DNA of 64,000 bases, taken from the NCBI RefSeq assembly GCF_018881715.1, contig NZ_JACVPW010000013.1, positions 124,001-188,000 of the forward strand, in the 5' to 3' direction. How positions within the stretch are numbered: the stretch's first letter is position 1; each line of letters begins with the position of its first letter. This document shows, piece after piece, positions 1 to 64,000 of the stretch. Under the pieces are notes generated by a model. That model did not search any database. It saw only the letters and a list, made by a program, of their open reading frames with translations, and had not been told where the DNA came from. This DNA is from Polynucleobacter parvulilacunae (lineage in GTDB: Bacteria; Pseudomonadota; Gammaproteobacteria; Burkholderiales; Burkholderiaceae). The position numbers were made by a program, and so were the translations under genes.

Positions 1-930
<930 letters not shown>

Positions 931-962
931 CAAATCAATATTACAAATTTATATAGAGCGCT

Positions 963-3419
963 ATGCAATTTTCCGAATCTTGGCTTCGTCAGTATGTAAA
1001 CCCATCACTCGATAGTGATGCGCTTGGTCATGCAATGACAATGGCCGGTTTAGAGGTTGAAGAGCAACACTCAGTTGCGCCCGCATTTACGAAAATTGTT
1101 ATCGCTCAAATATTATCGGCCGAGCAACATCCTGATGCTGATCGCTTACGTGTTTGCAAAGTAGATGCTGGCACAGGCCAAGAATTGCAAATCGTTTGCG
1201 GCGCGCCCAATGCACGTGCTGGCATCAAGATTCCATGCGCTATGGTTGGCGCTGAATTGCCACCTGCTGAAGCTGGTGGCAAGCCCTTCATGATTAAGGT
1301 GGGTAAACTGCGTGGCGTAGAAAGCCAAGGCATGTTGTGCTCAGGTCGCGAACTTGGTTTAGGTGATGATCATGAGGGCATCTTAGAGTTGCCTGCAGAT
1401 GCACCAGTTGGAAAAGATATTCGTGAATACCTAGATTTGGATGATCAAATCTTTGTTATTAAGTTAACTCCGAATAAAGCAGATTGCCTGTCATTGATGG
1501 GTATGGCAAGAGAGGTTTCGGCGATTACTGGTGCTGCACTCTGTGCTCCAAAGTGGACTCCACCAGTGGTAAGTATTCAAGATCAGCGCAAAGTGACTGT
1601 TGAGAGCAAGGAACTTTGCGGTCGCTTTGCCGGTCGTGTAATTCGTGGTGTAAATCCACAAGCCAAAACGCCTGAATGGATCGTGCAGCGTTTAACTCGT
1701 GCAGGCCAAAGAAGTATTTCTGCATTGGTAGATCTTTCTAACTATGTCATGTTAGAAATGGGTCAACCTACTCACGTATTTGATATTGATAAGCTGAATG
1801 GTGATATCACTGTACGCTGGGCTAAGCCAGGTGAAACGCTTGAGCTATTGAATGGTCAAACAGTGGCTTTGCAGGGCCCAGACTCTGCAGGCAAGATGCA
1901 AGATGCAGGTGTAGTTGCTGACCAAGCTGGTCCTGTTGCATTGGCCGGCATCATGGGTGGTAATCACTGTGCCGTATCTGACGACACCAAGAATATCTAT
2001 GTTGAAGCAGCTTATTGGCTGCCTTCAGCCATCCAAGGGCGTGCCCGTCGCTTTAATTTCAGTACGGATGCAGCGCATCGCTTTGAGCGTGGCGTTGATC
2101 CGCAAAATACCGTTAATTGCTTAGAGTATCTTAGCGCCTTAATTATTGAGGTTTGTGGTGGCCAAGCGGGCCCGGTAGATGATCAAGTATTAAATGTTCC
2201 AGAGCGTAAGCAAGTCAAGATGCGCTTGGCCAGAGCAGAAAAGGTTATAGGTATTCCACTTACAAGTGAAGTGGTTGCTGATGTATTTAAACGCCTTGGT
2301 TTTGAATTCAAACAAGAGAGCGAAACATTTATCGTTACGCCTCCAAGCTATCGTTTTGATATTGAAATCGAGGAAGATTTGATTGAAGAAGTTGCACGTA
2401 TGTACGGCTTTGAAAATATTCCAGATCAACCTCCAGTAGCCTCATTGAAAATGAGCGCTAAAGCGGAAGCAAAGCGTGGTGTTCATTTATTACGCCAACG
2501 TTTAGCTTTGCAAGGCTATCAAGAGGCAGTGAACTTTGGCTTTACCGATCTTGAAAGTGAAAAGCGTTTAACTGGCGCCACTGAAAAAGACGTCATTGCA
2601 GTGCTAAACCCGATTGCCAGTCAATATGGTGTGATGCGCAGCACTCTATGGGGTGGTTTGCTAAATAACCTCAAGGCTAATTTAAACCGTGGAGCAGGGC
2701 GTGTCCGTTTGTTCGAGACTGGCCGTGTATTCAAGCGTGATACCGCTGTACAAGAAGAAGCAGGCAAAGTAGCTGGCTTTCATCAACCGCAAAAAATTGG
2801 CGGCCTTGCTTACGGCCCCTTCGTGCCTGAGCAATGGGCTAATGCAACACGTGCGGTAGATTTCTTTGATGTGAAGGGTGATCTAGAGCGCGTTTTGGAT
2901 CCTCTCCATTTTCTAACGGAAGCTGCACAGCATCCCGCATTGCATCCAGGCCGCTGTGCTCAGGTTTTATTAAAAGCTGGCAAGAATACTATTTCCATCG
3001 GTTGGATCGGCGAATTGCATCCTGGTTTGCAGCAAGCCTATGAGTTGCCACAAGCACCAGTTCTATTTGAGTTAGATTTAGATCCGATTCGTGAGCTTGG
3101 TTTGCCTGTGCCTGAAGAGTTAAGCAAATTCCCTGCGGTACAACGCGATTTGGCTTTGGTGGTGAAGCAAAGTGTTTCTGCACAATCTTTATTAGATGCA
3201 ATGGCTGCTAGCAAACAAAACTTTGTGCGCAATATTGAACTCTTTGATGAGTTCAAGCCCAAAGCAGGTTCGAGCAGCATGGCGGATGATGAGAAAAGTT
3301 TAGCTTTCCGCGTCACCCTGTTAAACCCTAATGAAACATTGCAAGATCCCCAAATTGATGCAGTAATGGCTGCTTTATTGGGCGCCGTTGAGAAAAAGTG
3401 CGCAGCCCGTTTGCGCTAG
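963..3419 (+). CDS. pheT: Phenylalanine--tRNA ligase beta subunit
   Basis: Beta subunit of phenylalanyl-tRNA synthetase, supplying tRNA binding and the editing site that clears misacylated Tyr-tRNA-Phe. At 818 residues it is full length for bacterial PheT. The order is an EMAP-II-like tRNA-binding domain (about 40-150), the B3/B4 editing domain (about 210-390), B5 (about 405-480), the inactive synthetase-like core, and a C-terminal anticodon-binding FDX-ACB domain starting near SKFPAVQRDLAL (about 725). The ATG at 963 directly follows pheS in the same operon, with only a weak ribosome site. It is followed by ihfA, an order common in Proteobacteria. Confidence 0.97.
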   Translation: MQFSESWLRQYVNPSLDSDALGHAMTMAGLEVEEQHSVAPAFTKIVIAQILSAEQHPDADRLRVCKVDAGTGQELQIVCGAPNARAGIKIPCAMVGAELPPAEAGGKPFMIKVGKLRGVESQGMLCSGRELGLGDDHEGILELPADAPVGKDIREYLDLDDQIFVIKLTPNKADCLSLMGMAREVSAITGAALCAPKWTPPVVSIQDQRKVTVESKELCGRFAGRVIRGVNPQAKTPEWIVQRLTRAGQRSISALVDLSNYVMLEMGQPTHVFDIDKLNGDITVRWAKPGETLELLNGQTVALQGPDSAGKMQDAGVVADQAGPVALAGIMGGNHCAVSDDTKNIYVEAAYWLPSAIQGRARRFNFSTDAAHRFERGVDPQNTVNCLEYLSALIIEVCGGQAGPVDDQVLNVPERKQVKMRLARAEKVIGIPLTSEVVADVFKRLGFEFKQESETFIVTPPSYRFDIEIEEDLIEEVARMYGFENIPDQPPVASLKMSAKAEAKRGVHLLRQRLALQGYQEAVNFGFTDLESEKRLTGATEKDVIAVLNPIASQYGVMRSTLWGGLLNNLKANLNRGAGRVRLFETGRVFKRDTAVQEEAGKVAGFHQPQKIGGLAYGPFVPEQWANATRAVDFFDVKGDLERVLDPLHFLTEAAQHPALHPGRCAQVLLKAGKNTISIGWIGELHPGLQQAYELPQAPVLFELDLDPIRELGLPVPEELSKFPAVQRDLALVVKQSVSAQSLLDAMAASKQNFVRNIELFDEFKPKAGSSSMADDEKSLAFRVTLLNPNETLQDPQIDAVMAALLGAVEKKCAARLR

Positions 3420-3472
3420 GTTTAATATTAGGTATAAATCGAATAATTAATTAGTTACCAAAGAGACAAGCA

Positions 3473-3796
3473 ATGACTGAATTGATTTCTAACGACACCG
3501 TTACCAAAAATGAGCTATCTGAAGCTCTTTTTGATCAAGTGGGCTTAAATAAGCGCGAAGCAAAAGATATGATTGATGCCTTTTTTGATCGCATTGGTCA
3601 ATCGCTTGAGTCTGGTGTTGAAGTCAAGATTTCAGGCTTTGGTAATTTTCAGTTGCGCAATAAATCGGCTCGTCCTGGCCGAAATCCAAAGACAGGTCAA
3701 ATGATTCCGATTGCAGCTAGACGCGTAGTTACTTTTCACGCAAGTCAAAAGCTTAAAGATGTAGTGGAGTCACATGCTCGAGAAAACCGAGTTTGA
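3473..3796 (+). CDS. ihfA: Integration host factor alpha subunit
   Basis: DNA-bending nucleoid protein of the HU/IHF family that acts as a heterodimer with IHF beta in recombination, replication and transcription. The 107-residue length suits IhfA. The family signature GRNPKTGQ in the beta-arm is present near residue 66, followed by the basic PIAARRVV stretch. The N-terminal half holds the helical dimerisation core ([14 protein letters not shown]). The start at 3473 has AAGAGA about 10 bases upstream. It is 53 bp after pheT and overlaps the next gene by 23 bp, matching the widespread pheST-ihfA-merR arrangement. HU alpha is an alternative, but the neighbours favour IhfA. Confidence 0.94.
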
Positions 3797-4124
3797 TGCT
3801 AGCTCAGCACTGCTGAGCTCTCAACTTCCCCCCATACCAGCTAAACGCTATTTCACTATTGGTGAAGTAGCGGATCTTTGCGGTGTTCGTTCACATGTCC
3901 TGCGTTATTGGGAGCAAGAGTTTTCTCAGCTCAGCCCCCAGAAGCGTCGTGGTAATCGTCGCTATTACCAACATCATGAGGTTGTCTTAATTCGCAAGAT
4001 TCGCTCACTTCTATATGAAGAGGGCTTTACGATCAGCGGCGCTCGAAATCGCCTTGAAGAAGCGCGTGGTGACCTGCGTCTTCGTGAAGAATTGCAAGCC
4101 GTTCTGCAGATTCTCTCTAAATAG
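3774..4124 (+). CDS. MerR family transcriptional regulator downstream of ihfA
   Basis: A 116-residue small MerR-type DNA-binding protein. Residues 25-95 hold the winged helix: [13 protein letters not shown] (first helices), [18 protein letters not shown] (wing) and [18 protein letters not shown]. There is no effector-binding domain after the short C-terminal helix, so the inducer, if any, is unknown. Its reading frame starts 23 bp inside the end of ihfA, implying translational coupling. The same small MerR gene sits after ihfA in many Proteobacteria, where its targets are mostly undefined. tRNA-Pro begins 25 bp downstream. Confidence 0.9.
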
Positions 4125-4149
4125 TTACTGCTACAATTTTGTCTTTCGT

Positions 4150-4226
<77 letters not shown>

Positions 4227-4263
4227 TTCATTTTCAATTTCACTCCATAAAAGCAATACTTCC

Positions 4264-4677
4264 ATGACAAGTACAGATAAATCCATCGAATATTTCGGTC
4301 TCAAGATTCCATTTTTAGCCCACTTAGGTGTGGTTCCTGAATATGCAAAAGATGGTAAATCACGCATTAGCCTAGAAATAAGGCCGGAGTACGAGAACAG
4401 CTTTGGTATTGCTCATGGGGGCGTCATCATGACTCTGTTGGATTTTGCGATGGGGGCAGCCGCCAGAAGCACCACAGACGTTCCTTTAGGGGCTATGACA
4501 ATCGATATGACTGTCAGCTTCCTGCGCCCGAGTATTGGCAAAATAGCGGTGGAAGGCGCCATTCTGAAGTCGGGCAAAACAATTAACTATTGTGAAGCGA
4601 TTGTTTTGAATGAGGCAGGGGAGATAACTGCTAAATCTAGCGGTACATTTATGCTCAGAAAATCAAGCGCACTTTAA
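4264..4677 (+). CDS. PaaI-family hotdog thioesterase
   Basis: A 137-residue single hotdog-fold protein of the PaaI/YbgC-like acyl-CoA thioesterase superfamily, predicted to hydrolyse acyl-CoA thioesters. The active-site pattern is visible at about residues 47-60: N[15 protein letters not shown], where HGG and the following Asp are typical of PaaI. The frame is open far upstream and crosses tRNA-Pro, so the true start is the ATG at 4264, after the tRNA. The strand [12 protein letters not shown] packs the hotdog sheet. The physiological substrate cannot be told from sequence. It is a single gene between the tRNA and an AT-rich spacer. Confidence 0.85.
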
Positions 4678-4861
4678 TTAAGCATAATATTTATAAAGAT
4701 TATGTCTTTTATTAAACTTAATTGAAATAACACCAATAAATATAGGTAATTAATTCGAATAATATATATTGCTTACCAGATTAGTTTATATATAATCCAA
4801 TGCTAATACGGATTTTATATATTCCGTGTACATAAACCATTATTCGGAGAGTGAAAACAAT
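4678..4861. other. AT-rich spacer upstream of the H-NS-like gene
   Basis: About 184 bases, strikingly AT-rich compared with its neighbours. Apart from the promoter listed separately and a small ACGGA/TCCGT inverted repeat (4808-4827) between it and the start codon, no gene is visible. AT-rich, probably curved DNA upstream of an H-NS-like gene would suit autoregulation by the product, which is inference. Confidence 0.5.
4769..4796 (+). promoter_or_regulatory. Likely sigma-70 promoter of the H-NS-like gene
   Basis: TTGCTT at 4769-4774 and a perfect TATAAT at 4791-4796 are separated by 16 bases. Transcription would start near 4803, giving a leader of about 60 nt before the ATG at 4862. Prediction by eye only. 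Confidence 0.55.
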
Positions 4862-5146
4862 ATGCCTTCTTATAAAGAGCTTTTAGCCCAACGCGAGCAG
4901 TTGGATAAACAGATTAAAGAAGCAATCGCGCTAGAAAAAGCTGATGGCATTGCCAAAGCGAAGCTAATTATCGAGCAATACAACCTTAGCGCTGCTGATT
5001 TGTTTAGTCGTAAAGCGGGAGTTAAGAGTGCTGGCGGCAAGGTTGCCCCCAAATACCGCAATCCATCTACAGGCGAAACCTGGACTGGTCGCGGCAAGGC
5101 GCCAAAGTGGATTGAGGGCAGAGATCGTAGCAGCTATTTGATCTAA
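4862..5146 (+). CDS. H-NS family nucleoid-associated protein
   Basis: A 94-residue small histone-like protein of the H-NS/BpH3-type family, which silences AT-rich DNA. Residues 1-50 form an oligomerising coiled coil (SYKELLAQREQLDKQ). Residues 65-85 hold the DNA-binding loop with YRNP, TWTGRGKAP and KW. An upstream in-frame ATG at 4826 exists, but the ATG at 4862 is preceded by CGGAGAG and gives the canonical N-terminus, so it is preferred. The gene is monocistronic, with its own promoter and a strong terminator at 5175. Burkholderiales usually carry several paralogues, so no specific symbol is given. Confidence 0.93.
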   Translation: MPSYKELLAQREQLDKQIKEAIALEKADGIAKAKLIIEQYNLSAADLFSRKAGVKSAGGKVAPKYRNPSTGETWTGRGKAPKWIEGRDRSSYLI

Positions 5147-5174
5147 GCACTTGTTTTACTTAAGCTTTAATATA

Positions 5175-5200
5175 AAAGGCCGCTATTAGCGGCCTTTATT
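5175..5200 (+). terminator. Rho-independent terminator after the H-NS-like gene
   Basis: Perfect 10-bp stem AAAGGCCGCT/AGCGGCCTTT with a 3-base loop and a short T run. The A run on the 5' side lets it also serve the gene on the opposite strand ending at 5231. Confidence 0.9.
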
Positions 5201-5230
5201 GTTACATCTTCTTAATCCTTGAATTGATCT

Positions 5231-5929
5231 CTAAGCACATTTTCTAGCCAGAGCCTCAATAAAGAGGGGTTCCAAGAGCTCGTGCCTGGCGCCCTGGACC
5301 CAGGATCCCTCTGCCTCAGGATTGGTAGCGGGGTAGCCAATAATGAGTGGATTAAGGTCAATTAGACCGTTTTCAAGCTCCTTTTTGATGCTTTCACTCA
5401 GAGGGTGCTTCCCGCCAGAATTCTCATCCGCCAATGCAACAACACCGGGATGAAGTTTGATGAAGCCTTCATCTACTAGAATAGGTATACGCTGTGTGTC
5501 CTTGTTTTTACTCAAATAATGTATTAAATGAACTTGCTCAACAGGCGGAATAAGAGCATCCAAAAAGATGAGATCAGGGGCGATTGAGACTGCTTTCATT
5601 AAGCCCTCTAGGCTATCCACTGCCATTTCCATGTCTACCTTAAGTTGCCAATCGGCAATGGATTCCATTAATTCTTGGCCATTTTCTGACCTTCTAAATA
5701 TGCCCATAGCTACACAGTTTTGGGTGGTCTTTTGCCGCATAGCTCTTTTTCTGCGTTGCAATTGTTGCTCTAATGAGCTTGCCAATATCCGACGGTGTCC
5801 TCCCCGAGTCTTCCAGGCAATTAATTCACCCAATTCCACCATTTTCTGAACGGTGCCCAAGGAAACTTGTAAAACCTTGGCGCTTTGGCGGGTGCTGAGA
5901 TATTCCGTTTCGGGGGTAATTGATTTCAT
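5231..5929 (-). CDS. Excisionase-type HTH protein with a receiver-like C-terminal domain
   Basis: A 232-residue cytoplasmic regulator. Residues 8-58 form a MerR/excisionase-type HTH (YLSTRQSAKVLQVS, then GTVQKMVELGEL and the wing TRGGHRR). A basic linker (QRRKRAMRQK) leads to a CheY-like region, residues about 70-200, where APDLIFLDALIPP resembles the phospho-acceptor strand of response regulators (Asp in FLDA). The last 40 residues are unassigned. It diverges from the 2-oxoglutarate dehydrogenase operon with about 300 bp between starts, so control of itself or odhA is plausible but unproven. No sensor kinase is nearby. The receiver assignment is tentative; the HTH is clear. Confidence 0.75.
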   Translation of the reverse strand: MKSITPETEYLSTRQSAKVLQVSLGTVQKMVELGELIAWKTRGGHRRILASSLEQQLQRRKRAMRQKTTQNCVAMGIFRRSENGQELMESIADWQLKVDMEMAVDSLEGLMKAVSIAPDLIFLDALIPPVEQVHLIHYLSKNKDTQRIPILVDEGFIKLHPGVVALADENSGGKHPLSESIKKELENGLIDLNPLIIGYPATNPEAEGSWVQGARHELLEPLFIEALARKCA

Positions 5930-6228
5930 ATTTCCCTTAATTTCATTTAATTGTTTGAAGATTTAGAGAATAAAAATCAAAATCATTTGAATCTGTCGGG
6001 AAACCTTTAAAGCGAGGTAGGAAAGTTCTTATTAATTGCTCTAAATAGGGAGATACCCCCAAAACCCCTTAAATCAGGGAAAGCCCTTTATGTATCAATG
6101 GTCATTCGTGTTAAATTACTGTCGTAGTACCGGTATTTGCACAGATCAATTCGTGAAGCGGTATAGCCGTATAGCGGATGGTTTTAACCACAGTTTTTAA
6201 TCGGGAAACCCGATGAAAGGTGAGCATC
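5930..6228 (+). promoter_or_regulatory. odhA leader with candidate sucA RNA motif
   Basis: Non-coding 299 bp between the divergent regulator and odhA. The last 120 bases (about 6110-6228) carry compact hairpins: CGG-tata-CCG-like repeats at 6157-6178, GGTT/AACC at about 6180, and a perfect ATCGGG-AAA-CCCGAT hairpin at 6200-6214 that abuts the ribosome site GAAAGGTGAG (6215-6224). A structured sucA RNA motif is described from 5' UTRs of sucA in Burkholderiales and overlaps the Shine-Dalgarno. The gene, taxon and placement match, but I could not align it to the published consensus, so this remains a candidate cis-regulator. Nothing specific was seen at 5930-6100. Confidence 0.5.
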
Positions 6229-9084
6229 ATGATGCAGGATCAAAGAGATAATTCCTATCTCTTCGGCGGAAACGCCCCATACGTAGAAGAACTCTACGAA
6301 TCCTACTTGCACGATCCAGCTTCCGTAGCTGATCATTGGCGAGATTATTTCGATAACGTGAAACAGATTCCAGCAGTCGACGGTTCATCTCGAACTGACA
6401 TTGCACACGGACCGATTGTTGCTTCATTTGCTGAACGCGCTAAGCAAGGTCCTATCAGAACGATTTCTGATTCGGCTGACTCAGAAATGGGCCGTAAACG
6501 CGTTGCCGTTCAGCAGTTAATTGCCGCGTATCGTAACGTTGGCAATCGCTGGGCTGACTTAGATCCATTAAAGCGGACAGAGCGCCAGGACATTCCTGAG
6601 TTAGATCCCGCTTTCTATGGTTTCACTGATGGCGATATGGATATCGTCTTCAATACAAGTAATACATTCTTCGGTAAGAATGAAATGTCCTTGCGCGACT
6701 TGCTGCAAGCATTGCGCGAAACATATTGCGGCACGATTGGTGTCGAGTTTATGTTTATTGCCGATCAAAAGATTAAGAAGTGGTGGCAAGAGAAGTTGGA
6801 GTCCATTCGCTCAACTCCGCAATTTAATGTGGACGAGAAGCGTCAGATTTTGGACCGTATTACCGCTGCTGAAGGTCTAGAGCGTTACCTCCAGGCTAAG
6901 TATGTAGGTCAAAAGCGCTTTTCCTTAGAGGGTGGCGAGAGCTTTATTGCTTGTATGGACGAGTTGATTCGTGATGCAGGTAATAAAGGCGTTCAAGAGA
7001 TCGTTATTGGTATGGCCCACCGTGGTCGTCTCAACGTATTGGTAAACACCTTGGGCAAAATGCCTAAAGACTTGTTTGCTGAGTTTGAGCACAAAGGCCC
7101 AGAAACATTGCCTGCGGGTGACGTGAAGTATCACCAAGGTTTCTCAAGCGATATTTCTACACCTGGCGGTCCAGTTCACTTGTCATTGGCATTTAACCCA
7201 TCCCATCTAGAAATCGTAAACCCAGTAGTTGAAGGTTCTGCACGAGCTCGTATGGAGCGTCGCGGCGACATGTTGGGCGAGCAAGTAATGCCAGTTTTGG
7301 TTCATGGCGATGCTGCGATTGCAGGTCAGGGCGTAATGCAAGAGACTTTGGCGATGTCTGAGGTCCGTGGTTATTCCACCGGCGGTACAGTCCACATCGT
7401 GATTAACAACCAAATTGGTTTCACAACTTCTGATCCACGTGACTTGCGTTCTAGCTTGTATTGCACGGACATCATGAAGATTGTGGATGCTCCTGTATTG
7501 CACGTGAACGGCGATGATCCTGAAGCGGTAGTTTTAGCTACAAAGTTAGCTCTCGAATTCCGCATGAAGTTTCATAAGGATGTTGCGATTGACATCATTT
7601 GCTTCCGTAAGCTTGGCCACAATGAGCAAGATACGCCTGCAATGACTCAGCCTTTGATGTACAAAATCATTGCTGCGCATCCTGGAACGCGTAAGGTTTA
7701 TGCTGACAGATTAGAAGCGCAAGGCGCATTGCCTGCTGGTACTGGTGACCTGATGGTTAAAGAGTATCGCGCTGCAATGGATGAGGGTAAGCAGACATCT
7801 GATCCAGTATTGAGCAACTTCAAAGGTAAGTTTGCGGTGGATTGGTCTCCATTCTTGAATAAGAAGTGGACTGATGAAGCGGATACAGCGATTCCACTGA
7901 CTGAATGGAAGCGTTTAGCAGAAAAGATTTCTACTATTCCAGAGGGTTTCAAAGCGCATCCATTGGTTGCTAAGGTTTATAACGACCGCGCAGCAATGGG
8001 ACGTGGTGAGGCAAATATTGACTGGGGTATGGGTGAGCACATGGCTTTCGCATCCTTAGTTGCCAGTGGGTACCCAGTTCGCTTGTCTGGTGAAGACAGT
8101 GGACGCGGCACCTTTACCCACCGTCACGCGGTATTGCATGAGCAAAACCGTGAGAAGTGGGATACCGGTACTTACATCGCACTTCAGCATGTCACTAAGG
8201 ATCAGGCGCCGTTTGTGGTGATTGACTCGATTCTTTCTGAAGAAGCTGTACTTGGTTTTGAATACGGCTATGCCGCTGCAGAACCAAATACCTTAACGAT
8301 TTGGGAGGCCCAGTTCGGTGACTTCGCTAACGGCGCACAGGTTGTTATTGACCAGTTCATCGCTTCTGGCGAGGTGAAGTGGGGTCGTGCCAATGGTTTA
8401 GTAATGATGTTGCCGCACGGTTATGAAGGTCAAGGCCCAGAGCATTCTTCTGCACGTCTTGAGCGCTTTATGCAGTTATGCGCTGATACCAATATGCAGG
8501 TGATTCAGCCGACTACCGCAGCTCAAATCTTCCACGTATTGCGTCGTCAGATGATTCGTCAGTTCCGTAAGCCGCTGATCTTGATGACACCAAAATCATT
8601 GCTGCGCAATAAAGAAGCTGCATCACCTTTATCTGAATTTACAAAAGGTGGTTTCCAAACTGTCATTGGTGAGCGTGATGAGTCTATCGACGCTAAACAA
8701 GTCACTCGTTTGGTAATGTGTTCTGGCAAGGTCTATTACGACTTGGTTAAGCAACGTGCCGAGAAGAAGATTGGCGATGTTGCCATTATTCGCTTGGAGC
8801 AGCTGTATCCATTCCCGCACAAAGCAGTGACTACTGAAATGAAGAAATATCCAAAGTTGGAAGATGTGGTGTGGTGTCAGGATGAGCCACAAAACCAAGG
8901 TGCATGGTTCTTTGTACAGCACAACATCTTGGAAAACATGTCTGATGGCATGAAGTTGGGCTATGCAGGCCGTCCTGCATCAGCATCACCAGCTTGTGGT
9001 TATGCCCATCTCCACCAAGAACAGCAGAAGTCATTACTGAATGCGGCATTTGCCAAACTCAAAGGTTACGTGATCACGAAATAA
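6229..9084 (+). CDS. odhA: 2-oxoglutarate dehydrogenase E1 component
   Basis: Thiamine-diphosphate-dependent E1 (SucA) of the 2-oxoglutarate dehydrogenase complex, decarboxylating 2-oxoglutarate in the TCA cycle and passing succinyl to the E2 lipoyl group. With the ATG at 6229 it has 951 residues, close to the family. The N-terminal segment NSYLFGGNAPYVEELY is typical. GMAHRGRLN lies near residue 262 and the ThDP motif GDDPEA...KLGHNE near 427-465. A GTG at 6220 is in frame but lies inside the ribosome site GAAAGGTGAG, so 6229 (or 6232) is the better start. First gene of odhA-odhB-lpdA. Confidence 0.97.
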   Translation: MMQDQRDNSYLFGGNAPYVEELYESYLHDPASVADHWRDYFDNVKQIPAVDGSSRTDIAHGPIVASFAERAKQGPIRTISDSADSEMGRKRVAVQQLIAAYRNVGNRWADLDPLKRTERQDIPELDPAFYGFTDGDMDIVFNTSNTFFGKNEMSLRDLLQALRETYCGTIGVEFMFIADQKIKKWWQEKLESIRSTPQFNVDEKRQILDRITAAEGLERYLQAKYVGQKRFSLEGGESFIACMDELIRDAGNKGVQEIVIGMAHRGRLNVLVNTLGKMPKDLFAEFEHKGPETLPAGDVKYHQGFSSDISTPGGPVHLSLAFNPSHLEIVNPVVEGSARARMERRGDMLGEQVMPVLVHGDAAIAGQGVMQETLAMSEVRGYSTGGTVHIVINNQIGFTTSDPRDLRSSLYCTDIMKIVDAPVLHVNGDDPEAVVLATKLALEFRMKFHKDVAIDIICFRKLGHNEQDTPAMTQPLMYKIIAAHPGTRKVYADRLEAQGALPAGTGDLMVKEYRAAMDEGKQTSDPVLSNFKGKFAVDWSPFLNKKWTDEADTAIPLTEWKRLAEKISTIPEGFKAHPLVAKVYNDRAAMGRGEANIDWGMGEHMAFASLVASGYPVRLSGEDSGRGTFTHRHAVLHEQNREKWDTGTYIALQHVTKDQAPFVVIDSILSEEAVLGFEYGYAAAEPNTLTIWEAQFGDFANGAQVVIDQFIASGEVKWGRANGLVMMLPHGYEGQGPEHSSARLERFMQLCADTNMQVIQPTTAAQIFHVLRRQMIRQFRKPLILMTPKSLLRNKEAASPLSEFTKGGFQTVIGERDESIDAKQVTRLVMCSGKVYYDLVKQRAEKKIGDVAIIRLEQLYPFPHKAVTTEMKKYPKLEDVVWCQDEPQNQGAWFFVQHNILENMSDGMKLGYAGRPASASPACGYAHLHQEQQKSLLNAAFAKLKGYVITK

Positions 9085-9132
9085 TCGTTTTCATCACTAA
9101 ATAAACACACATACATATAAACAGGATTAATC

Positions 9133-10344
9133 ATGGCTATTTTCGAAGTTAAAGTTCCACAACTCTCCGAGTCAGTTGCAGAAGCAACTTTGTTGCAATG
9201 GAAAAAGAAGGTTGGCGACGCTGTAGGTCAAGACGAAATCTTGATCGAAATCGAAACAGATAAAGTGGTTCTCGAAGTTCCGGCACCATCCGCTGGTGTT
9301 TTGACAGAAATCGTTGTTGCTGACGGCGGCACTGTTATTGCTGAGCAGTTGATTGCAAAGATCGACAGCACTGCTGTTGCAGCCGCAGCTCCTGCGGCTG
9401 CCGCACCGGCACCAGCTGCCGCTCCTGCAGCCGCAGCCCCAGCAAAAGCTGCAGCTCCTGCTGCTAAAGCTGGCGCAGCCGCAGCTCCATCAGCAGCAAA
9501 AATTCTGGCTGAGAAGGGTGTCGATGCTGGTCAAGTTGCTGGTTCTGGGCGCGATGGTCGTATCACTAAAGGTGATGCATTAAATGCCTCAGCTGGCGGT
9601 GCTAAGTCTGCTGCATTGCCAAGCGCTCCAATTCCAACTGGCGATCGCCCGGAAGAGCGCGTTCCAATGAGCCGCTTGCGTGCTCGTATTGCTGAGCGTT
9701 TGCTCGAGTCTCAAGCAAACAACGCTATTTTGACTACATTTAATGAAGTCAACATGGGTCCAGTGATTGCTTTGCGTAACAAGTACAAAGATCAATTTGA
9801 AAAGACTCATGGCGTGAAGTTGGGCTTCATGTCTTTCTTCGTAAAAGCAGCTACACACGCTTTGAAGAAATTCCCACTCTTGAACGCTTCTGTTGATGGC
9901 AATGACATCGTTTACCACGGTTACTTTGATATCGGTATCGCTGTGAGCTCACCACGTGGCTTGGTAGTTCCAATTCTGCGTGACGTTGACCAAATGAATT
10001 TGGCTGACATCGAGAAGAAGATTGCTGAGTTTGGTACTAAGGCTCGTGAAGGCAAGTTGTCTATTGAAGAGTTGACTGGCGGTACATTCTCCATCTCTAA
10101 CGGTGGCGTATTCGGCTCCATGCTCTCTACTCCGATCATTAACCCACCGCAATCTGCGATCTTGGGTATCCACGCTACTAAAGACCGTGCTGTAGTTGAA
10201 AACGGTCAAGTAGTTGTTCGCCCAATTAACTACCTCGCTTTGTCGTACGATCACCGCATCATTGACGGCCGTGAGGCTGTGCTTGGTTTAGTTGCAATGA
10301 AGGATGCGTTGGAAGATCCTTCACGTCTTCTCCTTGATTTGTAA
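9133..10344 (+). CDS. odhB: Dihydrolipoyllysine-residue succinyltransferase (E2)
   Basis: Core E2 (SucB) of the 2-oxoglutarate dehydrogenase complex, moving succinyl from lipoyl-lysine to CoA. It has 403 residues: a lipoyl domain (1-75, lipoyl lysine in ETDKVV near 43), an Ala/Pro-rich flexible linker (about 80-118), a peripheral-subunit-binding domain (about 120-152, ending GRITKGDAL) and a trimeric acyltransferase domain with the catalytic DHR...DG motif (His374, Asp378). It lies 48 bp after odhA with AGGA upstream of the ATG. The linker's repetitive GCT/GCA/CCT codons make this stretch low-complexity DNA. Confidence 0.97.
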
Positions 10345-10356
10345 GAAGGGAAGATC

Positions 10357-11793
10357 ATGAGCCAAGTTTTTGACGTAGTAGTTATTGGTGGTGGCCCCGG
10401 TGGCTATATCGCCGCAATTCGTGCAGCGCAACTCGGTTTCAAAGTTGCCTGTGCTGAATCGCAATCCTATGATGACCCAAAGGGTGAGCCACGTTTAGGC
10501 GGCACTTGCTTGAACGTTGGTTGTATTCCTTCTAAGGCCTTGTTGGCTTCTTCTGAAGAATTTGAGAAGATTAATCATCACGCTGCTGATCACGGAATTA
10601 AAGTAGGTGCAGTTAGCATCGACTCTAAGAAGATGATCGCTCGTAAAGATGACATCGTTACCAAAATGACCGGTGGTATTCAGTACTTGTTCCGTAAGAA
10701 CAAAATCACTTTGTTAAAAGGCCATGCTTCATTTGAAGGCAAGGGCGCTGATGGTTATCAAATCAAAATTGATGGCAAAGATAAAACTACAGTTATAGGC
10801 AAGAATGTAATCATTGCAACTGGTTCTAAGGCACGTCATCTTCCAGGTATCACTGTAGACAACGTATTGATCTGCGATAACGAAGGTGCCTTGAAGTTTG
10901 ATTCTGCGCCTAAGAAATTAGGCGTAATCGGTGCAGGCGTCATTGGCTTGGAGTTGGGTTCTGTATGGCGTCGTCTCGGTGCCGAAGTGACTGTACTCGA
11001 AGCAATGCCTTCATTCTTAGGCGCTTGTGATATCAGTATCGCTAAAGAAGCGCAAAAGTTGTTTGCTAAGCAAGGCTTGAGCATTAACACTGGCGTCAAA
11101 ATTGGCGATGTGAAAGCTGACAAGAAGGGTGTAGTGGTTAATTACACCGACAGCGCTGGTAAAGCTGCTAAGTTGGAATGTGATCGCTTAATTGTTTCTG
11201 TTGGTCGCGTACCAAACACCGATAAATTAGGTTTAGACAAGATTGGCCTCAAGGTGGATGAGCGTGGCTTCATTCCTATTGATGATCACACTTGCGCAAC
11301 TGCAGCACCTGGCGTTTACGCTGTTGGTGACGTAGTGCGTGGACCAATGTTGGCACATAAAGCAGAAGACGAAGGTGTCTTGGTTGCTGAAGTGATTGCC
11401 GGCCAAAAACCACATATCGATTACAACTGCATTCCTTGGGTTATCTACACTGATCCTGAGATTGCATGGGTTGGTAAAACTGAACAAGCGCTCAAAGAAG
11501 CTGGCGTTGCTTACAAAGCAGGTCAGTTCCCATTTGCCGCTAACGGCCGTGCCTTAGGTATGGGTCGTGCTGATGGTTTCATCAAAGTATTGGCTGATGC
11601 TAAGACTGATGAGATTCTTGGTGTTCATATTATTGGTGCCAATGCTTCTGATTTAATTGCTGAAGCAGCGGTTGCAATGGAATTCAAAGCAGCAGCAGAA
11701 GATATTGCTCGTATCTGTCATGCACATCCAAGTTTGTCCGAAGTGATGCGTGAAGCAGCATTGGCGACAGATTCACGTGCATTAAATATGTAA
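10357..11793 (+). CDS. lpdA: Dihydrolipoyl dehydrogenase (E3)
   Basis: FAD-dependent E3 that reoxidises dihydrolipoamide and makes NADH, shared by 2-oxoacid dehydrogenase and glycine cleavage complexes. It has 478 residues with the FAD-binding GGGPGG (11-16), redox-active disulfide Cys51/Cys56 in GGTCLNVGCIPSK, the NAD-binding GAGVIG near 190, the second FAD motif ending YAVGDV, and the C-terminal catalytic HAHPSLSE. It is 12 bp after odhB with AAGGGAAG as ribosome site. Its position in the odh operon makes it the dedicated E3 of OGDH, though it may also serve other complexes. Confidence 0.97.
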   Translation: MSQVFDVVVIGGGPGGYIAAIRAAQLGFKVACAESQSYDDPKGEPRLGGTCLNVGCIPSKALLASSEEFEKINHHAADHGIKVGAVSIDSKKMIARKDDIVTKMTGGIQYLFRKNKITLLKGHASFEGKGADGYQIKIDGKDKTTVIGKNVIIATGSKARHLPGITVDNVLICDNEGALKFDSAPKKLGVIGAGVIGLELGSVWRRLGAEVTVLEAMPSFLGACDISIAKEAQKLFAKQGLSINTGVKIGDVKADKKGVVVNYTDSAGKAAKLECDRLIVSVGRVPNTDKLGLDKIGLKVDERGFIPIDDHTCATAAPGVYAVGDVVRGPMLAHKAEDEGVLVAEVIAGQKPHIDYNCIPWVIYTDPEIAWVGKTEQALKEAGVAYKAGQFPFAANGRALGMGRADGFIKVLADAKTDEILGVHIIGANASDLIAEAAVAMEFKAAAEDIARICHAHPSLSEVMREAALATDSRALNM

Positions 11794-12897
11794 TTGAAAA
11801 CCATTGAGTTTTACCAACAAGAGTTAAAGGCGCGCGGGTATCAAAGCGATCCCGCGCAGCTTCGTGCTGTTGAGCGTCTGCAGGAATGTGAAGATCAATG
11901 GATTGCTTACAAAGAAATCCGCAGCAATACCCTAAAGAAGAAAATATTTAAACCAACACTTCCCCGTGGTTTGTACCTGTGGGGCGGTGTGGGTCGTGGC
12001 AAATCTTTCTTGATGGACTGCTTTTATGCAGCTTCACCGCTAGAGAAAAAGATCCGCATTCATTTTCATGAGTTTATGCGGGAAGTGCATCGCGAATTGC
12101 ATGAGCTATCAGGTCTATCTGATCCGCTTGATGAGTTAGCAAAGCGCATCTCTAATCGCTATCGCCTGATTTGCTTTGACGAGTTTCACATCAATGACAT
12201 TGCCGATGCGATGATTTTGTATCGTTTGCTTGATGCACTCTTTGCTGATCGAGTGCAATTTGTTATGACTTCAAACTATCGTCCAGACCAGCTTTATCCC
12301 AATGGTCTGCACCGCGATAGATTGATACCAGCGATTAAGTTGCTAGAAGAAAAGTTAGACGTACTGAATGTGGATGCGGGCAATGATTACCGCCGTGTAC
12401 AAATGGCACAAGTTGAAGCGTATCTCACTCCAGTCAATGCGGAAACTCAAGCTACGCTTGGGCAGATGTTCCAGACCTTGATTGGTAATCAAAAAGAAGC
12501 ACGCAATCCCGTCCTTAATATTGAGTCGCGAGAATTACGTCCCTTGCATATGGCTGATGGAGTGGTGTGGTTTGACTTTAAAACACTGTGCTGTGGCCCA
12601 CGCTCGCAAAACGATTACCTGGAGATTGCCAACCAGTTTCATACGGTGATTCTGTCTGGGGTGCCTTATATGCCACCCAGAATGACCAATGAGGCTCGTC
12701 GCTTTATATGGTTAATTGACGTCCTGTACGACCATAAAATCAAACTCATCATCTCCGCTGAGGTTCCAGCCCCGGATTTGTATACCGAGGGCCAAATTAC
12801 CGCCGAATTCTCGCGAACCGTGTCCCGTTTGATCGAGATGCAGTCGCGTGACTACCTAGATGCGCCGCGCCGGGTAATTGACACCAGCTTGACCTAA
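11794..12897 (+). CDS. zapE: Cell division protein ZapE (AFG1-family ATPase)
   Basis: P-loop ATPase of the AFG1/LACE1 family; in E. coli ZapE binds FtsZ at the constricting ring and destabilises FtsZ polymers. At 367 residues it is family length. The Walker A motif GGVGRGKS is at about 64-71 and Walker B LICFDEFHINDIADAM at about 124. The reading frame opens with TTG at 11794, immediately after the lpdA TAA and without a Shine-Dalgarno, so translation probably depends on coupling to lpdA. No closer ATG preserves the conserved N-terminus. Confidence 0.93.
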   Translation: MKTIEFYQQELKARGYQSDPAQLRAVERLQECEDQWIAYKEIRSNTLKKKIFKPTLPRGLYLWGGVGRGKSFLMDCFYAASPLEKKIRIHFHEFMREVHRELHELSGLSDPLDELAKRISNRYRLICFDEFHINDIADAMILYRLLDALFADRVQFVMTSNYRPDQLYPNGLHRDRLIPAIKLLEEKLDVLNVDAGNDYRRVQMAQVEAYLTPVNAETQATLGQMFQTLIGNQKEARNPVLNIESRELRPLHMADGVVWFDFKTLCCGPRSQNDYLEIANQFHTVILSGVPYMPPRMTNEARRFIWLIDVLYDHKIKLIISAEVPAPDLYTEGQITAEFSRTVSRLIEMQSRDYLDAPRRVIDTSLT

Positions 12898-12906
12898 AAT
12901 AGGGTC

Positions 12907-13758
12907 ATGAGTAGCTTTTCACCCCTAAATGCCGACTTGCATTGCCATTCAGTGATTTCTGATGGCACTTTGACGCCTGAAGAATTAGCGGAACGTGCTA
13001 AATCTAATGGTGTACATTTGTGGGCACTGACTGATCATGATGAATTGGGTGGTCAGAAGCGCGCTAAGGAAGCGGCTAGCGCATTAAAGATCGATTACCT
13101 TGCTGGTGTAGAGATCTCGGTTACTTGGATGGGTGAAACTATTCATATCGTTGGACTTGGGATTGATGCTGAGCATGCTGGAATTATTGAAGGCTTGCGT
13201 TCTACTCGAGAAGGTCGCGGCAATCGTGCACAGCTGATGGCTGAGCAATTATCTAAGGCGGGTATTGAAGGTGCTTATGAAGGCGCACTTCACTTCGCCG
13301 GTAATCATGATTTGATTTCTAGAACACACTTCGCGCGCTTTTTGGTGGAGCAGGGTGTATGCCGCAATACCGAGCATGTCTTTAAAAATTATTTAATTGA
13401 AGGTAAGCCAGGATATGTGCCTCATCAGTGGGCCAGCCTAGATAATGCTGTTCAATGGATTAAAGCAGCGGGTGGCGTGGCGGTGATTGCGCATCCCGGC
13501 CGTTACAGCAGGCTCAATGCCATGCAAATGGATGAACTCTATAAGCACTTTAAAGATCTTGGTGGTCTTGCAATTGAGGTCATTACCGGCAGCCATAGTC
13601 CGGATCAATATAAAACTTTTGCAAAGATTGCCCAGCAGTACGGATTTTTAGCTTCTCGCGGCTCAGACTTTCATGATCCGAATGAGAGTCATATTGATTT
13701 GGGTAAGCTCCCACACTTACCAGACCATCTTACGCCAGTATGGTCTGTCTTCCATTAA
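12907..13758 (+). CDS. PHP-domain phosphoesterase (RNase AM / YciV-TrpH type)
   Basis: A 283-residue metal-dependent phosphoesterase of the PHP family. Members of the YciV/Rnm branch hydrolyse 3',5'-nucleoside bisphosphates and trim 5' ends of short RNAs. Metal ligands visible are HxH at 12 and 14, TDHDE near 40, EIS near 72, HPGRYSR near 196 and GSDFHD near 257. It starts 9 bp after zapE with AGGGTC upstream. The substrate is inferred from family length and motif pattern; a histidinol-phosphatase role is less likely because no his genes are near. Confidence 0.85.
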   Translation: MSSFSPLNADLHCHSVISDGTLTPEELAERAKSNGVHLWALTDHDELGGQKRAKEAASALKIDYLAGVEISVTWMGETIHIVGLGIDAEHAGIIEGLRSTREGRGNRAQLMAEQLSKAGIEGAYEGALHFAGNHDLISRTHFARFLVEQGVCRNTEHVFKNYLIEGKPGYVPHQWASLDNAVQWIKAAGGVAVIAHPGRYSRLNAMQMDELYKHFKDLGGLAIEVITGSHSPDQYKTFAKIAQQYGFLASRGSDFHDPNESHIDLGKLPHLPDHLTPVWSVFH

Positions 13759-13803
13759 GAATTTAAGCTCTTTACCAATTAACCACTAAGAAAAAGAAAA
13801 CAG

Positions 13804-15006
13804 ATGTTTGCTGAACGCGTTCTCTCAGGCATGCGACCAACTGGTAGTTTGCACCTAGGCCATTACCACGGTGTACTAAAAAATTGGGTGCGCTTGCAAT
13901 CCGAATACCCGTGCTTCTTTTTTGTAGCAGATTGGCATGCTCTTACAACCCATTACGAAACACCCGATGTGATTGAGCAATCTGTTTGGGATATGGTGAT
14001 TGATTGGTTAGCTACAGGCGTAGATCCAAATCAAGCTACCTTGTTTATTCAAAGCAAGGTGCCTGAGCACGCTGAGCTATTCCTACTGCTCTCCATGGGA
14101 ACCCCATTGGGCTGGCTTGAGCGGGTGCCTACCTATAAAGATCAAATTGAGAAGCTCAAGGAAAAGGATCTCCAAACATACGGCTTCTTAGGTTATCCAT
14201 TATTACAAGCTGCAGATATTTTGATTTATCGTGCGCAGTTTGTACCCGTTGGTGAAGACCAGGTTCCTCACGTAGAAATGACCCGTGAGGTAGCGCGTCG
14301 CTTTAACTATTTGTATGGTCGTGAGCCAGGCTTTGAGGAAAAGGCTTTAGAGGCAGTTAAAAAGCTCGGCAGCAAGCGTGCCAAGATGTATGCTGAATTA
14401 CGCGTTGCTTTTCAGGAGCGTGGTGATGACGAGGCTTTAGAGCAAGCCAAGGCTTTGCTGCAAGAAGCGCAAAGTCTATCAATGGCTGATCGCGAAAGAC
14501 TCTTTGGTTTCTTGGAAGGTGCACGCAAAATTATCTTGCCTGAACCACAGGCATTGCTTACAACAGCATCACGTATGCCAGGTATTGATGGGCAGAAGAT
14601 GTCCAAGTCTTATGGTAATACGATTAGCATTCGCGAAAACCCAGAAGACGTAATCAAAAAGATCCGCACGATGCCTACCGATCCTGCACGTGTTCGTAGA
14701 ACGGATGCGGGTGATCCAGCGCGTTGCCCAGTATGGCAATTGCATACTGTTTACTCCAATGACGAGACCAAGCAGTGGGTGGATAAGGGTTGTAAATCTG
14801 CTGGCATTGGTTGTCTCGAATGCAAGCAGCCAGTGATTGATGCTATTTTGGCTGAGCAGCAACCGATGTTTGAGCGTGCTCAGAAATATCTGGATGATCC
14901 AAGTCTATTGCGCTCCATCATTGCAGATGGTTGCGACAAGGCACGTAAGGTTGCTCAAGAAACAATGCGCGAGGTTCGTGAGGCAATGGGCCTTGCTTAC
15001 GATTAA
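13804..15006 (+). CDS. trpS: Tryptophan--tRNA ligase
   Basis: Class I synthetase charging tRNA-Trp. The HIGH-type motif HLGHY lies at residues 18-22 and KMSKS near 263. At 400 residues it is longer than the E. coli enzyme of about 334 because of an inserted helical segment (roughly 180-245, rich in charged residues such as RVAFQERGDDEALEQA) between the nucleotide-binding core and KMSKS; this longer form is, to my knowledge, usual in Burkholderiales. The ATG at 13804 follows AAGAAAAAG. The next gene starts only 3 bp downstream. Confidence 0.97.
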   Translation: MFAERVLSGMRPTGSLHLGHYHGVLKNWVRLQSEYPCFFFVADWHALTTHYETPDVIEQSVWDMVIDWLATGVDPNQATLFIQSKVPEHAELFLLLSMGTPLGWLERVPTYKDQIEKLKEKDLQTYGFLGYPLLQAADILIYRAQFVPVGEDQVPHVEMTREVARRFNYLYGREPGFEEKALEAVKKLGSKRAKMYAELRVAFQERGDDEALEQAKALLQEAQSLSMADRERLFGFLEGARKIILPEPQALLTTASRMPGIDGQKMSKSYGNTISIRENPEDVIKKIRTMPTDPARVRRTDAGDPARCPVWQLHTVYSNDETKQWVDKGCKSAGIGCLECKQPVIDAILAEQQPMFERAQKYLDDPSLLRSIIADGCDKARKVAQETMREVREAMGLAYD

Positions 15007-15009
15007 GGT

Positions 15010-15579
15010 TTGATCTTGCCAGATGCGCACGATGTCATCCTGAATGCCTCTCCATGGGTGAGGCGTTTTGCTCCGCTCATTCCTAAGGGTGGGTCGGTTC
15101 TTGATTTGGCTTGTGGATCTGGACGCCATTCCGAGCACATTGCCGGCCTGGGTCATGAAGTCTTGGCGGTCGATCAAGATATCTCAGCGATAGAGTCTAA
15201 TCACCATCCTTTGGTCACCCCTAAGCGACTTGATCTTGAGGGGGCTGATTGGCCCCTCAAGGATGCCAATTTTTGTGCAATCGTAGTCACCAACTACCTC
15301 TATCGTCCGCACCTCGATCAATTGCCCAAAATGCTACAAATGGGCGGTATTTTGATCTATGAAACTTTCACTATAGGGAATGGTGATTTTGGTAAGCCAT
15401 CCAACCCTAATTTCCTTCTAAATCCAGGGGAATTACTCGCTTTTGCCGCTCGCCATGGGCTTAAAGTGCTGGCTTATGAGGATATTTATGTGGATCAGCC
15501 CAAACCAGCTATGGTTCAGCGCCTGTGCGCTGTAAAAGGTGAGCTAAAACAGCGCATTCCGTTACAATTTCAGGGTTAA
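15010..15579 (+). CDS. Class I SAM-dependent methyltransferase
   Basis: A 189-residue Rossmann-fold methyltransferase. The SAM-binding motif [15 protein letters not shown] is at about 31-44, the acidic ribose-binding residue in LAVDQD near 55, and motif [14 protein letters not shown] near 93. The target substrate is unknown. It begins with TTG at 15010, 3 bp after trpS, with TAAGG upstream; a second TTG two codons later is also possible. The short spacing suggests co-transcription with trpS and translational coupling. It resembles small TehB-like methyltransferases, but no specific function can be assigned. Confidence 0.82.
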
Positions 15580-15605
15580 GACAGCAAAAATTCGGTGCAT
15601 ATTCG

Positions 15606-16529
15606 GTGACAAATTCAGCTCATTCCAAAGGCAGTAAAAAGACCATCGCTGGCAGCATGCCGGCTATTGTTACTCCGATGTTCGAGGATGGGAGTTTGGA
15701 TTTCGCTAGCTTGCGTTCTTTATTGGATTGGCATGTAGCAGAAGGCACTGATGGGATTGTGATTGTCGGGACTAGCGGCGAGTCCCCAACGGTTTCCGTT
15801 GAAGAGCATTGCGAACTAATTCGTGTGACAGTTGAGCAGATCGCTGGACGCATCCCGGTGATTGCTGGTACTGGTGGCAACTCAACAATCGAAGCGATTG
15901 AGTTAACTAAATTTGCAAAACAGGTTGGTGCAGATGCCAGCTTGCAAGTGGTGCCGTATTACAACAAGCCTACACAAGAAGGCATGTTTGCGCATTTTAA
16001 AAAGATTGCCGAGTCCGTAGACCTTCCGGTAATTTTGTATAACGTTCCAGGTAGGACGGTTGCCGATTTAGCTGGTGATACCGTAGTTCGTTTGGCAGGT
16101 GTGCCCGGCATTATCGGAATTAAAGAAGCAACCGGCAGCCTAGAGCGTGGCACCTTATTGATCAATGACCTGAAGCGTGCTGGTCATGAAGATTTTTCCG
16201 TATTTTCTGGTGACGATCTCACTGCTGCCATGTTGATGTTGATGGGTGGCAAAGGGAATATTTCAGTAACCGCCAATATTGCTCCGCGTTTGATGCATGA
16301 GCTTTGCGTAGCTGCGATGTCTGATGATGTTAAGCGAACCCGTGAAATTCAGTATCAATTAATTGCAGTTCATAAAGCCATGTTTACAGAGGCTAATCCA
16401 ATTCCAGTTAAATGGGCTCTTCATGAGATGGGTAAGATTACCGCAGGCATTCGTTTGCCATTAACACCTTTAAGTAATTCATTGCGCGAGCCTTTGAAGG
16501 CGGCGTTAAAACAGGCCAATTTATTATGA
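15606..16529 (+). CDS. dapA: 4-hydroxy-tetrahydrodipicolinate synthase
   Basis: Schiff-base aldolase joining pyruvate and aspartate semialdehyde in lysine and meso-diaminopimelate synthesis. [14 protein letters not shown] (family signature), YNVPGRT with the catalytic Tyr, and GIKEATGS with the Schiff-base lysine are all present. It has 307 residues, about 15 longer at the N-terminus than E. coli DapA. The start is GTG at 15606 with a weak ribosome site. The stop overlaps the next gene's ATG, which places dapA and a bamC-like gene in one operon, as in other Proteobacteria. Confidence 0.96.
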
Positions 16530-17674
16530 TGAATTTGTTCCAAATATTTCGTCGATTCCTATCGATCTTGGCTTTTATTTTTATTGCTTCTGCAGCATTG
16601 ACTGCTTGTAAGTCTGTTACTAGTAGCGATACTGTTGACTACAAGAGCTCCGGCGCTGTTCGTGGTCCTAATTTGTCCTACCCTCCAGATCTCATCACGG
16701 CTCAGGCTGATCGCCGCTACATCGTGCAGGACGGCACCGCCACGATGTCTGAATACAATACTGCTGTAAAAAAGTCATCTCAGATGCGCAGTAATGTAAT
16801 GACAGGTATTCCGGGTATGCGTATCGCCAAAGATGGCGAACGTCGCTGGTTGGTAGTTGAAAAGCCAGCCCCAGAACTCTATCCGCAAGTGAAAGATTTT
16901 TGGCAAGAGAATGGTTTCTTGTTGGTTGTTGACTCTCCATCCACCGGCATCATGGAAACCGATTGGGCGGAAAATCGTGCAAGGATTGCTCAGGATTGGA
17001 TTCGTTCCACGATTGGCGGAGCCATTGATTCAATTTACGATACTGGTGAGCGCGATAAATATAAGACCCGTTTAGAGGTTTCTAAGCCTGGCGAGACTGA
17101 GATTTATATTACTCAACGCGGCGCAATCGAAAAATGCGTTAGCGATACTACCGGTGCATGTATTTCCACTATTTGGACTGGCCGTCCAAACGATCCAGAA
17201 TTAGAGGCTGCATTCTTGGCGCGCTTGATGGAGCGCTTAGGTATGACCCAGGAGCAAGCTAAAGCAATGGTAGCTGCACCGCTTGGTCCTAAAACACCTA
17301 AGGCAAAGTTTGTTCAGGAGGGTAATAACCAAGGCTACATTGAGTTAAGTGCTGGTTTTGATCGTTCATGGCGTGATGTTGGTTTAGCGCTAGATCGCTC
17401 AAACTTTACTGTTGAAGATCGTAATCGCTCTACTGGTGTTTATTATGTTCGCTACGTTAACCCAAAAGACTTGGGTGATACCAAAGGATTCTTCTCCAAT
17501 CTCTTTAGCAGTAAAGATGAGTCTGGTATGAAGGCTAAGAAATATCAGGTGGTAGTGAAGAGTACTGGAGATAATTCTGCAAACGTTTATGTGCAGAGTG
17601 CGGAAGGTAAACCAGAAAATACGCCGGCTGGTTTCCAGTTATTGACCCTGCTAACGGATCAGCTGACAAAGTAA
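16526..17674 (+). CDS. bamC: Outer membrane assembly lipoprotein BamC-like (NlpB)
   Basis: Predicted lipoprotein of the BAM complex, which folds beta-barrel proteins into the outer membrane. It has 382 residues with a signal peptide ending in lipobox LTAC (Cys28, or 27 from the second ATG at 16529), a disordered N-terminal stretch with YPPDLI, then two helix-grip domains (about 95-215 and 265-380), the pattern of BamC. The start overlaps the dapA stop as ATGATGA. dapA-bamC adjacency is conserved with E. coli dapA-nlpB. Sequence divergence from E. coli is high, so the call rests on layout and context. Confidence 0.85.
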
Positions 17675-17704
17675 TTCATCGTATTCAATTTTTAACAGCC
17701 AATA

Positions 17705-17732
17705 AAAAAGCCGCTTTTCAGCGGCTTTTTTT
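17705..17732. terminator. Bidirectional terminator between bamC and the small lipoprotein gene
   Basis: Perfect 11-bp stem AAAAAGCCGCT/AGCGGCTTTTT with loop TTTC, T run on the plus side and A run on the other. It can end both the plus-strand dapA-bamC transcript and the minus-strand gene that stops at 17747. Confidence 0.93.
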
Positions 17733-17746
17733 CTTCATGAAGAAGA

Positions 17747-17914
17747 TTACTTCTTAGCGTCAGCAGCAGGAGCAGCTGGAGCAGCAGCAGGAGCTTCAGC
17801 AGCTGGAGCAGCTGGAGCAGCAGCAGGAGCTTCAACAGGCTTTGCTTCTTCTTTTTTACCGCAAGCGGCCAAGGCGATTGCTAACATAGCAGCGAAAACG
17901 AGTGACTTCTTCAT
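17747..17914 (-). CDS. Small Ala/Pro-repeat lipoprotein (55 aa)
   Basis: A 55-residue gene on the minus strand, short enough to be missed by length filters. The product starts MKKSLVFAAMLAIALAAC: a signal peptide with lipobox LAAC (Cys18). After GKKEEAKPV come two perfect copies of a 12-residue unit [12 protein letters not shown] (28-39 and 40-51), then DAKK. AAAGGA sits 9 bases upstream of the ATG, and a -35/-10 pair lies further up. This looks like a small membrane-anchored lipoprotein with a Pro/Ala arm that could reach through the periplasm; function unknown. Translation signals, lipobox and terminator together make it a real gene. Confidence 0.85.
   Translation of the reverse strand: MKKSLVFAAMLAIALAACGKKEEAKPVEAPAAAPAAPAAEAPAAAPAAPAADAKK
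17768..17839 (-). repeat. 36-bp coding tandem repeat (2 copies) in the small lipoprotein gene
   Basis: Two head-to-tail copies encode the [12 protein letters not shown] unit; the DNA consists of GCAGCTGG and GCAGCAGGAGCTTC blocks. Copy number is likely to vary between strains by slippage. Edges are approximate. Confidence 0.7.
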
Positions 17915-17939
17915 TTGTAAATTCCTTTAAAAAATTAAC

Positions 17940-17959
17940 AACAATTACCGGTAATTGTT
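17940..17959. promoter_or_regulatory. Perfect 20-bp palindrome in the small-lipoprotein leader
   Basis: AACAATTACCGGTAATTGTT reads identically on both strands. It lies 26 bp upstream of the lipoprotein ATG, downstream of the predicted promoter. It could be an operator for a dimeric regulator or, in RNA, a stem. A second symmetric element, AGGGA-TTA-TCCCT, lies at 17974-17986. Confidence 0.6.
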
Positions 17960-18004
17960 TTCTGGATTCACCGAGGGATTATCCCTAAGTAGTTTCCAGC
18001 ATTT

Positions 18005-18034
18005 ATTATATCCATGTCGAAATTCAGCGTCCAA
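18005..18034 (-). promoter_or_regulatory. Sigma-70 promoter for the small lipoprotein
   Basis: On the minus strand, TTGGAC (18034-18029), an 18-base spacer and consensus TATAAT (18010-18005). The -35 lies inside the 3' end of roxA. A start near 17998 gives a leader of about 84 nt. Confidence 0.65.
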
Positions 18035-19256
18035 AAACAAGCCATCCAGCTAAATAGGCTTCATAAAGGCTAGATTTATCAAGGTTTTGTAGTTTGGTGG
18101 TTTGGAGGCCCTTTTTGGCCGAGAGGGTTTGCCAGGCCTTAAGAATAGCGGGCAGTTGCTCCTTGCTCACATCATCCCCATTGCAATAAACCTGCTTTCC
18201 TAGGCTCAAAATGCGCGTTTGTGGGTGTGGCTGCAGCTGGCTGGAGGCTAGCGTTCTGTGGAATTCCTGAGGCTTAAGAGGGTTTTGAGGGGCATCAAAT
18301 AGAGCCGCTTGTTTAGGCTCCGATAAGTAGGCGGTAATGCCTGGCAAAAAACTATCGATTTGATCTAACTTTAATTCCTTGAGCTTTGAGCTAAGTTGTT
18401 GAATGAGCTCTTCCGGGAGCTGTTCGGGAAGTCGGGTTGCCGCTTGTTTTGGATCCGCAAATTTATTCTCCAATGCAGGGATATCCTCTAGGGATTCGGC
18501 AAGCCGCCACAAACCTTCTTGTAGCAATTCCTTAAAGCTGGGTGAGCGAAAACCTACAGACCAAGTCTGGCAGCCCGGATCAAGGGCAATGCCATCATGA
18601 GCCACATGAGGTGGTAAGTACAACATGTCACCAGGCTCTAGAACCCATTCTTGCTCGACCTTAAAGTTCTGCAGAATTTTTAACGGGAGCTTTGGATTGA
18701 GACTCAAATCCTTTTGCTCTGAAATGCGCCACTGCCTCCTGCCTGACATTTGAATTAAAAATACATCATATGAGTCGAAGTGGGGGCCAACGCCACCACC
18801 AACTCCGGCAATGCTGATCATTAAATCGTCTAAGCGGGCATCTGGAATAAAGCGAAACCATGAGAGGATTTTTGCAGCAGCAGGGTGATGCGCTTCCATG
18901 CCCTGTAAAAGCAAAGTCCAATTGGGTTTATCAATCGAGGGAATTGCTTTTTTGGAGAATGGCCCCTGGTCAAAACTCCAGGGCATAGATTTCACTAGGC
19001 GCGATTCGACCTCGTCATGCAGGGCAAATTGAATTAACTCATTTGATGGAATTGGGCTATCGAGCGATTCTCCATGGTGAGCCGAGAGGTCGAATGCCGG
19101 TATCGCCCCACGTACCAAGAGGGGCTTTTTATGCCAATAGCGCATCATGAACTGCTCGGGGCTAATCCCACCAAATAGGGCCCAGGGCTTACTCAAGGGG
19201 AGTTTTGCGGGGGCTTGGGGCGGATCGTAGGGTTTGCTCAAGTAAAATGAGGTCAT
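18024..19256 (-). CDS. roxA: Ribosomal oxygenase, 50S L16 arginine hydroxylase RoxA-like
   Basis: JmjC-type Fe(II)/2-oxoglutarate oxygenase of the YcfD/RoxA family, which hydroxylates an arginine of ribosomal protein L16. It has 410 residues. The metal ligands are visible as HFD (His159, Asp161) and His220 in HDG, set in the double-stranded beta helix (about 100-230); the C-terminal part matches the dimerisation and winged-helix regions of the family. The N-terminal ISPEQFMMRYWHKKPLLVR is the family hallmark. It diverges from the slyD-like gene with 42 bp between starts. Target assignment is by homology. Confidence 0.9.
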   Translation of the reverse strand: MTSFYLSKPYDPPQAPAKLPLSKPWALFGGISPEQFMMRYWHKKPLLVRGAIPAFDLSAHHGESLDSPIPSNELIQFALHDEVESRLVKSMPWSFDQGPFSKKAIPSIDKPNWTLLLQGMEAHHPAAAKILSWFRFIPDARLDDLMISIAGVGGGVGPHFDSYDVFLIQMSGRRQWRISEQKDLSLNPKLPLKILQNFKVEQEWVLEPGDMLYLPPHVAHDGIALDPGCQTWSVGFRSPSFKELLQEGLWRLAESLEDIPALENKFADPKQAATRLPEQLPEELIQQLSSKLKELKLDQIDSFLPGITAYLSEPKQAALFDAPQNPLKPQEFHRTLASSQLQPHPQTRILSLGKQVYCNGDDVSKEQLPAILKAWQTLSAKKGLQTTKLQNLDKSSLYEAYLAGWLVFGR

Positions 19257-19298
19257 AAAGTGAAAGTTAAAAGCTTTTTAGAAACTGATTAGAAACGA

Positions 19299-19916
19299 AT
19301 GTTCGACAAATTCCGCATGAAGATTGAAAAAAATACCATCGTATCCCTTCGTTATAAGTTAACCGATGCGCAAAATAATGTCATCGAAGAACCAGATTCT
19401 CCGATGGTATACCTGCACGGCGGCTATGAAGGCACTTTTCCAAAAATTGAGACGCTGTTGGATGGTCAGGATATTGGCTATGAAGCCACGATTCAGCTCG
19501 AGCCAAATGAAGCTTTTGGTGAGTATGACCCAGAGCTTTTGAAGATTGAGCCGCGCACCCGTTTTCCTGAGCCACTCGAAGTGGGTATGCAGTTTGAAGG
19601 GGTTCCTGATGCTGAAGAAGATACCAGCGCGGATGATGCGGATGACGAGCCTTTGATCTACACCGTAACTGATGTTGCAGACAATCAAGTGGTATTGGAT
19701 GGTAATCATCCTTTGGCAGGTATGGCCCTGCGTTTTTGGGTTCAGGTAGAAGACGTACGCGCTGCTACAGATGACGAAATTGAAAACCGTCACCCTGAAG
19801 GTGGTGAGAGTTTTTCATTTGGGATGCCGAATGATGACGGCGATGATAATGACGATGAAGAATTTCCGGGTGGTGCATTAGGTGGTGGCAGCACAGGCCC
19901 GCGTACCTTGCATTGA
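19299..19916 (+). CDS. FKBP-type peptidyl-prolyl isomerase, SlyD-like
   Basis: Prolyl isomerase/chaperone with an N-terminal FKBP domain (about 7-80, containing SLRYKLTD and LLDGQDIGYEATIQLEPNEAFGEYD) and an inserted-flap region, followed by an acidic, Gly-rich tail (DDGDDNDDEEF, then GGALGGGS). Unlike E. coli SlyD, the tail lacks the His/Cys metal-binding cluster, so nickel handling is not expected. It has 205 residues from the ATG at 19299; an ATG at 19317 gives MKIEKNT and may be the true start, as neither has a strong ribosome site. It is followed by a strong terminator. Confidence 0.88.
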   Translation: MFDKFRMKIEKNTIVSLRYKLTDAQNNVIEEPDSPMVYLHGGYEGTFPKIETLLDGQDIGYEATIQLEPNEAFGEYDPELLKIEPRTRFPEPLEVGMQFEGVPDAEEDTSADDADDEPLIYTVTDVADNQVVLDGNHPLAGMALRFWVQVEDVRAATDDEIENRHPEGGESFSFGMPNDDGDDNDDEEFPGGALGGGSTGPRTLH

Positions 19917-19934
19917 TTCATATCGCTACTGGAA

Positions 19935-19962
19935 AAAAAGGAATAGCTTGCTATTCCTTTTT
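19935..19962. terminator. Terminator downstream of slyD-like, facing cysE
   Basis: Stem AAAAAGGAATAG/CTATTCCTTTTT with a small CTTG loop and flanking A and T runs; usable in both directions between converging genes. Confidence 0.9.
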
Positions 19963-20004
19963 CTTTGGGTGCCTAGCTATTCACTATGCACTTTTGTATT
20001 CACT

Positions 20005-20769
20005 TTATTCCCTAAGCCATTCTTTAATGGCATCCAGATCGCGCTTGGTATCGCTTGAGCCATCTGCGTCAGCCCCAGCGGGTGTATTGCTTAGCTTGGC
20101 AAGCGCCTTCTCTAGAGCTGCAATTTTGGCTTCTTGCTCGATAGTGGCATCAATCAATCCCTTCAGTGCCATCGATACGGGATCATCTACATTCGGTGTA
20201 ACGCCGTATGCAGAAAAGTAATCTTTTGTTTTGCTATCTGGGCTTTGTGGTAAGTCTGGATGCAAGATTCGCGCAGGTATACCCACTGCAGTAGCGCCAG
20301 CAGGAATTTCTTTGAGCACCACTGCATTCGAGCCAACGCGAGCACCGTCGCCCACGGTAAATCCACCAAGCACTTTTGCACCTGCGCTGATCACAACGCC
20401 TTTGCCAAGCGTAGGATGACGCTTCATGCCTTTGTAAAGTGATGTACCGCCTAAAGTAACGCCTTGATAGATGGTGCAATCATCACCAATTTCTGTAGTC
20501 TCGCCGATCACAATGCCAAGCCCGTGATCCAAAAATACTCGACGACCAATCTTTGCGCCGGGATGAATTTCTATGCCAGTGAAAAAACGTGCAAACATCG
20601 ACAGCACGCGAGCAATCCACTTCAGTCCAATATTCCATAAAAAATGTGAGATGCGATGCAGCCAAACTGCATGCAAACCTTGGTAGCAAGTAATGACCTC
20701 GAGACGATTCCGGGCTGCTGGGTCTCTGGCAATAATAGAGTCGACTTGGTCGAAGAGGGAATTAGACAT
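20005..20769 (-). CDS. cysE: Serine O-acetyltransferase
   Basis: Makes O-acetylserine from serine and acetyl-CoA, the first step of cysteine synthesis. It has 254 residues: an N-terminal helical region (1-70, [13 protein letters not shown]) then a left-handed beta-helix of hexapeptide repeats (about 70-190) including [14 protein letters not shown] and [10 protein letters not shown]. The C-terminal tail is longer than in E. coli, charged and low in complexity ([13 protein letters not shown]), and does not look like the cysteine-synthase-binding -I tail, so complex formation with CysK may differ. trmJ lies upstream on the same strand 23 bp away, a likely operon. Confidence 0.94.
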
Positions 20770-20792
20770 GGCTTGATTTTAACGGGATGTGC

Positions 20793-21545
20793 TTATTTTC
20801 TCAGGAGCATCTGTTTGGCGATGCCACGTAATAGATCAATCTCTTCCTTATGAAGGCGGCTTCGGGCAAATAGCGCTTGGATGCGAGGCATCAGCTTCTT
20901 AGGATTAGCTGGGTCTAAATAGCCAATAGCCTCGAGTCCTTCGCGCCAATGCTCCAGCATGGCAGCGACTGCAGCGGGATCGGCAAAATCCGCCGTTTCT
21001 TGACGCATTCCAAGAGAATTCCCACCTTCGCGCTTGCTCAGCAGTGATTCTCTGAGGGTGTAGGCGCAGACCATGATGGCCTGAGCTAGATTAAGCGAGG
21101 GATAAGCGGGATTGGCGTCTAGCCAGACTCGATGGGTGCATAAAGCCAGGTGATTGTTATCTAAGCCAGTTCTCTCTGGGCCAAATAGCAGTGCGACCTC
21201 ATTTCCTCCTAAGGCGGAATCAGCAATTAACCTTCTGGCACTCTCCCAATCCATGGCAGGAGGTCCAAATTCTCGATCACGGCTAGTTAGACCCAAAACT
21301 AGCGAACACCCCTCAACCACAGAGCCCAAAGAATCACTTTCTGAGGATCCTTCTAAGATATCTGCTGCGCCGCTAGCCAGGGCTATAGCTTCTGGGTTGG
21401 CGGCAACACCCTTAATCTTGGGGTTGATTAGGCGAAGATCGCTAAAGCCCATGGTTTTGAGGGCGCGAGCAGCCGAACCCACGTTACCGGGGTGACTGGT
21501 TTCCACTAAAACCCAGCGAAGTAATGCGGAGGTATCAAGGTTCAT
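20793..21545 (-). CDS. trmJ: tRNA (cytidine/uridine-2'-O-)-methyltransferase TrmJ
   Basis: SPOUT-class enzyme that 2'-O-methylates position 32 of the tRNA anticodon loop. It has 250 residues. The opening VETSHPGNVGSAARALKTMG (SAM-fold motif 1), LLFGPERTGLDN (motif 2) and YPSLNLAQA (motif 3) form the trefoil-knot core in residues 10-170; the C-terminal helical extension matches TrmJ rather than TrmL. It precedes cysE. trmJ near suhB on the opposite strand recalls the trmJ-suhB neighbourhood of E. coli. Confidence 0.93.
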   Translation of the reverse strand: MNLDTSALLRWVLVETSHPGNVGSAARALKTMGFSDLRLINPKIKGVAANPEAIALASGAADILEGSSESDSLGSVVEGCSLVLGLTSRDREFGPPAMDWESARRLIADSALGGNEVALLFGPERTGLDNNHLALCTHRVWLDANPAYPSLNLAQAIMVCAYTLRESLLSKREGGNSLGMRQETADFADPAAVAAMLEHWREGLEAIGYLDPANPKKLMPRIQALFARSRLHKEEIDLLRGIAKQMLLRK

Positions 21546-21699
21546 TGATGCGCTTTTAGGCCGTTAAAAGGGGGTGATGTAGGGGGTATTGGACGCTAAT
21601 CGTTTAGAATCAATCTGTTAGCTTCGTATTGTCGTGCAATTTAGCCTAGTTGTCGGCATTACAAGGAGCTTGTTCTTATTTAATTTGTCCATCAATACT

Positions 21700-22488
21700 A
21701 TGCATCCCATGTTAAATGTGGCCGTAAAGGCCGCCCGTCGCGCTGGAACAGTCATCAATCGCGCTTCCTTAAATTTGGAGCGCTTACAAGTTGACCGTAA
21801 GCAACATAACGATTTTGTAACCGAGGTGGACAAAGCCGCAGAAGCGGCCATCATTGAAACGCTCAGCGAAGCCTATCCAACCCATGGATTTTTGGCTGAA
21901 GAAACTGGTGAGCGCAACGCGGATGCAGAAAACGTCTGGATCATTGATCCATTAGATGGCACAACCAATTTCATACATGGCTTTCCACAATACGCGGTAT
22001 CGATTGCATTAGCCGTAAATGGAGTAACTCAGCAAGCCGTGGTCTATGACCCAACCCGTGATGAGTTATTTACTGCTACTCGTGGCGCAGGTGCGTACTT
22101 AGATCGCCGGCGTTTACGCGTTGCTTCGCAAGATCGCTTAGCGAATGCATTGTTAGGTACGGGCTTTCCGTATCGCGAAGATCAAGACCTCGATAAATAT
22201 TTAAAAATCTTTGGCGAGATGTCACGTCAATGTGCTGGCCTACGTCGTCCTGGTGCTGCATCTTTGGATTTAGCGTATGTGGCAGCTGGTCGTTACGATG
22301 GTTTCTTTGAGAGCGATCTCAAGCCATGGGATATGGCTGCAGGTGCATTGCTTATCACCGAAGCTGGTGGTCTGATTGGCAACTACCGCGGGGAAGAGGG
22401 CTTTCTAAAAAGCGGCGAAGTGATGGCAGCTAATCCGCGCATCTTTGCGCAGATGGTGCAGTCACTTTCTAAATACTCGGCTTCTTAA
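21700..22488 (+). CDS. suhB: Inositol-1-monophosphatase SuhB
   Basis: Mg-dependent inositol monophosphatase family enzyme; SuhB also joins rRNA antitermination complexes in E. coli. From the ATG at 21700 it has 262 residues starting [16 protein letters not shown], the family N-terminus. An upstream GTG (21634) would add 22 hydrophobic residues with no counterpart and is rejected. Motifs are [11 protein letters not shown], the metal-binding [17 protein letters not shown], and [10 protein letters not shown]. It diverges from trmJ. Nothing unusual. Confidence 0.95.
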
Positions 22489-22500
22489 TTCAGTAGAAAG

Positions 22501-22544
22501 ATTGATCTAATTATTTAATTGAATGATTATTTAATTAGATCGAT
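22501..22544. terminator. AT-rich inverted repeat between suhB and lpxH
   Basis: Arms ATTGATCTAATTA (22501-22513) and TAATTAGATCGAT (22532-22544) pair apart from one wobble, around an AT-only loop; the right arm covers the last codons of lpxH. It sits where two convergent transcripts meet. The lack of GC pairs makes classic intrinsic termination weak. Confidence 0.4.
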
Positions 22545-23306
22545 AAATTTTGCGCCAGTGCTATCGATGAGCAGGGCGCTAGCTCGAGGGCGGCCGCTCT
22601 CTGGGTGATCCAGATCCCAGTCGGATAAAACCCAGCGCTGCCAATGCTGCTCACCCAAAGACTCTTCATGGTGAGCTGGCAAGTGGGTATGCCCGTGGAT
22701 TAATCTGTTTCCAGATTGTTCTTTCAATACAGCAGCACAGGCTTTGCGCGTGACATCCATTTTGAGTTGATGTGAAGCAGTGCGTTGCTGCGATTGGTAT
22801 TGGCTATGACTATTGGTTCTTAGATGTTGCGCAACACCTTTGCGCCAATTGAGCGGCAGGGTTAAGAAGATTTTTTGAACCCATGGTTTTCTAACCCAAC
22901 TGCGAAAAACTTGGTAGCCAAGGTCTGCAGTACATAAAGCATCGCCGTGGGCGAGTACCCATTTTCCTGAAGCGATCTCCACGGTAGTTGGATCTGCTAG
23001 GAGCGTCATCCCAGTTTTTTTAAGAAAACTTTTGCCGATTAAAAAATCTCGATTGCCATGCACGTAGTAAGTTTTGACTTTGGCCGACAAATTGGCGATT
23101 GCACGCTGTACTTCTTGCTGAAAAGGTGAAGATGCGGATGCATCATCACCAATCCAGTATTCAAATAAGTCACCCAGAATAAATACCGCCTCAACTTTTG
23201 GTGCTTCTTTTTCACAAAAGTCAAAAAAGCGTTGCGCCGTCAAGGGCATTGACGGTGTGAGGTGTAAATCGGATATGAGCAGTGCGCTCGCGTATTGCGG
23301 AATCAT
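22527..23306 (-). CDS. lpxH: UDP-2,3-diacylglucosamine diphosphatase
   Basis: Metallophosphoesterase that cleaves UDP-2,3-diacylglucosamine to lipid X in lipid A synthesis at the inner membrane face. It has 259 residues. The calcineurin-like motifs are visible: ISDLHL (about 11), [11 protein letters not shown] (about 45), GNRDFLIG (about 83), HGDALC (about 120) and GHTHLPAHH (about 199). The ATG overlaps the ppiB stop by 4 bp (23303-23306), so the TPR gene, ppiB and lpxH form one minus-strand operon. ppiB-lpxH adjacency is conserved. Confidence 0.95.
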
Positions 23307-23806
23307 TCCTCGAGAACTGTTGCCTTCTCAATAACAACATCTTCCGCTGGAACGTCTTGATGAAAACCGGAGCTACCAGTCTTTACCTTTCGAATGGTAT
23401 CAACGACATCCATGCCATCGGTTACTTTGCCAAAAACTGCATAACCCCAGCCTTGAGCATTTGGCGCTGTGTGGTTTAAGAAATCATTGTCATTCACGTT
23501 AATAAAGAATTGAGCTGTAGCAGAATGTGGATCACTAGTGCGTGCCATGGCAACGGTATAGCGATCGTTCTTGAGGCCATTATTGGCTTCGTTTTCAATC
23601 TCTGTGCCTGTTGGCTTTTGTTTCATGCCCGCAGTCATACCACCGCCTTGAACCATAAAGTTATCAATGACGCGATGAAAGATCGTGCCGTCGTAATGAC
23701 CGCTTTTTACATACTGCAAGAAGTTGGCAACGCTTTTAGGTGCCTTAGCTGCATCAAGAGTGAGGGTGATATCACCCTTATTGGTTTTTAAGAGTACTTT
23801 CGCCAT
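23303..23806 (-). CDS. ppiB: Cyclophilin-type peptidyl-prolyl isomerase B
   Basis: Cytoplasmic cyclophilin catalysing proline isomerisation during folding. It has 167 residues and no signal peptide. The active-site arginine is in [13 protein letters not shown] (about 43-55), with [17 protein letters not shown] and a Trp in [10 protein letters not shown]. It starts within the final codons of the preceding TPR gene (29 bp overlap) and overlaps lpxH by 4 bp, so translation is probably coupled throughout the operon. Confidence 0.96.
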
Positions 23807-24737
23807 TATTGGGTCTGCTTTCTGGAAGGTTGGTGGATGGATTATTACTTGGCAAAGAATCCGAAGTATTCAAAGTTGAACTTCCTGCCGGACTCACTGT
23901 GGGATTGAGGGTGCGACTCACGGGACGCTTAGCTGGCGGCTTCAATACATCTAACAATGCTTTTGCGCGGTTGGCGTACTGACGCTGATTCAGAGCCGCA
24001 TTTTTAGCAGCATCTTCATAAGCTTGGGCACCAAGGCGAACGTAGATTTCACCCAAGTTAGCTGAAGCAATAGCGTAGCTAGGACGGAGTTTTAAAGCGA
24101 GCTCTAAATAATCTCTTGCCTCAATCCACTGACCTTGATTTGCTGCGATAGCCGCAAGATTGTTGTAGGGCTCAGGCAACTCTGGAAATTGTTGAGTAAT
24201 TTCAATCAAAGTCTTTTTGGCTTGATCAAATTGGCGCATCTCTATTTGCAAACGTGCTTTTACAAATCGCAATTGCACATTGCGTGGCGTTTTCTTTAAA
24301 TCAGAATTAATTTGCGTTACTGCATCTTGATATTTGCGCGCCTTAATGAGTTTTTCAACATCTGAAGGAACGGCATTTTTGGTAATTGGATCCGGCTCAA
24401 TAATCAGAAAGGATAAAAACGGCACACCAACTGTTTCGGATAATTCTGGATTCAATGGGTCATAGCCCATGTCCGCAGAAAGTCTGGGGGGATCAGTCGG
24501 GCTGTAGCCCCCTAAATAGGGCTGTGGGGCTAGCTGGCCAGATTTCATTTCCTGGGCATTTAATGCCGTTATTTCAGCATCAGCGCGCTGCTGGGCAGGG
24601 GTGCTACAGCCTGTTATCAAAGCCAGGGCTGCCAAGGCGGCAAAAGTAGCAAAAGCTGGTGCTAAGGCGGTAATGAGGGCTGGACGCGGCGCTGGAGCTT
24701 TATGGGGCATAGGGGAAGGGGTGTGAAACGGGCTCAT
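23778..24737 (-). CDS. TPR-repeat lipoprotein
   Basis: A 319-residue lipoprotein with tetratricopeptide repeats. The signal segment is long and Ala-rich, with lipobox ITGC (Cys44 from the first ATG; ATG at residue 10 is a plausible alternative start). TPR-like helices occupy about 125-255 ([28 protein letters not shown], read in short segments, then [18 protein letters not shown]). The C-terminus is a Pro/Ser/Asn-rich tail. It probably mediates protein contacts in the periplasm; partner unknown. First gene of the TPR-ppiB-lpxH operon, divergent from cysS with 60 bp between starts. Confidence 0.8.
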
Positions 24738-24797
24738 TCGATATACTCAGCGCTCAGTCTAACAAATTGGCGCTACTTGCCCCACCTTTATAGCTCT

Positions 24798-26219
24798 ATG
24801 CTGCAAATCTATAACACCCTTAGCCGTTCAAAACAGGTCTTTAAGCCCATAGTTCCGGGCAAGGTGAAGATGTACGTCTGCGGCATGACGGTCTATGACT
24901 TTTGCCATATTGGCCATGCCAGAGTCATGATTGTCTTTGATATGGTGGTTCGTTGGCTCAGGGCTAGCGGTTATGAAGTCCTCTATGTACGCAATATTAC
25001 GGATATTGATGACAAGATCATCAATCGCGCCATTGAAAATGGTGAGCCGATTTCTGCGTTAACTAATCGTTTTATCGATGCGATGCATGCCGACTCCGAT
25101 GAGTTGGGTTTAATGCATCCCGATCAAGAACCGCGCGCTACCGATTACATCCAACAAATGCAGGGCATGATCGGCAAACTGATTGAAAACGAATTGGCTT
25201 ATCAAGCGAATGACGGAGATGTTAATTTTGCTGTGCGCTTATTGCCACGTTACGGTCAACTTTCTGGAAAGACGCTAGATGAACTCAACGCTGGCGAGCG
25301 AGTTGCTATTGGTGATGGCAAACGTGATCCACTAGATTTCGTTTTATGGAAAAGCGCCAAGCCAGAAGAGCCCGCTGATACACGCTGGAAATCACCTTGG
25401 GGTGAAGGGCGCCCTGGATGGCATATCGAATGTTCAGCAATGTCCTGTGACTTACTGGGCGAACACTTTGACATTCATGGTGGCGGTGCTGACTTGCAGT
25501 TTCCGCATCACGAAAATGAAATTGCCCAAAGTGAAGGCGCCCTGTACGGCAAAGACCGCAAAGAGGACGATGCTCCTTTTGTAAATTATTGGATGCATAA
25601 CGGCCACATTCGTGTGAATGAAGAAAAGATGTCTAAGTCGTTAGGCAATTTCTTCTTAATTCGAGATGTCCTGAAAAGCTTTGATCCTGAAGTATTGCGC
25701 TTCTTCATGTTGAAGGCGCATTACCGCAGTCCGATTAATTACAGCGATTCTCAGTTAGAAGAGGCGCGCTCAGGATTAGGACGCCTCTATACCGCTTTGT
25801 CTCAGGCGCCTAAGGCTGAATCATTAACCCTGGACCCCAATAACCCATGGGCTAAGCGCTTCGCCGATGCCATGAATGATGATTTCAATACGCCAGAAGC
25901 GATTGCGGTCTTATTTGACTTGGCAAGTGAAGTTAATCGCGCACAAGGTGACGAAAAGCAATTGCTTGCAAACGTCATGAAATCGCTTGGAAAAACATTG
26001 AATTTCTTGCAGCGGGATCCAACGGCATTTTTGCAAGCAGGATCTAAAGATCAGGGCGGTTTGAGTCCAGAGCAAATTGAAGAGCACATTGCGGCGCGTG
26101 TTGCTGCTAAACAAGCGAAAGACTTTGCAAAAGCAGACTCGATTCGTAAAGCATTGCTTGAGCAAGGCATCGTTTTGGAAGATAAACCCGGCGGCTTAAC
26201 AGAATGGCGTAGGGCTTAA
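24798..26219 (+). CDS. cysS: Cysteine--tRNA ligase
   Basis: Class I synthetase charging tRNA-Cys. From the ATG at 24798 it has 473 residues ([10 protein letters not shown]...). The open frame reaches back to 24702, but those 32 extra codons do not resemble the family. Features are the zinc ligands (Cys in [25 protein letters not shown]), the HIGH motif HIGHARVM and KMSKS near residue 275. The stop shares one base with the next gene's ATG (TAATG). Confidence 0.96.
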
Positions 26220-26893
26220 TGACTGCAGTAAAAGTAGATAAAGCAGAAAAAGTAGAATCAATCCTGGAAGAGGTGGCCCCGGAATACTGGGAGCAAGCTT
26301 GTAAAGAATTGATGAAGCAAGATCGCATTCTGAAAAAACTGATTCCTAAATATGGCTCAGGATTTTTAGTTACTCGTGGCGATCCATTTAATACTTTGGC
26401 AAGAGCAATTGTTGGGCAACAGATTTCAGTGGCGGCAGCGCAGTCGGTTTGGAATAGAGTGGTTGCTGCTAGCAAAAAGAAAGTCACCCCTAAAAATATC
26501 CTGGCACTCTCCGTTGAAGAATTGCGTGCCGCTGGTTTGTCTGGGCGTAAGGTCGAATACATCCGCGATTTAGCTGATCATTTTGATTCTGGCCGTCTTC
26601 ATGCCAATCAGTGGAAAGATATGGATGATGAGAGTGTAATTAAAGAATTAAGCTCAATTCGGGGGATTGGCCGCTGGACGGCGGAGATGTTCCTCATTTT
26701 CAACATGATTCGCCCCGATATTCTGCCTCTGGATGACGTAGGTCTCATTAAGGCTATCTCCCTCAATTACTTCAGTGGAGAGCCTGTCAGCCGCCATGAA
26801 GCCCGTGAGGTGGCTGCTAATTGGGCCCCATGGCGTACGGTTGCCACCTGGTATATGTGGAGAAGTATCGACCCGATCCCGGTTGAATATTAA
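26219..26893 (+). CDS. DNA-3-methyladenine glycosylase, AlkA-like HhH-GPD
   Basis: Base-excision glycosylase of the helix-hairpin-helix/GPD superfamily that removes alkylated purines. It has 224 residues and lacks the N-terminal domain of E. coli AlkA. LARAIVGQQISVAAAQ (about 58-73), the HhH segment IRGIGRWTAEM (about 146-156) and the catalytic Asp in ILPLDDVGL (about 167) are in place. There is no iron-sulfur cluster motif, unlike Nth/MutY. Translation is coupled to cysS by a one-base overlap; accA begins 9 bp later. Confidence 0.87.
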   Translation: MTAVKVDKAEKVESILEEVAPEYWEQACKELMKQDRILKKLIPKYGSGFLVTRGDPFNTLARAIVGQQISVAAAQSVWNRVVAASKKKVTPKNILALSVEELRAAGLSGRKVEYIRDLADHFDSGRLHANQWKDMDDESVIKELSSIRGIGRWTAEMFLIFNMIRPDILPLDDVGLIKAISLNYFSGEPVSRHEAREVAANWAPWRTVATWYMWRSIDPIPVEY

Positions 26894-26902
26894 AATCAGA
26901 CT

Positions 26903-27874
26903 ATGAAAACGACTTTCCTGGATTTTGAGCAGCAAATCGCCGAATTAGAGTCAAAGATTGAAGAGTTGCGTTTTGTGCAAGATGAGTCATCGGTAGACAT
27001 CTCCGATGAGATCAAAACGCTGGCTGAAAAAAGTCAGCAGCTTACAAAAGACGTTTACGCCAATCTCACCCCTTGGCAAGTATCTCAAGTAGCGCGTCAT
27101 CCGCAGCGTCCTTATACGCTAGATTACGTTGGTGCTTTATTTACAGACTTTCATGAGTTGCATGGTGATCGAACGTTTGCAGATGATCAATCGATCATCG
27201 GTGGCTTGGCTCGTTTTGAAAACCAACCTTGCATAGTCATTGGCCATCAAAAAGGTCGCGACACCAAAGAGCGTGCCCTACGAAACTTCGGCATGAGTCG
27301 TCCTGAGGGTTATCGCAAAGCAATGCGTCTCATGCGCCTTGCAGAAAAGTTTGGCATTCCTGTTTTCACATTCGTTGATACGCCTGGTGCATTTCCGGGC
27401 ATTGATGCAGAAGAGCGCAATCAGTCTGAAGCGATTGGCCGCAATTTGTATGTTCAAGCTGAACTCGAAGTTCCCATCATCGCGACCATCATTGGTGAAG
27501 GTGGTTCCGGGGGTGCATTGGCTATCGCGATGGGTGATGTAGTGTTGATGTTGCAAAACTCTACTTACTCAGTGATCTCGCCTGAAGGCTGTGCCTCCAT
27601 CCTCTGGAAGACGGCTGATAAGGCTCCAGAGGCGGCTGAGCAGCTTGGCTTAACGGCACAGCGCTTAAAAGCATTGGGTTTAATTGACAAGATTGTTGCC
27701 GAACCTATTGGCGGCGCACATCGTGATTACGACAATATGATGAGCAATATGCGCAAAGCACTTGCTGAATCCTTAAAAACTTTTGATGGCATGAAAGTGG
27801 ATGCATTGCTTGAGCGTCGTCATGAGCGTTTGATGAGTTATGGCAAGTTCAAGGAAATCACAGCAAAGTCCTAA
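26903..27874 (+). CDS. accA: Acetyl-CoA carboxylase carboxyltransferase alpha subunit
   Basis: Alpha subunit of the carboxyltransferase that transfers CO2 from biotin to acetyl-CoA, giving malonyl-CoA for fatty acid synthesis. It has 323 residues. The N-terminal helical part ([15 protein letters not shown]) is followed by the crotonase-like fold with [51 protein letters not shown] and [11 protein letters not shown]. Its end overlaps tilS by 35 bp. accA-tilS adjacency is known from Proteobacteria. Confidence 0.97.
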
Positions 27875-29141
27875 GCCAGGAAAACGAATTGCGGTTGCCC
27901 TCAGTGGTGGCCTCGATTCGGTTGTATTGCTCGACACAGTTTGCAAAGCGCAGGCTAAAAACCATAATCAAGTCTATGCCTTTCATATTCATCATGGCTT
28001 ACAAAAGCCAGCAGATGATTGGTTGATCTTCTGCGAAAAGCTCGCAAAGCAGTACAAAATTCATTTTGATTTCAGGCTTCTTCATCTCAACGCTGCAGAA
28101 GTAAAAGGCAACATTGAGGCGAGAGCAAGAGCAGGGCGCTACGAAGCGCTTGCTGATCTTTGCGAAGAATATGGCATCGAAGATTTACTCTTGGCGCATC
28201 ACCAAAATGATCAAGCTGAAACGGTTCTTCTGCAACTCCTTAGGGGCTCTGGCGTAGCGGGCTTATCAGGCATGCCCCTCAGCAGGCAGCTAGAGCTCAA
28301 TGATCACAACATTACACTTTGGCGACCACTCTTAAATCAAAGCAGACAAGAGCTTGAGGCTTACGCCAGTGAGCAGAAGCTCAAATGGATTGAAGACCCC
28401 AGCAATAAAGACACAAAATATCGTCGTAATGCTGTTCGTAAGAAAATCATTCCCGCTCTAGAAAATATTCAACCCGAAGCATTAGCAAATATGGCGCGGA
28501 GTGCTGAGCTGCTTGGAGAGGCGCAAGCCTTGCTAAATCGCTTGGCTCAACAAGATAGCAAAAGTATTCTCAACAAAGGTCAATTGAAAGTGGCGTCGCT
28601 ACTTGCTTTGGCTAATGATGACTTACCTGCGGCAAATAATGTTTTGCGTTATTGGCTCCAAACACAGCAGTTAGCGATGCCATCTCAAGAGCGCTTACAA
28701 GCTTGGTGGCGTGATCTTGCGAAAGTCAAAGCTGATGCCAATCTGGAATGGCTTCATGATGAGAGAAAGATTTACCTTTGGCGTGGCATGCTCCAAGTTG
28801 CCAATGCGGAAGCGGGACGCTGGATTCTCAAAACATTGCCAGCCAATTCCAAGCAATTGGGGCTTCCGGCGGATTGGGTAAAAACTGCCCAAGACAATAA
28901 TCAAATTACCCTCAGAGAGCGTATTGGCTCCGAGAAGATTCAGATTAAGCCTAAGACCCCTCGTAAAACACTCAAAAACCTCTACCAAGAGGCCGATGTG
29001 CCTCCCTGGGAGCGTCAGGCACCCTTACTCTATATTGGCGATGCACTGATCGCTGTAGCGGGGATTGGGCTTAGTTACCCACATATCACATCCACGGGAA
29101 GGCGAATACTCCCGGAATGGGTGCAAAACCCTGTAAAATAA
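27840..29141 (+). CDS. tilS: tRNA(Ile)-lysidine synthase
   Basis: ATP-dependent enzyme that turns C34 of tRNA-Ile(CAU) into lysidine so that it reads AUA. It has 433 residues. The PP-loop SGGLDS lies at 22-27 near the N-terminus, [11 protein letters not shown] at about 119-129 and the C-terminal TilS domains after residue 230, ending with [14 protein letters not shown]. The start lies inside accA (35 bp overlap), so the exact ATG is less certain, but the PP-loop is at the expected distance. Confidence 0.94.
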
Positions 29142-29202
29142 GCCCTTTTTATACCCTCAAGGATTCATTTCCTTGTTACAGACAGTTAAATAGACGGTTT
29201 TT

Positions 29203-30453
29203 ATGGCTCTTATCGTTCATAAATATGGCGGCACCTCAATGGGCTCAACAGAGCGCATTGCCAATGTTGCTAAACGCGTAGCCAAATGGATGCGCGCTGG
29301 CCACCAAGTGGTGGTTGTGCCTTCAGCTATGTCAGGCGAGACAAATCGCCTGCTAGGTCTTGCAAAAGAAATTAACCCAGATGCAAGCCCACGCGAATTA
29401 GATCAAATCGCCTCAACCGGTGAGCAAGTGAGTTCTGGCTTGTTGGCTTTGGCATTGATGCGCGAAGGTATCGATGCAGTGAGTTACGCCGGTTGGCAAG
29501 TAACGGTGCATACCGATTCATCATTTACTAAAGCGCGTATCAAGAGTATTGAGAGCGAAAAGATTCTGAAAGATCTTAATGCTGGACGTGCAGTAGTGGT
29601 TACTGGCTTCCAAGGCGTTGATCCGAACGGCAACATCACCACATTAGGTCGTGGCGGTTCTGATACATCAGCAGTGGCGATGGCTGCAGCCTTAAAGGCA
29701 GACGAGTGCTTAATCTACACCGATGTTGATGGTGTTTACACAACCGACCCACGCGTCTGCGAAGATGCTCGTCGCTTAGACAAAATTACTTTTGAAGAGA
29801 TGCTAGAAATGGCAAGCTTAGGTTCAAAGGTATTGCAGATTCGTTCAGTCGAGTTTGCAGGTAAGTACAAAGTTAAAACCCGGGTTCTGTCTTCTTTGAC
29901 AGACCCATTGATGCCTTTAGCTGATGAGATGAGCTCAGGCACCTTGATTACATTTGAAGAGGACAGCACTATGGAAGCCGCAGTTATTTCCGGCATCGCC
30001 TTTGCGCGTGATGAAGCGAAGATTACCGTTCTTGGAGTTCCTGATCGCCCAGGTATTGCATATCAAATTCTGGGGCCGATTGCGGATGCCAATATTGATG
30101 TGGACATCATCATTCAGAACCAGTCTGTAGAAGGTAAAACAGATTTTACTTTTACAGTGCCGCGCTCTGATTATCAAAAAGCATTGGACTTGCTAAAGAA
30201 CACTGTACAAGCACATATCGAGGCAAAAGAAATCTCTGGTGATCCAAAGGTTTCTAAGGTTTCAGTAGTGGGCGTAGGCATGCGTTCACACGTTGGTATC
30301 GCCAGCAAGATGTTCCGCACCTTGTCAGAAGAGGGCATCAATATCTTGATGATCTCCACTAGCGAAATCAAGATCTCAGTAGTGATTGATGAGAAATACA
30401 TGGAATTGGCTGTACGTGCCCTACACAAGGCATTCGAGCTGGACCAGAAGTAA
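29203..30453 (+). CDS. lysC: Aspartate kinase
   Basis: Phosphorylates aspartate, the entry step to lysine, threonine and methionine. It has 416 residues, a monofunctional Corynebacterium/Pseudomonas-type enzyme. The kinase domain opens VHKYGGTSMGS and contains TLGRGGSDTSAVA and the ATP-binding YTDVDGVYTTDPR; two ACT domains (about 265-410) carry the allosteric site for Lys/Thr. An internal start for a separate beta subunit, as in Bacillus or Corynebacterium, is possible but not visible. It lies 62 bp after tilS; tRNA-Ser follows after 71 bp. Confidence 0.96.
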   Translation: MALIVHKYGGTSMGSTERIANVAKRVAKWMRAGHQVVVVPSAMSGETNRLLGLAKEINPDASPRELDQIASTGEQVSSGLLALALMREGIDAVSYAGWQVTVHTDSSFTKARIKSIESEKILKDLNAGRAVVVTGFQGVDPNGNITTLGRGGSDTSAVAMAAALKADECLIYTDVDGVYTTDPRVCEDARRLDKITFEEMLEMASLGSKVLQIRSVEFAGKYKVKTRVLSSLTDPLMPLADEMSSGTLITFEEDSTMEAAVISGIAFARDEAKITVLGVPDRPGIAYQILGPIADANIDVDIIIQNQSVEGKTDFTFTVPRSDYQKALDLLKNTVQAHIEAKEISGDPKVSKVSVVGVGMRSHVGIASKMFRTLSEEGINILMISTSEIKISVVIDEKYMELAVRALHKAFELDQK

Positions 30454-30524
30454 GTAAAAGAGTAATAAACCCCTCAGAAGCGGTTATCCGTTAAACTGTG
30501 GGGCGTTGTAATAGTAAGAAGTAC

Positions 30525-30619
30525 GGAGACGTGGCCGAGCTGGTCGAAGGCACTCCCCTGCTAAGGGAGCATCGGGGCTAAAACTCTGATCGGAGGTTCG
30601 AATCCTCTCGTCTCCGCCA
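30525..30619 (+). tRNA. tRNA-Ser (anticodon GCT)
   Basis: A 95-base class II tRNA with encoded CCA. Acceptor arms GGAGACG (30525-30531) and CGTCTCC (30609-30615) pair, followed by G and CCA. The anticodon arm CTCCC/GGGAG encloses loop CTGCTAA, giving anticodon GCT (reads AGC/AGU). The long variable arm (CATCGGGGCTAAAACTCTGATC region) is typical of tRNA-Ser. It borders the accessory region to the right, a common integration spot. Confidence 0.95.
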
Positions 30620-30666
30620 GCACTTTTGGCATTTTTTCCTCTTTTTACTATATGCAACATAGACTT

Positions 30667-30690
30667 AGCCCCTTAACCGGGGCTTTTTCT
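30667..30690 (+). terminator. Terminator after tRNA-Ser
   Basis: Stem AGCCCC (30667-30672) and GGGGCT (30679-30684) with loop TTAACC, followed by a TTTTTCTTT run. Confidence 0.85.
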
Positions 30691-30693
30691 TTA

Positions 30694-30786
30694 TTACTCC
30701 CGCTTACCAGTACGCTTACCACCCAAATAATATGTGGTTGCAGATATGTGGCCAATACCATTTAAGCCAATAATCGCTTGTTGCAT
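30694..30786 (-). pseudogene. Possible gene remnant or 30-aa ORF
   Basis: On the minus strand an ATG at 30786 opens a 30-codon frame (MQQAIIGLNGIGHISATTYY, then LGGKRTGKRE). The frame continues upstream for several codons before a stop. The composition looks protein-like, with a basic C-terminus, so it may be the 3' end of a lost gene. No ribosome site is evident. Confidence 0.25.
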
Positions 30787-30859
30787 CTTGGCAGCATGGT
30801 TAATTAATTGAATGCACTAGATTTAAATATAAAAACCAAGATCGTGTCTTATCCAATTT

Positions 30860-31627
30860 ATGAAACTTCATGTACTGAGTGATTTGCATCTAGAGTTTGC
30901 TGACTTTACCCCCGGATCAAATGCAGCAGATGTGATTATTCTGGCGGGTGATATCGGCCTTCGCGCGGAAGGTGTAACTTGGGCCAGGAAATCTTTTTCG
31001 GATCAAGAAATTATTTATGTGGCTGGCAACCATGAGTTCTATGGTTCTCAGCGTTCTCATGTCATTGAGGACATCCAAAATACATGCGCAGAAAACGGCA
31101 TTCATTTCCTTGATGACTATGGGGTTGAGCTATATGATTCGCAGTTAAATACTCCCGTTCGTTTTTTAGGGGCTACTTTATGGACAGACTTTTTATTATT
31201 TGGCGAAGATCTTAAATCTAAATGCTTATCGTATGGCGAGCTTTACTTAAATGACTTCAGAAGAATCCGTGACGGAGGTAGAAATTTTTCCCCGAAAAAG
31301 TCTATCCAATTGCATGAAAAGTCACTGGCTTGGCTGCAAAAAGAGTTAGAGAGTCCCTTTAGTGGCAAGACGGTAGTGGTTACTCATCATCTACCCTCAA
31401 TGAGTTCAGTAGCGGAGCGATATAAACCGGATCTACTATCCACCTGTTTTGCCTCCGAGTTAGCCCATCTCTTTGGAAAGATGTCTTTATGGATTCATGG
31501 GCATACGCATGACTCCTGTGATTATCAAATGCATGGCACTAGGGTGGTTTGTAATCCTCGCGGTTATGTGCGATCTAATCATGCTGAGAACCCAGCATTT
31601 AATCCATCTTTAATAATTGAAATCTAG
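30860..31627 (+). CDS. Calcineurin-like metallophosphoesterase
   Basis: A 255-residue cytoplasmic phosphoesterase. All five metallophosphatase motifs are seen: LSDLHLEF (about 6-13), AGDIGL (about 30), GNHEFYG (about 55), VTHHLPS (about 174) and HGHTHD (about 214). This branch is often annotated as a Ser/Thr phosphatase-like or nucleotide phosphodiesterase of unknown substrate. It stands alone between the tRNA-Ser terminator and a convergent hipA-like gene, at the left edge of the accessory stretch. It is distinct from lpxH, lacking the LpxH-specific segments. Confidence 0.8.
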   Translation: MKLHVLSDLHLEFADFTPGSNAADVIILAGDIGLRAEGVTWARKSFSDQEIIYVAGNHEFYGSQRSHVIEDIQNTCAENGIHFLDDYGVELYDSQLNTPVRFLGATLWTDFLLFGEDLKSKCLSYGELYLNDFRRIRDGGRNFSPKKSIQLHEKSLAWLQKELESPFSGKTVVVTHHLPSMSSVAERYKPDLLSTCFASELAHLFGKMSLWIHGHTHDSCDYQMHGTRVVCNPRGYVRSNHAENPAFNPSLIIEI

Positions 31628-31656
31628 TTACCCACCATACGCTTCATAATGAGAGC

Positions 31657-32964
31657 TTAGTTTTTGGCTAAAGTCTTGATTAATTCAGGGCTGCAAATAT
31701 CATCGATACGCCTAAAGGCTAGAGAGATTTCTTCGATTTGATCTGCAGCAATTCCAAGGCTTTCAAAGTGAGTTTTCCATTGCCTAGTTACTCGCCATAC
31801 ACGATCGATAATGTCGCTTGCTTGCTGCGCGGAAAGGCCAAAGCGCTCTTTGGCACCATAGGCATTATCTAGTGTGGCCAATTTACCTTGTGGTCCAACA
31901 CCTAGATGTTGATAACGCTCACTTGCAATGACTGCATGAGGCATCACGTCATAGAGTGGGCTCAGGCTCCAACCTTTAAGTGCATGGCTCCATAAGAATG
32001 CATGATTGCGTAGATGATCATCATCGTTACTAACAAAAATATTAAAGATCATGCGTGCATATAGTTCTTCAATATCAGCTTTGACTGTTTGAACCACGCA
32101 ATATCTGCGGATGGTATCCGCAATATCCATATAGCTTTTTGTGTTGGATTCTGATTCGTGACAGGCAACTAAGGTGAGGGCGCTAACGACATGATGACGA
32201 ATTTCTAGTGACCGAGCAAAAGCAGTCCAAGAGCGATCAAAGCGTTTGACCATCAACACTTTTTTCTTGCCAACTTGTTCTAATTGCGTTTGCGCTACAT
32301 TAAGACCGGCTAACTGCGCAAGTTTGAGTGTGGCGTATTCAATGCTTGGTACATCTAAAGCGCCATCTGCGTTACCTGGGAACTTGGCCATCCATAAAAT
32401 GTTGTCATCATCACGCACGCTTGCCTTAGGACGCATGCCCCCAAGACCGCTACCTACAATCAAAATTCTCGATAACGCTTCTGATACAGGTAAGCCAGCC
32501 TCAATCTTTTGTGCACCTTCCAGTACGTAAGATAGATTGTGAATACTTTCATGAGCAGGGCGCTCCTCTTGATCTAAAGAAGACCGAATGTCTAAAGCCC
32601 CAACACGATCACTGCCCGCTTCGAGTAGATAGGTTGATTCTGGCAGGCTATTGGCTGGAACCTTAAGCCTAGCTTCAATCACTCTTCTTCCCCAAGAATC
32701 AGGAGCAGCATCCCGAATTCCACCAAAAGCCTCTAAGCCGTTAGGTGGAATGAGGCGTTTACCTTTGATCTCACTTTTACTCTTAAGACTAAGGGCGACT
32801 GGATCTACTTCTTGTGCGTTGCTCCTATCTAAGTAACGCAAGCCATAAGCAAATGAAGAGGCAATAAGTCTTGAGCCTTCTTCATCTACTTGCAGTTGTC
32901 CTGCTGGTACAAATTGCCCATCAAGATTGGCAAAGACAAAAAGATCCTTAGTGGTATTGGCCAT
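31657..32964 (-). CDS. hipA: HipA-family serine/threonine kinase toxin
   Basis: Toxin of a type II HipBA-like system; E. coli HipA phosphorylates GltX and induces persistence. It has 435 residues, close to the 440 of E. coli, and looks intact. The N-terminal HipA_N subdomain is followed by the loop GSGLGGMRPKASV (171-183), a kinase lysine in WMAKFP (194), the catalytic NDDDHLRNH (313-321) and the metal-binding Asp in PLYDV (339). It overlaps the upstream antitoxin stop by one base, so the two are coupled. The target in this host is unknown; family members differ in substrate. Confidence 0.88.
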   Translation of the reverse strand: MANTTKDLFVFANLDGQFVPAGQLQVDEEGSRLIASSFAYGLRYLDRSNAQEVDPVALSLKSKSEIKGKRLIPPNGLEAFGGIRDAAPDSWGRRVIEARLKVPANSLPESTYLLEAGSDRVGALDIRSSLDQEERPAHESIHNLSYVLEGAQKIEAGLPVSEALSRILIVGSGLGGMRPKASVRDDDNILWMAKFPGNADGALDVPSIEYATLKLAQLAGLNVAQTQLEQVGKKKVLMVKRFDRSWTAFARSLEIRHHVVSALTLVACHESESNTKSYMDIADTIRRYCVVQTVKADIEELYARMIFNIFVSNDDDHLRNHAFLWSHALKGWSLSPLYDVMPHAVIASERYQHLGVGPQGKLATLDNAYGAKERFGLSAQQASDIIDRVWRVTRQWKTHFESLGIAADQIEEISLAFRRIDDICSPELIKTLAKN

Positions 32965-33320
32965 CAGAAATCAAGCGCTTTCATTTCCGCTGCACTTAAA
33001 TCACGCACGCGTTGTGGACGTGAGCGACGCTCTAAAGCAATGATCGCAGGATCATCTCCGCTTAAGAGTTGCAACAAGTTCATGCCTGGAGCGATTGCAT
33101 CTAAGTAACGCAGGAGCGCGCCAACGGCTACACCAGGATCACCCTTTTCAATGCGCTGTGCAGTGGCGCGAGATAGGCCGGCACGGACTGCTGCTTCACC
33201 TTGGCGAACACGACGCGCAAGACGCAAAGAAACAAGGCATTGCGCTATTTCAGCGGATTGGCCAAGTTGCTTTGATGTTAGGGTCAGCTCTTGATCTACG
33301 CGCATAGTTGCCTCATGCAT
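32964..33320 (-). CDS. hipB: HipB-like XRE-family antitoxin
   Basis: Cognate antitoxin and autorepressor of the HipA-like toxin. It has 118 residues: an N-terminal extension (1-30), a HTH with VRQGEAAVRAGLSRATAQRIEKGDPGVAVGAL (read in segments, about 38-70), and a C-terminal tail ending SAAEMKALDF. The tail ends close to the hipA start; the TGATGG junction links the two genes. Upstream on the same strand lie a promoter and two inverted repeats that could be its operators. Confidence 0.85.
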   Translation of the reverse strand: MHEATMRVDQELTLTSKQLGQSAEIAQCLVSLRLARRVRQGEAAVRAGLSRATAQRIEKGDPGVAVGALLRYLDAIAPGMNLLQLLSGDDPAIIALERRSRPQRVRDLSAAEMKALDF

Positions 33321-33340
33321 TTTGTTAGGTATGAGGCTTT

Positions 33341-33369
33341 AATATACCTGTTTATACGCCATAGATCAA
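33341..33369 (-). promoter_or_regulatory. Promoter of the hipBA-like operon
   Basis: Minus-strand TTGATC (33369-33364), 17-base spacer, TATATT (33346-33341). The start would fall near 33334, about 14 bases before the antitoxin ATG, so the leader is very short. Confidence 0.6.
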
Positions 33370-33376
33370 TAAATAT

Positions 33377-33392
33377 GACTCATAAAAGAGTC
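33377..33392. promoter_or_regulatory. Operator-like inverted repeat 1 upstream of hipB
   Basis: GACTC-ATAAAA-GAGTC, 5-bp perfect arms, immediately upstream of the -35. It is the first of two symmetric elements whose centres are 31 bp (about three helical turns) apart. Confidence 0.5.
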
Positions 33393-33407
33393 TTTAAGTG
33401 TTTTAAT

Positions 33408-33423
33408 GACTTATTTATAAGTC
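33408..33423. promoter_or_regulatory. Operator-like inverted repeat 2 upstream of hipB
   Basis: GACTTAT-TT-ATAAGTC, 7-bp perfect arms. With element 1 it forms an imperfect 31-bp tandem duplication starting ATGACT and containing AGTCTTT in both copies. Confidence 0.5.
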
Positions 33424-33425
33424 TT

Positions 33426-33863
33426 TTAATGGTTTAGAGTAGAAAATGTAGGCTTGTAATTCCGCCAAAGGGACGCCTCTTTACTGGACAGATTTTCCAT
33501 GCATTTTTCTATAAAGCCCTCCCAGTCGCTCATCAAGCAAACCCGTTTTTCCAGCTGATCTTGCCTTCTATAGGCCGCCTCCGCCTTATTCTGAATCGTG
33601 TGCGCCAAAGCTAACTCGACAGTCTCATTTGAGTATTCAGTAGTCTCGGCAGCCCAGTCACGAAATGTAGATCTAAAGCCATGCGGCACAAAGTCTGCGT
33701 ACTTAGGCATCTTTCTCATCATTGCAAGTAGGGCCATATTAGATAGAGCGCGCTCCTTATGCAAAGAGCTAGGGAATAAATAGGAGTTCACTCTGATTGT
33801 CTTCAAATGCTTGAGGGTTTCTATAGCCCTGGTATTTAGCGGTAGTGGAAGCCTCCCGAGCAC
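33426..33863 (-). pseudogene. Truncated tyrosine recombinase (P4-type integrase C-terminus)
   Basis: The 145-codon frame encodes only the C-terminal catalytic half of a P4-like phage integrase: PHGFRSTFRDWAAE holds the conserved H-x-x-R and a later ELALAH...KAEAAYRR segment precedes the tyrosine region. The N-terminal arm-binding and core domains (some 250 residues) and the first catalytic Arg are missing. A TGA blocks the frame three codons above the GTG at 33863, so no full protein can be made. It marks a decayed mobile element in the accessory region, about 2.8 kb from tRNA-Ser. Confidence 0.85.
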
Positions 33864-33888
33864 AGGCGTTTGTCAAGAGATCTAACTT

Positions 33889-34068
33889 ATGAAAATTCAA
33901 TACCTATTTGTATTGCTCGGTGCTAGCTTATTGGTGGCATGCGGTGGTGGTGGTGGAGGAAGTAGCTCCTCTAGTTCAGCGCCATCCCCAGCACCAGCAC
34001 CATCCGCTCCAACCGTAAACCAAAATGCAACTGCTGCAACTTCTGCGGTTATCTTGGTTGGAATGTAA
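33889..34068 (+). CDS. Small Gly/Ser-rich lipoprotein (59 aa)
   Basis: A 59-residue product below usual length cut-offs. MKIQYLFVLLGASLLVAC is a signal peptide with lipobox LVAC (Cys18), followed by six Gly, six Ser, then a PSPAPAPSAP linker and a short Asn/Thr/Ala tail ending VILVGM. Poly-Gly/poly-Ser tethers after the lipid-anchor Cys are seen at the start of large surface lipoproteins, so this could be a stand-alone peptide or the N-terminal remnant of a larger one. It starts 25 bp from the integrase fragment and ends just before a strong terminator. No clear Shine-Dalgarno. Confidence 0.6.
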   Translation: MKIQYLFVLLGASLLVACGGGGGGSSSSSSAPSPAPAPSAPTVNQNATAATSAVILVGM

Positions 34069-34088
34069 TCTTGAAATATGAGTTAAAG

Positions 34089-34115
34089 AAAAAGCCCCTG
34101 ACGGGGCTTTTTCTT
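34089..34115. terminator. Bidirectional terminator between two small lipoprotein genes
   Basis: Stem AAAAAGCCCC/GGGGCTTTTT with loop TGAC and T run; placed between the plus-strand gene ending at 34068 and the minus-strand gene ending at 34119. Confidence 0.92.
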
Positions 34116-34118
34116 TGC

Positions 34119-34670
34119 TTAATTACTGATTGCGCCAACGGCCTGCATATAGCCTTGGATATATTGTGGTGGCACAAAGAGTTCAGTCTTCACTCCATTC
34201 TTGGCGGAAAGGGTGATGATGAAACCTTTCTTCATTTTTTCTTTGAGGAATGCTTCAGTAATTTGAATAGAGACTACCTCTCTAAAGATGCAGCCTCTAT
34301 CGCCGCAAGCACCAGCTTCTCTACCTATAACTTTAAATGTAGTGGCAGGGGTGTTTTCTAAGATCGCGGAATCGTAATAACGCCACTGCGAGAAATAGGT
34401 TAGTTGTGCATTGAGCTCATATGTCTTAGCTCCTTGCTTGGTTTGCTCGGCTCTTAAGCTAAACATTTCATAGGTATTGGCTTCATCCATCGTATTGATA
34501 GGAGGGCCTTGATAAGTCTTGCCACCCGTTGCTGAATTCGGCGTGATGATCGTCGAGTGGTAAACATCATTAATTTCCCAGCCGCTAATCTTTCTGTCAT
34601 TCATATTGCAGGCAAGAAGGCCGGCACTAACTGTTAGTAATAAAACAACTCGATAAATGTTTCGTTGCAT
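34119..34670 (-). CDS. Hypothetical lipoprotein (183 aa)
   Basis: I do not recognise a family. The N-terminus MQRNIYRVVLLLTVSAGLLAC is a lipoprotein signal with lipobox LLAC (Cys21). The mature part of about 160 residues is mixed alpha/beta with a Cys pair in GACGDRGC (near 120) that may form a disulfide, and segments such as FKVIGREAG and FIITLSAKNG that read like beta strands. It is probably a periplasm-facing, membrane-anchored protein. It is single, with a promoterless-looking upstream region shared with the divergent HTH cassette. Confidence 0.75.
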   Translation of the reverse strand: MQRNIYRVVLLLTVSAGLLACNMNDRKISGWEINDVYHSTIITPNSATGGKTYQGPPINTMDEANTYEMFSLRAEQTKQGAKTYELNAQLTYFSQWRYYDSAILENTPATTFKVIGREAGACGDRGCIFREVVSIQITEAFLKEKMKKGFIITLSAKNGVKTELFVPPQYIQGYMQAVGAISN

Positions 34671-34822
34671 ATAAAGCCCCCTAAGTTCCCCAAATAATAC
34701 TATTTCTAGTTAAAGCCCAGTTTTACTGACTTACAGCCTTTGTCAGTAAAGGCCTTAGGCCAAGCCCCCAGTCAATTTTCCTCATTAGGGTATCTCACTA
34801 GACAATTAATATACTTCACAAG

Positions 34823-34850
34823 TTCACAACTTCAGATGTTGTGTTATAGT
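34823..34850 (+). promoter_or_regulatory. Promoter with overlapping inverted repeat for the small HTH cassette
   Basis: TTCACA (34823-34828), 16-base spacer, TATAGT (34845-34850). An inverted repeat CACAAC-TTCAGAT-GTTGTG (34825-34843) fills the spacer, and TTCACAA occurs twice in tandem (34816-34829). This suits autorepression by the HTH protein encoded 20 bp downstream. Confidence 0.5.
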
Positions 34851-34869
34851 GCTAGAACTGGGAGATGGA

Positions 34870-35049
34870 ATGAAGAGACAAATACCGAAAACACATCAAG
34901 CCTTGGAGTGGGTAGGGAAGGGCATGACCGCTGCTCAGGCAGCAAGAAAAATGCAAATTTCAGAATCCAGTGTGTATGCCGCCCTCAGAAAGACGAAGGC
35001 GAAAGAAGTAGGTTGTTGTCCAACGTGTGGTCACAAAATAAGGAACTAA
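34870..35049 (+). CDS. Small HTH protein with C-terminal zinc knuckle (59 aa)
   Basis: A 59-residue basic protein. Residues 10-42 form a resolvase/Hin-type HTH (ALEWVGKGMTAAQAARKM, then ISESSVYAALRK). The tail holds a single knuckle C49-C50-x-x-C53-G-H55, half of a zinc ribbon, which could complete zinc binding as a dimer. The ATG at 34870 has GGGAGATGG just upstream; a frame extension to 34849 is less likely. It is followed after 1 bp by an exported protein and then a Smr protein, so it heads a three-gene set. Probably a DNA-binding regulator of phage or island origin. Confidence 0.72.
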   Translation: MKRQIPKTHQALEWVGKGMTAAQAARKMQISESSVYAALRKTKAKEVGCCPTCGHKIRN

Positions 35050-35050
35050 G

Positions 35051-35350
35051 ATGAAAAAGACTCTATTAGCAGCCGTAACAATCTCTGTTGCTGCATTCGC
35101 GTACGCGAATACATCTCCGTCAGATTCTTCTGAGTTAGTAAATCAGCAGTGCAAGATTTCTGCTGAAGCAGTATCTACGTTGAAAGGCTTGCGTTATGGC
35201 AACACTTCAATTCGTAAAGATGTATCTACATTAATCAACGCTAGCCTAAAGACTCCAGAGAATCGCGATCTTGCACAAAAGACTCTAAATATGATGGTTG
35301 ACGATAAGTCGGCTGATGTTAGAAGCCTAGAAGGTAAGTACTGCTCTTAA
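35051..35350 (+). CDS. Small exported protein of unknown function (99 aa)
   Basis: MKKTLLAAVTISVAAFAYA is a classic Sec signal peptide, with cleavage likely after AYA (19). The mature 80 residues are helical (EAVSTLKGLRYG, TLINASLKTPENRDLAQKTL) and have exactly two cysteines, near each end (34 and 98), which could form a disulfide in the periplasm. No family is recognised. It starts one base after the stop of the HTH gene, so it is probably co-translated with it, an odd pairing of a DNA-binding and a secreted product. Confidence 0.75.
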   Translation: MKKTLLAAVTISVAAFAYANTSPSDSSELVNQQCKISAEAVSTLKGLRYGNTSIRKDVSTLINASLKTPENRDLAQKTLNMMVDDKSADVRSLEGKYCS

Positions 35351-35374
35351 GGAGTTCAGTCGAACTGAAGCAAA

Positions 35375-35836
35375 TTGGCGCATAACGCAGAATGTCCTGA
35401 CTGTGGGAATGTGCGGGCATTGTTTAATCAGTGCCCGCATTGTGGTTCTGACAATTTGCCAATATTGAGTTCAGACACGATTGAGCTCAATATTAAGCAG
35501 GATGGCCCTTATGTTGATGAGGCGTTAGAGCGTTTAACTGACTATTTACGAAAATCCCTAGAAGTAGGCATTAAGGCGATTGTCTTGATTCATGGCTATG
35601 GATCAAGCGGTGAGGGTGGTCGGATTAAATGGGCAATTCATGATGCGCTAGAAAACAACCGCTATTCCGATCGGGTAGATGAATACCACTTTGGCGAAGA
35701 TGTCGCCTTTGGAAGCGAAGCCTATCAAGCTCTGCTTAGGCGCCGTCCTGGTCTAAAACGTTACCTTAAGCGCTTCAAAGAAGGCAATGCAGGAATGACT
35801 GTTCTATTGTTGGGAAGTCAGGTTAGAAGTGCTTAG
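35375..35836 (+). CDS. Zinc-ribbon Smr-domain protein
   Basis: A 153-residue protein. The N-terminus has a four-cysteine zinc ribbon (C7, C10, C20, C23 in CPDCGN and CPHCGS). The rest is a Smr domain (about 35-150): LDLH-like strand ELNIKQDGPYVDEAL, then the signature IVLIHGYGSSGEGGRIK. Smr domains are nucleases or nucleic-acid binders in MutS2 and stand-alone proteins. The start is TTG at 35375 with no good ribosome site, and no ATG is available before the first cysteine pair. It lies 24 bp after the exported protein. Confidence 0.7.
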   Translation: MAHNAECPDCGNVRALFNQCPHCGSDNLPILSSDTIELNIKQDGPYVDEALERLTDYLRKSLEVGIKAIVLIHGYGSSGEGGRIKWAIHDALENNRYSDRVDEYHFGEDVAFGSEAYQALLRRRPGLKRYLKRFKEGNAGMTVLLLGSQVRSA

Positions 35837-35884
35837 AATAGGGTTATATCTGCAATTCATGTATTACCCATTAGGAATTTCTCT

Positions 35885-36226
35885 ATGACCGCTAAGAAAA
35901 TAGACCACTCTGAATTACATGATGACAAGCAAACAGGCTCAGAAAGCTTAATTGCTGAATTCAAATCTTTAATGGTTGATGCTGAGGCTTTAATCAAGGC
36001 TACCGAAGATCATCCCGGCGCTGCAATCAGTTCCATTCGTAATAAGGCTCTTGAAACGCTGGCAGGGGCTAAAGAAAGTATTTCTAGTGTCGAAGGTAAG
36101 CTGCTGGATAAAGCAAAGCTAGCTGCGGAAGGTGCGGATGACTTTGTTCATCGAAATCCTTGGGAAGCTGTTGGCGTTGCAGCAGGCTTAGGCTTGCTTA
36201 TTGGTTTATTTATTGGACGCCGTTAA
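35885..36226 (+). CDS. DUF883 family protein, YqjD/ElaB-like
   Basis: A 113-residue tail-anchored membrane protein. It consists of a long amphipathic helix (about 20-90, AEFKSLMVDAEALIKATEDHPGAA), then HRNPWEAVGVAAGLGLLIGLFIGRR, where the WEAVG...GLLIG membrane segment and terminal Arg pair are the DUF883 signature. E. coli YqjD binds ribosomes at the inner membrane in stationary phase. It is followed after 6 bp by a YqjE-like and then a YqjK-like gene, the conserved trio. Confidence 0.9.
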   Translation: MTAKKIDHSELHDDKQTGSESLIAEFKSLMVDAEALIKATEDHPGAAISSIRNKALETLAGAKESISSVEGKLLDKAKLAAEGADDFVHRNPWEAVGVAAGLGLLIGLFIGRR

Positions 36227-36232
36227 ATCTCT

Positions 36233-36601
36233 ATGTCTCAAGAAAACTTACTTTCTTCTATTAAGGGTCTTGCTTCAACTGGAGCATCGATAGCCCAAAC
36301 GCGCTTAGAGCTGTTATCTCTGGATGTTCAAATTGCCAGAAGCAAATTCATTAGCTTGCTAGTAATGATTGTGAGCGCTTTATTCTTTTTATTTTTCGGC
36401 CTGGTAATGTTGGCACTATCCATTGTGATTTACAGTTGGGAAACTAATCGAATGATGGCCTTGGGTTTATTAACTGGGGCCTTTCTATTCGTTGGAATTA
36501 TCTTGGCTCTGCTGATTAACCAGTCATTACGAAAGATGCCAAGATTGTTTGAGGCGTCAATTACTGAGTTGGCCAAAGATCGCGAAGCGCTTTCAAAATG
36601 A
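36233..36601 (+). CDS. YqjE-like inner membrane protein (phage holin superfamily III)
   Basis: A 122-residue protein with an N-terminal amphipathic helix (SSIKGLASTGASIAQTRLELLSLDVQ) and two transmembrane segments (about 42-66 and 76-100). The family is named for remote holin likeness, but in this chromosomal trio a lysis role is not expected. Its stop overlaps the next ATG by 4 bp. Function unknown; it is linked to envelope stress or stationary phase through the YqjD partner in other Proteobacteria. Confidence 0.85.
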   Translation: MSQENLLSSIKGLASTGASIAQTRLELLSLDVQIARSKFISLLVMIVSALFFLFFGLVMLALSIVIYSWETNRMMALGLLTGAFLFVGIILALLINQSLRKMPRLFEASITELAKDREALSK

Positions 36602-36879
36602 GCGAGCATTTAAAGGCATTAGAGGATCGCCAGCACGAGCTAAAACTTCAGGCGCACCGAGAGCGCAAGGAGTTCGCTGAACACTTTGAGGCTTGGGAGA
36701 AGCCACTCTCTTGGGCCGATAAAGGGGTTGATGCTGTCAACTTCTTGAGGAGTAATCCGATCCTATGGACTAGCGCCTTTGCAGCGCTAGCGCATTACAA
36801 ACCTAAATTAGCGAGCAAGGCACTTGCAGTGGGTTGGGGAGCTATGAAGGTCATTAAGAGCGCTAAAAAGCTAATTTAG
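36598..36879 (+). CDS. YqjK-like protein
   Basis: A 93-residue mostly helical protein. The first 45 residues are strongly charged (LKALEDRQHELKLQAHRERKEF), followed by NFLRSNPILWTSAFAALAHYKP and a basic C-terminus (KVIKSAKKLI). It overlaps the YqjE-like gene by 4 bp and converges with apt, overlapping the end of that gene by 4 bp as well. Assignment to the YqjK family rests on position and the N-x-x-L-R-x-N-P pattern. Confidence 0.72.
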   Translation: MSEHLKALEDRQHELKLQAHRERKEFAEHFEAWEKPLSWADKGVDAVNFLRSNPILWTSAFAALAHYKPKLASKALAVGWGAMKVIKSAKKLI

Positions 36880-37394
36880 CTCTTTAATACAGACTGATGG
36901 CGAATACCATTCTGACTTAAAAGCACATTGCCATTTAAGAAGGTAATTTCTAGCAAAGTAATTGCGCCACTGACTTTAAAGCCAGCATTGCGAATTAACT
37001 TATCAGCAGCAACCAATGTTCCGCCGGTAGCTAGAACATCATCAAGCAGCAATACTCTGGCATCTTTAGGTAGAGTGGATTGCTGTATTTCTAAAGCATC
37101 ATTGCCATACTCAAGCCCATAAGCTTCACGATGACTTGCCAGTGGAAGTTTGTTCGGCTTTCTGGCCAAAGCTAATCCTTTGTGCGCATGGTGGGCTAAA
37201 GCGGAGCCAAAGATAAAGCCCCGTGATTCAATGCCTAGAATGTGGGTGTAATCAAATTGCTTGGCAATCTCATCTAGCTGGCGAATAGCCTCTTTAAAGG
37301 CTGCTGGGTTGGCTAGTAAAGGGGATATGTCCCTAAAGAGAACGCCGGGCTTTGGAAAATCAGGAACTCCGGGTAGATAATCTAATAAATTCAT
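36876..37394 (-). CDS. apt: Adenine phosphoribosyltransferase
   Basis: Salvages adenine to AMP using PRPP. It has 172 residues. FPKPGVLFRDISPLL (about 13-27), IESRGFIFGSALA and the PRPP loop VLLLDDVLATGGTL (about 113-126) are typical. The C-terminus overlaps the YqjK-like gene by 4 bp. The start codon lies only 11 bp from that of the divergent nucleosidase, so its promoter must lie inside that gene. Apt and an MTA/SAH nucleosidase make a coherent adenine-recycling pair. Confidence 0.95.
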   Translation of the reverse strand: MNLLDYLPGVPDFPKPGVLFRDISPLLANPAAFKEAIRQLDEIAKQFDYTHILGIESRGFIFGSALAHHAHKGLALARKPNKLPLASHREAYGLEYGNDALEIQQSTLPKDARVLLLDDVLATGGTLVAADKLIRNAGFKVSGAITLLEITFLNGNVLLSQNGIRHQSVLKS

Positions 37395-37405
37395 TACAAG
37401 CCAAT

Positions 37406-37966
37406 ATGAAAACAGAACTTCTCATTATTACCGCATTAGAGTCTGAGCTCAAGCGTGAATCTCTCCCGAGCGGCGTAGAGATTGTGTACTCCGGCATTGG
37501 CAAAATTAATGCTGCCATGACTAGTATCAAAGCAGTACACCAATACTCGCCAAAACGAATCTTGAACTTTGGTACCGCAGGGAAAATCAAATCAGAATTA
37601 CAGGGCTTATTGGAGATAGGTAAAGTCATTCAACGCGATATGGTCGCTGAGCCACTAGCGCCGCGCGGCAGCACTCCATTTTGTACTCGACCGCAGGAAT
37701 ATCTCTCTACGGGAAAATTTCTCTGTGGCACGGGCGATAGTTTTGTGACTGCTCACGATTCTTGGTTGCATAGCCAGGGTGTAGATGTGGTGGATATGGA
37801 GTTATTTGCAATTGCTGCAATCGCACATGTGCACGGTATACCTTGGCAGTCCTTTAAATACATCACCGATGAAGCCAATGAGAGTTCTGGTAAGGACTGG
37901 CAGGCAAAAGTGCATCACGGCCAAGACCTTTTCCTAGAAAAAATTAGGGATATATTACGTAATTAG
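37406..37966 (+). CDS. MTA/SAH nucleosidase-like phosphorylase family protein
   Basis: A 186-residue nucleoside phosphorylase-fold enzyme that probably hydrolyses 5'-methylthioadenosine, S-adenosylhomocysteine or a related nucleoside, releasing adenine. IVYSGIGKINAAM (about 22-35), the LNFGTAGKI strand and DVVDMELFAIAAIAH, with the catalytic Glu in DMEL, and TDEANE are visible. It is shorter than E. coli MtnN (232). The start is the ATG at 37406 (MKTELLIITALESEL); the frame extends to 37352, but that would run into apt. Substrate specificity is not settled by sequence. Confidence 0.82.
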   Translation: MKTELLIITALESELKRESLPSGVEIVYSGIGKINAAMTSIKAVHQYSPKRILNFGTAGKIKSELQGLLEIGKVIQRDMVAEPLAPRGSTPFCTRPQEYLSTGKFLCGTGDSFVTAHDSWLHSQGVDVVDMELFAIAAIAHVHGIPWQSFKYITDEANESSGKDWQAKVHHGQDLFLEKIRDILRN

Positions 37967-38045
37967 TTTTGGTGGCATTATGGTATTTATTCATTACCGT
38001 CTTTAGCTAGCACCGGTCTGCTAAAGCAATCCAAAGGGGTAATTA

Positions 38046-39200
38046 GTGCGTATTGCAACTGCACCTGCTAGTGAGTCTTGGAGCGATAAGCGCTGGCTTT
38101 GGCTGTTGAGCCCAAGCATCCCATTTGCATTTACTCTTTCCATTTTGGCGTTCGCATTCACCGGGCAATGGCTCTGCTTACTCTTCGCGCCATTCATTAT
38201 TCATGTGGCCATTCCGATTCTTGATCTGACCTTTGGTGAAGACTTTAGTAATCCACCGGAATCCGCTGTCGAGAACTTAAACAAAGATTTCTTCTATCGC
38301 ATTTTGGTTTGGCTCTATGTGCCGTTTCAGTTAATCGGCACAGTCTATGGGGCATGGTTAGCAGCAACACAATCTTTAGACTGGTATGCCTATATTGCAC
38401 TAGTGCTTACCGTTGGGTCTACCAATGGTATTGGTATTGGGACCGCTCATGAGTTAGGGCACAAACAAGAATCCCTGGATCGCTGGCTTTCAAAGATTGC
38501 ACTGGCTCCCAGCATGTATGGCCATTTTTTTGTCGAACATAATCGCGGCCATCACAAACGCGTTGCTACCCCAGAAGATCCTGCTAGCGCACGTATGGGC
38601 GAAGGTTTCTGGGCTTTTCTGCCTCGTACCGTAATGGGTAGCCTTATTTCCGCTTGGGATCTCGAACGTCAACGTCTAAAACGAAAAGGTAAGGGTGTTT
38701 GGAGTATCCAGAATGAAAATCTCCAAGCATGGACGCTCAGCATTCTTTTGTATGGTGCCCTAATCCTTTGGCTTGGATGGTCCGCCCTCATTTTTCTTGT
38801 CCTCCAAGGTGTTTACGCGGCCTCGATGTTAGAGGTGGTGAACTATGTGGAGCATTACGGTCTGCTGCGTCAAAAAGAGGATAGTGAGTATGTGCGCTGT
38901 GCTCCCGAGCATTCTTGGAATAGTAATCACATAGTAGGTAATATTCTCCTATATCACCTTCAACGCCATTCAGATCACCATGCTCATCCAACCAGACGTT
39001 ATCAGGCGCTACGTCATTTTGGAGAAGCTCCTCAATTACCCGGTGGATACGCATCTATGATTACTATCGCTTACCTTCCGCCACTCTGGTTTGCCTTAAT
39101 GGATAAGCGGGTAGTGCGGCATTACGCTGGTGATATGAGCAAGATAAATATGCAACCCTCGGCAAGCTCAAGGCTTATAAAGCGGTGGAGAATTCAATGA
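38046..39200 (+). CDS. alkB: Alkane 1-monooxygenase, AlkB-type
   Basis: Integral-membrane di-iron hydroxylase that converts n-alkanes (or other terminal methyl groups) to 1-alkanols with O2 and rubredoxin electrons. It has 384 residues with six predicted membrane segments. All four canonical motifs are intact: HELGHK (His135/139), EHNRGHHK (His165/169/170), NYVEHYGL (His270) and LQRHSDHHA (His308/311/312). The start is GTG with AAAGGGG upstream. It overlaps the GMC dehydrogenase gene by 4 bp. No rubredoxin or rubredoxin reductase gene is adjacent. Fatty acid desaturase is excluded by the NYVEHYGL motif. Confidence 0.93.
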   Translation: MRIATAPASESWSDKRWLWLLSPSIPFAFTLSILAFAFTGQWLCLLFAPFIIHVAIPILDLTFGEDFSNPPESAVENLNKDFFYRILVWLYVPFQLIGTVYGAWLAATQSLDWYAYIALVLTVGSTNGIGIGTAHELGHKQESLDRWLSKIALAPSMYGHFFVEHNRGHHKRVATPEDPASARMGEGFWAFLPRTVMGSLISAWDLERQRLKRKGKGVWSIQNENLQAWTLSILLYGALILWLGWSALIFLVLQGVYAASMLEVVNYVEHYGLLRQKEDSEYVRCAPEHSWNSNHIVGNILLYHLQRHSDHHAHPTRRYQALRHFGEAPQLPGGYASMITIAYLPPLWFALMDKRVVRHYAGDMSKINMQPSASSRLIKRWRIQ

Positions 39201-40798
39201 TGCAGTCTCAGGCCTTTGATTACATTGTTATAGGTGGTGGGTCTGCTGGCAGCGTAATGGCTGGACGACTGAGTGAAGATGCTGACACTAGCGTCGCATT
39301 GCTAGAGGCTGGAGGTAAGGGCGATAGTTGGGTAGTAAAAACTCCTGCTGCTGCTGTTGCGATGTTGCCTACATCAATCAATAACTACGCTTTTCAAACA
39401 GTGCCTCAGAAGGGCTTGAATGGCCGACGTGGCTATCAACCGAGAGGCAAATGCCTGGGTGGTTCTTCGGCGATTAATGCCATGATTTACACCAGAGGCC
39501 ACCGATCCGATTACGACCGCTGGGCTGCGTTAGGTAACGCGGGATGGTCCTATGATGATCTACTGCCATACTTTAAGAAAAGTGAAGGCAACACCACTTT
39601 TAAGAATCAATTTCACGGAAATGATGGCCCCTTATCCGTATCGAACCTTCAGTCACGCAATCCTTTCCAGCAGCTGTATCTGAATGCGGCTAAAGAGGCG
39701 GGCTTTCCGATTACTGAAGACTTTAATGGTGCCGAACAAGAGGGTTTAGGAATTTACCAAGTCACCCATAAAAATGGTGAACGCTGGAGTGCGGCGCGTG
39801 GCTATTTACATCCGCATATGGGTAATCGATCAAACTTGAATATACAAACTGGCGTTCAAGTTGAGCGTATTTTGTTTGAAGGAAAACGTGCAGTAGGTGT
39901 GAGCTATACCCAAGGAGGTAAACAGCACATCATTCGCGCCAATAAAGAAGTTATTCTGTGTGCAGGCGCTTTCCATTCACCACAACTGCTCATGGTTTCA
40001 GGAATTGGTCCCAAAGATCAATTGAGTCAATTTGGAATACCGCTAGTTCATGAACTCCCTGGAGTAGGGCAAAACTTACAAGACCATCCTGACTTTATTT
40101 TTGGATATTCGGCGGATAGTCTTGATTTAATCGGGATTTCTTTAGGCGGTACGGTTAAGTTAACTGGTGAAATCATGAAGTACATCCGTTCGCGTGAAGG
40201 GATGATAGCTACCAATTTTGCAGAGGCAGGCGGCTTCCTTAAAACAGATCCTAACCTTGAGGCGCCCGACGTCCAGTTGCATTTTGTAGTTAGTCTAGTT
40301 GAGGATCATGCCCGTAAGCTGCATATGGCGCATGGCTATTCCTGCCACGTGTGCGTATTAAGGCCAAAGAGCCGTGGGCAGATAACGCTAGCTAGTAACA
40401 GTATGAAAGATGCGCCCTTAATTGATCCTGCATTCTTGGCTGAAGAAGAGGATTTGCAAACTCTAGTTAACGGTTATAAGCTGACCAAACGACTAATGGA
40501 TGCACCTACATTCACGAAGATCCGTAAGAAAGATGTCTTCACTCCAAATGTAAAAACGGATGATGATATTCGAAAGATTATTCGGGAGAGGGCAGATACC
40601 GTCTACCACCCAGTGGGAACTTGCAAAATGGGGAATGATCCCATGGCTGTGGTGGATTCCAAGCTGAAAGTTCATGGCATTGAAGGACTCAGGGTTGTCG
40701 ATGGATCGATCATGCCAACCCTTATTGGCGGTAATACCAATGCTCCTATCATTGCTATCGCTGAAAAAGCAGTAGATCTGATCCGAGCAGATCGCTAA
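39197..40798 (+). CDS. GMC-family alcohol dehydrogenase, AlkJ-like
   Basis: A 533-residue FAD-dependent oxidoreductase of the GMC (glucose-methanol-choline) family. Overlap with alkB (ATGA) and similarity to AlkJ suggest that it oxidises the 1-alkanol product to aldehyde. The ADP-binding VIGGGSAGS (about 12-20), GKCLGGSSAINAM (about 88), the second GMC signature GAFHSPQLLM, and the C-terminal catalytic His in HPVGTCKMG and Asn in GNTNAPI are present. The start is the ATG at 39197, with GGAGAATTC upstream; the in-frame GTG at 39185 lies inside alkB. Choline dehydrogenase is the main alternative. Confidence 0.88.
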   Translation: MMQSQAFDYIVIGGGSAGSVMAGRLSEDADTSVALLEAGGKGDSWVVKTPAAAVAMLPTSINNYAFQTVPQKGLNGRRGYQPRGKCLGGSSAINAMIYTRGHRSDYDRWAALGNAGWSYDDLLPYFKKSEGNTTFKNQFHGNDGPLSVSNLQSRNPFQQLYLNAAKEAGFPITEDFNGAEQEGLGIYQVTHKNGERWSAARGYLHPHMGNRSNLNIQTGVQVERILFEGKRAVGVSYTQGGKQHIIRANKEVILCAGAFHSPQLLMVSGIGPKDQLSQFGIPLVHELPGVGQNLQDHPDFIFGYSADSLDLIGISLGGTVKLTGEIMKYIRSREGMIATNFAEAGGFLKTDPNLEAPDVQLHFVVSLVEDHARKLHMAHGYSCHVCVLRPKSRGQITLASNSMKDAPLIDPAFLAEEEDLQTLVNGYKLTKRLMDAPTFTKIRKKDVFTPNVKTDDDIRKIIRERADTVYHPVGTCKMGNDPMAVVDSKLKVHGIEGLRVVDGSIMPTLIGGNTNAPIIAIAEKAVDLIRADR

Positions 40799-41559
40799 TC
40801 TAAACCTTCAAAATTAGGCACACGCTTTTCTAAGAAAGAGCTTAGAGCTTCTTTGGCGGCTGGGCCATGGAGCCTATCAATGAAGAGCTTACCTTCAATA
40901 TCAATTTGATTGAGTACTGCAGTCTTTAGGGCACCATCTTTTAATAAAGACTTAGTACGTAAAACAGACCCCAAGGAGAGGGCGGTTAGTTTCTTGGCCT
41001 GCTGTTCTGCATAAGGCAGGGCAGATAGCTCTGTAATCACTTTGTTTACAAATCCAATTTGCTGAGCATCGTCAGCACTGATGGGCTCACCGAAAAGTAA
41101 AATCTCTGACGCTCTTTGATGGCCAACGAGGCGTGGAAGTAATAAAGAGATAGCTCCCTCTGGAACCAGGCCCAAGGAGACAAATGGAAAGATAAAGCGC
41201 GCATCCTTTTGTGCATAAACCAAGTCACAATGAAATAGTAATGTTGCCCCTATGCCTACTGCAACCCCATCAACCGCCGCGATTAACGGCTTAGTTAATC
41301 CTGCCAGCGCTTTCAATAGGTTGATGGGAGGGGCATCTTCATGGGTAATAGGGGATTTCATGAAATCGGCAATATCATTTCCGGCAGAAAAGGCATTACC
41401 AGCGCCAGAAATTAATATCACCTTCACTTGGGGGTTTTGATCCCCATCTGAAAGTATCTGAGTGAGCTCCCGATACATTGCATTGGTAAATGCATTCTTC
41501 TTCTCAGGGCGGTTAAGTACTACCTTAAGAATGCCGTCCGCTAGATGATGATTAATCAT
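40795..41559 (-). CDS. Enoyl-CoA hydratase/isomerase family protein
   Basis: A 254-residue crotonase-fold enzyme that probably hydrates trans-2-enoyl-CoA in beta-oxidation. The oxyanion-hole segments are seen as AFSAGNDIADF (about 57-67) and AVDGVAVGIGATLLFHCDL (about 95-113), and PEGAISLLLPRLVG marks the trimer region. The active-site position equivalent to Glu144/164 pairs shows PEG with one Glu, so isomerase or another crotonase reaction is possible. It converges with the GMC gene with a 4-bp overlap and is the last gene of the minus-strand set. Confidence 0.85.
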   Translation of the reverse strand: MINHHLADGILKVVLNRPEKKNAFTNAMYRELTQILSDGDQNPQVKVILISGAGNAFSAGNDIADFMKSPITHEDAPPINLLKALAGLTKPLIAAVDGVAVGIGATLLFHCDLVYAQKDARFIFPFVSLGLVPEGAISLLLPRLVGHQRASEILLFGEPISADDAQQIGFVNKVITELSALPYAEQQAKKLTALSLGSVLRTKSLLKDGALKTAVLNQIDIEGKLFIDRLHGPAAKEALSSFLEKRVPNFEGLD

Positions 41560-41576
41560 AAGATCTATACAGTACC

Positions 41577-42545
41577 TTAGAGCAGATTTGCTTTGGTTTG
41601 ATCATATTCGGCCTTCAAGCGAGCAACAAATTGCGCCGTAGGTGTAATCGCCTTCACAGCACCAATGCCTTGACCACAACCCCAGATATCTTTCCAGGCT
41701 TTCTGAGCTGCACCACCAAAGTTCATCTTGCTTGGATCGCTCTCGGGCAGATTATCGGGATCCAATCCAGCATTGCGGATGGATGGCGCCAAATAATTTC
41801 CGGATACACCGGTAAAAAGATTGCTCAAGACAATATCATCAGAATTGCAATCAACCACCGCTTGCTTGTAAGCATCGCTTGCGCGTGCTTCTTCAGTGGC
41901 AATGAACGCAGAGCCAATATAGGCATAGTCTGCACCCATAGCTTGAGCGGCTAAAACAGCGCCACCAGTAGCTATGGAGCCACTCAATACCAAAGGCCCC
42001 TTAAACCATTCTCGAATTTCCTGAATCAATGCAAAGGGACTTTTAATACCAGCATGCCCACCAGCGCCAGCTGCAACCGCAATCAAGCCATCAGCACCTT
42101 TTTCAATTGCTTTTTTGGCAAAGGTATTATTAATGATGTCATGCAATACGATGCCGCCATAACTATGTGCGGCTGTATTAATTTCTTCACGAGCACCTAG
42201 AGAGGTGATGATGATGGGCACTTTGTATTTAACGCACAGCGCCATATCATGCTCAAGACGATCATTGCTCTTATGCACAATTTGATTAATGGCAAATGGT
42301 GCTGCTGGCTTATCGGGATGCTCTTGGTTATATGCCTCTAATGCGGTAGTAATTTCAATCAACCATTCTTCTAGTTGCTCGGCTGGTCTAGCATTGAGTG
42401 CTGGCATGGAACCAATCACACCTGATTTGCACTGGGCAATCACCAATTTTGGATTGCTAATAATAAAAAGAGGGGCAGCGATGACAGGTAAGTTACCACC
42501 CGCCAAATGTTTACGTAGAACTTCTGGAAGGGGTTGATTGCTCAT
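41577..42545 (-). CDS. Nitronate monooxygenase-like flavin oxidoreductase
   Basis: A 322-residue TIM-barrel FMN enzyme of the NPD/2-nitropropane dioxygenase family. SGSIATGGAVLAAQAMGADYAYIGSAF (split; about 186-214) is the FMN phosphate-binding motif, and GAGGHAGIKSPFALI carries the conserved His region. Members either oxidise nitronates or act as NAD(P)H:quinone reductases. Within a fatty-acid operon an enoyl-reductase-like or detoxification role is possible; sequence cannot decide. It sits 17 bp upstream of the hydratase gene in transcription order. Confidence 0.82.
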   Translation of the reverse strand: MSNQPLPEVLRKHLAGGNLPVIAAPLFIISNPKLVIAQCKSGVIGSMPALNARPAEQLEEWLIEITTALEAYNQEHPDKPAAPFAINQIVHKSNDRLEHDMALCVKYKVPIIITSLGAREEINTAAHSYGGIVLHDIINNTFAKKAIEKGADGLIAVAAGAGGHAGIKSPFALIQEIREWFKGPLVLSGSIATGGAVLAAQAMGADYAYIGSAFIATEEARASDAYKQAVVDCNSDDIVLSNLFTGVSGNYLAPSIRNAGLDPDNLPESDPSKMNFGGAAQKAWKDIWGCGQGIGAVKAITPTAQFVARLKAEYDQTKANLL

Positions 42546-42569
42546 ATATATTTTCAGTAGTGACGTAGA

Positions 42570-43025
42570 TTACTGCTCGGCTTTGTACCAAACTTGGGTA
42601 CGACCTAATAGCGGGACGCCAATATAGCCACGGACATCCATTTTCTTGCCATCTTCAGTGGTAACTTTGACGCGATAGATTTCACCTTCTTCAGGGTCTA
42701 AGATTCTGCCATCAGTCCAAACGCCCGGTTTATCACGCTTTAGATCGGTCATGATTTTCATGCCAAGGATAGGCTTATCCTTGCGATCATCTTTACATAG
42801 CGTGCAATATACCAAAGGCTTTTCATTCGACTTAGGGAATGTTTTGATGATGGTGCCTTCCAGTTTGCCGTTCACTTCATCAATCTTAATTAAAGACGAG
42901 GGCTCATTGGTTTTGTCATCAATCGTTTTCCAAACCCCAATAGCTGGGTCCGTGGCTTGAGCATATGCATTACTAGCAATTAGACCAAGTACGCAGGCCG
43001 ATACGAGGAATTGTGTTTTTAGCAT
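42570..43025 (-). CDS. DUF2147 exported protein
   Basis: A 151-residue secreted protein from the ATG at 43025, preceded by GGGAGA; a longer frame to 43073 has no ribosome site. The signal peptide ends SNAYA (about 21). The mature part is the DUF2147 beta-barrel: GVWKTIDD, then GKLEGTIIK, a CTLC motif in PLVYCTLCKDD, MKIMTDLKRDK, and WTDGRILDPEEGEIYRVK. DUF2147 proteins are periplasmic, of unknown role, and may bind a hydrophobic ligand, which would fit its position inside a beta-oxidation operon. Confidence 0.85.
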   Translation of the reverse strand: MLKTQFLVSACVLGLIASNAYAQATDPAIGVWKTIDDKTNEPSSLIKIDEVNGKLEGTIIKTFPKSNEKPLVYCTLCKDDRKDKPILGMKIMTDLKRDKPGVWTDGRILDPEEGEIYRVKVTTEDGKKMDVRGYIGVPLLGRTQVWYKAEQ

Positions 43026-43066
43026 TCGATTGTCTCCCAATATTGATTGATGTTGATTGACGCTGA

Positions 43067-44263
43067 TTAGCAACGTTCAAATATTCCAGCAGCACCCATA
43101 CCAGTACCAACACACATAGTCACCATCGCATGCTTCAGATTGCGTCTCTGTAAAGCATGAATAGCAGTAGCTGCACGGATTGCACCAGTTGCACCTAGAG
43201 GATGTCCTAGGGCAATAGCACTACCCAATGGGTTGACCTTGCTTGGATCTAAGCCCAGATCTCGCATAACCGCTAAAGACTGTGCAGCAAAGGCCTCGTT
43301 CAATTCGATCCAATCCATATCCTGTAAATTGAGTCCTGCTAGTTTGAGAGCTGCTGGAATCGCCTCTTTAGGACCAATACCCATGATTTCAGGGGGAACA
43401 CCTTTAACGGCAAAGCTGACAAAGCGTGCCAATGGTGTGAGGCCAAAAGTCTTGATTGCCTTTTCACTCGCCAAGATCAGTGCACCAACACCATCAGAAG
43501 TTTGTGAACTATTGCCAGCGGTAACACTACCTCTTGCGGCAAAGGGCGACTTCAATTTAGCCAAGCCTTCGAGTGAGGTATCAACCCTCGGACCTTCATC
43601 CTTCAAAAACTCACGCCATTGAACATCTACTTGACCTTTAGCAAGATCCATTGCGCGATGGGCTACTTTGACCGGAAAGATTTCAGAATTAAATTCACCG
43701 GCAGTTTGTGCGGCCATGGCTTTCTGGTGAGAGTGAAACGCAAAAGCGTCTTGATCTTCGCGGCTAATCTTCCATTGCTGCGCAACCTTCTCGGCAGTTA
43801 AGCCCATGCCATAGGCAATACCAATATTTTCATCGCCCATAAAGATCTCAGGTGACATGGAGGGTGAGTTTCCACCCATAGGTACCATACTCATGGACTC
43901 AACACCACCTGCAATCATGACATCCGCTTCGCCAACTCGAATGCGGTCAGCTGCCATGGCAATCGCATTTAAACCGGATGAGCAGAAGCGGTTAACTGTG
44001 ATGCCACCAACGGTATTGGGTAATCCACCAAGGAGTAATCCTATGCGCGCCACATTCAAACCCTGTTGGGCTTCCGGCATAGCACACCCAATAATGGCAT
44101 CCTCAATGGCTTTGGGATCCAGGGTAGGGACTTGCGTCAAGATGTGTTGCAGGGCATTACCAAGCAAGTCATCGGGCCGCGTATTTTTTAATGCGCCTCG
44201 ACCAGACCTGCCAACAGCACTGCGAGTAGCGGCAACGATATATGCGTCTTGAATATTTTTCAT
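43067..44263 (-). CDS. Acetyl-CoA acyltransferase (thiolase)
   Basis: A 398-residue degradative thiolase, cleaving 3-ketoacyl-CoA to acetyl-CoA and a shortened acyl-CoA. The acylated cysteine is in NRFCSSGLNAIA (about 86-97), the His in NEAFAAQS (about 346), and the C-terminal base in CVGTGMGAAGIFE. GGVESMSMVPMGG is also characteristic. It follows the HADH/ECH gene by 17 bp, giving a FadBA-like order, and lies upstream of DUF2147 in the same transcript. Confidence 0.93.
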   Translation of the reverse strand: MKNIQDAYIVAATRSAVGRSGRGALKNTRPDDLLGNALQHILTQVPTLDPKAIEDAIIGCAMPEAQQGLNVARIGLLLGGLPNTVGGITVNRFCSSGLNAIAMAADRIRVGEADVMIAGGVESMSMVPMGGNSPSMSPEIFMGDENIGIAYGMGLTAEKVAQQWKISREDQDAFAFHSHQKAMAAQTAGEFNSEIFPVKVAHRAMDLAKGQVDVQWREFLKDEGPRVDTSLEGLAKLKSPFAARGSVTAGNSSQTSDGVGALILASEKAIKTFGLTPLARFVSFAVKGVPPEIMGIGPKEAIPAALKLAGLNLQDMDWIELNEAFAAQSLAVMRDLGLDPSKVNPLGSAIALGHPLGATGAIRAATAIHALQRRNLKHAMVTMCVGTGMGAAGIFERC

Positions 44264-44280
44264 AGTGATATCTCAGTCAA

Positions 44281-46722
44281 TTAGTTTCTAACAGGCTTGC
44301 CAGTTTGGAGAATGCCCATAATTCGCTCCATGGACTTGGGGTGACCAATGAGCTCTACAAAAGCTTGACGCTCAAGTTTGAGGAGCCAATCTTCTGTGAC
44401 TAGCGTTCCCGCGTCGACATCACCACCAGTAATAATCTCGATAATTTTTTGTGCAATATGGGCATCGTGCTCAGAGATAAACCCGCCGTCCCGCATATTG
44501 ACTACTTGACCCATTACTGTGGATGCTACAGATCGACCACCAACCGGTATTAAGGTTTGAATAGGCGGCCTATATCCGGAGTAGCGCATTGCCTTCACTT
44601 GATTTTGTGCTTGCGCCAGTAATTCATAGACGTTAGCAACAATAATGTCACCTTTTTGTAAGTAAGCCATCTTCATTGCCTCTTGGGCAGATGAAGAAAC
44701 CTTGGCCATCGCAGCATTCTCAAAAGCAGCTTTGGTGAAATCCAAATAATTGGTATTGCCGGCAAGTGCAACACCTTGAGCAGCCCGAATAGCTGCTTCT
44801 TTAAGACCTCCGCCAGCAGGTAATAGACCAACACCAACTTCTACTAGGCCGATGTAGCTTTCCATTGCGGCAACTCTGCGAGCTGATTGAAGAACGAGTT
44901 CACAACCACCTCCTAAAGCGATGCCAGAGACTGCTGCTACAACAGGTACTTGGGAGTATTTGATTTTCATCATCGTGTCTTGAAACTCTTTGACGAATGG
45001 CTCAACTCCAGCGGGGCCGCCTTTCATAACCATCGGCATAGCAGCTTCCAAATTAGCACCTGCAGAGAAGGGTCCGCCAGGAGTACCAAGCTTTAAGGAT
45101 GTTGGCTGCCAGATTACTAATCCCGCGTAGTTTGCTTCTGCGATCTCAACAGCTTTTTGCAGTCCACTTAATACGTCTGGGCTGAAGGTATTCATCTTCG
45201 AGCGGAAAGATGCAATTAAGACCTCAGGTTGATTGGCATCGACCCAAGCGCGGAAGTCCGTATTTTCAAAAATGGTAGTGCCGGCTGTCTTTGGATCAGG
45301 TGAACCATCCCCTAATAATGGCGCTCTGAATACTTGCTTCTGGTAAACCAGCAAGGAAGAGCGTGGAATGTATTTATTCTCAGATGCAGACCATGAGCCT
45401 TCAGGAGTATGGAAAGCTTGTTTATCGGCAACTGGCCCGCTAAAGAGCCAAGCAGGCAATGGTTCTTTGCTGAGTGTTTTGCCAGTATCAATATCTTCTT
45501 TTATCCAGTTGGCAACTTGCGTTACGCCTGCCGCCTGCCAGTCTTCAAAGGGTCCTAAATTCCAGCCATAGCCCCAACGCATTGCAAAATCAATTTCACG
45601 AGCAGATTGTGCAATCTCGCCCAGGTGAATAGCGCAGTAGTGGAAGATATCGCGATAGATAGACCATAGGAACTGAGCTTGAGGTTCATCGGTGTCACGC
45701 AACAACTCAAGACGCTCAGCAATTGGCTTTTTCAGAATGCGCTCAATCAGCGGTTCAATCGTTGCGGTAGAGGGCTTGTACTCACCAGTAGCCGCATCCA
45801 GCACGAGAACATTTTTGCCATCTTTGCGATAAAAGCCAGCTTTAGTTTTTTGACCTAGCGCACCTTTGGCAATGAGCTGGCTAACAACCTCTGGAGTTTT
45901 AAACAAAGCTGAGAAGGAATCTCCTTGTAAGGAGCTCTCCATTGTCTTAATCACGTGAGCCATGGTATCCAGACCAACAACATCGCTAGTTCTGAATGTT
46001 GCTGATTTAGCGCGTCCTAGCTTACTACCAGTAATCGCATCAACTTCATCAAAGCCGAGACCAAACTTTTGCGCTTCTGCAAACACAGCCAGAATAGAGA
46101 AGACACCTACGCGGTTACCGATAAAGTTTGGTGTATCTTTAGCTCGCACAACCCCTTTACCCATCGTTGAAGTCATAAAAGTTTCAAGAGCATCTAATAC
46201 GGCAGGATCCGTATCTGCAGCTGGGATGAGCTCAAGCAAATGCATATATCTAGGGGGATTAAAGAAGTGCACACCGCAGAAGCGCTTCTTCAAATCCCCA
46301 GAGAATCCTTTAGCCAGTTCACCAATAGGCAGGCCTGAGGTATTGGTAGCAAAAAGAGCGTGTTCCGGAATATGTGGAGCAACTTTTTCATAAAGAGCGT
46401 GCTTCCAATCCAGACGTTCGGCGATTGCTTCAATGATGAGATCGCAACCTGCTAGAAGGCCTAAGTCATCCTCATAATTTGCAGGAGTGATTAGATTGGC
46501 CTCTGCAGATAAGCCTAGTGGAGCAGGTTTGAGTTTCTTGAGGTTCTCAATTGCTTTGAGGGCAATCGCATTCTTATTAGAGGGCTTACCTTCTTCAGAA
46601 TTTGTCGGCAAATCAAACAACACTACAGGCAAGCCTACGTTAATACACTGCGCAGCAATCTGAGCGCCCATGACGCCAGCACCCAAGATGGCTACTTTTT
46701 TAATGATCTTGTTCTCACTCAT
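44281..46722 (-). CDS. 3-hydroxyacyl-CoA dehydrogenase/enoyl-CoA hydratase fusion
   Basis: A bifunctional beta-oxidation enzyme of 813 residues with the order HADH then ECH, opposite to E. coli FadB and like FadN-type proteins. The N-terminal NAD-binding motif is ILGAGVMGAQIA (about 12-23), HADH active-site GVHFFNPPRYMHLLE follows, and the C-terminal crotonase part has VSGIALGGGCELVLQS (about 600) and VGVGLLPAGGG. It follows the acyl-CoA dehydrogenase by 10 bp. The N-terminal dehydrogenase domains are complete. Confidence 0.92.
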   Translation of the reverse strand: MSENKIIKKVAILGAGVMGAQIAAQCINVGLPVVLFDLPTNSEEGKPSNKNAIALKAIENLKKLKPAPLGLSAEANLITPANYEDDLGLLAGCDLIIEAIAERLDWKHALYEKVAPHIPEHALFATNTSGLPIGELAKGFSGDLKKRFCGVHFFNPPRYMHLLELIPAADTDPAVLDALETFMTSTMGKGVVRAKDTPNFIGNRVGVFSILAVFAEAQKFGLGFDEVDAITGSKLGRAKSATFRTSDVVGLDTMAHVIKTMESSLQGDSFSALFKTPEVVSQLIAKGALGQKTKAGFYRKDGKNVLVLDAATGEYKPSTATIEPLIERILKKPIAERLELLRDTDEPQAQFLWSIYRDIFHYCAIHLGEIAQSAREIDFAMRWGYGWNLGPFEDWQAAGVTQVANWIKEDIDTGKTLSKEPLPAWLFSGPVADKQAFHTPEGSWSASENKYIPRSSLLVYQKQVFRAPLLGDGSPDPKTAGTTIFENTDFRAWVDANQPEVLIASFRSKMNTFSPDVLSGLQKAVEIAEANYAGLVIWQPTSLKLGTPGGPFSAGANLEAAMPMVMKGGPAGVEPFVKEFQDTMMKIKYSQVPVVAAVSGIALGGGCELVLQSARRVAAMESYIGLVEVGVGLLPAGGGLKEAAIRAAQGVALAGNTNYLDFTKAAFENAAMAKVSSSAQEAMKMAYLQKGDIIVANVYELLAQAQNQVKAMRYSGYRPPIQTLIPVGGRSVASTVMGQVVNMRDGGFISEHDAHIAQKIIEIITGGDVDAGTLVTEDWLLKLERQAFVELIGHPKSMERIMGILQTGKPVRN

Positions 46723-46732
46723 ATTCAGTCTC

Positions 46733-48520
46733 TCAGAAAAAATCAGCAGGCATTGACATTAAGGATTTAGAGCCAGCGCGTGCTTGCCTAATTAGCATGG
46801 CTGTCTCAGGAAGGAGTTTGTCAAAGTAGAAGCGGGCAGTTGCCAATTTCGCTTCATAAAAAGGATCTTTGCTAGCTTTATTGGCCAAGGCAATTTTTGC
46901 CATCCGAGCAAATAGATAGGAATAAATCAAGTGACCCACAACGCGCAAGTAAGGAACTGCTGCAGCTCCAACTTCCTCATGGTTCATCATGGCTTTCATG
47001 CCAATCTCTTTAGTGAGCTTTTCAACCTTAACAGCGATATCAGAGAGAGGATTAATAAATTCCTGCATTTCCTTACGAACACCTTCGTCTTCAATGAACT
47101 GTTCGATGATCTTGCCAAATTTAGTAAGTTTCTTGCCCATATCGCCAAGGACCTTACGGCCTAAAAGATCCAGTGATTGAATGGTGTTGGTGCCTTCATA
47201 AATCATATTGATACGAGCGTCACGCACGTATTGCTCCATGCCCCATTCAGCAATATAGCCATGTCCACCAAATACTTGCATGCCTTCATTGGTCGCTGTA
47301 AATGCGTTATCCGTCAAGAAGGCTTTAATAATTGGTGTGAGTAGGGCAACCATCTCACCAGTTTCTTTGCGAACTTTTTCATCTGGGTGATTGAGTTCTT
47401 TATCAATCATCAGGGCTACCCAGTAAGAGAAAGCTCTGCCAGCTTCAGCATAAGCACGCTGAGTCAAAAGCATGCGACGTACATCTGGATGAACGATGAT
47501 GGGATCGGCCGCTTTCTCTGGAGCTTTGGCGCCAGTCAAGCTGCGCATCTGCAAACGCTCTTTGGCGTAAGCAGCAGAGTTTTGATATGCCACCTCAGTT
47601 AAGCCAAGACTTTGCATGCCCACACCCAAACGCGCCGCATTCATCATTACAAACATGGCATTCAGACCCTTGTGCGGTTCACCAACCAAGGTGCCAATAG
47701 CCCCATCAAAGTTCATCACGCATGTCGCATTGCCATGAATACCCATCTTGTGTTCGAGTGATCCACAAGAAACCGCATTTGCCCCACCAATGGAGCCATC
47801 AGCACCTACCTTAAACTTAGGCACAGCAAATAAGGAGATGCCTTTGCTGCCAACAGGAGAGTCCGGTAAACGTGCCAATACCAGGTGCACAATATTTTCT
47901 GCAAGATCATGATCGCCGCTAGAAATAAAGATCTTGGTTCCGTTAATGGAATAGGTGCCATCAGCTTGTGGTTCAGCCTTAGTCTTTAACAAACCAAGAT
48001 CAGTACCGCAATGTGGCTCAGTTAAGCACATGGTTCCAGTCCACTGACCAGAAACCAATTTTTCTAAGTAGGTCTTTTTCTGTTCGTCTGTACCATGGGC
48101 ATGCAGACACTCATAAGCGCCATGCGATAAACCTGGATACATCGTCCAAGATTGATTTGCAGAATTTAAGGTTTCATAAAGAACGGTATTCAGTAATTGC
48201 GGTAGACCTTGCCCTCCATATGCAGGATCGCAGGACAGGGCAGGCCAGCCGCCAGCAACATACTGCTCATAGGCTTGCTTAAAGCCAGTAGGGGTCGTAA
48301 CTGACCCATCCTCATGTCGCGTACAACCTTCTTGATCGCCAATTTGATTCAAAGGGAAGGCGATTTCACTCGCAAACTTGCCGGCCTCTTCAATGATTTG
48401 ATTCATGGTGTCTTTATCAACATCCTGATATGCCGGCAGAGCAGAAAACTCTTTGCCAGCATCCAGCATTTCATGAATCACAAATTGAATATCGCGGAGA
48501 GGTGGGTTGTATTGGGGCAT
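46733..48520 (-). CDS. Acyl-CoA dehydrogenase
   Basis: A 595-residue FAD enzyme that introduces the trans-2 double bond into acyl-CoA. The long form has an N-terminal extension (YNPPLRDIQFVIHEML), MCLTEPHCGTDLG (FAD/substrate segment), the catalytic-base region MIYEGTNTIQSLDLLGRKV with its Glu, and an additional C-terminal helical domain (about 460-595). This form is common in Burkholderiales with FadN-type partners. It is the first enzyme gene of the operon; the TetR gene lies 45 bp upstream on the same strand. Confidence 0.93.
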   Translation of the reverse strand: MPQYNPPLRDIQFVIHEMLDAGKEFSALPAYQDVDKDTMNQIIEEAGKFASEIAFPLNQIGDQEGCTRHEDGSVTTPTGFKQAYEQYVAGGWPALSCDPAYGGQGLPQLLNTVLYETLNSANQSWTMYPGLSHGAYECLHAHGTDEQKKTYLEKLVSGQWTGTMCLTEPHCGTDLGLLKTKAEPQADGTYSINGTKIFISSGDHDLAENIVHLVLARLPDSPVGSKGISLFAVPKFKVGADGSIGGANAVSCGSLEHKMGIHGNATCVMNFDGAIGTLVGEPHKGLNAMFVMMNAARLGVGMQSLGLTEVAYQNSAAYAKERLQMRSLTGAKAPEKAADPIIVHPDVRRMLLTQRAYAEAGRAFSYWVALMIDKELNHPDEKVRKETGEMVALLTPIIKAFLTDNAFTATNEGMQVFGGHGYIAEWGMEQYVRDARINMIYEGTNTIQSLDLLGRKVLGDMGKKLTKFGKIIEQFIEDEGVRKEMQEFINPLSDIAVKVEKLTKEIGMKAMMNHEEVGAAAVPYLRVVGHLIYSYLFARMAKIALANKASKDPFYEAKLATARFYFDKLLPETAMLIRQARAGSKSLMSMPADFF

Positions 48521-48565
48521 TTTCTTTATCTTCTTTGATGGGATTTAAGAGTTGCTTATTAAGAA

Positions 48566-49198
48566 TTATTTAGTTACTTGATTTGCTGCAAAAATTTCTT
48601 TGATTAGCTTGTTTGCAATAACTAGGCATTTTGGATTTTCTAGAAAACGAGAATCATGGTGAACGCCTAGTGCAATGCTGTAAAGCCTAAACAGTAGAGT
48701 TTGGGCATCCACTGATTTCTTTAGATGACCCTCTGCAATCGCCTCTTTAATTGCCCTAAGAAGGGCGGCGCGCCAAATTTCAACGCTGCGTAGTAGTTCA
48801 TCACGAACAATGCCCGGACAGTCGTCAAATTCAGCAGCTCCAGAAATAAAGAAGCAGCTAGACGTATCGCCACCACTACTCATCTTGAGCCAAGAGCTAA
48901 TCATTTGATTGAGCCTGGGCAAGCCCTTTGGCTTAAGGAGGGCGGGGGCAAATACAATTTCCTGAAATTTTTGATGATATGCACGAACGACCTCAACTTG
49001 GAGCTCTTCACGGGAGCCAAAATGAGCAAAGACTCCGCTTTTACTCATCTTTATAGATTCAGCTAGATTCCCAATGGTCAAGCCTTCCAAGCCGGATTTG
49101 CTAGAAATCTCCAGGGCTGCATCTAAGATTAGCATCTTAGTTGTCGACCCCTTAGTAGGCTCGTCAGACGTCTTCAAATTCGCCCTTACATGGTTCAT
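48566..49198 (-). CDS. TetR-family regulator of the fatty-acid operon
   Basis: A 210-residue repressor-like protein. The N-terminal HTH is LTIGNLAESIKMSKSGVFAHFGSREELQVEVVRAY (in segments, about 40-75); the rest is an all-helical ligand domain. It precedes the acyl-CoA dehydrogenase gene and is probably the first gene of that operon or read with it. By analogy with PsrA/FadR-type TetR proteins it may sense long-chain acyl-CoA, which is inference from context. Two symmetric sites in the intergenic region upstream could be its operators. Confidence 0.85.
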   Translation of the reverse strand: MNHVRANLKTSDEPTKGSTTKMLILDAALEISSKSGLEGLTIGNLAESIKMSKSGVFAHFGSREELQVEVVRAYHQKFQEIVFAPALLKPKGLPRLNQMISSWLKMSSGGDTSSCFFISGAAEFDDCPGIVRDELLRSVEIWRAALLRAIKEAIAEGHLKKSVDAQTLLFRLYSIALGVHHDSRFLENPKCLVIANKLIKEIFAANQVTK

Positions 49199-49235
49199 GG
49201 GATTCCTGTAAACCTTGAAATGTTGTAAAAATAAT

Positions 49236-49247
49236 ACGATCGTTCGT
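49236..49247. promoter_or_regulatory. Candidate TetR operator ACGATCGTTCGT
   Basis: A near-symmetric motif centred on CGATCG, 38 bp upstream of the tetR start codon, of the kind many TetR proteins use for autoregulation. Confidence 0.4.
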
Positions 49248-49273
49248 TTATATTACATCAATACAAAATACTT

Positions 49274-49285
49274 GAAACTAGTTTC
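49274..49285. promoter_or_regulatory. Perfect palindrome GAAACTAGTTTC, PsrA-box-like
   Basis: It fits the form GAAAC-N2-GTTTC remembered for PsrA, a TetR regulator of fatty acid oxidation in pseudomonads. It is placed between the TetR gene and the divergent outer-membrane gene, where it could control both. Confidence 0.55.
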
Positions 49286-49442
49286 TAGGCCGTTTAAACA
49301 AAGAATCTTATCTATAGGGCTAATTAAATTGATGCACTGCAAAATAAATAAAGGGAAAACCCGAGATCCAAATTCAAATAAATGTAATTAACATTCATGA
49401 AGTTGTTTTAGCTCTACAAAAAAACCAAATACAGGAAGACAT

Positions 49443-50225
49443 ATGAAAACAGTTAAAATTAGCGCCTTGGCTTTAGCAATAATGGGTGTATTCGCAACAA
49501 GTGCAAATGCACAGTCTGCAAAAGCAAATGCATGGGAAGGCGCTTATGGGCAAGTATCCGTAGGCTACGGAATGTTTACTCCTAGCGTAGGCACTGGAAC
49601 TGCAACATCAACATTATCACCAACAGCTCAGGCCTACGGTTATGGGCCTACATCTACAGTCAGTACATCTGCGGCTAGTACAAATAACGTAAATACAGCT
49701 ACTGCAAATCTTGGCCTTGGTTATAACTTTGCTGTTAATAGTCAGTATGTAGTAGGTGTTGGCATTTCTTACTATCCTGGAGCTAGTTCTGGCGCCACTG
49801 GTGTGTTAGCAACAGGCGCTACTTCAGTTACAAGCTCTAAGGGTGCGCCCGCTATACCAGTTGCTGCAAATAACAATGCTGGTACTTTGTCATATAACAT
49901 TAAGAATCTCTATAGCATCACTATTAACCCTGGTTATGTGATTGATAAAGACCGTTTAGCATATGCAAAAGTTGGCTACACCGGCGCTACTATCGGACTT
50001 TCTGGCGCTGGTATTCCTTACAACTCAGTAAATCTAACTGGATATACCTTGGGCTTAGGATACAAGCAGATGGTTACTGAATCCTTGTATATGCTTGGCG
50101 AGGTTAATTACGCCTCCTACGGTAATAAAACTGCTACAGCAACATCTGATAGCGGTACTGCCCTAAACCAGCCTGTAAAAGGAACCGGCCTCGATTTCTT
50201 GGTTGGTATTGGTTACCGCTTCTAA
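49443..50225 (+). CDS. Outer membrane beta-barrel protein, OmpA/OmpW-like size
   Basis: A 260-residue protein with signal peptide MKTVKISALALAIMGVFATSANA. The mature chain alternates polar and apolar residues, with GQVSVGYGMF, TANLGLGYNF, YVVGVGISYY, GYTLGLGYKQM and a C-terminal VGIGYRF, where a terminal Phe is the BAM signal. Eight to ten strands are likely. It is rich in Ser/Thr/Ala in the loops. It diverges from tetR and precedes fadD, so a role in taking up a hydrophobic substrate, like AlkL or FadL, is an attractive inference only. Confidence 0.78.
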   Translation: MKTVKISALALAIMGVFATSANAQSAKANAWEGAYGQVSVGYGMFTPSVGTGTATSTLSPTAQAYGYGPTSTVSTSAASTNNVNTATANLGLGYNFAVNSQYVVGVGISYYPGASSGATGVLATGATSVTSSKGAPAIPVAANNNAGTLSYNIKNLYSITINPGYVIDKDRLAYAKVGYTGATIGLSGAGIPYNSVNLTGYTLGLGYKQMVTESLYMLGEVNYASYGNKTATATSDSGTALNQPVKGTGLDFLVGIGYRF

Positions 50226-50245
50226 TTGCAGCAAATGGTTTAGCC

Positions 50246-50276
50246 AAAGCCCTCTCATCGCAGAGGGCTTTTTCTT
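50246..50276 (+). terminator. Terminator after the outer membrane barrel gene
   Basis: Stem AAAGCCCTCT/AGAGGGCTTT with loop CATCGC and a following TTTCTTT. It separates the barrel gene from fadD. Confidence 0.9.
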
Positions 50277-50366
50277 TGGATTTAATTTTTGTTGTGTTTA
50301 GAATGAGTCATACAGATTTAACAATCTGACTATAAGTAAAACAATATCGAGACTGGAAATGGCTTC

Positions 50367-52043
50367 ATGGTTAATCCTTCAAAACCTTGGTTAAAACACT
50401 ATCCTGAGGGCGTCCCTCATGAAGTGGATATCTCTGGCTATAACTCTTTGCTCGATATGTTTGAGGAGGCGTTTGAGCGTTATCCTAATCGTGACGCATG
50501 TGAGTACATGGATAAGTTTTTAACTTATAGAGATCTCGATCAGCATTCGAAACACTTTGCCTCATACTTGCAAAGCTTAGGTTTAGAACCTGGCTCTCGT
50601 GTTGCCATCATGTTACCTAACGTATTGCAATTTCAGATTGCGATGTTAGGCATTCTGCGTGCAGGCTTTGTGGTGGTAAACGTAAATCCACTGTATACCG
50701 CACGTGAACTAGAGCATCAACTCAAAGATAGCGGTGCCTCAGCTTTAATCATCTTAGAAAACTTTGCCCATGTTTATCAGCACATCTCTGCTGATGTGCC
50801 ATTGAAAAAAACGATCGTTACTTCGCTTGGCGAAATGATTGGCGTTAAAGGCGCAGTGGTTAACTTTGTTGTACGAAAAGTTAAGAAACTAGTTCCAGCC
50901 TGGAATCTACCAGAACATATTACTTTCTTGGCCGCATTGCATGAGGGTAGTCGTCATCGTTGGAACAAGCCCGAAACTTCTTTGAATGACATTGCCTTCT
51001 TGCAGTACACGGGTGGCACTACCGGTTTATCTAAAGGCGCCATTCTGTCGCATAAAAATATTTTGTCTAATGTTATTCAGACTGAGTTGTGGCTTGAGCC
51101 AGGATTAAAGCGTAAAAAAGTCGATCAATTGGTTTTCTTGTGCGCACTCCCGATGTATCACATCTTTGCTTTAACAGCCTGTTCAGTCTTGGGTATGCGC
51201 AAAGGTGGCTTGTTGGTGTTGGTGCCTAATCCACGTGATTTCGATGGTTTCATCAAGCTATTAAAGAAGCATCCAAATATCAATATTTTCCCAGGCGTTA
51301 ACACCTTATTTAATGCGCTGATGCATAAACCAGAATTTGCATCTGTGAAGTTCCCTAATATCCTAGCAACCATCGGTGGTGGCATGGCAATGCAAAAGGT
51401 AGTGGCTGATCATTGGCAGGAAATGACTGGCGCACCAATCGCTGAGGGCTATGGCCTTTCAGAAACCTCACCAGTTGCCTGCGTCAACTCTGCTTTGATC
51501 GACAGCTTTACTGGCTATATTGGTATGCCGGTACCAAGCACCGAAGTTGTGATCTTGGGGGATGATGGAATTGAAGTGCCATTTGGAACTCCCGGTGAGA
51601 TTTGTATTCGTGGTCCGCAGGTCATGGCTGGTTATTGGAATAAGCCAGAAGAGACTAAGAATGTCATGACATCAGATGGATTCTTTAAGTCTGGCGATAT
51701 CGGCATCATGAATTCTGACGGCCTTACTAAGATTGTTGATCGCAAAAAAGACATGGTCTTGGTTTCTGGATTTAATGTTTATCCAAACGAGGTTGAAGAG
51801 GTTCTGTCTCTCATTCCTGGTGTTTTGGAATGTGCTGTCATCGGTGTACCCGATGAAGATTCTGGTGAGGCTGTCAAAGCCTTTATTGTGAAGCAGGATC
51901 AATCCTTAACAGAGGAGGCTATCTTAGCGTTCTGCAAAGAAAATCTGACGAACTATAAGCGTCCAAAACATATTGTTTTCCGTACTGATTTGCCAAAGAC
52001 TAACGTTGGAAAAATCCTCAGGCGTGAGTTAAGGGGTTTATGA
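50367..52043 (+). CDS. fadD: Long-chain fatty-acid--CoA ligase
   Basis: Activates fatty acids to acyl-CoA using ATP, feeding beta-oxidation. It has 558 residues of the ANL superfamily. The P-loop is YTGGTTGLSKGA (about 213-224), the adenine motif GYGLSETSPV (about 362), the hinge GDIGIMNSDG and the C-terminal Lys in NVGKILRR. The family-typical FKSGDI is seen as FFKSGDIG. The start ATG has GGAAATGG upstream. Located next to the TetR/beta-oxidation operon; the barrel gene's terminator implies its own promoter. Confidence 0.93.
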   Translation: MVNPSKPWLKHYPEGVPHEVDISGYNSLLDMFEEAFERYPNRDACEYMDKFLTYRDLDQHSKHFASYLQSLGLEPGSRVAIMLPNVLQFQIAMLGILRAGFVVVNVNPLYTARELEHQLKDSGASALIILENFAHVYQHISADVPLKKTIVTSLGEMIGVKGAVVNFVVRKVKKLVPAWNLPEHITFLAALHEGSRHRWNKPETSLNDIAFLQYTGGTTGLSKGAILSHKNILSNVIQTELWLEPGLKRKKVDQLVFLCALPMYHIFALTACSVLGMRKGGLLVLVPNPRDFDGFIKLLKKHPNINIFPGVNTLFNALMHKPEFASVKFPNILATIGGGMAMQKVVADHWQEMTGAPIAEGYGLSETSPVACVNSALIDSFTGYIGMPVPSTEVVILGDDGIEVPFGTPGEICIRGPQVMAGYWNKPEETKNVMTSDGFFKSGDIGIMNSDGLTKIVDRKKDMVLVSGFNVYPNEVEEVLSLIPGVLECAVIGVPDEDSGEAVKAFIVKQDQSLTEEAILAFCKENLTNYKRPKHIVFRTDLPKTNVGKILRRELRGL

Positions 52044-52132
52044 AGCCAAAGGGGGCATCAGCCCCTTGGTCACCACTCTAAGGCTACTCATTTAAAATAG
52101 ATTTTTAGCTTCTTATTAGTAAAAATACTATC

Positions 52133-52876
52133 GTGATACTTTGGCTTAAATCCTTGCTGTTCTACGTATTTGGTTTCACTTCTGTCACCATTTATGCTTC
52201 CGTAATTATTCTGGTAATCCCTTTTACCGTCACCCATACTCGCTACAACATCGGCGTAGCCTGGTGTCGTCTAATTCAGAGGGTCTTATTTCTGCTTTGC
52301 GGTATTCAATCGCAAATTAAGGGGTTGGAGAATATACCCAAGGACTCGACTAAACAATTAATTGTCTTAGGTAAGCATCAATCAGCTTGGGAAACCTTTG
52401 TTTATCCTGCGATATTTCCAAAGGAGCTCTGCTTTGTATTTAAAAGAGAGCTGCTATACGTTCCCTTTTTTGGTTGGGCATTAGCCTCATTAAAAATGAT
52501 TCATATCAATCGTGGCGATAGAGAAAAATCGAGAGAAGCGGTATCTGCCCAAGGCAAGAAGGTCTTAAAAGAGGGCAGATGGATTGCTATATTCCCGGAG
52601 GGTACTCGTACACCGCGCGGTTCATTCAAACCTTACCGTAAGGGTGGTGTGCGACTTTCTATCAGCACACAAACCGACATTCTTCCGATTGCGCAAAATT
52701 CAGGCGCCATTTGGCCAAGGAAATCATTTCTGAAGCACCCCGGTTTAATCACACTTTCAATCGGGCCGGTTATATCCGTTCAAGGCAAAACAGAAGAGCA
52801 GTTACAACTAGAAGTAGAGGCTTGGATTGAGGGTGAGATGCGCAGATTGGATGCGCCTGCCTATGTTAATGAATAA
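52133..52876 (+). CDS. plsC: 1-acyl-sn-glycerol-3-phosphate acyltransferase
   Basis: Inner-membrane acyltransferase making phosphatidate from lysophosphatidate. It has 247 residues. The catalytic block reads H-Q-S-A-W-E (HX4E where many enzymes have HX4D), near residue 82, followed by the glycerol-phosphate motif FPEGTRTPRGS (about 159) and a hydrophobic N-terminal anchor (1-40). The Glu variant is, as far as I recall, common in betaproteobacterial PlsC. The start is GTG at 52133 without a strong ribosome site. It may share a transcript with fadD, 89 bp upstream. Confidence 0.88.
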   Translation: MILWLKSLLFYVFGFTSVTIYASVIILVIPFTVTHTRYNIGVAWCRLIQRVLFLLCGIQSQIKGLENIPKDSTKQLIVLGKHQSAWETFVYPAIFPKELCFVFKRELLYVPFFGWALASLKMIHINRGDREKSREAVSAQGKKVLKEGRWIAIFPEGTRTPRGSFKPYRKGGVRLSISTQTDILPIAQNSGAIWPRKSFLKHPGLITLSIGPVISVQGKTEEQLQLEVEAWIEGEMRRLDAPAYVNE

Positions 52877-52894
52877 AACAACTAACAGTATTCT

Positions 52895-53350
52895 TTAGTT
52901 GTTCTTTATCTTCTTGCGGATATACAAAGTCTTTGTAATACGTGCAACCACGTCTTCATCTTTATCCTTCACGTCTGCAACAAAGTCCTTGAGGACCTTA
53001 TCGCCAGACGCTGCAGCGCTGATGATGTCATCAATTTGTTTTTGAGTAAGCTCAAATGAGGCATGCACAGTGCCTTTACCGGGCTTGAGAAATTCTATCT
53101 TGGCGGCTTGATCCCAAACAATATAGCCCTTACCAATATTCTGAGACACCATCATCATAAAGAATGGATCAGTCATTGCAAAGAGGCTGCCGCCAAAGTG
53201 AACCCCAACAATATTGCGGTTCAGTAAGCCATGCTTGAGTCGAACCTTGGCATGACGAAAGTCTTTAGAAATCTTCTCAACAGTAATACCAGCCCCCCAA
53301 AATGGGGGCCAAATATTCATCCCTTTGCGAAGAAGATTAGCGTTAATCAC
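52895..53350 (-). CDS. DUF4442 hotdog-fold protein
   Basis: A 151-residue putative acyl-CoA thioesterase-like protein. HFGGSLFAMTDPFFMMM (about 51-67) takes the place of the HGG...D segment of PaaI enzymes, and KIEFLKPGKGTVHASF forms the hotdog strands. The C-terminal 45 residues are charged (AASGDKVLKDFVADVKDKDED). Substrate unknown. It follows the IlvD-like gene by 8 bp, so the two are probably co-transcribed on the minus strand, and it converges with plsC. Confidence 0.8.
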   Translation of the reverse strand: MINANLLRKGMNIWPPFWGAGITVEKISKDFRHAKVRLKHGLLNRNIVGVHFGGSLFAMTDPFFMMMVSQNIGKGYIVWDQAAKIEFLKPGKGTVHASFELTQKQIDDIISAAASGDKVLKDFVADVKDKDEDVVARITKTLYIRKKIKNN

Positions 53351-53358
53351 TAGAAAAC

Positions 53359-55101
53359 TTATTTAGCAGAAGGGGTCTTGCCAACCATCTTGGCCGCTCT
53401 CAAGAAATCAAAGTCCACGCCTTGATCTGCCTGGGTGACGGTATCTAAGAATAGCTTCTTGTAACCACGCTCTGCAGTCGGTGAAGTGATTGGATTATCC
53501 TTCATGCGTTTTGCTAACTCTTCATCAGAAATCAAGAGGCTAATTTCACGATTCTTAACGCTCAAACGAATGCGATCACCATTTCGTACTTGGGCTAATG
53601 GACCGCCAATGGCTGACTCAGGAGTGACATGCAAGACTATCGTGCCAAAGGCAGTGCCACTCATACGTCCATCAGAAATGCGAACAATATCTTTCACACC
53701 AGCGCGCGCTAATTTCATTGGAATTGGGATATAGCCGGCTTCTGGCATGCCAGGAGCACCTTTAGGCCCAATGTTCTTCAATACCAAAATATCTTCGGCT
53801 GTAACGTCCAGCTCAGGACTGTCAATGCGATTGGCTAAATCTGCGGCATCTTCAAAGACTACAGCTCGACCTTCATGCTCCATGAGTTTTTCATTAGCGG
53901 CAGATTGCTTGATGATGGCGCCACCAGGAGCAAGATTGCCATGCAATACAGCAATGCTGCCACGTGGATAAATCGGTTTATCAAAAGGGCGCACCACATC
54001 TTGCTGAAAGCTCGGTGGAGCGGCGTCAATCTCTTCACCCAAAGTCCTGCCGGAAACCGTCATCGCATCTAGTTTTAAGAGTGGTTTGAGTTCGCGCAAG
54101 AGCGTTGCCATACCGCCGGCATCATGGAAGTTTTCCATGTAATGGTCGCCAGATGGTTTCAAATCCACCAGAACAGGGGTTTCATCACCCATCTTATCGA
54201 GCGCATCTAAATCTATCTCAAGACCCATGCGACCTGCAATAGCAGCTAAGTGAACAATGCCATTAGTTGATCCGCCAATGGCCAATAAAACACGCATCGC
54301 ATTTTCAAATGCATCGGCAGTTAGGATCTTATCTATTGTCAATCCTTCTTTAGCCATCTTCACCGCGCAAGTACCAGTTTCTTCAGCAACGCGGATACGA
54401 TCTGCAGTCACTGCAGGAGGAGTTGCACCACCTGGCACGGTCATGCCAAGTGCTTCGGAGATGCAAGCCATAGTACTGGCAGTACCCATTACAGAGCAGG
54501 TACCAACACTGGCTACAAGTTGATCATTGACTTCGTCTTTTTCGGCTTCATCAATTTCGCCAGCGCGGAATTTACCCCAGTAACGACGGCAGTCAGTACA
54601 AGCGCCCACACGTTCACTGCGATGTGAGCCGGTCAGCATTGAACCGGTAATGAGTTGAATGGCGGGTAGACCTGCAGAAGCAGCGCCCATCATTTGCGCT
54701 GGAACTGTCTTATCGCAACCGCCAATCATGACAACGGCATCCATTGGCTGAGCGCGTAACATTTCTTCGGTGTCCATGGACATCAAGTTACGCAAGTACA
54801 TGCTAGTGGGCGCAGCAAAACTTTCATGAATGGAGATCGTTGGAAATTCCATTGGCAAGCCACCGGCCAACATGACGCCACGCTTTACTGCCTCTAATAA
54901 TTGCGGCATATTGCCATGGCAGGGGTTATAAGCGCTGCCGGTATTAATAATGCCGATGACAGGCCGATCTAGTGCGCTATTGGTGTAGCCAGCACCTTTA
55001 ATAAACGCTTTGCGTAAAAATAAAGAGAAGCCCTTGTCTCCATAGCTGGTTAAGCCTTTACGTAAACCGCTCTCTGCAGGATCTTTTGGTTTATTGCTCA
55101 T
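53359..55101 (-). CDS. IlvD/Edd family dehydratase, sugar-acid type likely
   Basis: A 580-residue iron-sulfur dehydratase that removes water from a 2,3-dihydroxy acid. The cluster ligands are Cys61 (YNPCHGN), Cys129 (GGCDKT) and Cys202 (GTCSVMG); Lys131 would bind Mg, and the catalytic Ser is in RMSGTAFG. The CTDCRRYW segment and cysteine spacing recall L-arabinonate/sugar-acid dehydratases rather than the 550-620-residue IlvD. No ilv genes are adjacent. Valine/isoleucine biosynthesis therefore cannot be assumed; dihydroxyacid dehydratase activity remains the alternative. Confidence 0.82.
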   Translation of the reverse strand: MSNKPKDPAESGLRKGLTSYGDKGFSLFLRKAFIKGAGYTNSALDRPVIGIINTGSAYNPCHGNMPQLLEAVKRGVMLAGGLPMEFPTISIHESFAAPTSMYLRNLMSMDTEEMLRAQPMDAVVMIGGCDKTVPAQMMGAASAGLPAIQLITGSMLTGSHRSERVGACTDCRRYWGKFRAGEIDEAEKDEVNDQLVASVGTCSVMGTASTMACISEALGMTVPGGATPPAVTADRIRVAEETGTCAVKMAKEGLTIDKILTADAFENAMRVLLAIGGSTNGIVHLAAIAGRMGLEIDLDALDKMGDETPVLVDLKPSGDHYMENFHDAGGMATLLRELKPLLKLDAMTVSGRTLGEEIDAAPPSFQQDVVRPFDKPIYPRGSIAVLHGNLAPGGAIIKQSAANEKLMEHEGRAVVFEDAADLANRIDSPELDVTAEDILVLKNIGPKGAPGMPEAGYIPIPMKLARAGVKDIVRISDGRMSGTAFGTIVLHVTPESAIGGPLAQVRNGDRIRLSVKNREISLLISDEELAKRMKDNPITSPTAERGYKKLFLDTVTQADQGVDFDFLRAAKMVGKTPSAK

Positions 55102-55177
55102 GAATATGTCTCAAATTTCTTTTAAGTGTTCTTATGGCTTTATTGTAGCGACGGTATAGCGAATCTACAGAATCTAC

Positions 55178-56062
55178 CTACAGGCCGCCACCCCAGCGGT
55201 ACTGCCATGAGACCCCTAGTGCTGTGTAGTCCGTATTGGTATTGGAGTAAACACCTTTGCTACCGGTTAGGCGAATCGAATTGTGTTTATTGACGGGGTA
55301 GGAAAAGGTGCTTCCAAAGCGCCAATTTTCTTGCGAGCCAGCAATGGAGCTTCCGTTGACAAATTTTTGACCACCCGTGAAGTAGGTGGCGTCAGCAGAA
55401 ATATAAGCGGTATTCTCAAAGTAATAAATCACATGGGCTTCTGAGGAGTACATAGGATTTTGGGAGAGCGTATTACTTCCCAGAAAGCTGGTATTGCTTG
55501 TATAGATAGTTGCCATGCCTGCTAATTCCAAACGCCATGGCCCGATAGCTTGGGATGCTCCGATAGCTGGTTGAATCAGCGAACGATTGGCGCCTACGTT
55601 AAGCATCTGTTCGCTGTTGTAATTACCCCATGGGATGGATGCAGCAAGACTGCTGCCAATAATGAGATCTTGTTTGTAGTTTTTAAATTCGTCTAGCGAT
55701 AGTGCTGGTGCGCCATAAAGATTGGCGGAGATCTTTACAACGGGATCGGATAAGCCTTCCGCAGATGCATTGATATTCTGAGGTCCAATAAAGCCTGTTC
55801 CAGAGAGTTGAGCATAGGGGAGTAAGAGGCTAATCCGGCCCGACTGGCCAAAGACATCAATGATGCGGGTTAGGCTTACCGCTTCAGTAGTGAGCGTGTA
55901 AGAGCCACTTTTGGCTTGAGCAATCCCGCCGCTAACAAAATTAATCCCAATGGGCGCATTGGAATAAGCACGCGCTTCAATTTCTTGGGCTTGAGCCTGC
56001 TGACAAATGAATCCCAATAAGGATCCAAGTAAGCATAGCCAAAAAATTCTCATGCAATGCAA
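55178..56062 (-). CDS. Outer membrane transporter, phenol MetA-pathway family
   Basis: A 294-residue exported beta-barrel. The signal peptide ends QQAQAQ (about 25; ATG at 56053 is a nearby alternative). The body fits the Phenol_MetA_deg family: APIGINFVSGGIAQAKSG at the start, repeated amphipathic strands (TRIIDVFGQSGRISLLLPYAQLSG), and LGVSWQYRWGGGL at the C-terminus. Family members are found near aromatic-degradation genes and are proposed porin-like channels. It is preceded by a four-TM protein 9 bp upstream, so the pair is an operon. Confidence 0.75.
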   Translation of the reverse strand: MHCMRIFWLCLLGSLLGFICQQAQAQEIEARAYSNAPIGINFVSGGIAQAKSGSYTLTTEAVSLTRIIDVFGQSGRISLLLPYAQLSGTGFIGPQNINASAEGLSDPVVKISANLYGAPALSLDEFKNYKQDLIIGSSLAASIPWGNYNSEQMLNVGANRSLIQPAIGASQAIGPWRLELAGMATIYTSNTSFLGSNTLSQNPMYSSEAHVIYYFENTAYISADATYFTGGQKFVNGSSIAGSQENWRFGSTFSYPVNKHNSIRLTGSKGVYSNTNTDYTALGVSWQYRWGGGL

Positions 56063-56071
56063 ATAGGGTAA

Positions 56072-56599
56072 TTACTTTTTTGAGCCGAATAAGATGGCAA
56101 GCGTTTCTTTATTGCCTAAGATGATATTGACGCCCGTATAGATTAAGTAAGGCCAGACAATTAACCAGTAGACAATGGACATTGCTAAGACTCGTAATGG
56201 ATCGGAATCTCCAAATGCTGCCATAGAGGTAATAAATTCTTTTCCATGAAAATATCCTTCAAGGCCAGCCTCAAGATAGTTCAGGGCCACCACAACAGCG
56301 ATGTAGATAATGGATTCAAAGATCAGCGAATTGACAATGCCATGATCCTTATCAACTTTGATAGGGTATGCCGCTTGGGCAATCAACATAAATTTAGCTG
56401 ATATAGCTGCTTTCAATAGGGCAAAACCAAAGATCGCCAATGGAATCGGGCGCTCTTCAAGAGCGGTTGCTGCCATAAAGGCAATCGCGCAGAACCAAAT
56501 GCCGAAGTAAAGCGTTAAAGCAAATGCTTTTTTGACCTCCTCCTTGAGTTTTTGTTTGAGGTTATGAGGGGTTTTGTTCATATTTGCTGAAGTGTTCAT
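56072..56599 (-). CDS. Four-TM inner membrane protein of unknown function
   Basis: A 175-residue protein with a charged N-terminus (KLKEEVKKAF) and about four hydrophobic segments: LTLYFGIWFCAIAFMAATAL, LAIFGFALLKAAISAKFMLI, IFESIIYIAVVVALNYL and MSIVYWLIVWPYLIYTGVNII. Short loops with acidic residues lie between. No family is recognised. It is transcribed just ahead of the barrel transporter gene. Confidence 0.75.
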   Translation of the reverse strand: MNTSANMNKTPHNLKQKLKEEVKKAFALTLYFGIWFCAIAFMAATALEERPIPLAIFGFALLKAAISAKFMLIAQAAYPIKVDKDHGIVNSLIFESIIYIAVVVALNYLEAGLEGYFHGKEFITSMAAFGDSDPLRVLAMSIVYWLIVWPYLIYTGVNIILGNKETLAILFGSKK

Positions 56600-56665
56600 A
56601 GCGTCATTTTAATGGAATCTATTGTTGCTTATTATTGGTTTAATATCCCAATTTGAGGCCTCTCA

Positions 56666-57847
56666 TTGAATATACTTCTTAAAATGTATAGGTCGAAAGC
56701 TTCTTGTTTGTTCTGCGGAGTTCTTCTGGGGATCTTATTTTGCCGAAATGCGCTCTCTCAGGACTCGCCAACCCCTCTGAATGATGGTCTTGGATTAAAC
56801 CCAGCGCCTCTCAGTGTGGCGGTACCTCACTTTGGACAAATTGATTTTCATGCACTGGCAACCGGTATTGGAATGGCGCAAACCAACCCAGCTTTGGGCG
56901 ACTTTAATTCCTTGTTTGATATATCAAATGCCCAGGTGATTGTCCAAAAAGGAAGCGGCCTGCTGCAGTTTTATGTGCAGGCTGGCTACTATTCAACCCC
57001 ATCCCTTGGTACGACTTACCAGCGCGCTAGTCAGCAAACAAAAGATAGTTTTGGTTTGGCACCCCTGGCATCAGTCTCGATCGCACCGAATGATTCCTGG
57101 GTTTTTAGTGCGGGGAAAATTAATTCATTTGGGGGCTATGAAAATACCTTTACATATCAAAATATCAATATTGATAGAGGATTACTGTGGAATCAAACAA
57201 GTAACATAAGTAAAGGTTTTCAGGCCAGCTATAAGAGTGGCAATCTTGCTACAGCCATTACTTTGAATGATGGCTTTTATTCAAATCAGTTGAGCTGGAT
57301 GGGGGCCTCTGCAAGTTACCAATTAAACCAAAATCATAATATCGGTCTAATTTGGGCTGGTTCAATAAAGGCGAGCTCAACCAATAGTTTTATTACGCCG
57401 GTGGCGCAAAATAATTCTCAAATAGTAAATGCTATTTATACCTACGCCTCTAGTCGCTGGTCTTTCACGCCTTATCTGCAATATACCTATGTGCCCATCA
57501 ACCCATCTATCGGCATTCTTTCTGGCGCACAAACTTCAGGTGCTGCGGTTTTGGCGAATTATCGACTGACTGGTAACAAAGGAAATGGAATTACATTACC
57601 GACGCGCTTCGAATATATTAGTTCGGCTGGTAAGGGTAATGCGAGCTCACCAAACCTTTTGTATGGTGTTGGAAGTGCTGCTTGGTCTGCGACTATCACC
57701 CCTACATATCAATATGAACGCTTATTTATTCGAGGTGAGCTATCGTATGTTCAAGCAATCAATTCAGGCCTTGGCCAAGCTTTTGGCCAGTCGGGCAATG
57801 CAAAAAATCAAGCAAGAGTAATGGTGGAGGCTGGAATGCTGTACTAG
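56666..57847 (+). CDS. Outer membrane beta-barrel protein (393 aa)
   Basis: A porin-like barrel. The signal peptide ends in NALSQ (about 33). The mature chain consists of amphipathic strands (LLQFYVQAGYYS, WVFSAGKINSFGGYENTFTYQN, TPYLQYTYVP, LFIRGELSYVQAI) and ends VMVEAGMLY with a terminal aromatic residue. GGYENTFTYQNINIDRG resembles the large barrel of the Bbp/OmpL-type family. The start is TTG at 56666 (GAGG upstream); an ATG at 56684 is an alternative. Monocistronic, on the opposite strand from its neighbours; function unknown. Confidence 0.75.
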   Translation: MNILLKMYRSKASCLFCGVLLGILFCRNALSQDSPTPLNDGLGLNPAPLSVAVPHFGQIDFHALATGIGMAQTNPALGDFNSLFDISNAQVIVQKGSGLLQFYVQAGYYSTPSLGTTYQRASQQTKDSFGLAPLASVSIAPNDSWVFSAGKINSFGGYENTFTYQNINIDRGLLWNQTSNISKGFQASYKSGNLATAITLNDGFYSNQLSWMGASASYQLNQNHNIGLIWAGSIKASSTNSFITPVAQNNSQIVNAIYTYASSRWSFTPYLQYTYVPINPSIGILSGAQTSGAAVLANYRLTGNKGNGITLPTRFEYISSAGKGNASSPNLLYGVGSAAWSATITPTYQYERLFIRGELSYVQAINSGLGQAFGQSGNAKNQARVMVEAGMLY

Positions 57848-57871
57848 TTACTGCATTTGCTTGGCTTTAAA

Positions 57872-58180
57872 TTACTTATTTGGAAGCTTGCAGGAGTCTA
57901 GTAGTGCCGCCGAAAATGCTGAAGTAATGTTTCTGCGAAGATATTGTGGGTGATCATTAATCCATGCCACAAAGTAGTTATTGGATTTCTCTACGCTCCA
58001 ACCAGGCTGGCATTGACTGGCAATACTCTGATTGGCATTCAAATATCTGCCAAGATATATTTCTTGCTGTTCGGTTGTAACCATCAGGTAGCCCGAAGCT
58101 GTATCTACATCCATCATAGGCTGCGCTTGCAATGTAGATGAAAGAAAGAAAAGTGTAACTAGTAAATAAGTCCTGTACAT
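57872..58180 (-). CDS. Exported Rap1a/Tai-like small protein
   Basis: A 102-residue secreted protein from the ATG at 58180 (AAAGAGG upstream; the frame reaches 58201). The signal peptide ends LQAQ. The mature domain pattern is G-Y-L near the start, C-Q-P-G-W mid-chain, then WINDHPQYLRRN and SAALLDSC at the end, matching how I remember Rap1a/Tai immunity-like domains (two cysteines linked, C-x-P, then a long helix with HP). Such proteins occur widely in Burkholderiales without T6SS genes; none is here. It is last in an apparent operon with a barrel and a carbonic anhydrase. Confidence 0.62.
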   Translation of the reverse strand: MYRTYLLVTLFFLSSTLQAQPMMDVDTASGYLMVTTEQQEIYLGRYLNANQSIASQCQPGWSVEKSNNYFVAWINDHPQYLRRNITSAFSAALLDSCKLPNK

Positions 58181-58190
58181 AACGCCTCTT

Positions 58191-59489
58191 TTAGAATGCA
58201 AACGGTAAGTCGTATTTCAGATTAACCCCAATCGTTTGTGAATTGGAGTTAATGTATTTATTTTCTTTTCGGTAGCCGATGGCTGCTTTAATGCCATTGC
58301 TAAATACATAGCCCAAAGCAATTTGCGCTTGATTATTTCTATCATTAAAGTAGTTATTAGATGGGATGATCTTATAGCCATTACTTACTCGAGACCAATT
58401 TGTGTCCCAAAGACTGGCAGAAAGACCTAAATTCCACTGTTTATAGCCGAACAAGAAGGATCCTGTGTAATAGCTTTTGTCGTAACCACTAATTCCTTCG
58501 GAATTTAGGGTGCGATTGTATTCAAAAAGCGGGGTGAGTTTGATTGATGACCCTAAATCAATTTTGTCCCACATTGCAGCGGCTACGTAACGCTGTTCAT
58601 TGGCTAAATATTGACTAGATACCGGCTGGTTTGTATCGGTGTTGTAGAGGCTTTGGGTTGTTAGTTTGACGGCCGCCACTTGATAGCGAAATTTGGGCAA
58701 GTCTTTAATTTTTAGGCCATCTAAGGCTACGGCATAGTTATTAAATTTACCAGTGTTAGCAGGCCCACCAACGCTAAGGGGAGTGGGATCTTTTGAGGAG
58801 CCAAAGCTATCAGATAGGGCGCTTGTATCAACCATGAATGCAGATCCTGAAAGAGCATGGTTACCATAACGCCCGAAGTCCATTTTGTAGGAGCCGCCCA
58901 AGATCATCATGCCATCGACACCATACTCTTTGCGAATTAAGGTGCTCCCCCATAAGCCAGCGGAATACATTTTGGCCAAAGAATAGTTGATGCTTGCATG
59001 ACCAGCTACTAAGGAGTAGTTATCGGCGTCGTAGCGTAAAGCAAGCTCTGCGATGAACGCGGAGCCTGAATCAATGAAATAGTTTTCAGTGGTATTGCTG
59101 CCGCTAGAGCTTGAATAACGAAAATTTCCTGATAGGTAAAAGTCTTCAGTGAAATAGGCGTTTCCCATAACATAGGCTCTGCCATAGCTATTCATGGGTT
59201 GGTTATTTAGGTTTTTCCCATCGTAGGTGTCTTCCGTAAATAAAGATACGCCCATTCGCCCCTGAATGATAGGGCGACTTAAGAGTTCATCCTTAATAAT
59301 TTCTTCTTTAATGCTGGGTTTTGGGGTTCCGGCAGGCCCACCTTCTGCAGTCAGAGGGGTAGTGCTTGTAGTGCTGACTGAAACGCTAGCTTCTGGAGCA
59401 GGTTGAGCGTAAGAAACTCCAATAAGCAAAAATGAGGCGAGAAAAAAAGAAGGCCTTAATAGTGGGCCACAGAGTTTTTGGTGAGGCAT
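58191..59489 (-). CDS. Outer membrane beta-barrel protein (432 aa)
   Basis: A large barrel with signal peptide ending SYAQ (about 29) and a Ser/Thr/Pro-rich linker with EASVSVSTTST (30-60). Barrel strands include GRMGVSLFTEDTY, MGNAYFTEDFYLSGNFRYSSSS, AELALRYDADNYSLVAGHASIN and a C-terminal GVNLKYDLPFAF ending in Phe. I recognise no transporter family. It is 43 bp downstream of the carbonic anhydrase and 10 bp upstream of the Rap1a-like gene on the same strand, so the three are probably co-transcribed. Confidence 0.78.
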   Translation of the reverse strand: MPHQKLCGPLLRPSFFLASFLLIGVSYAQPAPEASVSVSTTSTTPLTAEGGPAGTPKPSIKEEIIKDELLSRPIIQGRMGVSLFTEDTYDGKNLNNQPMNSYGRAYVMGNAYFTEDFYLSGNFRYSSSSGSNTTENYFIDSGSAFIAELALRYDADNYSLVAGHASINYSLAKMYSAGLWGSTLIRKEYGVDGMMILGGSYKMDFGRYGNHALSGSAFMVDTSALSDSFGSSKDPTPLSVGGPANTGKFNNYAVALDGLKIKDLPKFRYQVAAVKLTTQSLYNTDTNQPVSSQYLANEQRYVAAAMWDKIDLGSSIKLTPLFEYNRTLNSEGISGYDKSYYTGSFLFGYKQWNLGLSASLWDTNWSRVSNGYKIIPSNNYFNDRNNQAQIALGYVFSNGIKAAIGYRKENKYINSNSQTIGVNLKYDLPFAF

Positions 59490-59532
59490 TTAATAAATAT
59501 GTCTGAAAAATCGCTTTCTTATGCAGTAAGGC

Positions 59533-60258
59533 TTATCTCCAAATCACCTTTCCTGTTGAGGTATCGTATATTGCGCCGACTATCTTTAACTTCCCATGAC
59601 TTTCAAGGTTTGAAAGTATGGCGCTGTTAGCTCGAATATTGGCAATAGAATCATCTACATTGATCTCAGTGACTTCGTTGACAAATGTATAATTTTTGCC
59701 ATTGTGTTCACCGGGTGCTTTCGACATCTGTACTGCCGGTTTAATTTTTTCAAGTAACCCCGTAAGATTGCCCATTTCCACTCCATCACACGCACCTTTT
59801 ATTGCACCGCAATTGGTATGACCCAAAACTACAATGAGCGGGGCGCCTGCAACTTTTGCTCCATATTCAAGGCTTCCGAGTATGTCTTTATTAATTACGT
59901 TGCCAGCCACTCGGTTTGAAAAAATATCACCCGTGCTTTGATCGAAAATGATCTCGGGGCCACTGCGTGAATCCATACAGGCCACAATATTGGCCAATGG
60001 GTACTGGCCTAAGGCTGTTTGGGTAACTAATTTTTTAACATCACGCTGCAATGTTTTTCCTGATTGGTAGCGTACATTTCCAGCTTTTAGTATTTGAATA
60101 GCCTGTTCTGGGGATATTCCAGCCTGCACAGACCTGGTCATCGTGATGCCAGGTTGATAAGGGGTTATCTTGATCGGCGCATTAGATTCTTCCGCGGCAA
60201 AAGAAATACTAGATAAGCAAATACATAAGCCTGAAAGAATCACGGGTAAATACTTCAT
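59533..60258 (-). CDS. Exported beta-class carbonic anhydrase
   Basis: A zinc enzyme interconverting CO2 and bicarbonate. It has 241 residues with Sec signal MKYLPVILSGLCICLSSISFA, so it should act in the periplasm. Zinc ligands Cys94, His147 and Cys150 and the Asp96-Arg98 dyad (CMDSR, GHTNCGA) are intact, so it is probably active. Most bacterial beta-CAs are cytoplasmic; exported forms occur in some Gram-negatives. It starts an apparent operon with a barrel protein and a Rap1a-like protein. The divergent molybdenum hydroxylase begins 179 bp away. Confidence 0.9.
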   Translation of the reverse strand: MKYLPVILSGLCICLSSISFAAEESNAPIKITPYQPGITMTRSVQAGISPEQAIQILKAGNVRYQSGKTLQRDVKKLVTQTALGQYPLANIVACMDSRSGPEIIFDQSTGDIFSNRVAGNVINKDILGSLEYGAKVAGAPLIVVLGHTNCGAIKGACDGVEMGNLTGLLEKIKPAVQMSKAPGEHNGKNYTFVNEVTEINVDDSIANIRANSAILSNLESHGKLKIVGAIYDTSTGKVIWR

Positions 60259-60437
60259 ATAGGCATTCCTGATGGTGATGATTGCTATCTGTAAGTGTTG
60301 ATTATAAAAGGCTAAATAATATAAATCCGATAAATCTATCGTAAGTATTTGTCGGATTTATATCAATTTCGACAGTTAAAATTAGTCAATATGTAAAGGT
60401 AAAAAATCACCTTTTTTGATTAAGTAGAGGAGAAGTC

Positions 60438-60887
60438 ATGGCTGAATTCATTTTGAATGGCAAAAAAGTCAAGGTAGACGTAGAGTCAGATACCCCATTG
60501 TTGTGGGTATTACGTGAGCAGTTAGGTCTAACGGGTACCAAATATGGGTGTGGAATAGGCGCATGTGGTGCGTGTACGGTGTTGTTTGAAGGGCAAGCAA
60601 TGAGAAGTTGCTCTTTGCCCGTAGCGGCTGCTGAGGGTAAGCGCGTTGAAACAATTGAAAGTCTCGAGAAAAATGGTCAACTTTCAAAAATTCAAAAGGC
60701 TTGGATAGATAACCAGGTGCCTCAATGCGGCTACTGTCAGTCTGGAATGGTGATGGCCACAACAGCATTGATTAGAAATAATCCTAAGCCAACGGACGCT
60801 GATATCGAATCCGCCATTTCAAATATTTGCCGTTGCGGTACTTTTCAACAGGTTCGCGCAGCTATTCACTCGGTAATGAAGGGTTAA
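60438..60887 (+). CDS. (2Fe-2S) subunit of a molybdenum hydroxylase, IorA-like
   Basis: Small electron-transfer subunit of a xanthine-dehydrogenase-family enzyme. It has 149 residues. The plant-type cluster uses Cys38, 43, 46 and 58 (CGIGACGAC), and the C-terminal cluster Cys97, 100, 131 and 133 (CGYCQSG, CRCGT). The start ATG has GGAGAAG upstream. It is followed after 9 bp by the molybdopterin subunit; no FAD subunit is present, as in two-subunit isoquinoline 1-oxidoreductase and aldehyde oxidase types. The electron acceptor is unknown. Confidence 0.92.
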   Translation: MAEFILNGKKVKVDVESDTPLLWVLREQLGLTGTKYGCGIGACGACTVLFEGQAMRSCSLPVAAAEGKRVETIESLEKNGQLSKIQKAWIDNQVPQCGYCQSGMVMATTALIRNNPKPTDADIESAISNICRCGTFQQVRAAIHSVMKG

Positions 60888-60896
60888 GGGATCAAT

Positions 60897-63095
60897 ATGA
60901 CAACAGCATTAAATACCTCACGTAGAAACTTCATCATTAGCTCGGCGGCTCTTGGGGCTGGATTGGCGATTGGTTTTGAGATCCCAGCCTTTGCAGGTAC
61001 AGCTAAGAATCCTAGCGCACCGCTTGCTACACCAGAGATTGGTGCATGGGTAGTGGTTAAGCCAAATGATGATGTGATTGTTCGCATCGTTAAATCAGAA
61101 ATGGGACAAGGGACTATCACTGGCTTGTGCCAGCTAGTCGCCGAAGAGCTCGAATGCGATTGGAAAAAGATTTCTTATGAGTACCCAACACCGGGTGAGA
61201 GCTTAAAGCGTAAACAGGTATGGGGAAGTTTTTCAACTGGTGGTAGTCGTGGTATTCGTCAATCCGAGCAATATGTTCGCAAGGGTGGGGCTGCTGCCCG
61301 CATGATGTTGATTCAAGCAGCTGCCGACCAATGGGGTGTTCCTACTGGCGAGTGCGTCGCATTAAACAGTGTGATTACTCATAAGCCATCAGGACGTAAG
61401 ACAAGCTTTGGTAAAGTCTCACAAGCGGCCTCTTCGCTCCCTGTGCCAAACGAAATTACCCTAAAAGACCCGAAAGACTGGAAGATCATTGGCAAGCCAA
61501 TTGCCCGTATTGATGACACGGTAGGCAAGGTTACGGGTAAGCAGATTTATGGCATTGACTTTAAGTTGCCGGGAATGTTGATTGCCACAATTAACGAATG
61601 CCCAGTATTTGGCGGCACCGTGAAAAGTTTTGATGCGACCAAAGCTATGCAAGTCAAAGGGGTTAAAAATGTGGTCCCTGTTGGCGGCACAGCTGTAGCA
61701 GTTATTGCCGATACTTTTTGGCATGCTAAGACCGCAATGGAGCAGGTGGATATTGTTTGGGACTTTGGCCCAAATGTTAAGGTGACTAGCGAGTCGATTA
61801 AAGGTGTCCTGGAGGAAGGTTTGGGCGCACCGTTTGCTTTTGTGCGCAATCAAAAGGGTGATGCTAAACAGGTAATCTCTACCGCATCCACTACTTTAGA
61901 GTCCACTTATTTTTACCCATTCTTGAACCATGCGACGCTTGAGCCAATGAATGCTACCGCTAAATGGACACCAGAAAAATGCGAGACCTGGATTCCTACG
62001 CAGAACGGTGAGAATTCAATGGCGGCCGTTATTAAGGCGTCAGGCTTAAAGGCCGATCAATGTGATGTTTACAAAATTAATATTGGCGGAGGCTTTGGTC
62101 GTCGCGGCTCTCACCAAGATTACGCTACACAAGCGGTATTGATTGCAAAACAGATGCCTGGAACACCAATTAAATTGATGTGGACTCGCGAAGAGGATAT
62201 GACTCAAGGTCGATACCACCCCGTCATGATGGGTAAGCTCACTGGTGCATTCGATGAAAAGAAAAACCTTTTAGGCGTTCATATGCGACTCTCTGGCCAG
62301 TCCATTTTGGCGTCAACCAGCCCATCAACTTTGGATGCCAATAAAGGTTTGGATCCCGAAGTGTTCCAGGGATTGGATTCTGAGGGACAACATGCATTCA
62401 CATATAACTTCCCTAATTTGCTCATTGATCATGCAATGCGTAACACCCACGTGCCACCAGGATTTTGGCGTGGCGTTAATGTGAATCAAAACGGCATCTT
62501 CGTTGAAACCTTTATGGATGAAATGGCTGATTACGTAGGCAAAGACCCGCTTGCCTTCCGTTTGCAGTATCTTTCAAATCATCCGCGGGCTGCAGCAGTT
62601 CTAAATGCGGTAGCAAAAGGGATTGGATGGGATAAGCCGGCTCCAGCTGGTGTACATCGCGGAATCGCACAGATGCATTCCTATGGTAGCTATGCCGCTG
62701 CAGCATGTGAGCTTTCTGTAAAGGATGGCAAGGAAGTTAAAATCCATCGCTTTGTAGCGGCAATTGATCCAGGATATGTCGTAAATCCTGCTCAGGTCGA
62801 GCGTCAAACCTCTGGCTCATTTGTGTTTGGTTTGTCAGCTCTATTTGAAGAGCAGATTACCATTAAGGATGGCCGAGTGGAGCAAAAGAATTTTAATGAC
62901 TTTAACTCCTTGCGCTTAGCCCAAATGCCTAAGGTGGAGACTATTCTCATTCAAGGTGGCGGCAAAGAGTGGGGTGGTGTAGGGGAGCCTACGATTGCTG
63001 TCGCTGCCCCTGCCGTTCTGAATGCTTTCTACCGCGCAACTGGTAAGCGTATTCGTACTATCCCATTGAAAAATAGCGGTATTACTTTGGTTTAA
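60897..63095 (+). CDS. Molybdopterin-binding subunit of a molybdenum hydroxylase, IorB-like
   Basis: Catalytic subunit of the two-subunit enzyme, 732 residues. The N-terminus TSRRNFIISSAALGAGL is a twin-arginine signal, so the complex is exported folded, the small subunit presumably hitchhiking. Molybdopterin-contact regions GGGFGRRGSHQDY and the catalytic Glu in GVGEPTI near the C-terminus are present. The substrate could be an aldehyde or N-heterocycle; by analogy with IorB, isoquinoline-type substrates. No cytochrome c or maturation genes are seen nearby. Confidence 0.9.
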   Translation: MTTALNTSRRNFIISSAALGAGLAIGFEIPAFAGTAKNPSAPLATPEIGAWVVVKPNDDVIVRIVKSEMGQGTITGLCQLVAEELECDWKKISYEYPTPGESLKRKQVWGSFSTGGSRGIRQSEQYVRKGGAAARMMLIQAAADQWGVPTGECVALNSVITHKPSGRKTSFGKVSQAASSLPVPNEITLKDPKDWKIIGKPIARIDDTVGKVTGKQIYGIDFKLPGMLIATINECPVFGGTVKSFDATKAMQVKGVKNVVPVGGTAVAVIADTFWHAKTAMEQVDIVWDFGPNVKVTSESIKGVLEEGLGAPFAFVRNQKGDAKQVISTASTTLESTYFYPFLNHATLEPMNATAKWTPEKCETWIPTQNGENSMAAVIKASGLKADQCDVYKINIGGGFGRRGSHQDYATQAVLIAKQMPGTPIKLMWTREEDMTQGRYHPVMMGKLTGAFDEKKNLLGVHMRLSGQSILASTSPSTLDANKGLDPEVFQGLDSEGQHAFTYNFPNLLIDHAMRNTHVPPGFWRGVNVNQNGIFVETFMDEMADYVGKDPLAFRLQYLSNHPRAAAVLNAVAKGIGWDKPAPAGVHRGIAQMHSYGSYAAAACELSVKDGKEVKIHRFVAAIDPGYVVNPAQVERQTSGSFVFGLSALFEEQITIKDGRVEQKNFNDFNSLRLAQMPKVETILIQGGGKEWGGVGEPTIAVAAPAVLNAFYRATGKRIRTIPLKNSGITLV

Positions 63096-63128
63096 TGCGC
63101 TAAAGAAGTGCCCAGTATTTTTGATATC

Positions 63129-63163
63129 AATCCACCCAATGCATTATTGGGTGGATTTTTTAC
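63129..63163 (+). terminator. Terminator after the molybdenum hydroxylase genes
   Basis: Perfect 12-bp stem AATCCACCCAAT/ATTGGGTGGATT with loop GCATT and a T run; a strong end for the hydroxylase transcript. Confidence 0.93.
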
Positions 63164-63180
63164 ATCCTAGAAGGAGTGTT

Positions 63181-64000
63181 ATGCCCACAGTCAGTCAATA
63201 TAAAAAACTAGTCCTAAGTATTGGAGTGGTAGTTGGTGCTCTCTCTACATCAGCATTGGCATGGGGTCCAACTGGTCACCAGACTACTGGCTATATTGCT
63301 CAGTCGCTATTAACGCCTGAAGTACAGATTCGCTTAAATGAAATTATGCCTGCTGCTGATTTGGGGCAAGTAGCTACATGGATGGATGATGAGCGCTTAA
63401 ATTTGAAGAAAACCATTCCGGATTCTGCTCAATGGCATTTTTATAATCTGCCAGTTTGTGACAACAAACCCAAGAAAGACCTTTGCAAAAATAATAATTG
63501 CGCAATTTACCGGATTGATGAGTATTCACAAGTCTTGGCTGATCCAAAAGCCAGCAAGGAAGACAAAATATTTGCTGTTCGCGTCATTGTTCATGTTGTG
63601 GGCGACCTACATCAACCCTTGCACGCTGGGGATAATGGCGACAGGGGTGGTAACCAGCTTAAGGTGGGTGAGCATACAAACCTTCATTCCACTTGGGATA
63701 AGGCCTATGTTCAAAAGATGGCTAGAGGCAAAACATCCAAGGAGTTTGCTCAGGAAATTAGAGACAGAAATGCCGATAAGATTGAGATTTGGCAGGCGGG
63801 TGACGCGCTAAATTGGGCGAATGAATCCAATCAAGCAGCAAGATCAGTAGCCTATGGCCAGCTTCCCAACTTTTCATGTGATGTTGTTTATCTACATGTC
63901 GACTCGCCATCAAAGTCATATGAATATAAAGCGCAGAAGGTGATCGAGCAGCGCCTTGCTATGGCTGGATCTAGAATTGCTTTTGTGCTCAACACTGCGC
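63181..64000 (+). CDS. Secreted S1/P1-type nuclease, 3' end cut by window
   Basis: A partial gene open to the window's end, with 273 codons visible. The N-terminus TVSQYKKLVLSIGVVVGALSTSALA is a Sec signal, cleaved before W-G, making Trp the mature N-terminus as in zinc-trinuclear S1/P1 nucleases. Metal ligands are visible: HQ in WGPTGHQ, WMDDE, HFYN, HVVGDLHQPLH...D and LHSTWD. These enzymes cut single-stranded DNA and RNA and act as 3'-nucleotidases. The ATG has AAGGAG upstream. Likely a nutrient-scavenging nuclease in the periplasm; the length beyond the window is unknown. Confidence 0.9.
   Translation, partial: MPTVSQYKKLVLSIGVVVGALSTSALAWGPTGHQTTGYIAQSLLTPEVQIRLNEIMPAADLGQVATWMDDERLNLKKTIPDSAQWHFYNLPVCDNKPKKDLCKNNNCAIYRIDEYSQVLADPKASKEDKIFAVRVIVHVVGDLHQPLHAGDNGDRGGNQLKVGEHTNLHSTWDKAYVQKMARGKTSKEFAQEIRDRNADKIEIWQAGDALNWANESNQAARSVAYGQLPNFSCDVVYLHVDSPSKSYEYKAQKVIEQRLAMAGSRIAFVLNTA

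Follow-up and report, generated by a model that had tools for sequence, protein, structure and literature searches.

A carbonic anhydrase gene block with a porin-like barrel of an unnamed, operon-bound family in Polynucleobacter parvulilacunae

RESULTS

A block of three closely spaced genes and a convergent porin gene

Can a Gram-negative bacterium devote an operon to inorganic carbon in its outer envelope, with a carbonic anhydrase (CA) and a porin of its own? This question is raised by a locus of Polynucleobacter parvulilacunae on contig 13 of a 2.07-Mb genome, within the stretch of 64,000 nucleotides that we analyzed (here called the window). A sequence-only reading of this DNA had proposed that a periplasmic β-CA, a β-barrel, and a small two-cysteine protein form a unit for handling bicarbonate or CO2. 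We found the three genes on the minus strand where that reading had placed them, with intergenic gaps of 43 bp (CA to barrel) and 10 bp (barrel to small protein). No minus-strand terminator-like site was found between them in a scan that returned fewer such sites than its own shuffles. The length of the small protein is counted from an ATG, a start at an upstream TTG giving an ORF of 109 aa. The BBP2 gene that converges on the three is probably part of the same conserved block (Table 1). Compared with relatives, the CA, barrel, small protein, and BBP2 genes had pN values of 0.19 to 0.29 and pS values of 0.76 to 0.87, with saturated synonymous sites, and since pN was well below pS we regard all four as real genes.

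TABLE 1 Features of the gene block and its upstream region, in window positions
Feature	Position	Strand	Evidence
β-Carbonic anhydrase (CA), exported-type, PRK15219 subfamily, 241 aa	59533..60258	-	Pfam and NCBIfam over cut-off; CMDSR, HTNC
Porin-like barrel, unnamed family, 432 aa	58191..59489	-	Over no family cut-off; kin by profile
Small exported-type two-cysteine protein, 102 aa, Rap1a/Tai4/HdeA-like predicted fold	57872..58180	-	AF2 model and structural matches
BBP2 (OmpL-like) porin	56666..57847	+	PF07642, 5e-46; ~60% identical gene at the same place in L003
Inverted repeat, 22-nt arms, 11-nt spacer, possible operator	60314..60368	.	Upstream of CA gene

The inverted repeat, whose arms are 86% complementary, separates the CA gene from molybdenum-hydroxylase-type genes that run divergently from it, and shares sequence with a weak promoter-like site (60366-60338). 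Its position makes it a possible operator shared by the CA and molybdenum-hydroxylase genes. The regions upstream of the CA genes of a congener (G090) and of a related locus (L004), both described below, showed no repeat of this kind.

The carbonic anhydrase has intact zinc-ligand motifs

The CA matched the Pfam family Pro_CA (E = 5.5e-39) and scored 246 bits against a cut-off of 221 with the NCBIfam model of the PRK15219 subfamily (NF011765). Both zinc-ligand motifs are intact, CMDSR starting at residue 94 and HTNC at residue 147, and the nearest solved β-CAs aligned with it were 2a5v and 1ym3. A Sec-like signal peptide, judged by eye, suggests that the protein is exported. The earlier description of an active-looking exported β-CA thus holds on both family models and both motifs, with its activity predicted. 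The exported Salmonella Mig-5 is a member of the same subfamily, but no described member with a porin gene was found in literature titles and abstracts. The window genome has a second CA gene, on contig 1.

The small protein resembles Tai4 and Rap1a in predicted fold

The small protein, described before as exported and carrying two cysteines, does have both cysteines (Cys57 and Cys97) and, by eye, an export signal. The likeness to Rap1a/Tai claimed for it did not hold by sequence, the Rap1a/Tai model PF18602 giving 14.1 bits against a cut-off of 27.7 (E = 0.071), with weak matches in two of three members; the predicted fold lends it some support. When an AF2 model (pLDDT 81.6) was compared with 140 chains, Tai4 (Z 9.2 and 8.7) and Rap1a (8.5 and 8.4) came out on top, followed by HdeA (6.5) and YmgD (6.1), although Z values of this size can be reached by chance among helical folds and the identity to the Tai4, Rap1a, and HdeA matches was 9 to 16%. 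Foldseek with the predicted model gave no match under E = 0.001, HdeA being first at E = 1.5, and a profile search of solved structures found nothing. We take the likeness seriously despite the warning about chance levels, because the top four matches belong to one family and that family had been named from the sequence beforehand.

The protein thus may share with Tai4/Rap1a and HdeA a helical fold, as predicted, along with a putative export signal and two cysteines, but differs from them by its low identity, a sequence model below cut-off, and the lack of an effector gene seen beside it. For Rap1a, a disulfide that apparently is required for folding has been reported (PMC3852654). No amidase effector (Tae4) was found among the neighbors run against Pfam, and a role in immunity is for this reason unlikely. 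In all three close loci, i.e., the window and two further loci (L003 and L004), the small protein gene follows the barrel gene.

The barrel belongs to an unnamed family with operon-bound clades

The barrel had been described as being of unknown family, and it indeed reached no cut-off of any family model in Pfam, NCBIfam, or PHROGs. The only match to a porin model, KdgM with 13.9 bits (Pfam cut-off, 22), does not place it in a known porin family, and one of its distant kin nearly reached Porin_4 (26.8 versus 27 bits). Its strand pattern, signal peptide, and C-terminal Phe, together with the weak Porin_4 matches of distant kin, point to an outer-membrane barrel topology. An AF2 model built from four sequences had a pLDDT of 31.5, did not yield a fold, and was therefore not used in fold comparisons. 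Nine barrels compared by profile with solved structures gave nothing convincing, and a tblastn search of plasmids for the barrel gave no match.

Remote kin were found by profile in 5 further genomes of the 369 searched in the class and in 3 further of 299 in the phylum, one of the latter, a weak match in G1377 (4.5e-4; locus L070) that fits Porin_4, being left out of the tree and the counts. Among 113 genomes taken around G1054, 11 matched the barrel family at 12 places; around G1263, 5 of 104 did. The window barrel gave E = 4e-21 against a barrel from a zinc-uptake (znu) operon, with 28% identity over most of the barrel, and E = 3e-17 against one from a copper operon, each in a single pairwise comparison, with a profile match of 1.9e-28; these values argue for common descent with the metal-operon clades.

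The kin stand in a small number of gene contexts. In the znu clade, from two bacterial families (f90 and f214), the barrel gene stands behind znuB in 12 of 12 loci (L063, 7409-8560, and L091-L101), and in the copper clade genes for a multicopper oxidase, the barrel, and SCO1 stand in a row in 5 of 5 (L068, 5149-8334, and L102-L105), counts that are not of independent events because both samples hold close relatives. The full set znuA-zur-znuC-znuB-barrel is present in 10 of the 12 znu loci, the remaining 2 being cut by contig ends. A row of glycosyltransferase 2, PIG-L deacetylase, GH18 hydrolase, and barrel genes was found in both loci of a further kind (L005, 1553-6807; L059, 8527-13807); its gene content is exopolysaccharide-like. 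Three other barrels (L060-L062) lie near ABC-transporter genes, two of them (L060 and L062) divergent from a PSCyt1-type gene, and another (L069) adjoins sugar-ABC and GH4 genes.

In a tree of 26 barrels, each labelled context formed one group, the CA group with a support of 100/100; the joining of the CA and copper groups may be a long-branch artifact, and L069 is a very long branch. The tree includes one partial protein (L101) and two sequences from one genome that contain X residues (L099 and L100), and the label "cyt" of L061 was assigned by kinship, its own upstream gene being different. The clades of the family stay bound to one kind of operon each, namely znuCB, multicopper oxidase-SCO1, or glycosyltransferase-PIG-L-GH18. 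What is new here is that the window barrel is a member of an unnamed porin-like family with such operon-bound clades.

Acidity marks the metal clades and not the CA clade

Within the aligned barrel domain, the three CA-clade barrels have net charges of +2 (window), +2, and +3 with 1 to 2 His, versus -19 to -39 for the other 23 barrels and, in the znu clade, -22 to -39 with 13 to 19 His. The znuCB barrels, which come from small-genome relatives in the class, are thus homologous to the window barrel and likewise tied to one operon, but they are strongly acidic and His-rich and sit in a zinc-uptake operon. With its net +2, and with no metal-uptake or cuproenzyme operon genes among the neighbors scanned, the window barrel does not fit the metal clades. 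As controls, nine other outer-membrane-type proteins of the window genus, several of them named by reading only, had -1.2 to +2.2 charges per 100 aa, and the surroundings of the three znu loci examined were neutral to basic. Because of both controls, we consider that acidity marks the metal clades and that the charge of the CA clade is ordinary for its genus. Charge as a proof of anion selectivity was dropped for the same reason, near-neutral outer-membrane proteins being usual in the genus.

The block is rare but conserved in a second genome

Searches for the barrel gave matches in 1 of 121 genomes of the genus, in 1 of 398 of the family (with a three-sequence profile), and, among 149 relatives of the L003 genome, in that genome only; for the small protein, 1 of 300 genomes of the order matched. 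Short exact peptide patterns, which miss divergent copies, were run against 84,980 species genomes and picked out three loci: L003 and L004, and L005 as a remote one.

L003, a contig of a metagenome-assembled genome (MAG), has the barrel (61% identical), the small protein (57%), and the convergent BBP2 gene (60%) in the same order as the window. The contig starts inside the gene preceding the barrel; its first 42 bases encode AIYDTSCGKVIWR and a stop, 46 bp before the barrel. This tail, AIYDTSCGKVIWR, shares 12 of the 13 last residues with the end of the window CA, AIYDTSTGKVIWR and a stop. The three CA genes found in this MAG are on other contigs and differ from the gene of the tail; an initial view that the CA is unlinked in L003 was based on them and was overturned by the 13-residue tail. 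Beyond BBP2, the flanks differ: L003 continues with genes for an EamA transporter and a spermidine-synthase-like protein, the window with genes for a 175-aa protein and a Phenol_MetA_deg barrel.

In L004 (1-7367), the order is an exported-type CA, a nucleoside hydrolase on the opposite strand, the barrel, the small protein, and a 5′-nucleotidase, with the CA, barrel, and small protein (41%, 58%, and 60% identical to those of the window) lying within 4 kb. The L004 CA scores below the PRK15219 cut-off and is of another subfamily, and BBP2 is not among the genes listed on this contig. The bin of L004 is labelled Bacteroidetes, yet two CAs of the L003 genome share 57 and 63% identity with the L004 CA, and this likeness to the CAs of the L003 genome and of the window genus suggests that mis-binning is likely. 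The block of CA, barrel, and small protein genes with the convergent BBP2 gene is, accordingly, real, rare, and conserved.

Related carbonic anhydrases of the genus stand without the barrel

CA matches at E < 1e-25 were found in 10 of 121 genus genomes, including the window genome, and the barrel was absent around the CA in all of the other 9, some of them represented by short contigs, as expected from the genus-wide search for the barrel. One of them, G090, has a 71% identical CA at the same chromosomal place, as judged by shared neighbors (a dehydratase, a barrel, and a 175-aa protein), with a U32 peptidase gene standing where the window has the barrel, the small protein, and BBP2. The CA can therefore be kept without the rest of the block. 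By eye, 7 of the 9 related CAs have twin-arginine N-termini, that of G090 is of Sec type, and that of G059 has no signal. The expectation that the three genes are linked in other genomes thus stood for L003, with the CA tail, and loosely for L004, but not for these nine congeners.

In one locus of the genus (L040, 6222-8602), a twin-arginine CA gene is immediately preceded by a gene for a SulP-type permease. CA-SulP pairs are a known bicarbonate-transport arrangement, and this one is likely a bicarbonate-uptake pair. The window locus is similar in that a CA adjoins a membrane passage protein, but the partner is a putative outer-membrane barrel and not an inner-membrane permease.

DISCUSSION

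The best single reading of the locus, to which we give a probability of only about 0.4, is an envelope inorganic-carbon module with its own porin. The three genes would be cotranscribed and their products would act together: the exported zinc β-CA would speed the interconversion of CO2 and HCO3- in the periplasm, the barrel would be an outer-membrane porin tied to the operon that helps a small solute across, either neutral or anionic and in the simplest case bicarbonate, and the Rap1a/HdeA-fold protein would be an accessory or chaperone in the periplasm with a disulfide bond. A role of the barrel and the small protein in handling CO2 or bicarbonate is what we infer from several observations: the tight gene spacing, the order kept with the CA tail in L003 though the flanks beyond BBP2 differ, the proximity of the three genes in L004 even with a CA of another subfamily, the binding of barrel clades to operons, a CA clade that is not acidic and His-rich like the metal clades, and the related CA directly behind a SulP-type permease elsewhere in the genus. 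Against it stand the G090 ortholog and eight further related CAs of the genus without the barrel, the nucleoside hydrolase gene that splits the CA from the barrel in L004, a near-neutral charge that is ordinary in the genus and so no proof of anion selectivity, and the small number of close loci known, only three. CO2 also needs no carrier to cross a membrane, and bicarbonate should get through general porins. A wider version, in which each clade of the porin family specializes in the solute that its operon handles (zinc, copper, sugar, or bicarbonate) and the CA clade is an outer-membrane bicarbonate porin working with the periplasmic CA, is rather unlikely.

The kinship of the barrel also allows it to be a metal porin through which the exported CA, an enzyme that requires zinc, receives this metal; its relatives in znu and copper operons may serve their own metals in the same way. 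Its homology to both kinds of barrel, and their constant places behind znuB and between the multicopper oxidase and SCO1, agree with this, but the charge and His content of the CA clade do not, nor is there any Zur or znu gene among the ORFs listed for 54-64 kb of the window, and we consider it quite unlikely. The charge pattern weakens this zinc hypothesis more than it proves a bicarbonate pore. L004, where the barrel and the small protein stand between a nucleoside hydrolase and a 5′-nucleotidase, suggests instead that the two serve nucleic-acid or nucleotide scavenging with the CA as a neighbor by history, and an S1/P1 nuclease gene lies about 3 kb beyond the CA in the window (63121-63999); this is unlikely in view of L003, which has no nucleotide-use gene among the genes listed or scanned and whose CA tail adjoins the barrel. 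The same locus speaks against a chance neighborhood whose genes spread together, linked but with no shared function: its gene order persists at ~60% identity, with synonymous sites saturated and the flanks changed, and an exported CA is near the barrel in three of three close loci. G090, with its CA alone, and the barrel and small protein genes, which are closer partners of each other than of the CA, fit such a history, which we consider rather unlikely.

Two further hypotheses start from the small protein. It could be an HdeA-like chaperone in an acid or pH-stress unit in which the CA buffers the periplasm, given that HdeA and YmgD rank after Tai4/Rap1a in the structural matches and that periplasmic CA has been described as taking part in the acid acclimation of Helicobacter pylori; but a Z of 6.5 can be at chance level for helical proteins and the barrel is left without a part to play, which makes this distinctly unlikely. 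That it is a type VI amidase immunity protein with unrelated neighbors would fit the top fold matches and the weak PF18602 matches but not the absence of an amidase effector among the neighbors run against Pfam or the constancy of the barrel as its partner, and is very improbable.

As for precedents, searches of 5.39 million open papers gave no CA-porin operon in a title or an abstract, so the earlier remark that no described example was known still applies within that scope. CopB and PcoB are outer-membrane partners of multicopper oxidases and offer a parallel as operon-bound outer-membrane barrels beside a periplasmic enzyme, but the copper-operon barrel of the present family has no match to a Pfam model and so cannot be equated with CopB.

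If the envelope inorganic-carbon module is real, the entry of inorganic carbon in Gram-negative bacteria would have a dedicated outer-membrane step coupled to a periplasmic CA, a step for which free diffusion is usually taken to suffice. Independently of the function of the CA clade, the znu-clade barrel is a candidate zinc porin because it is always behind znuB in the loci read, and the barrel family is thereby a testable candidate for TonB-free passage of zinc through the outer membrane.
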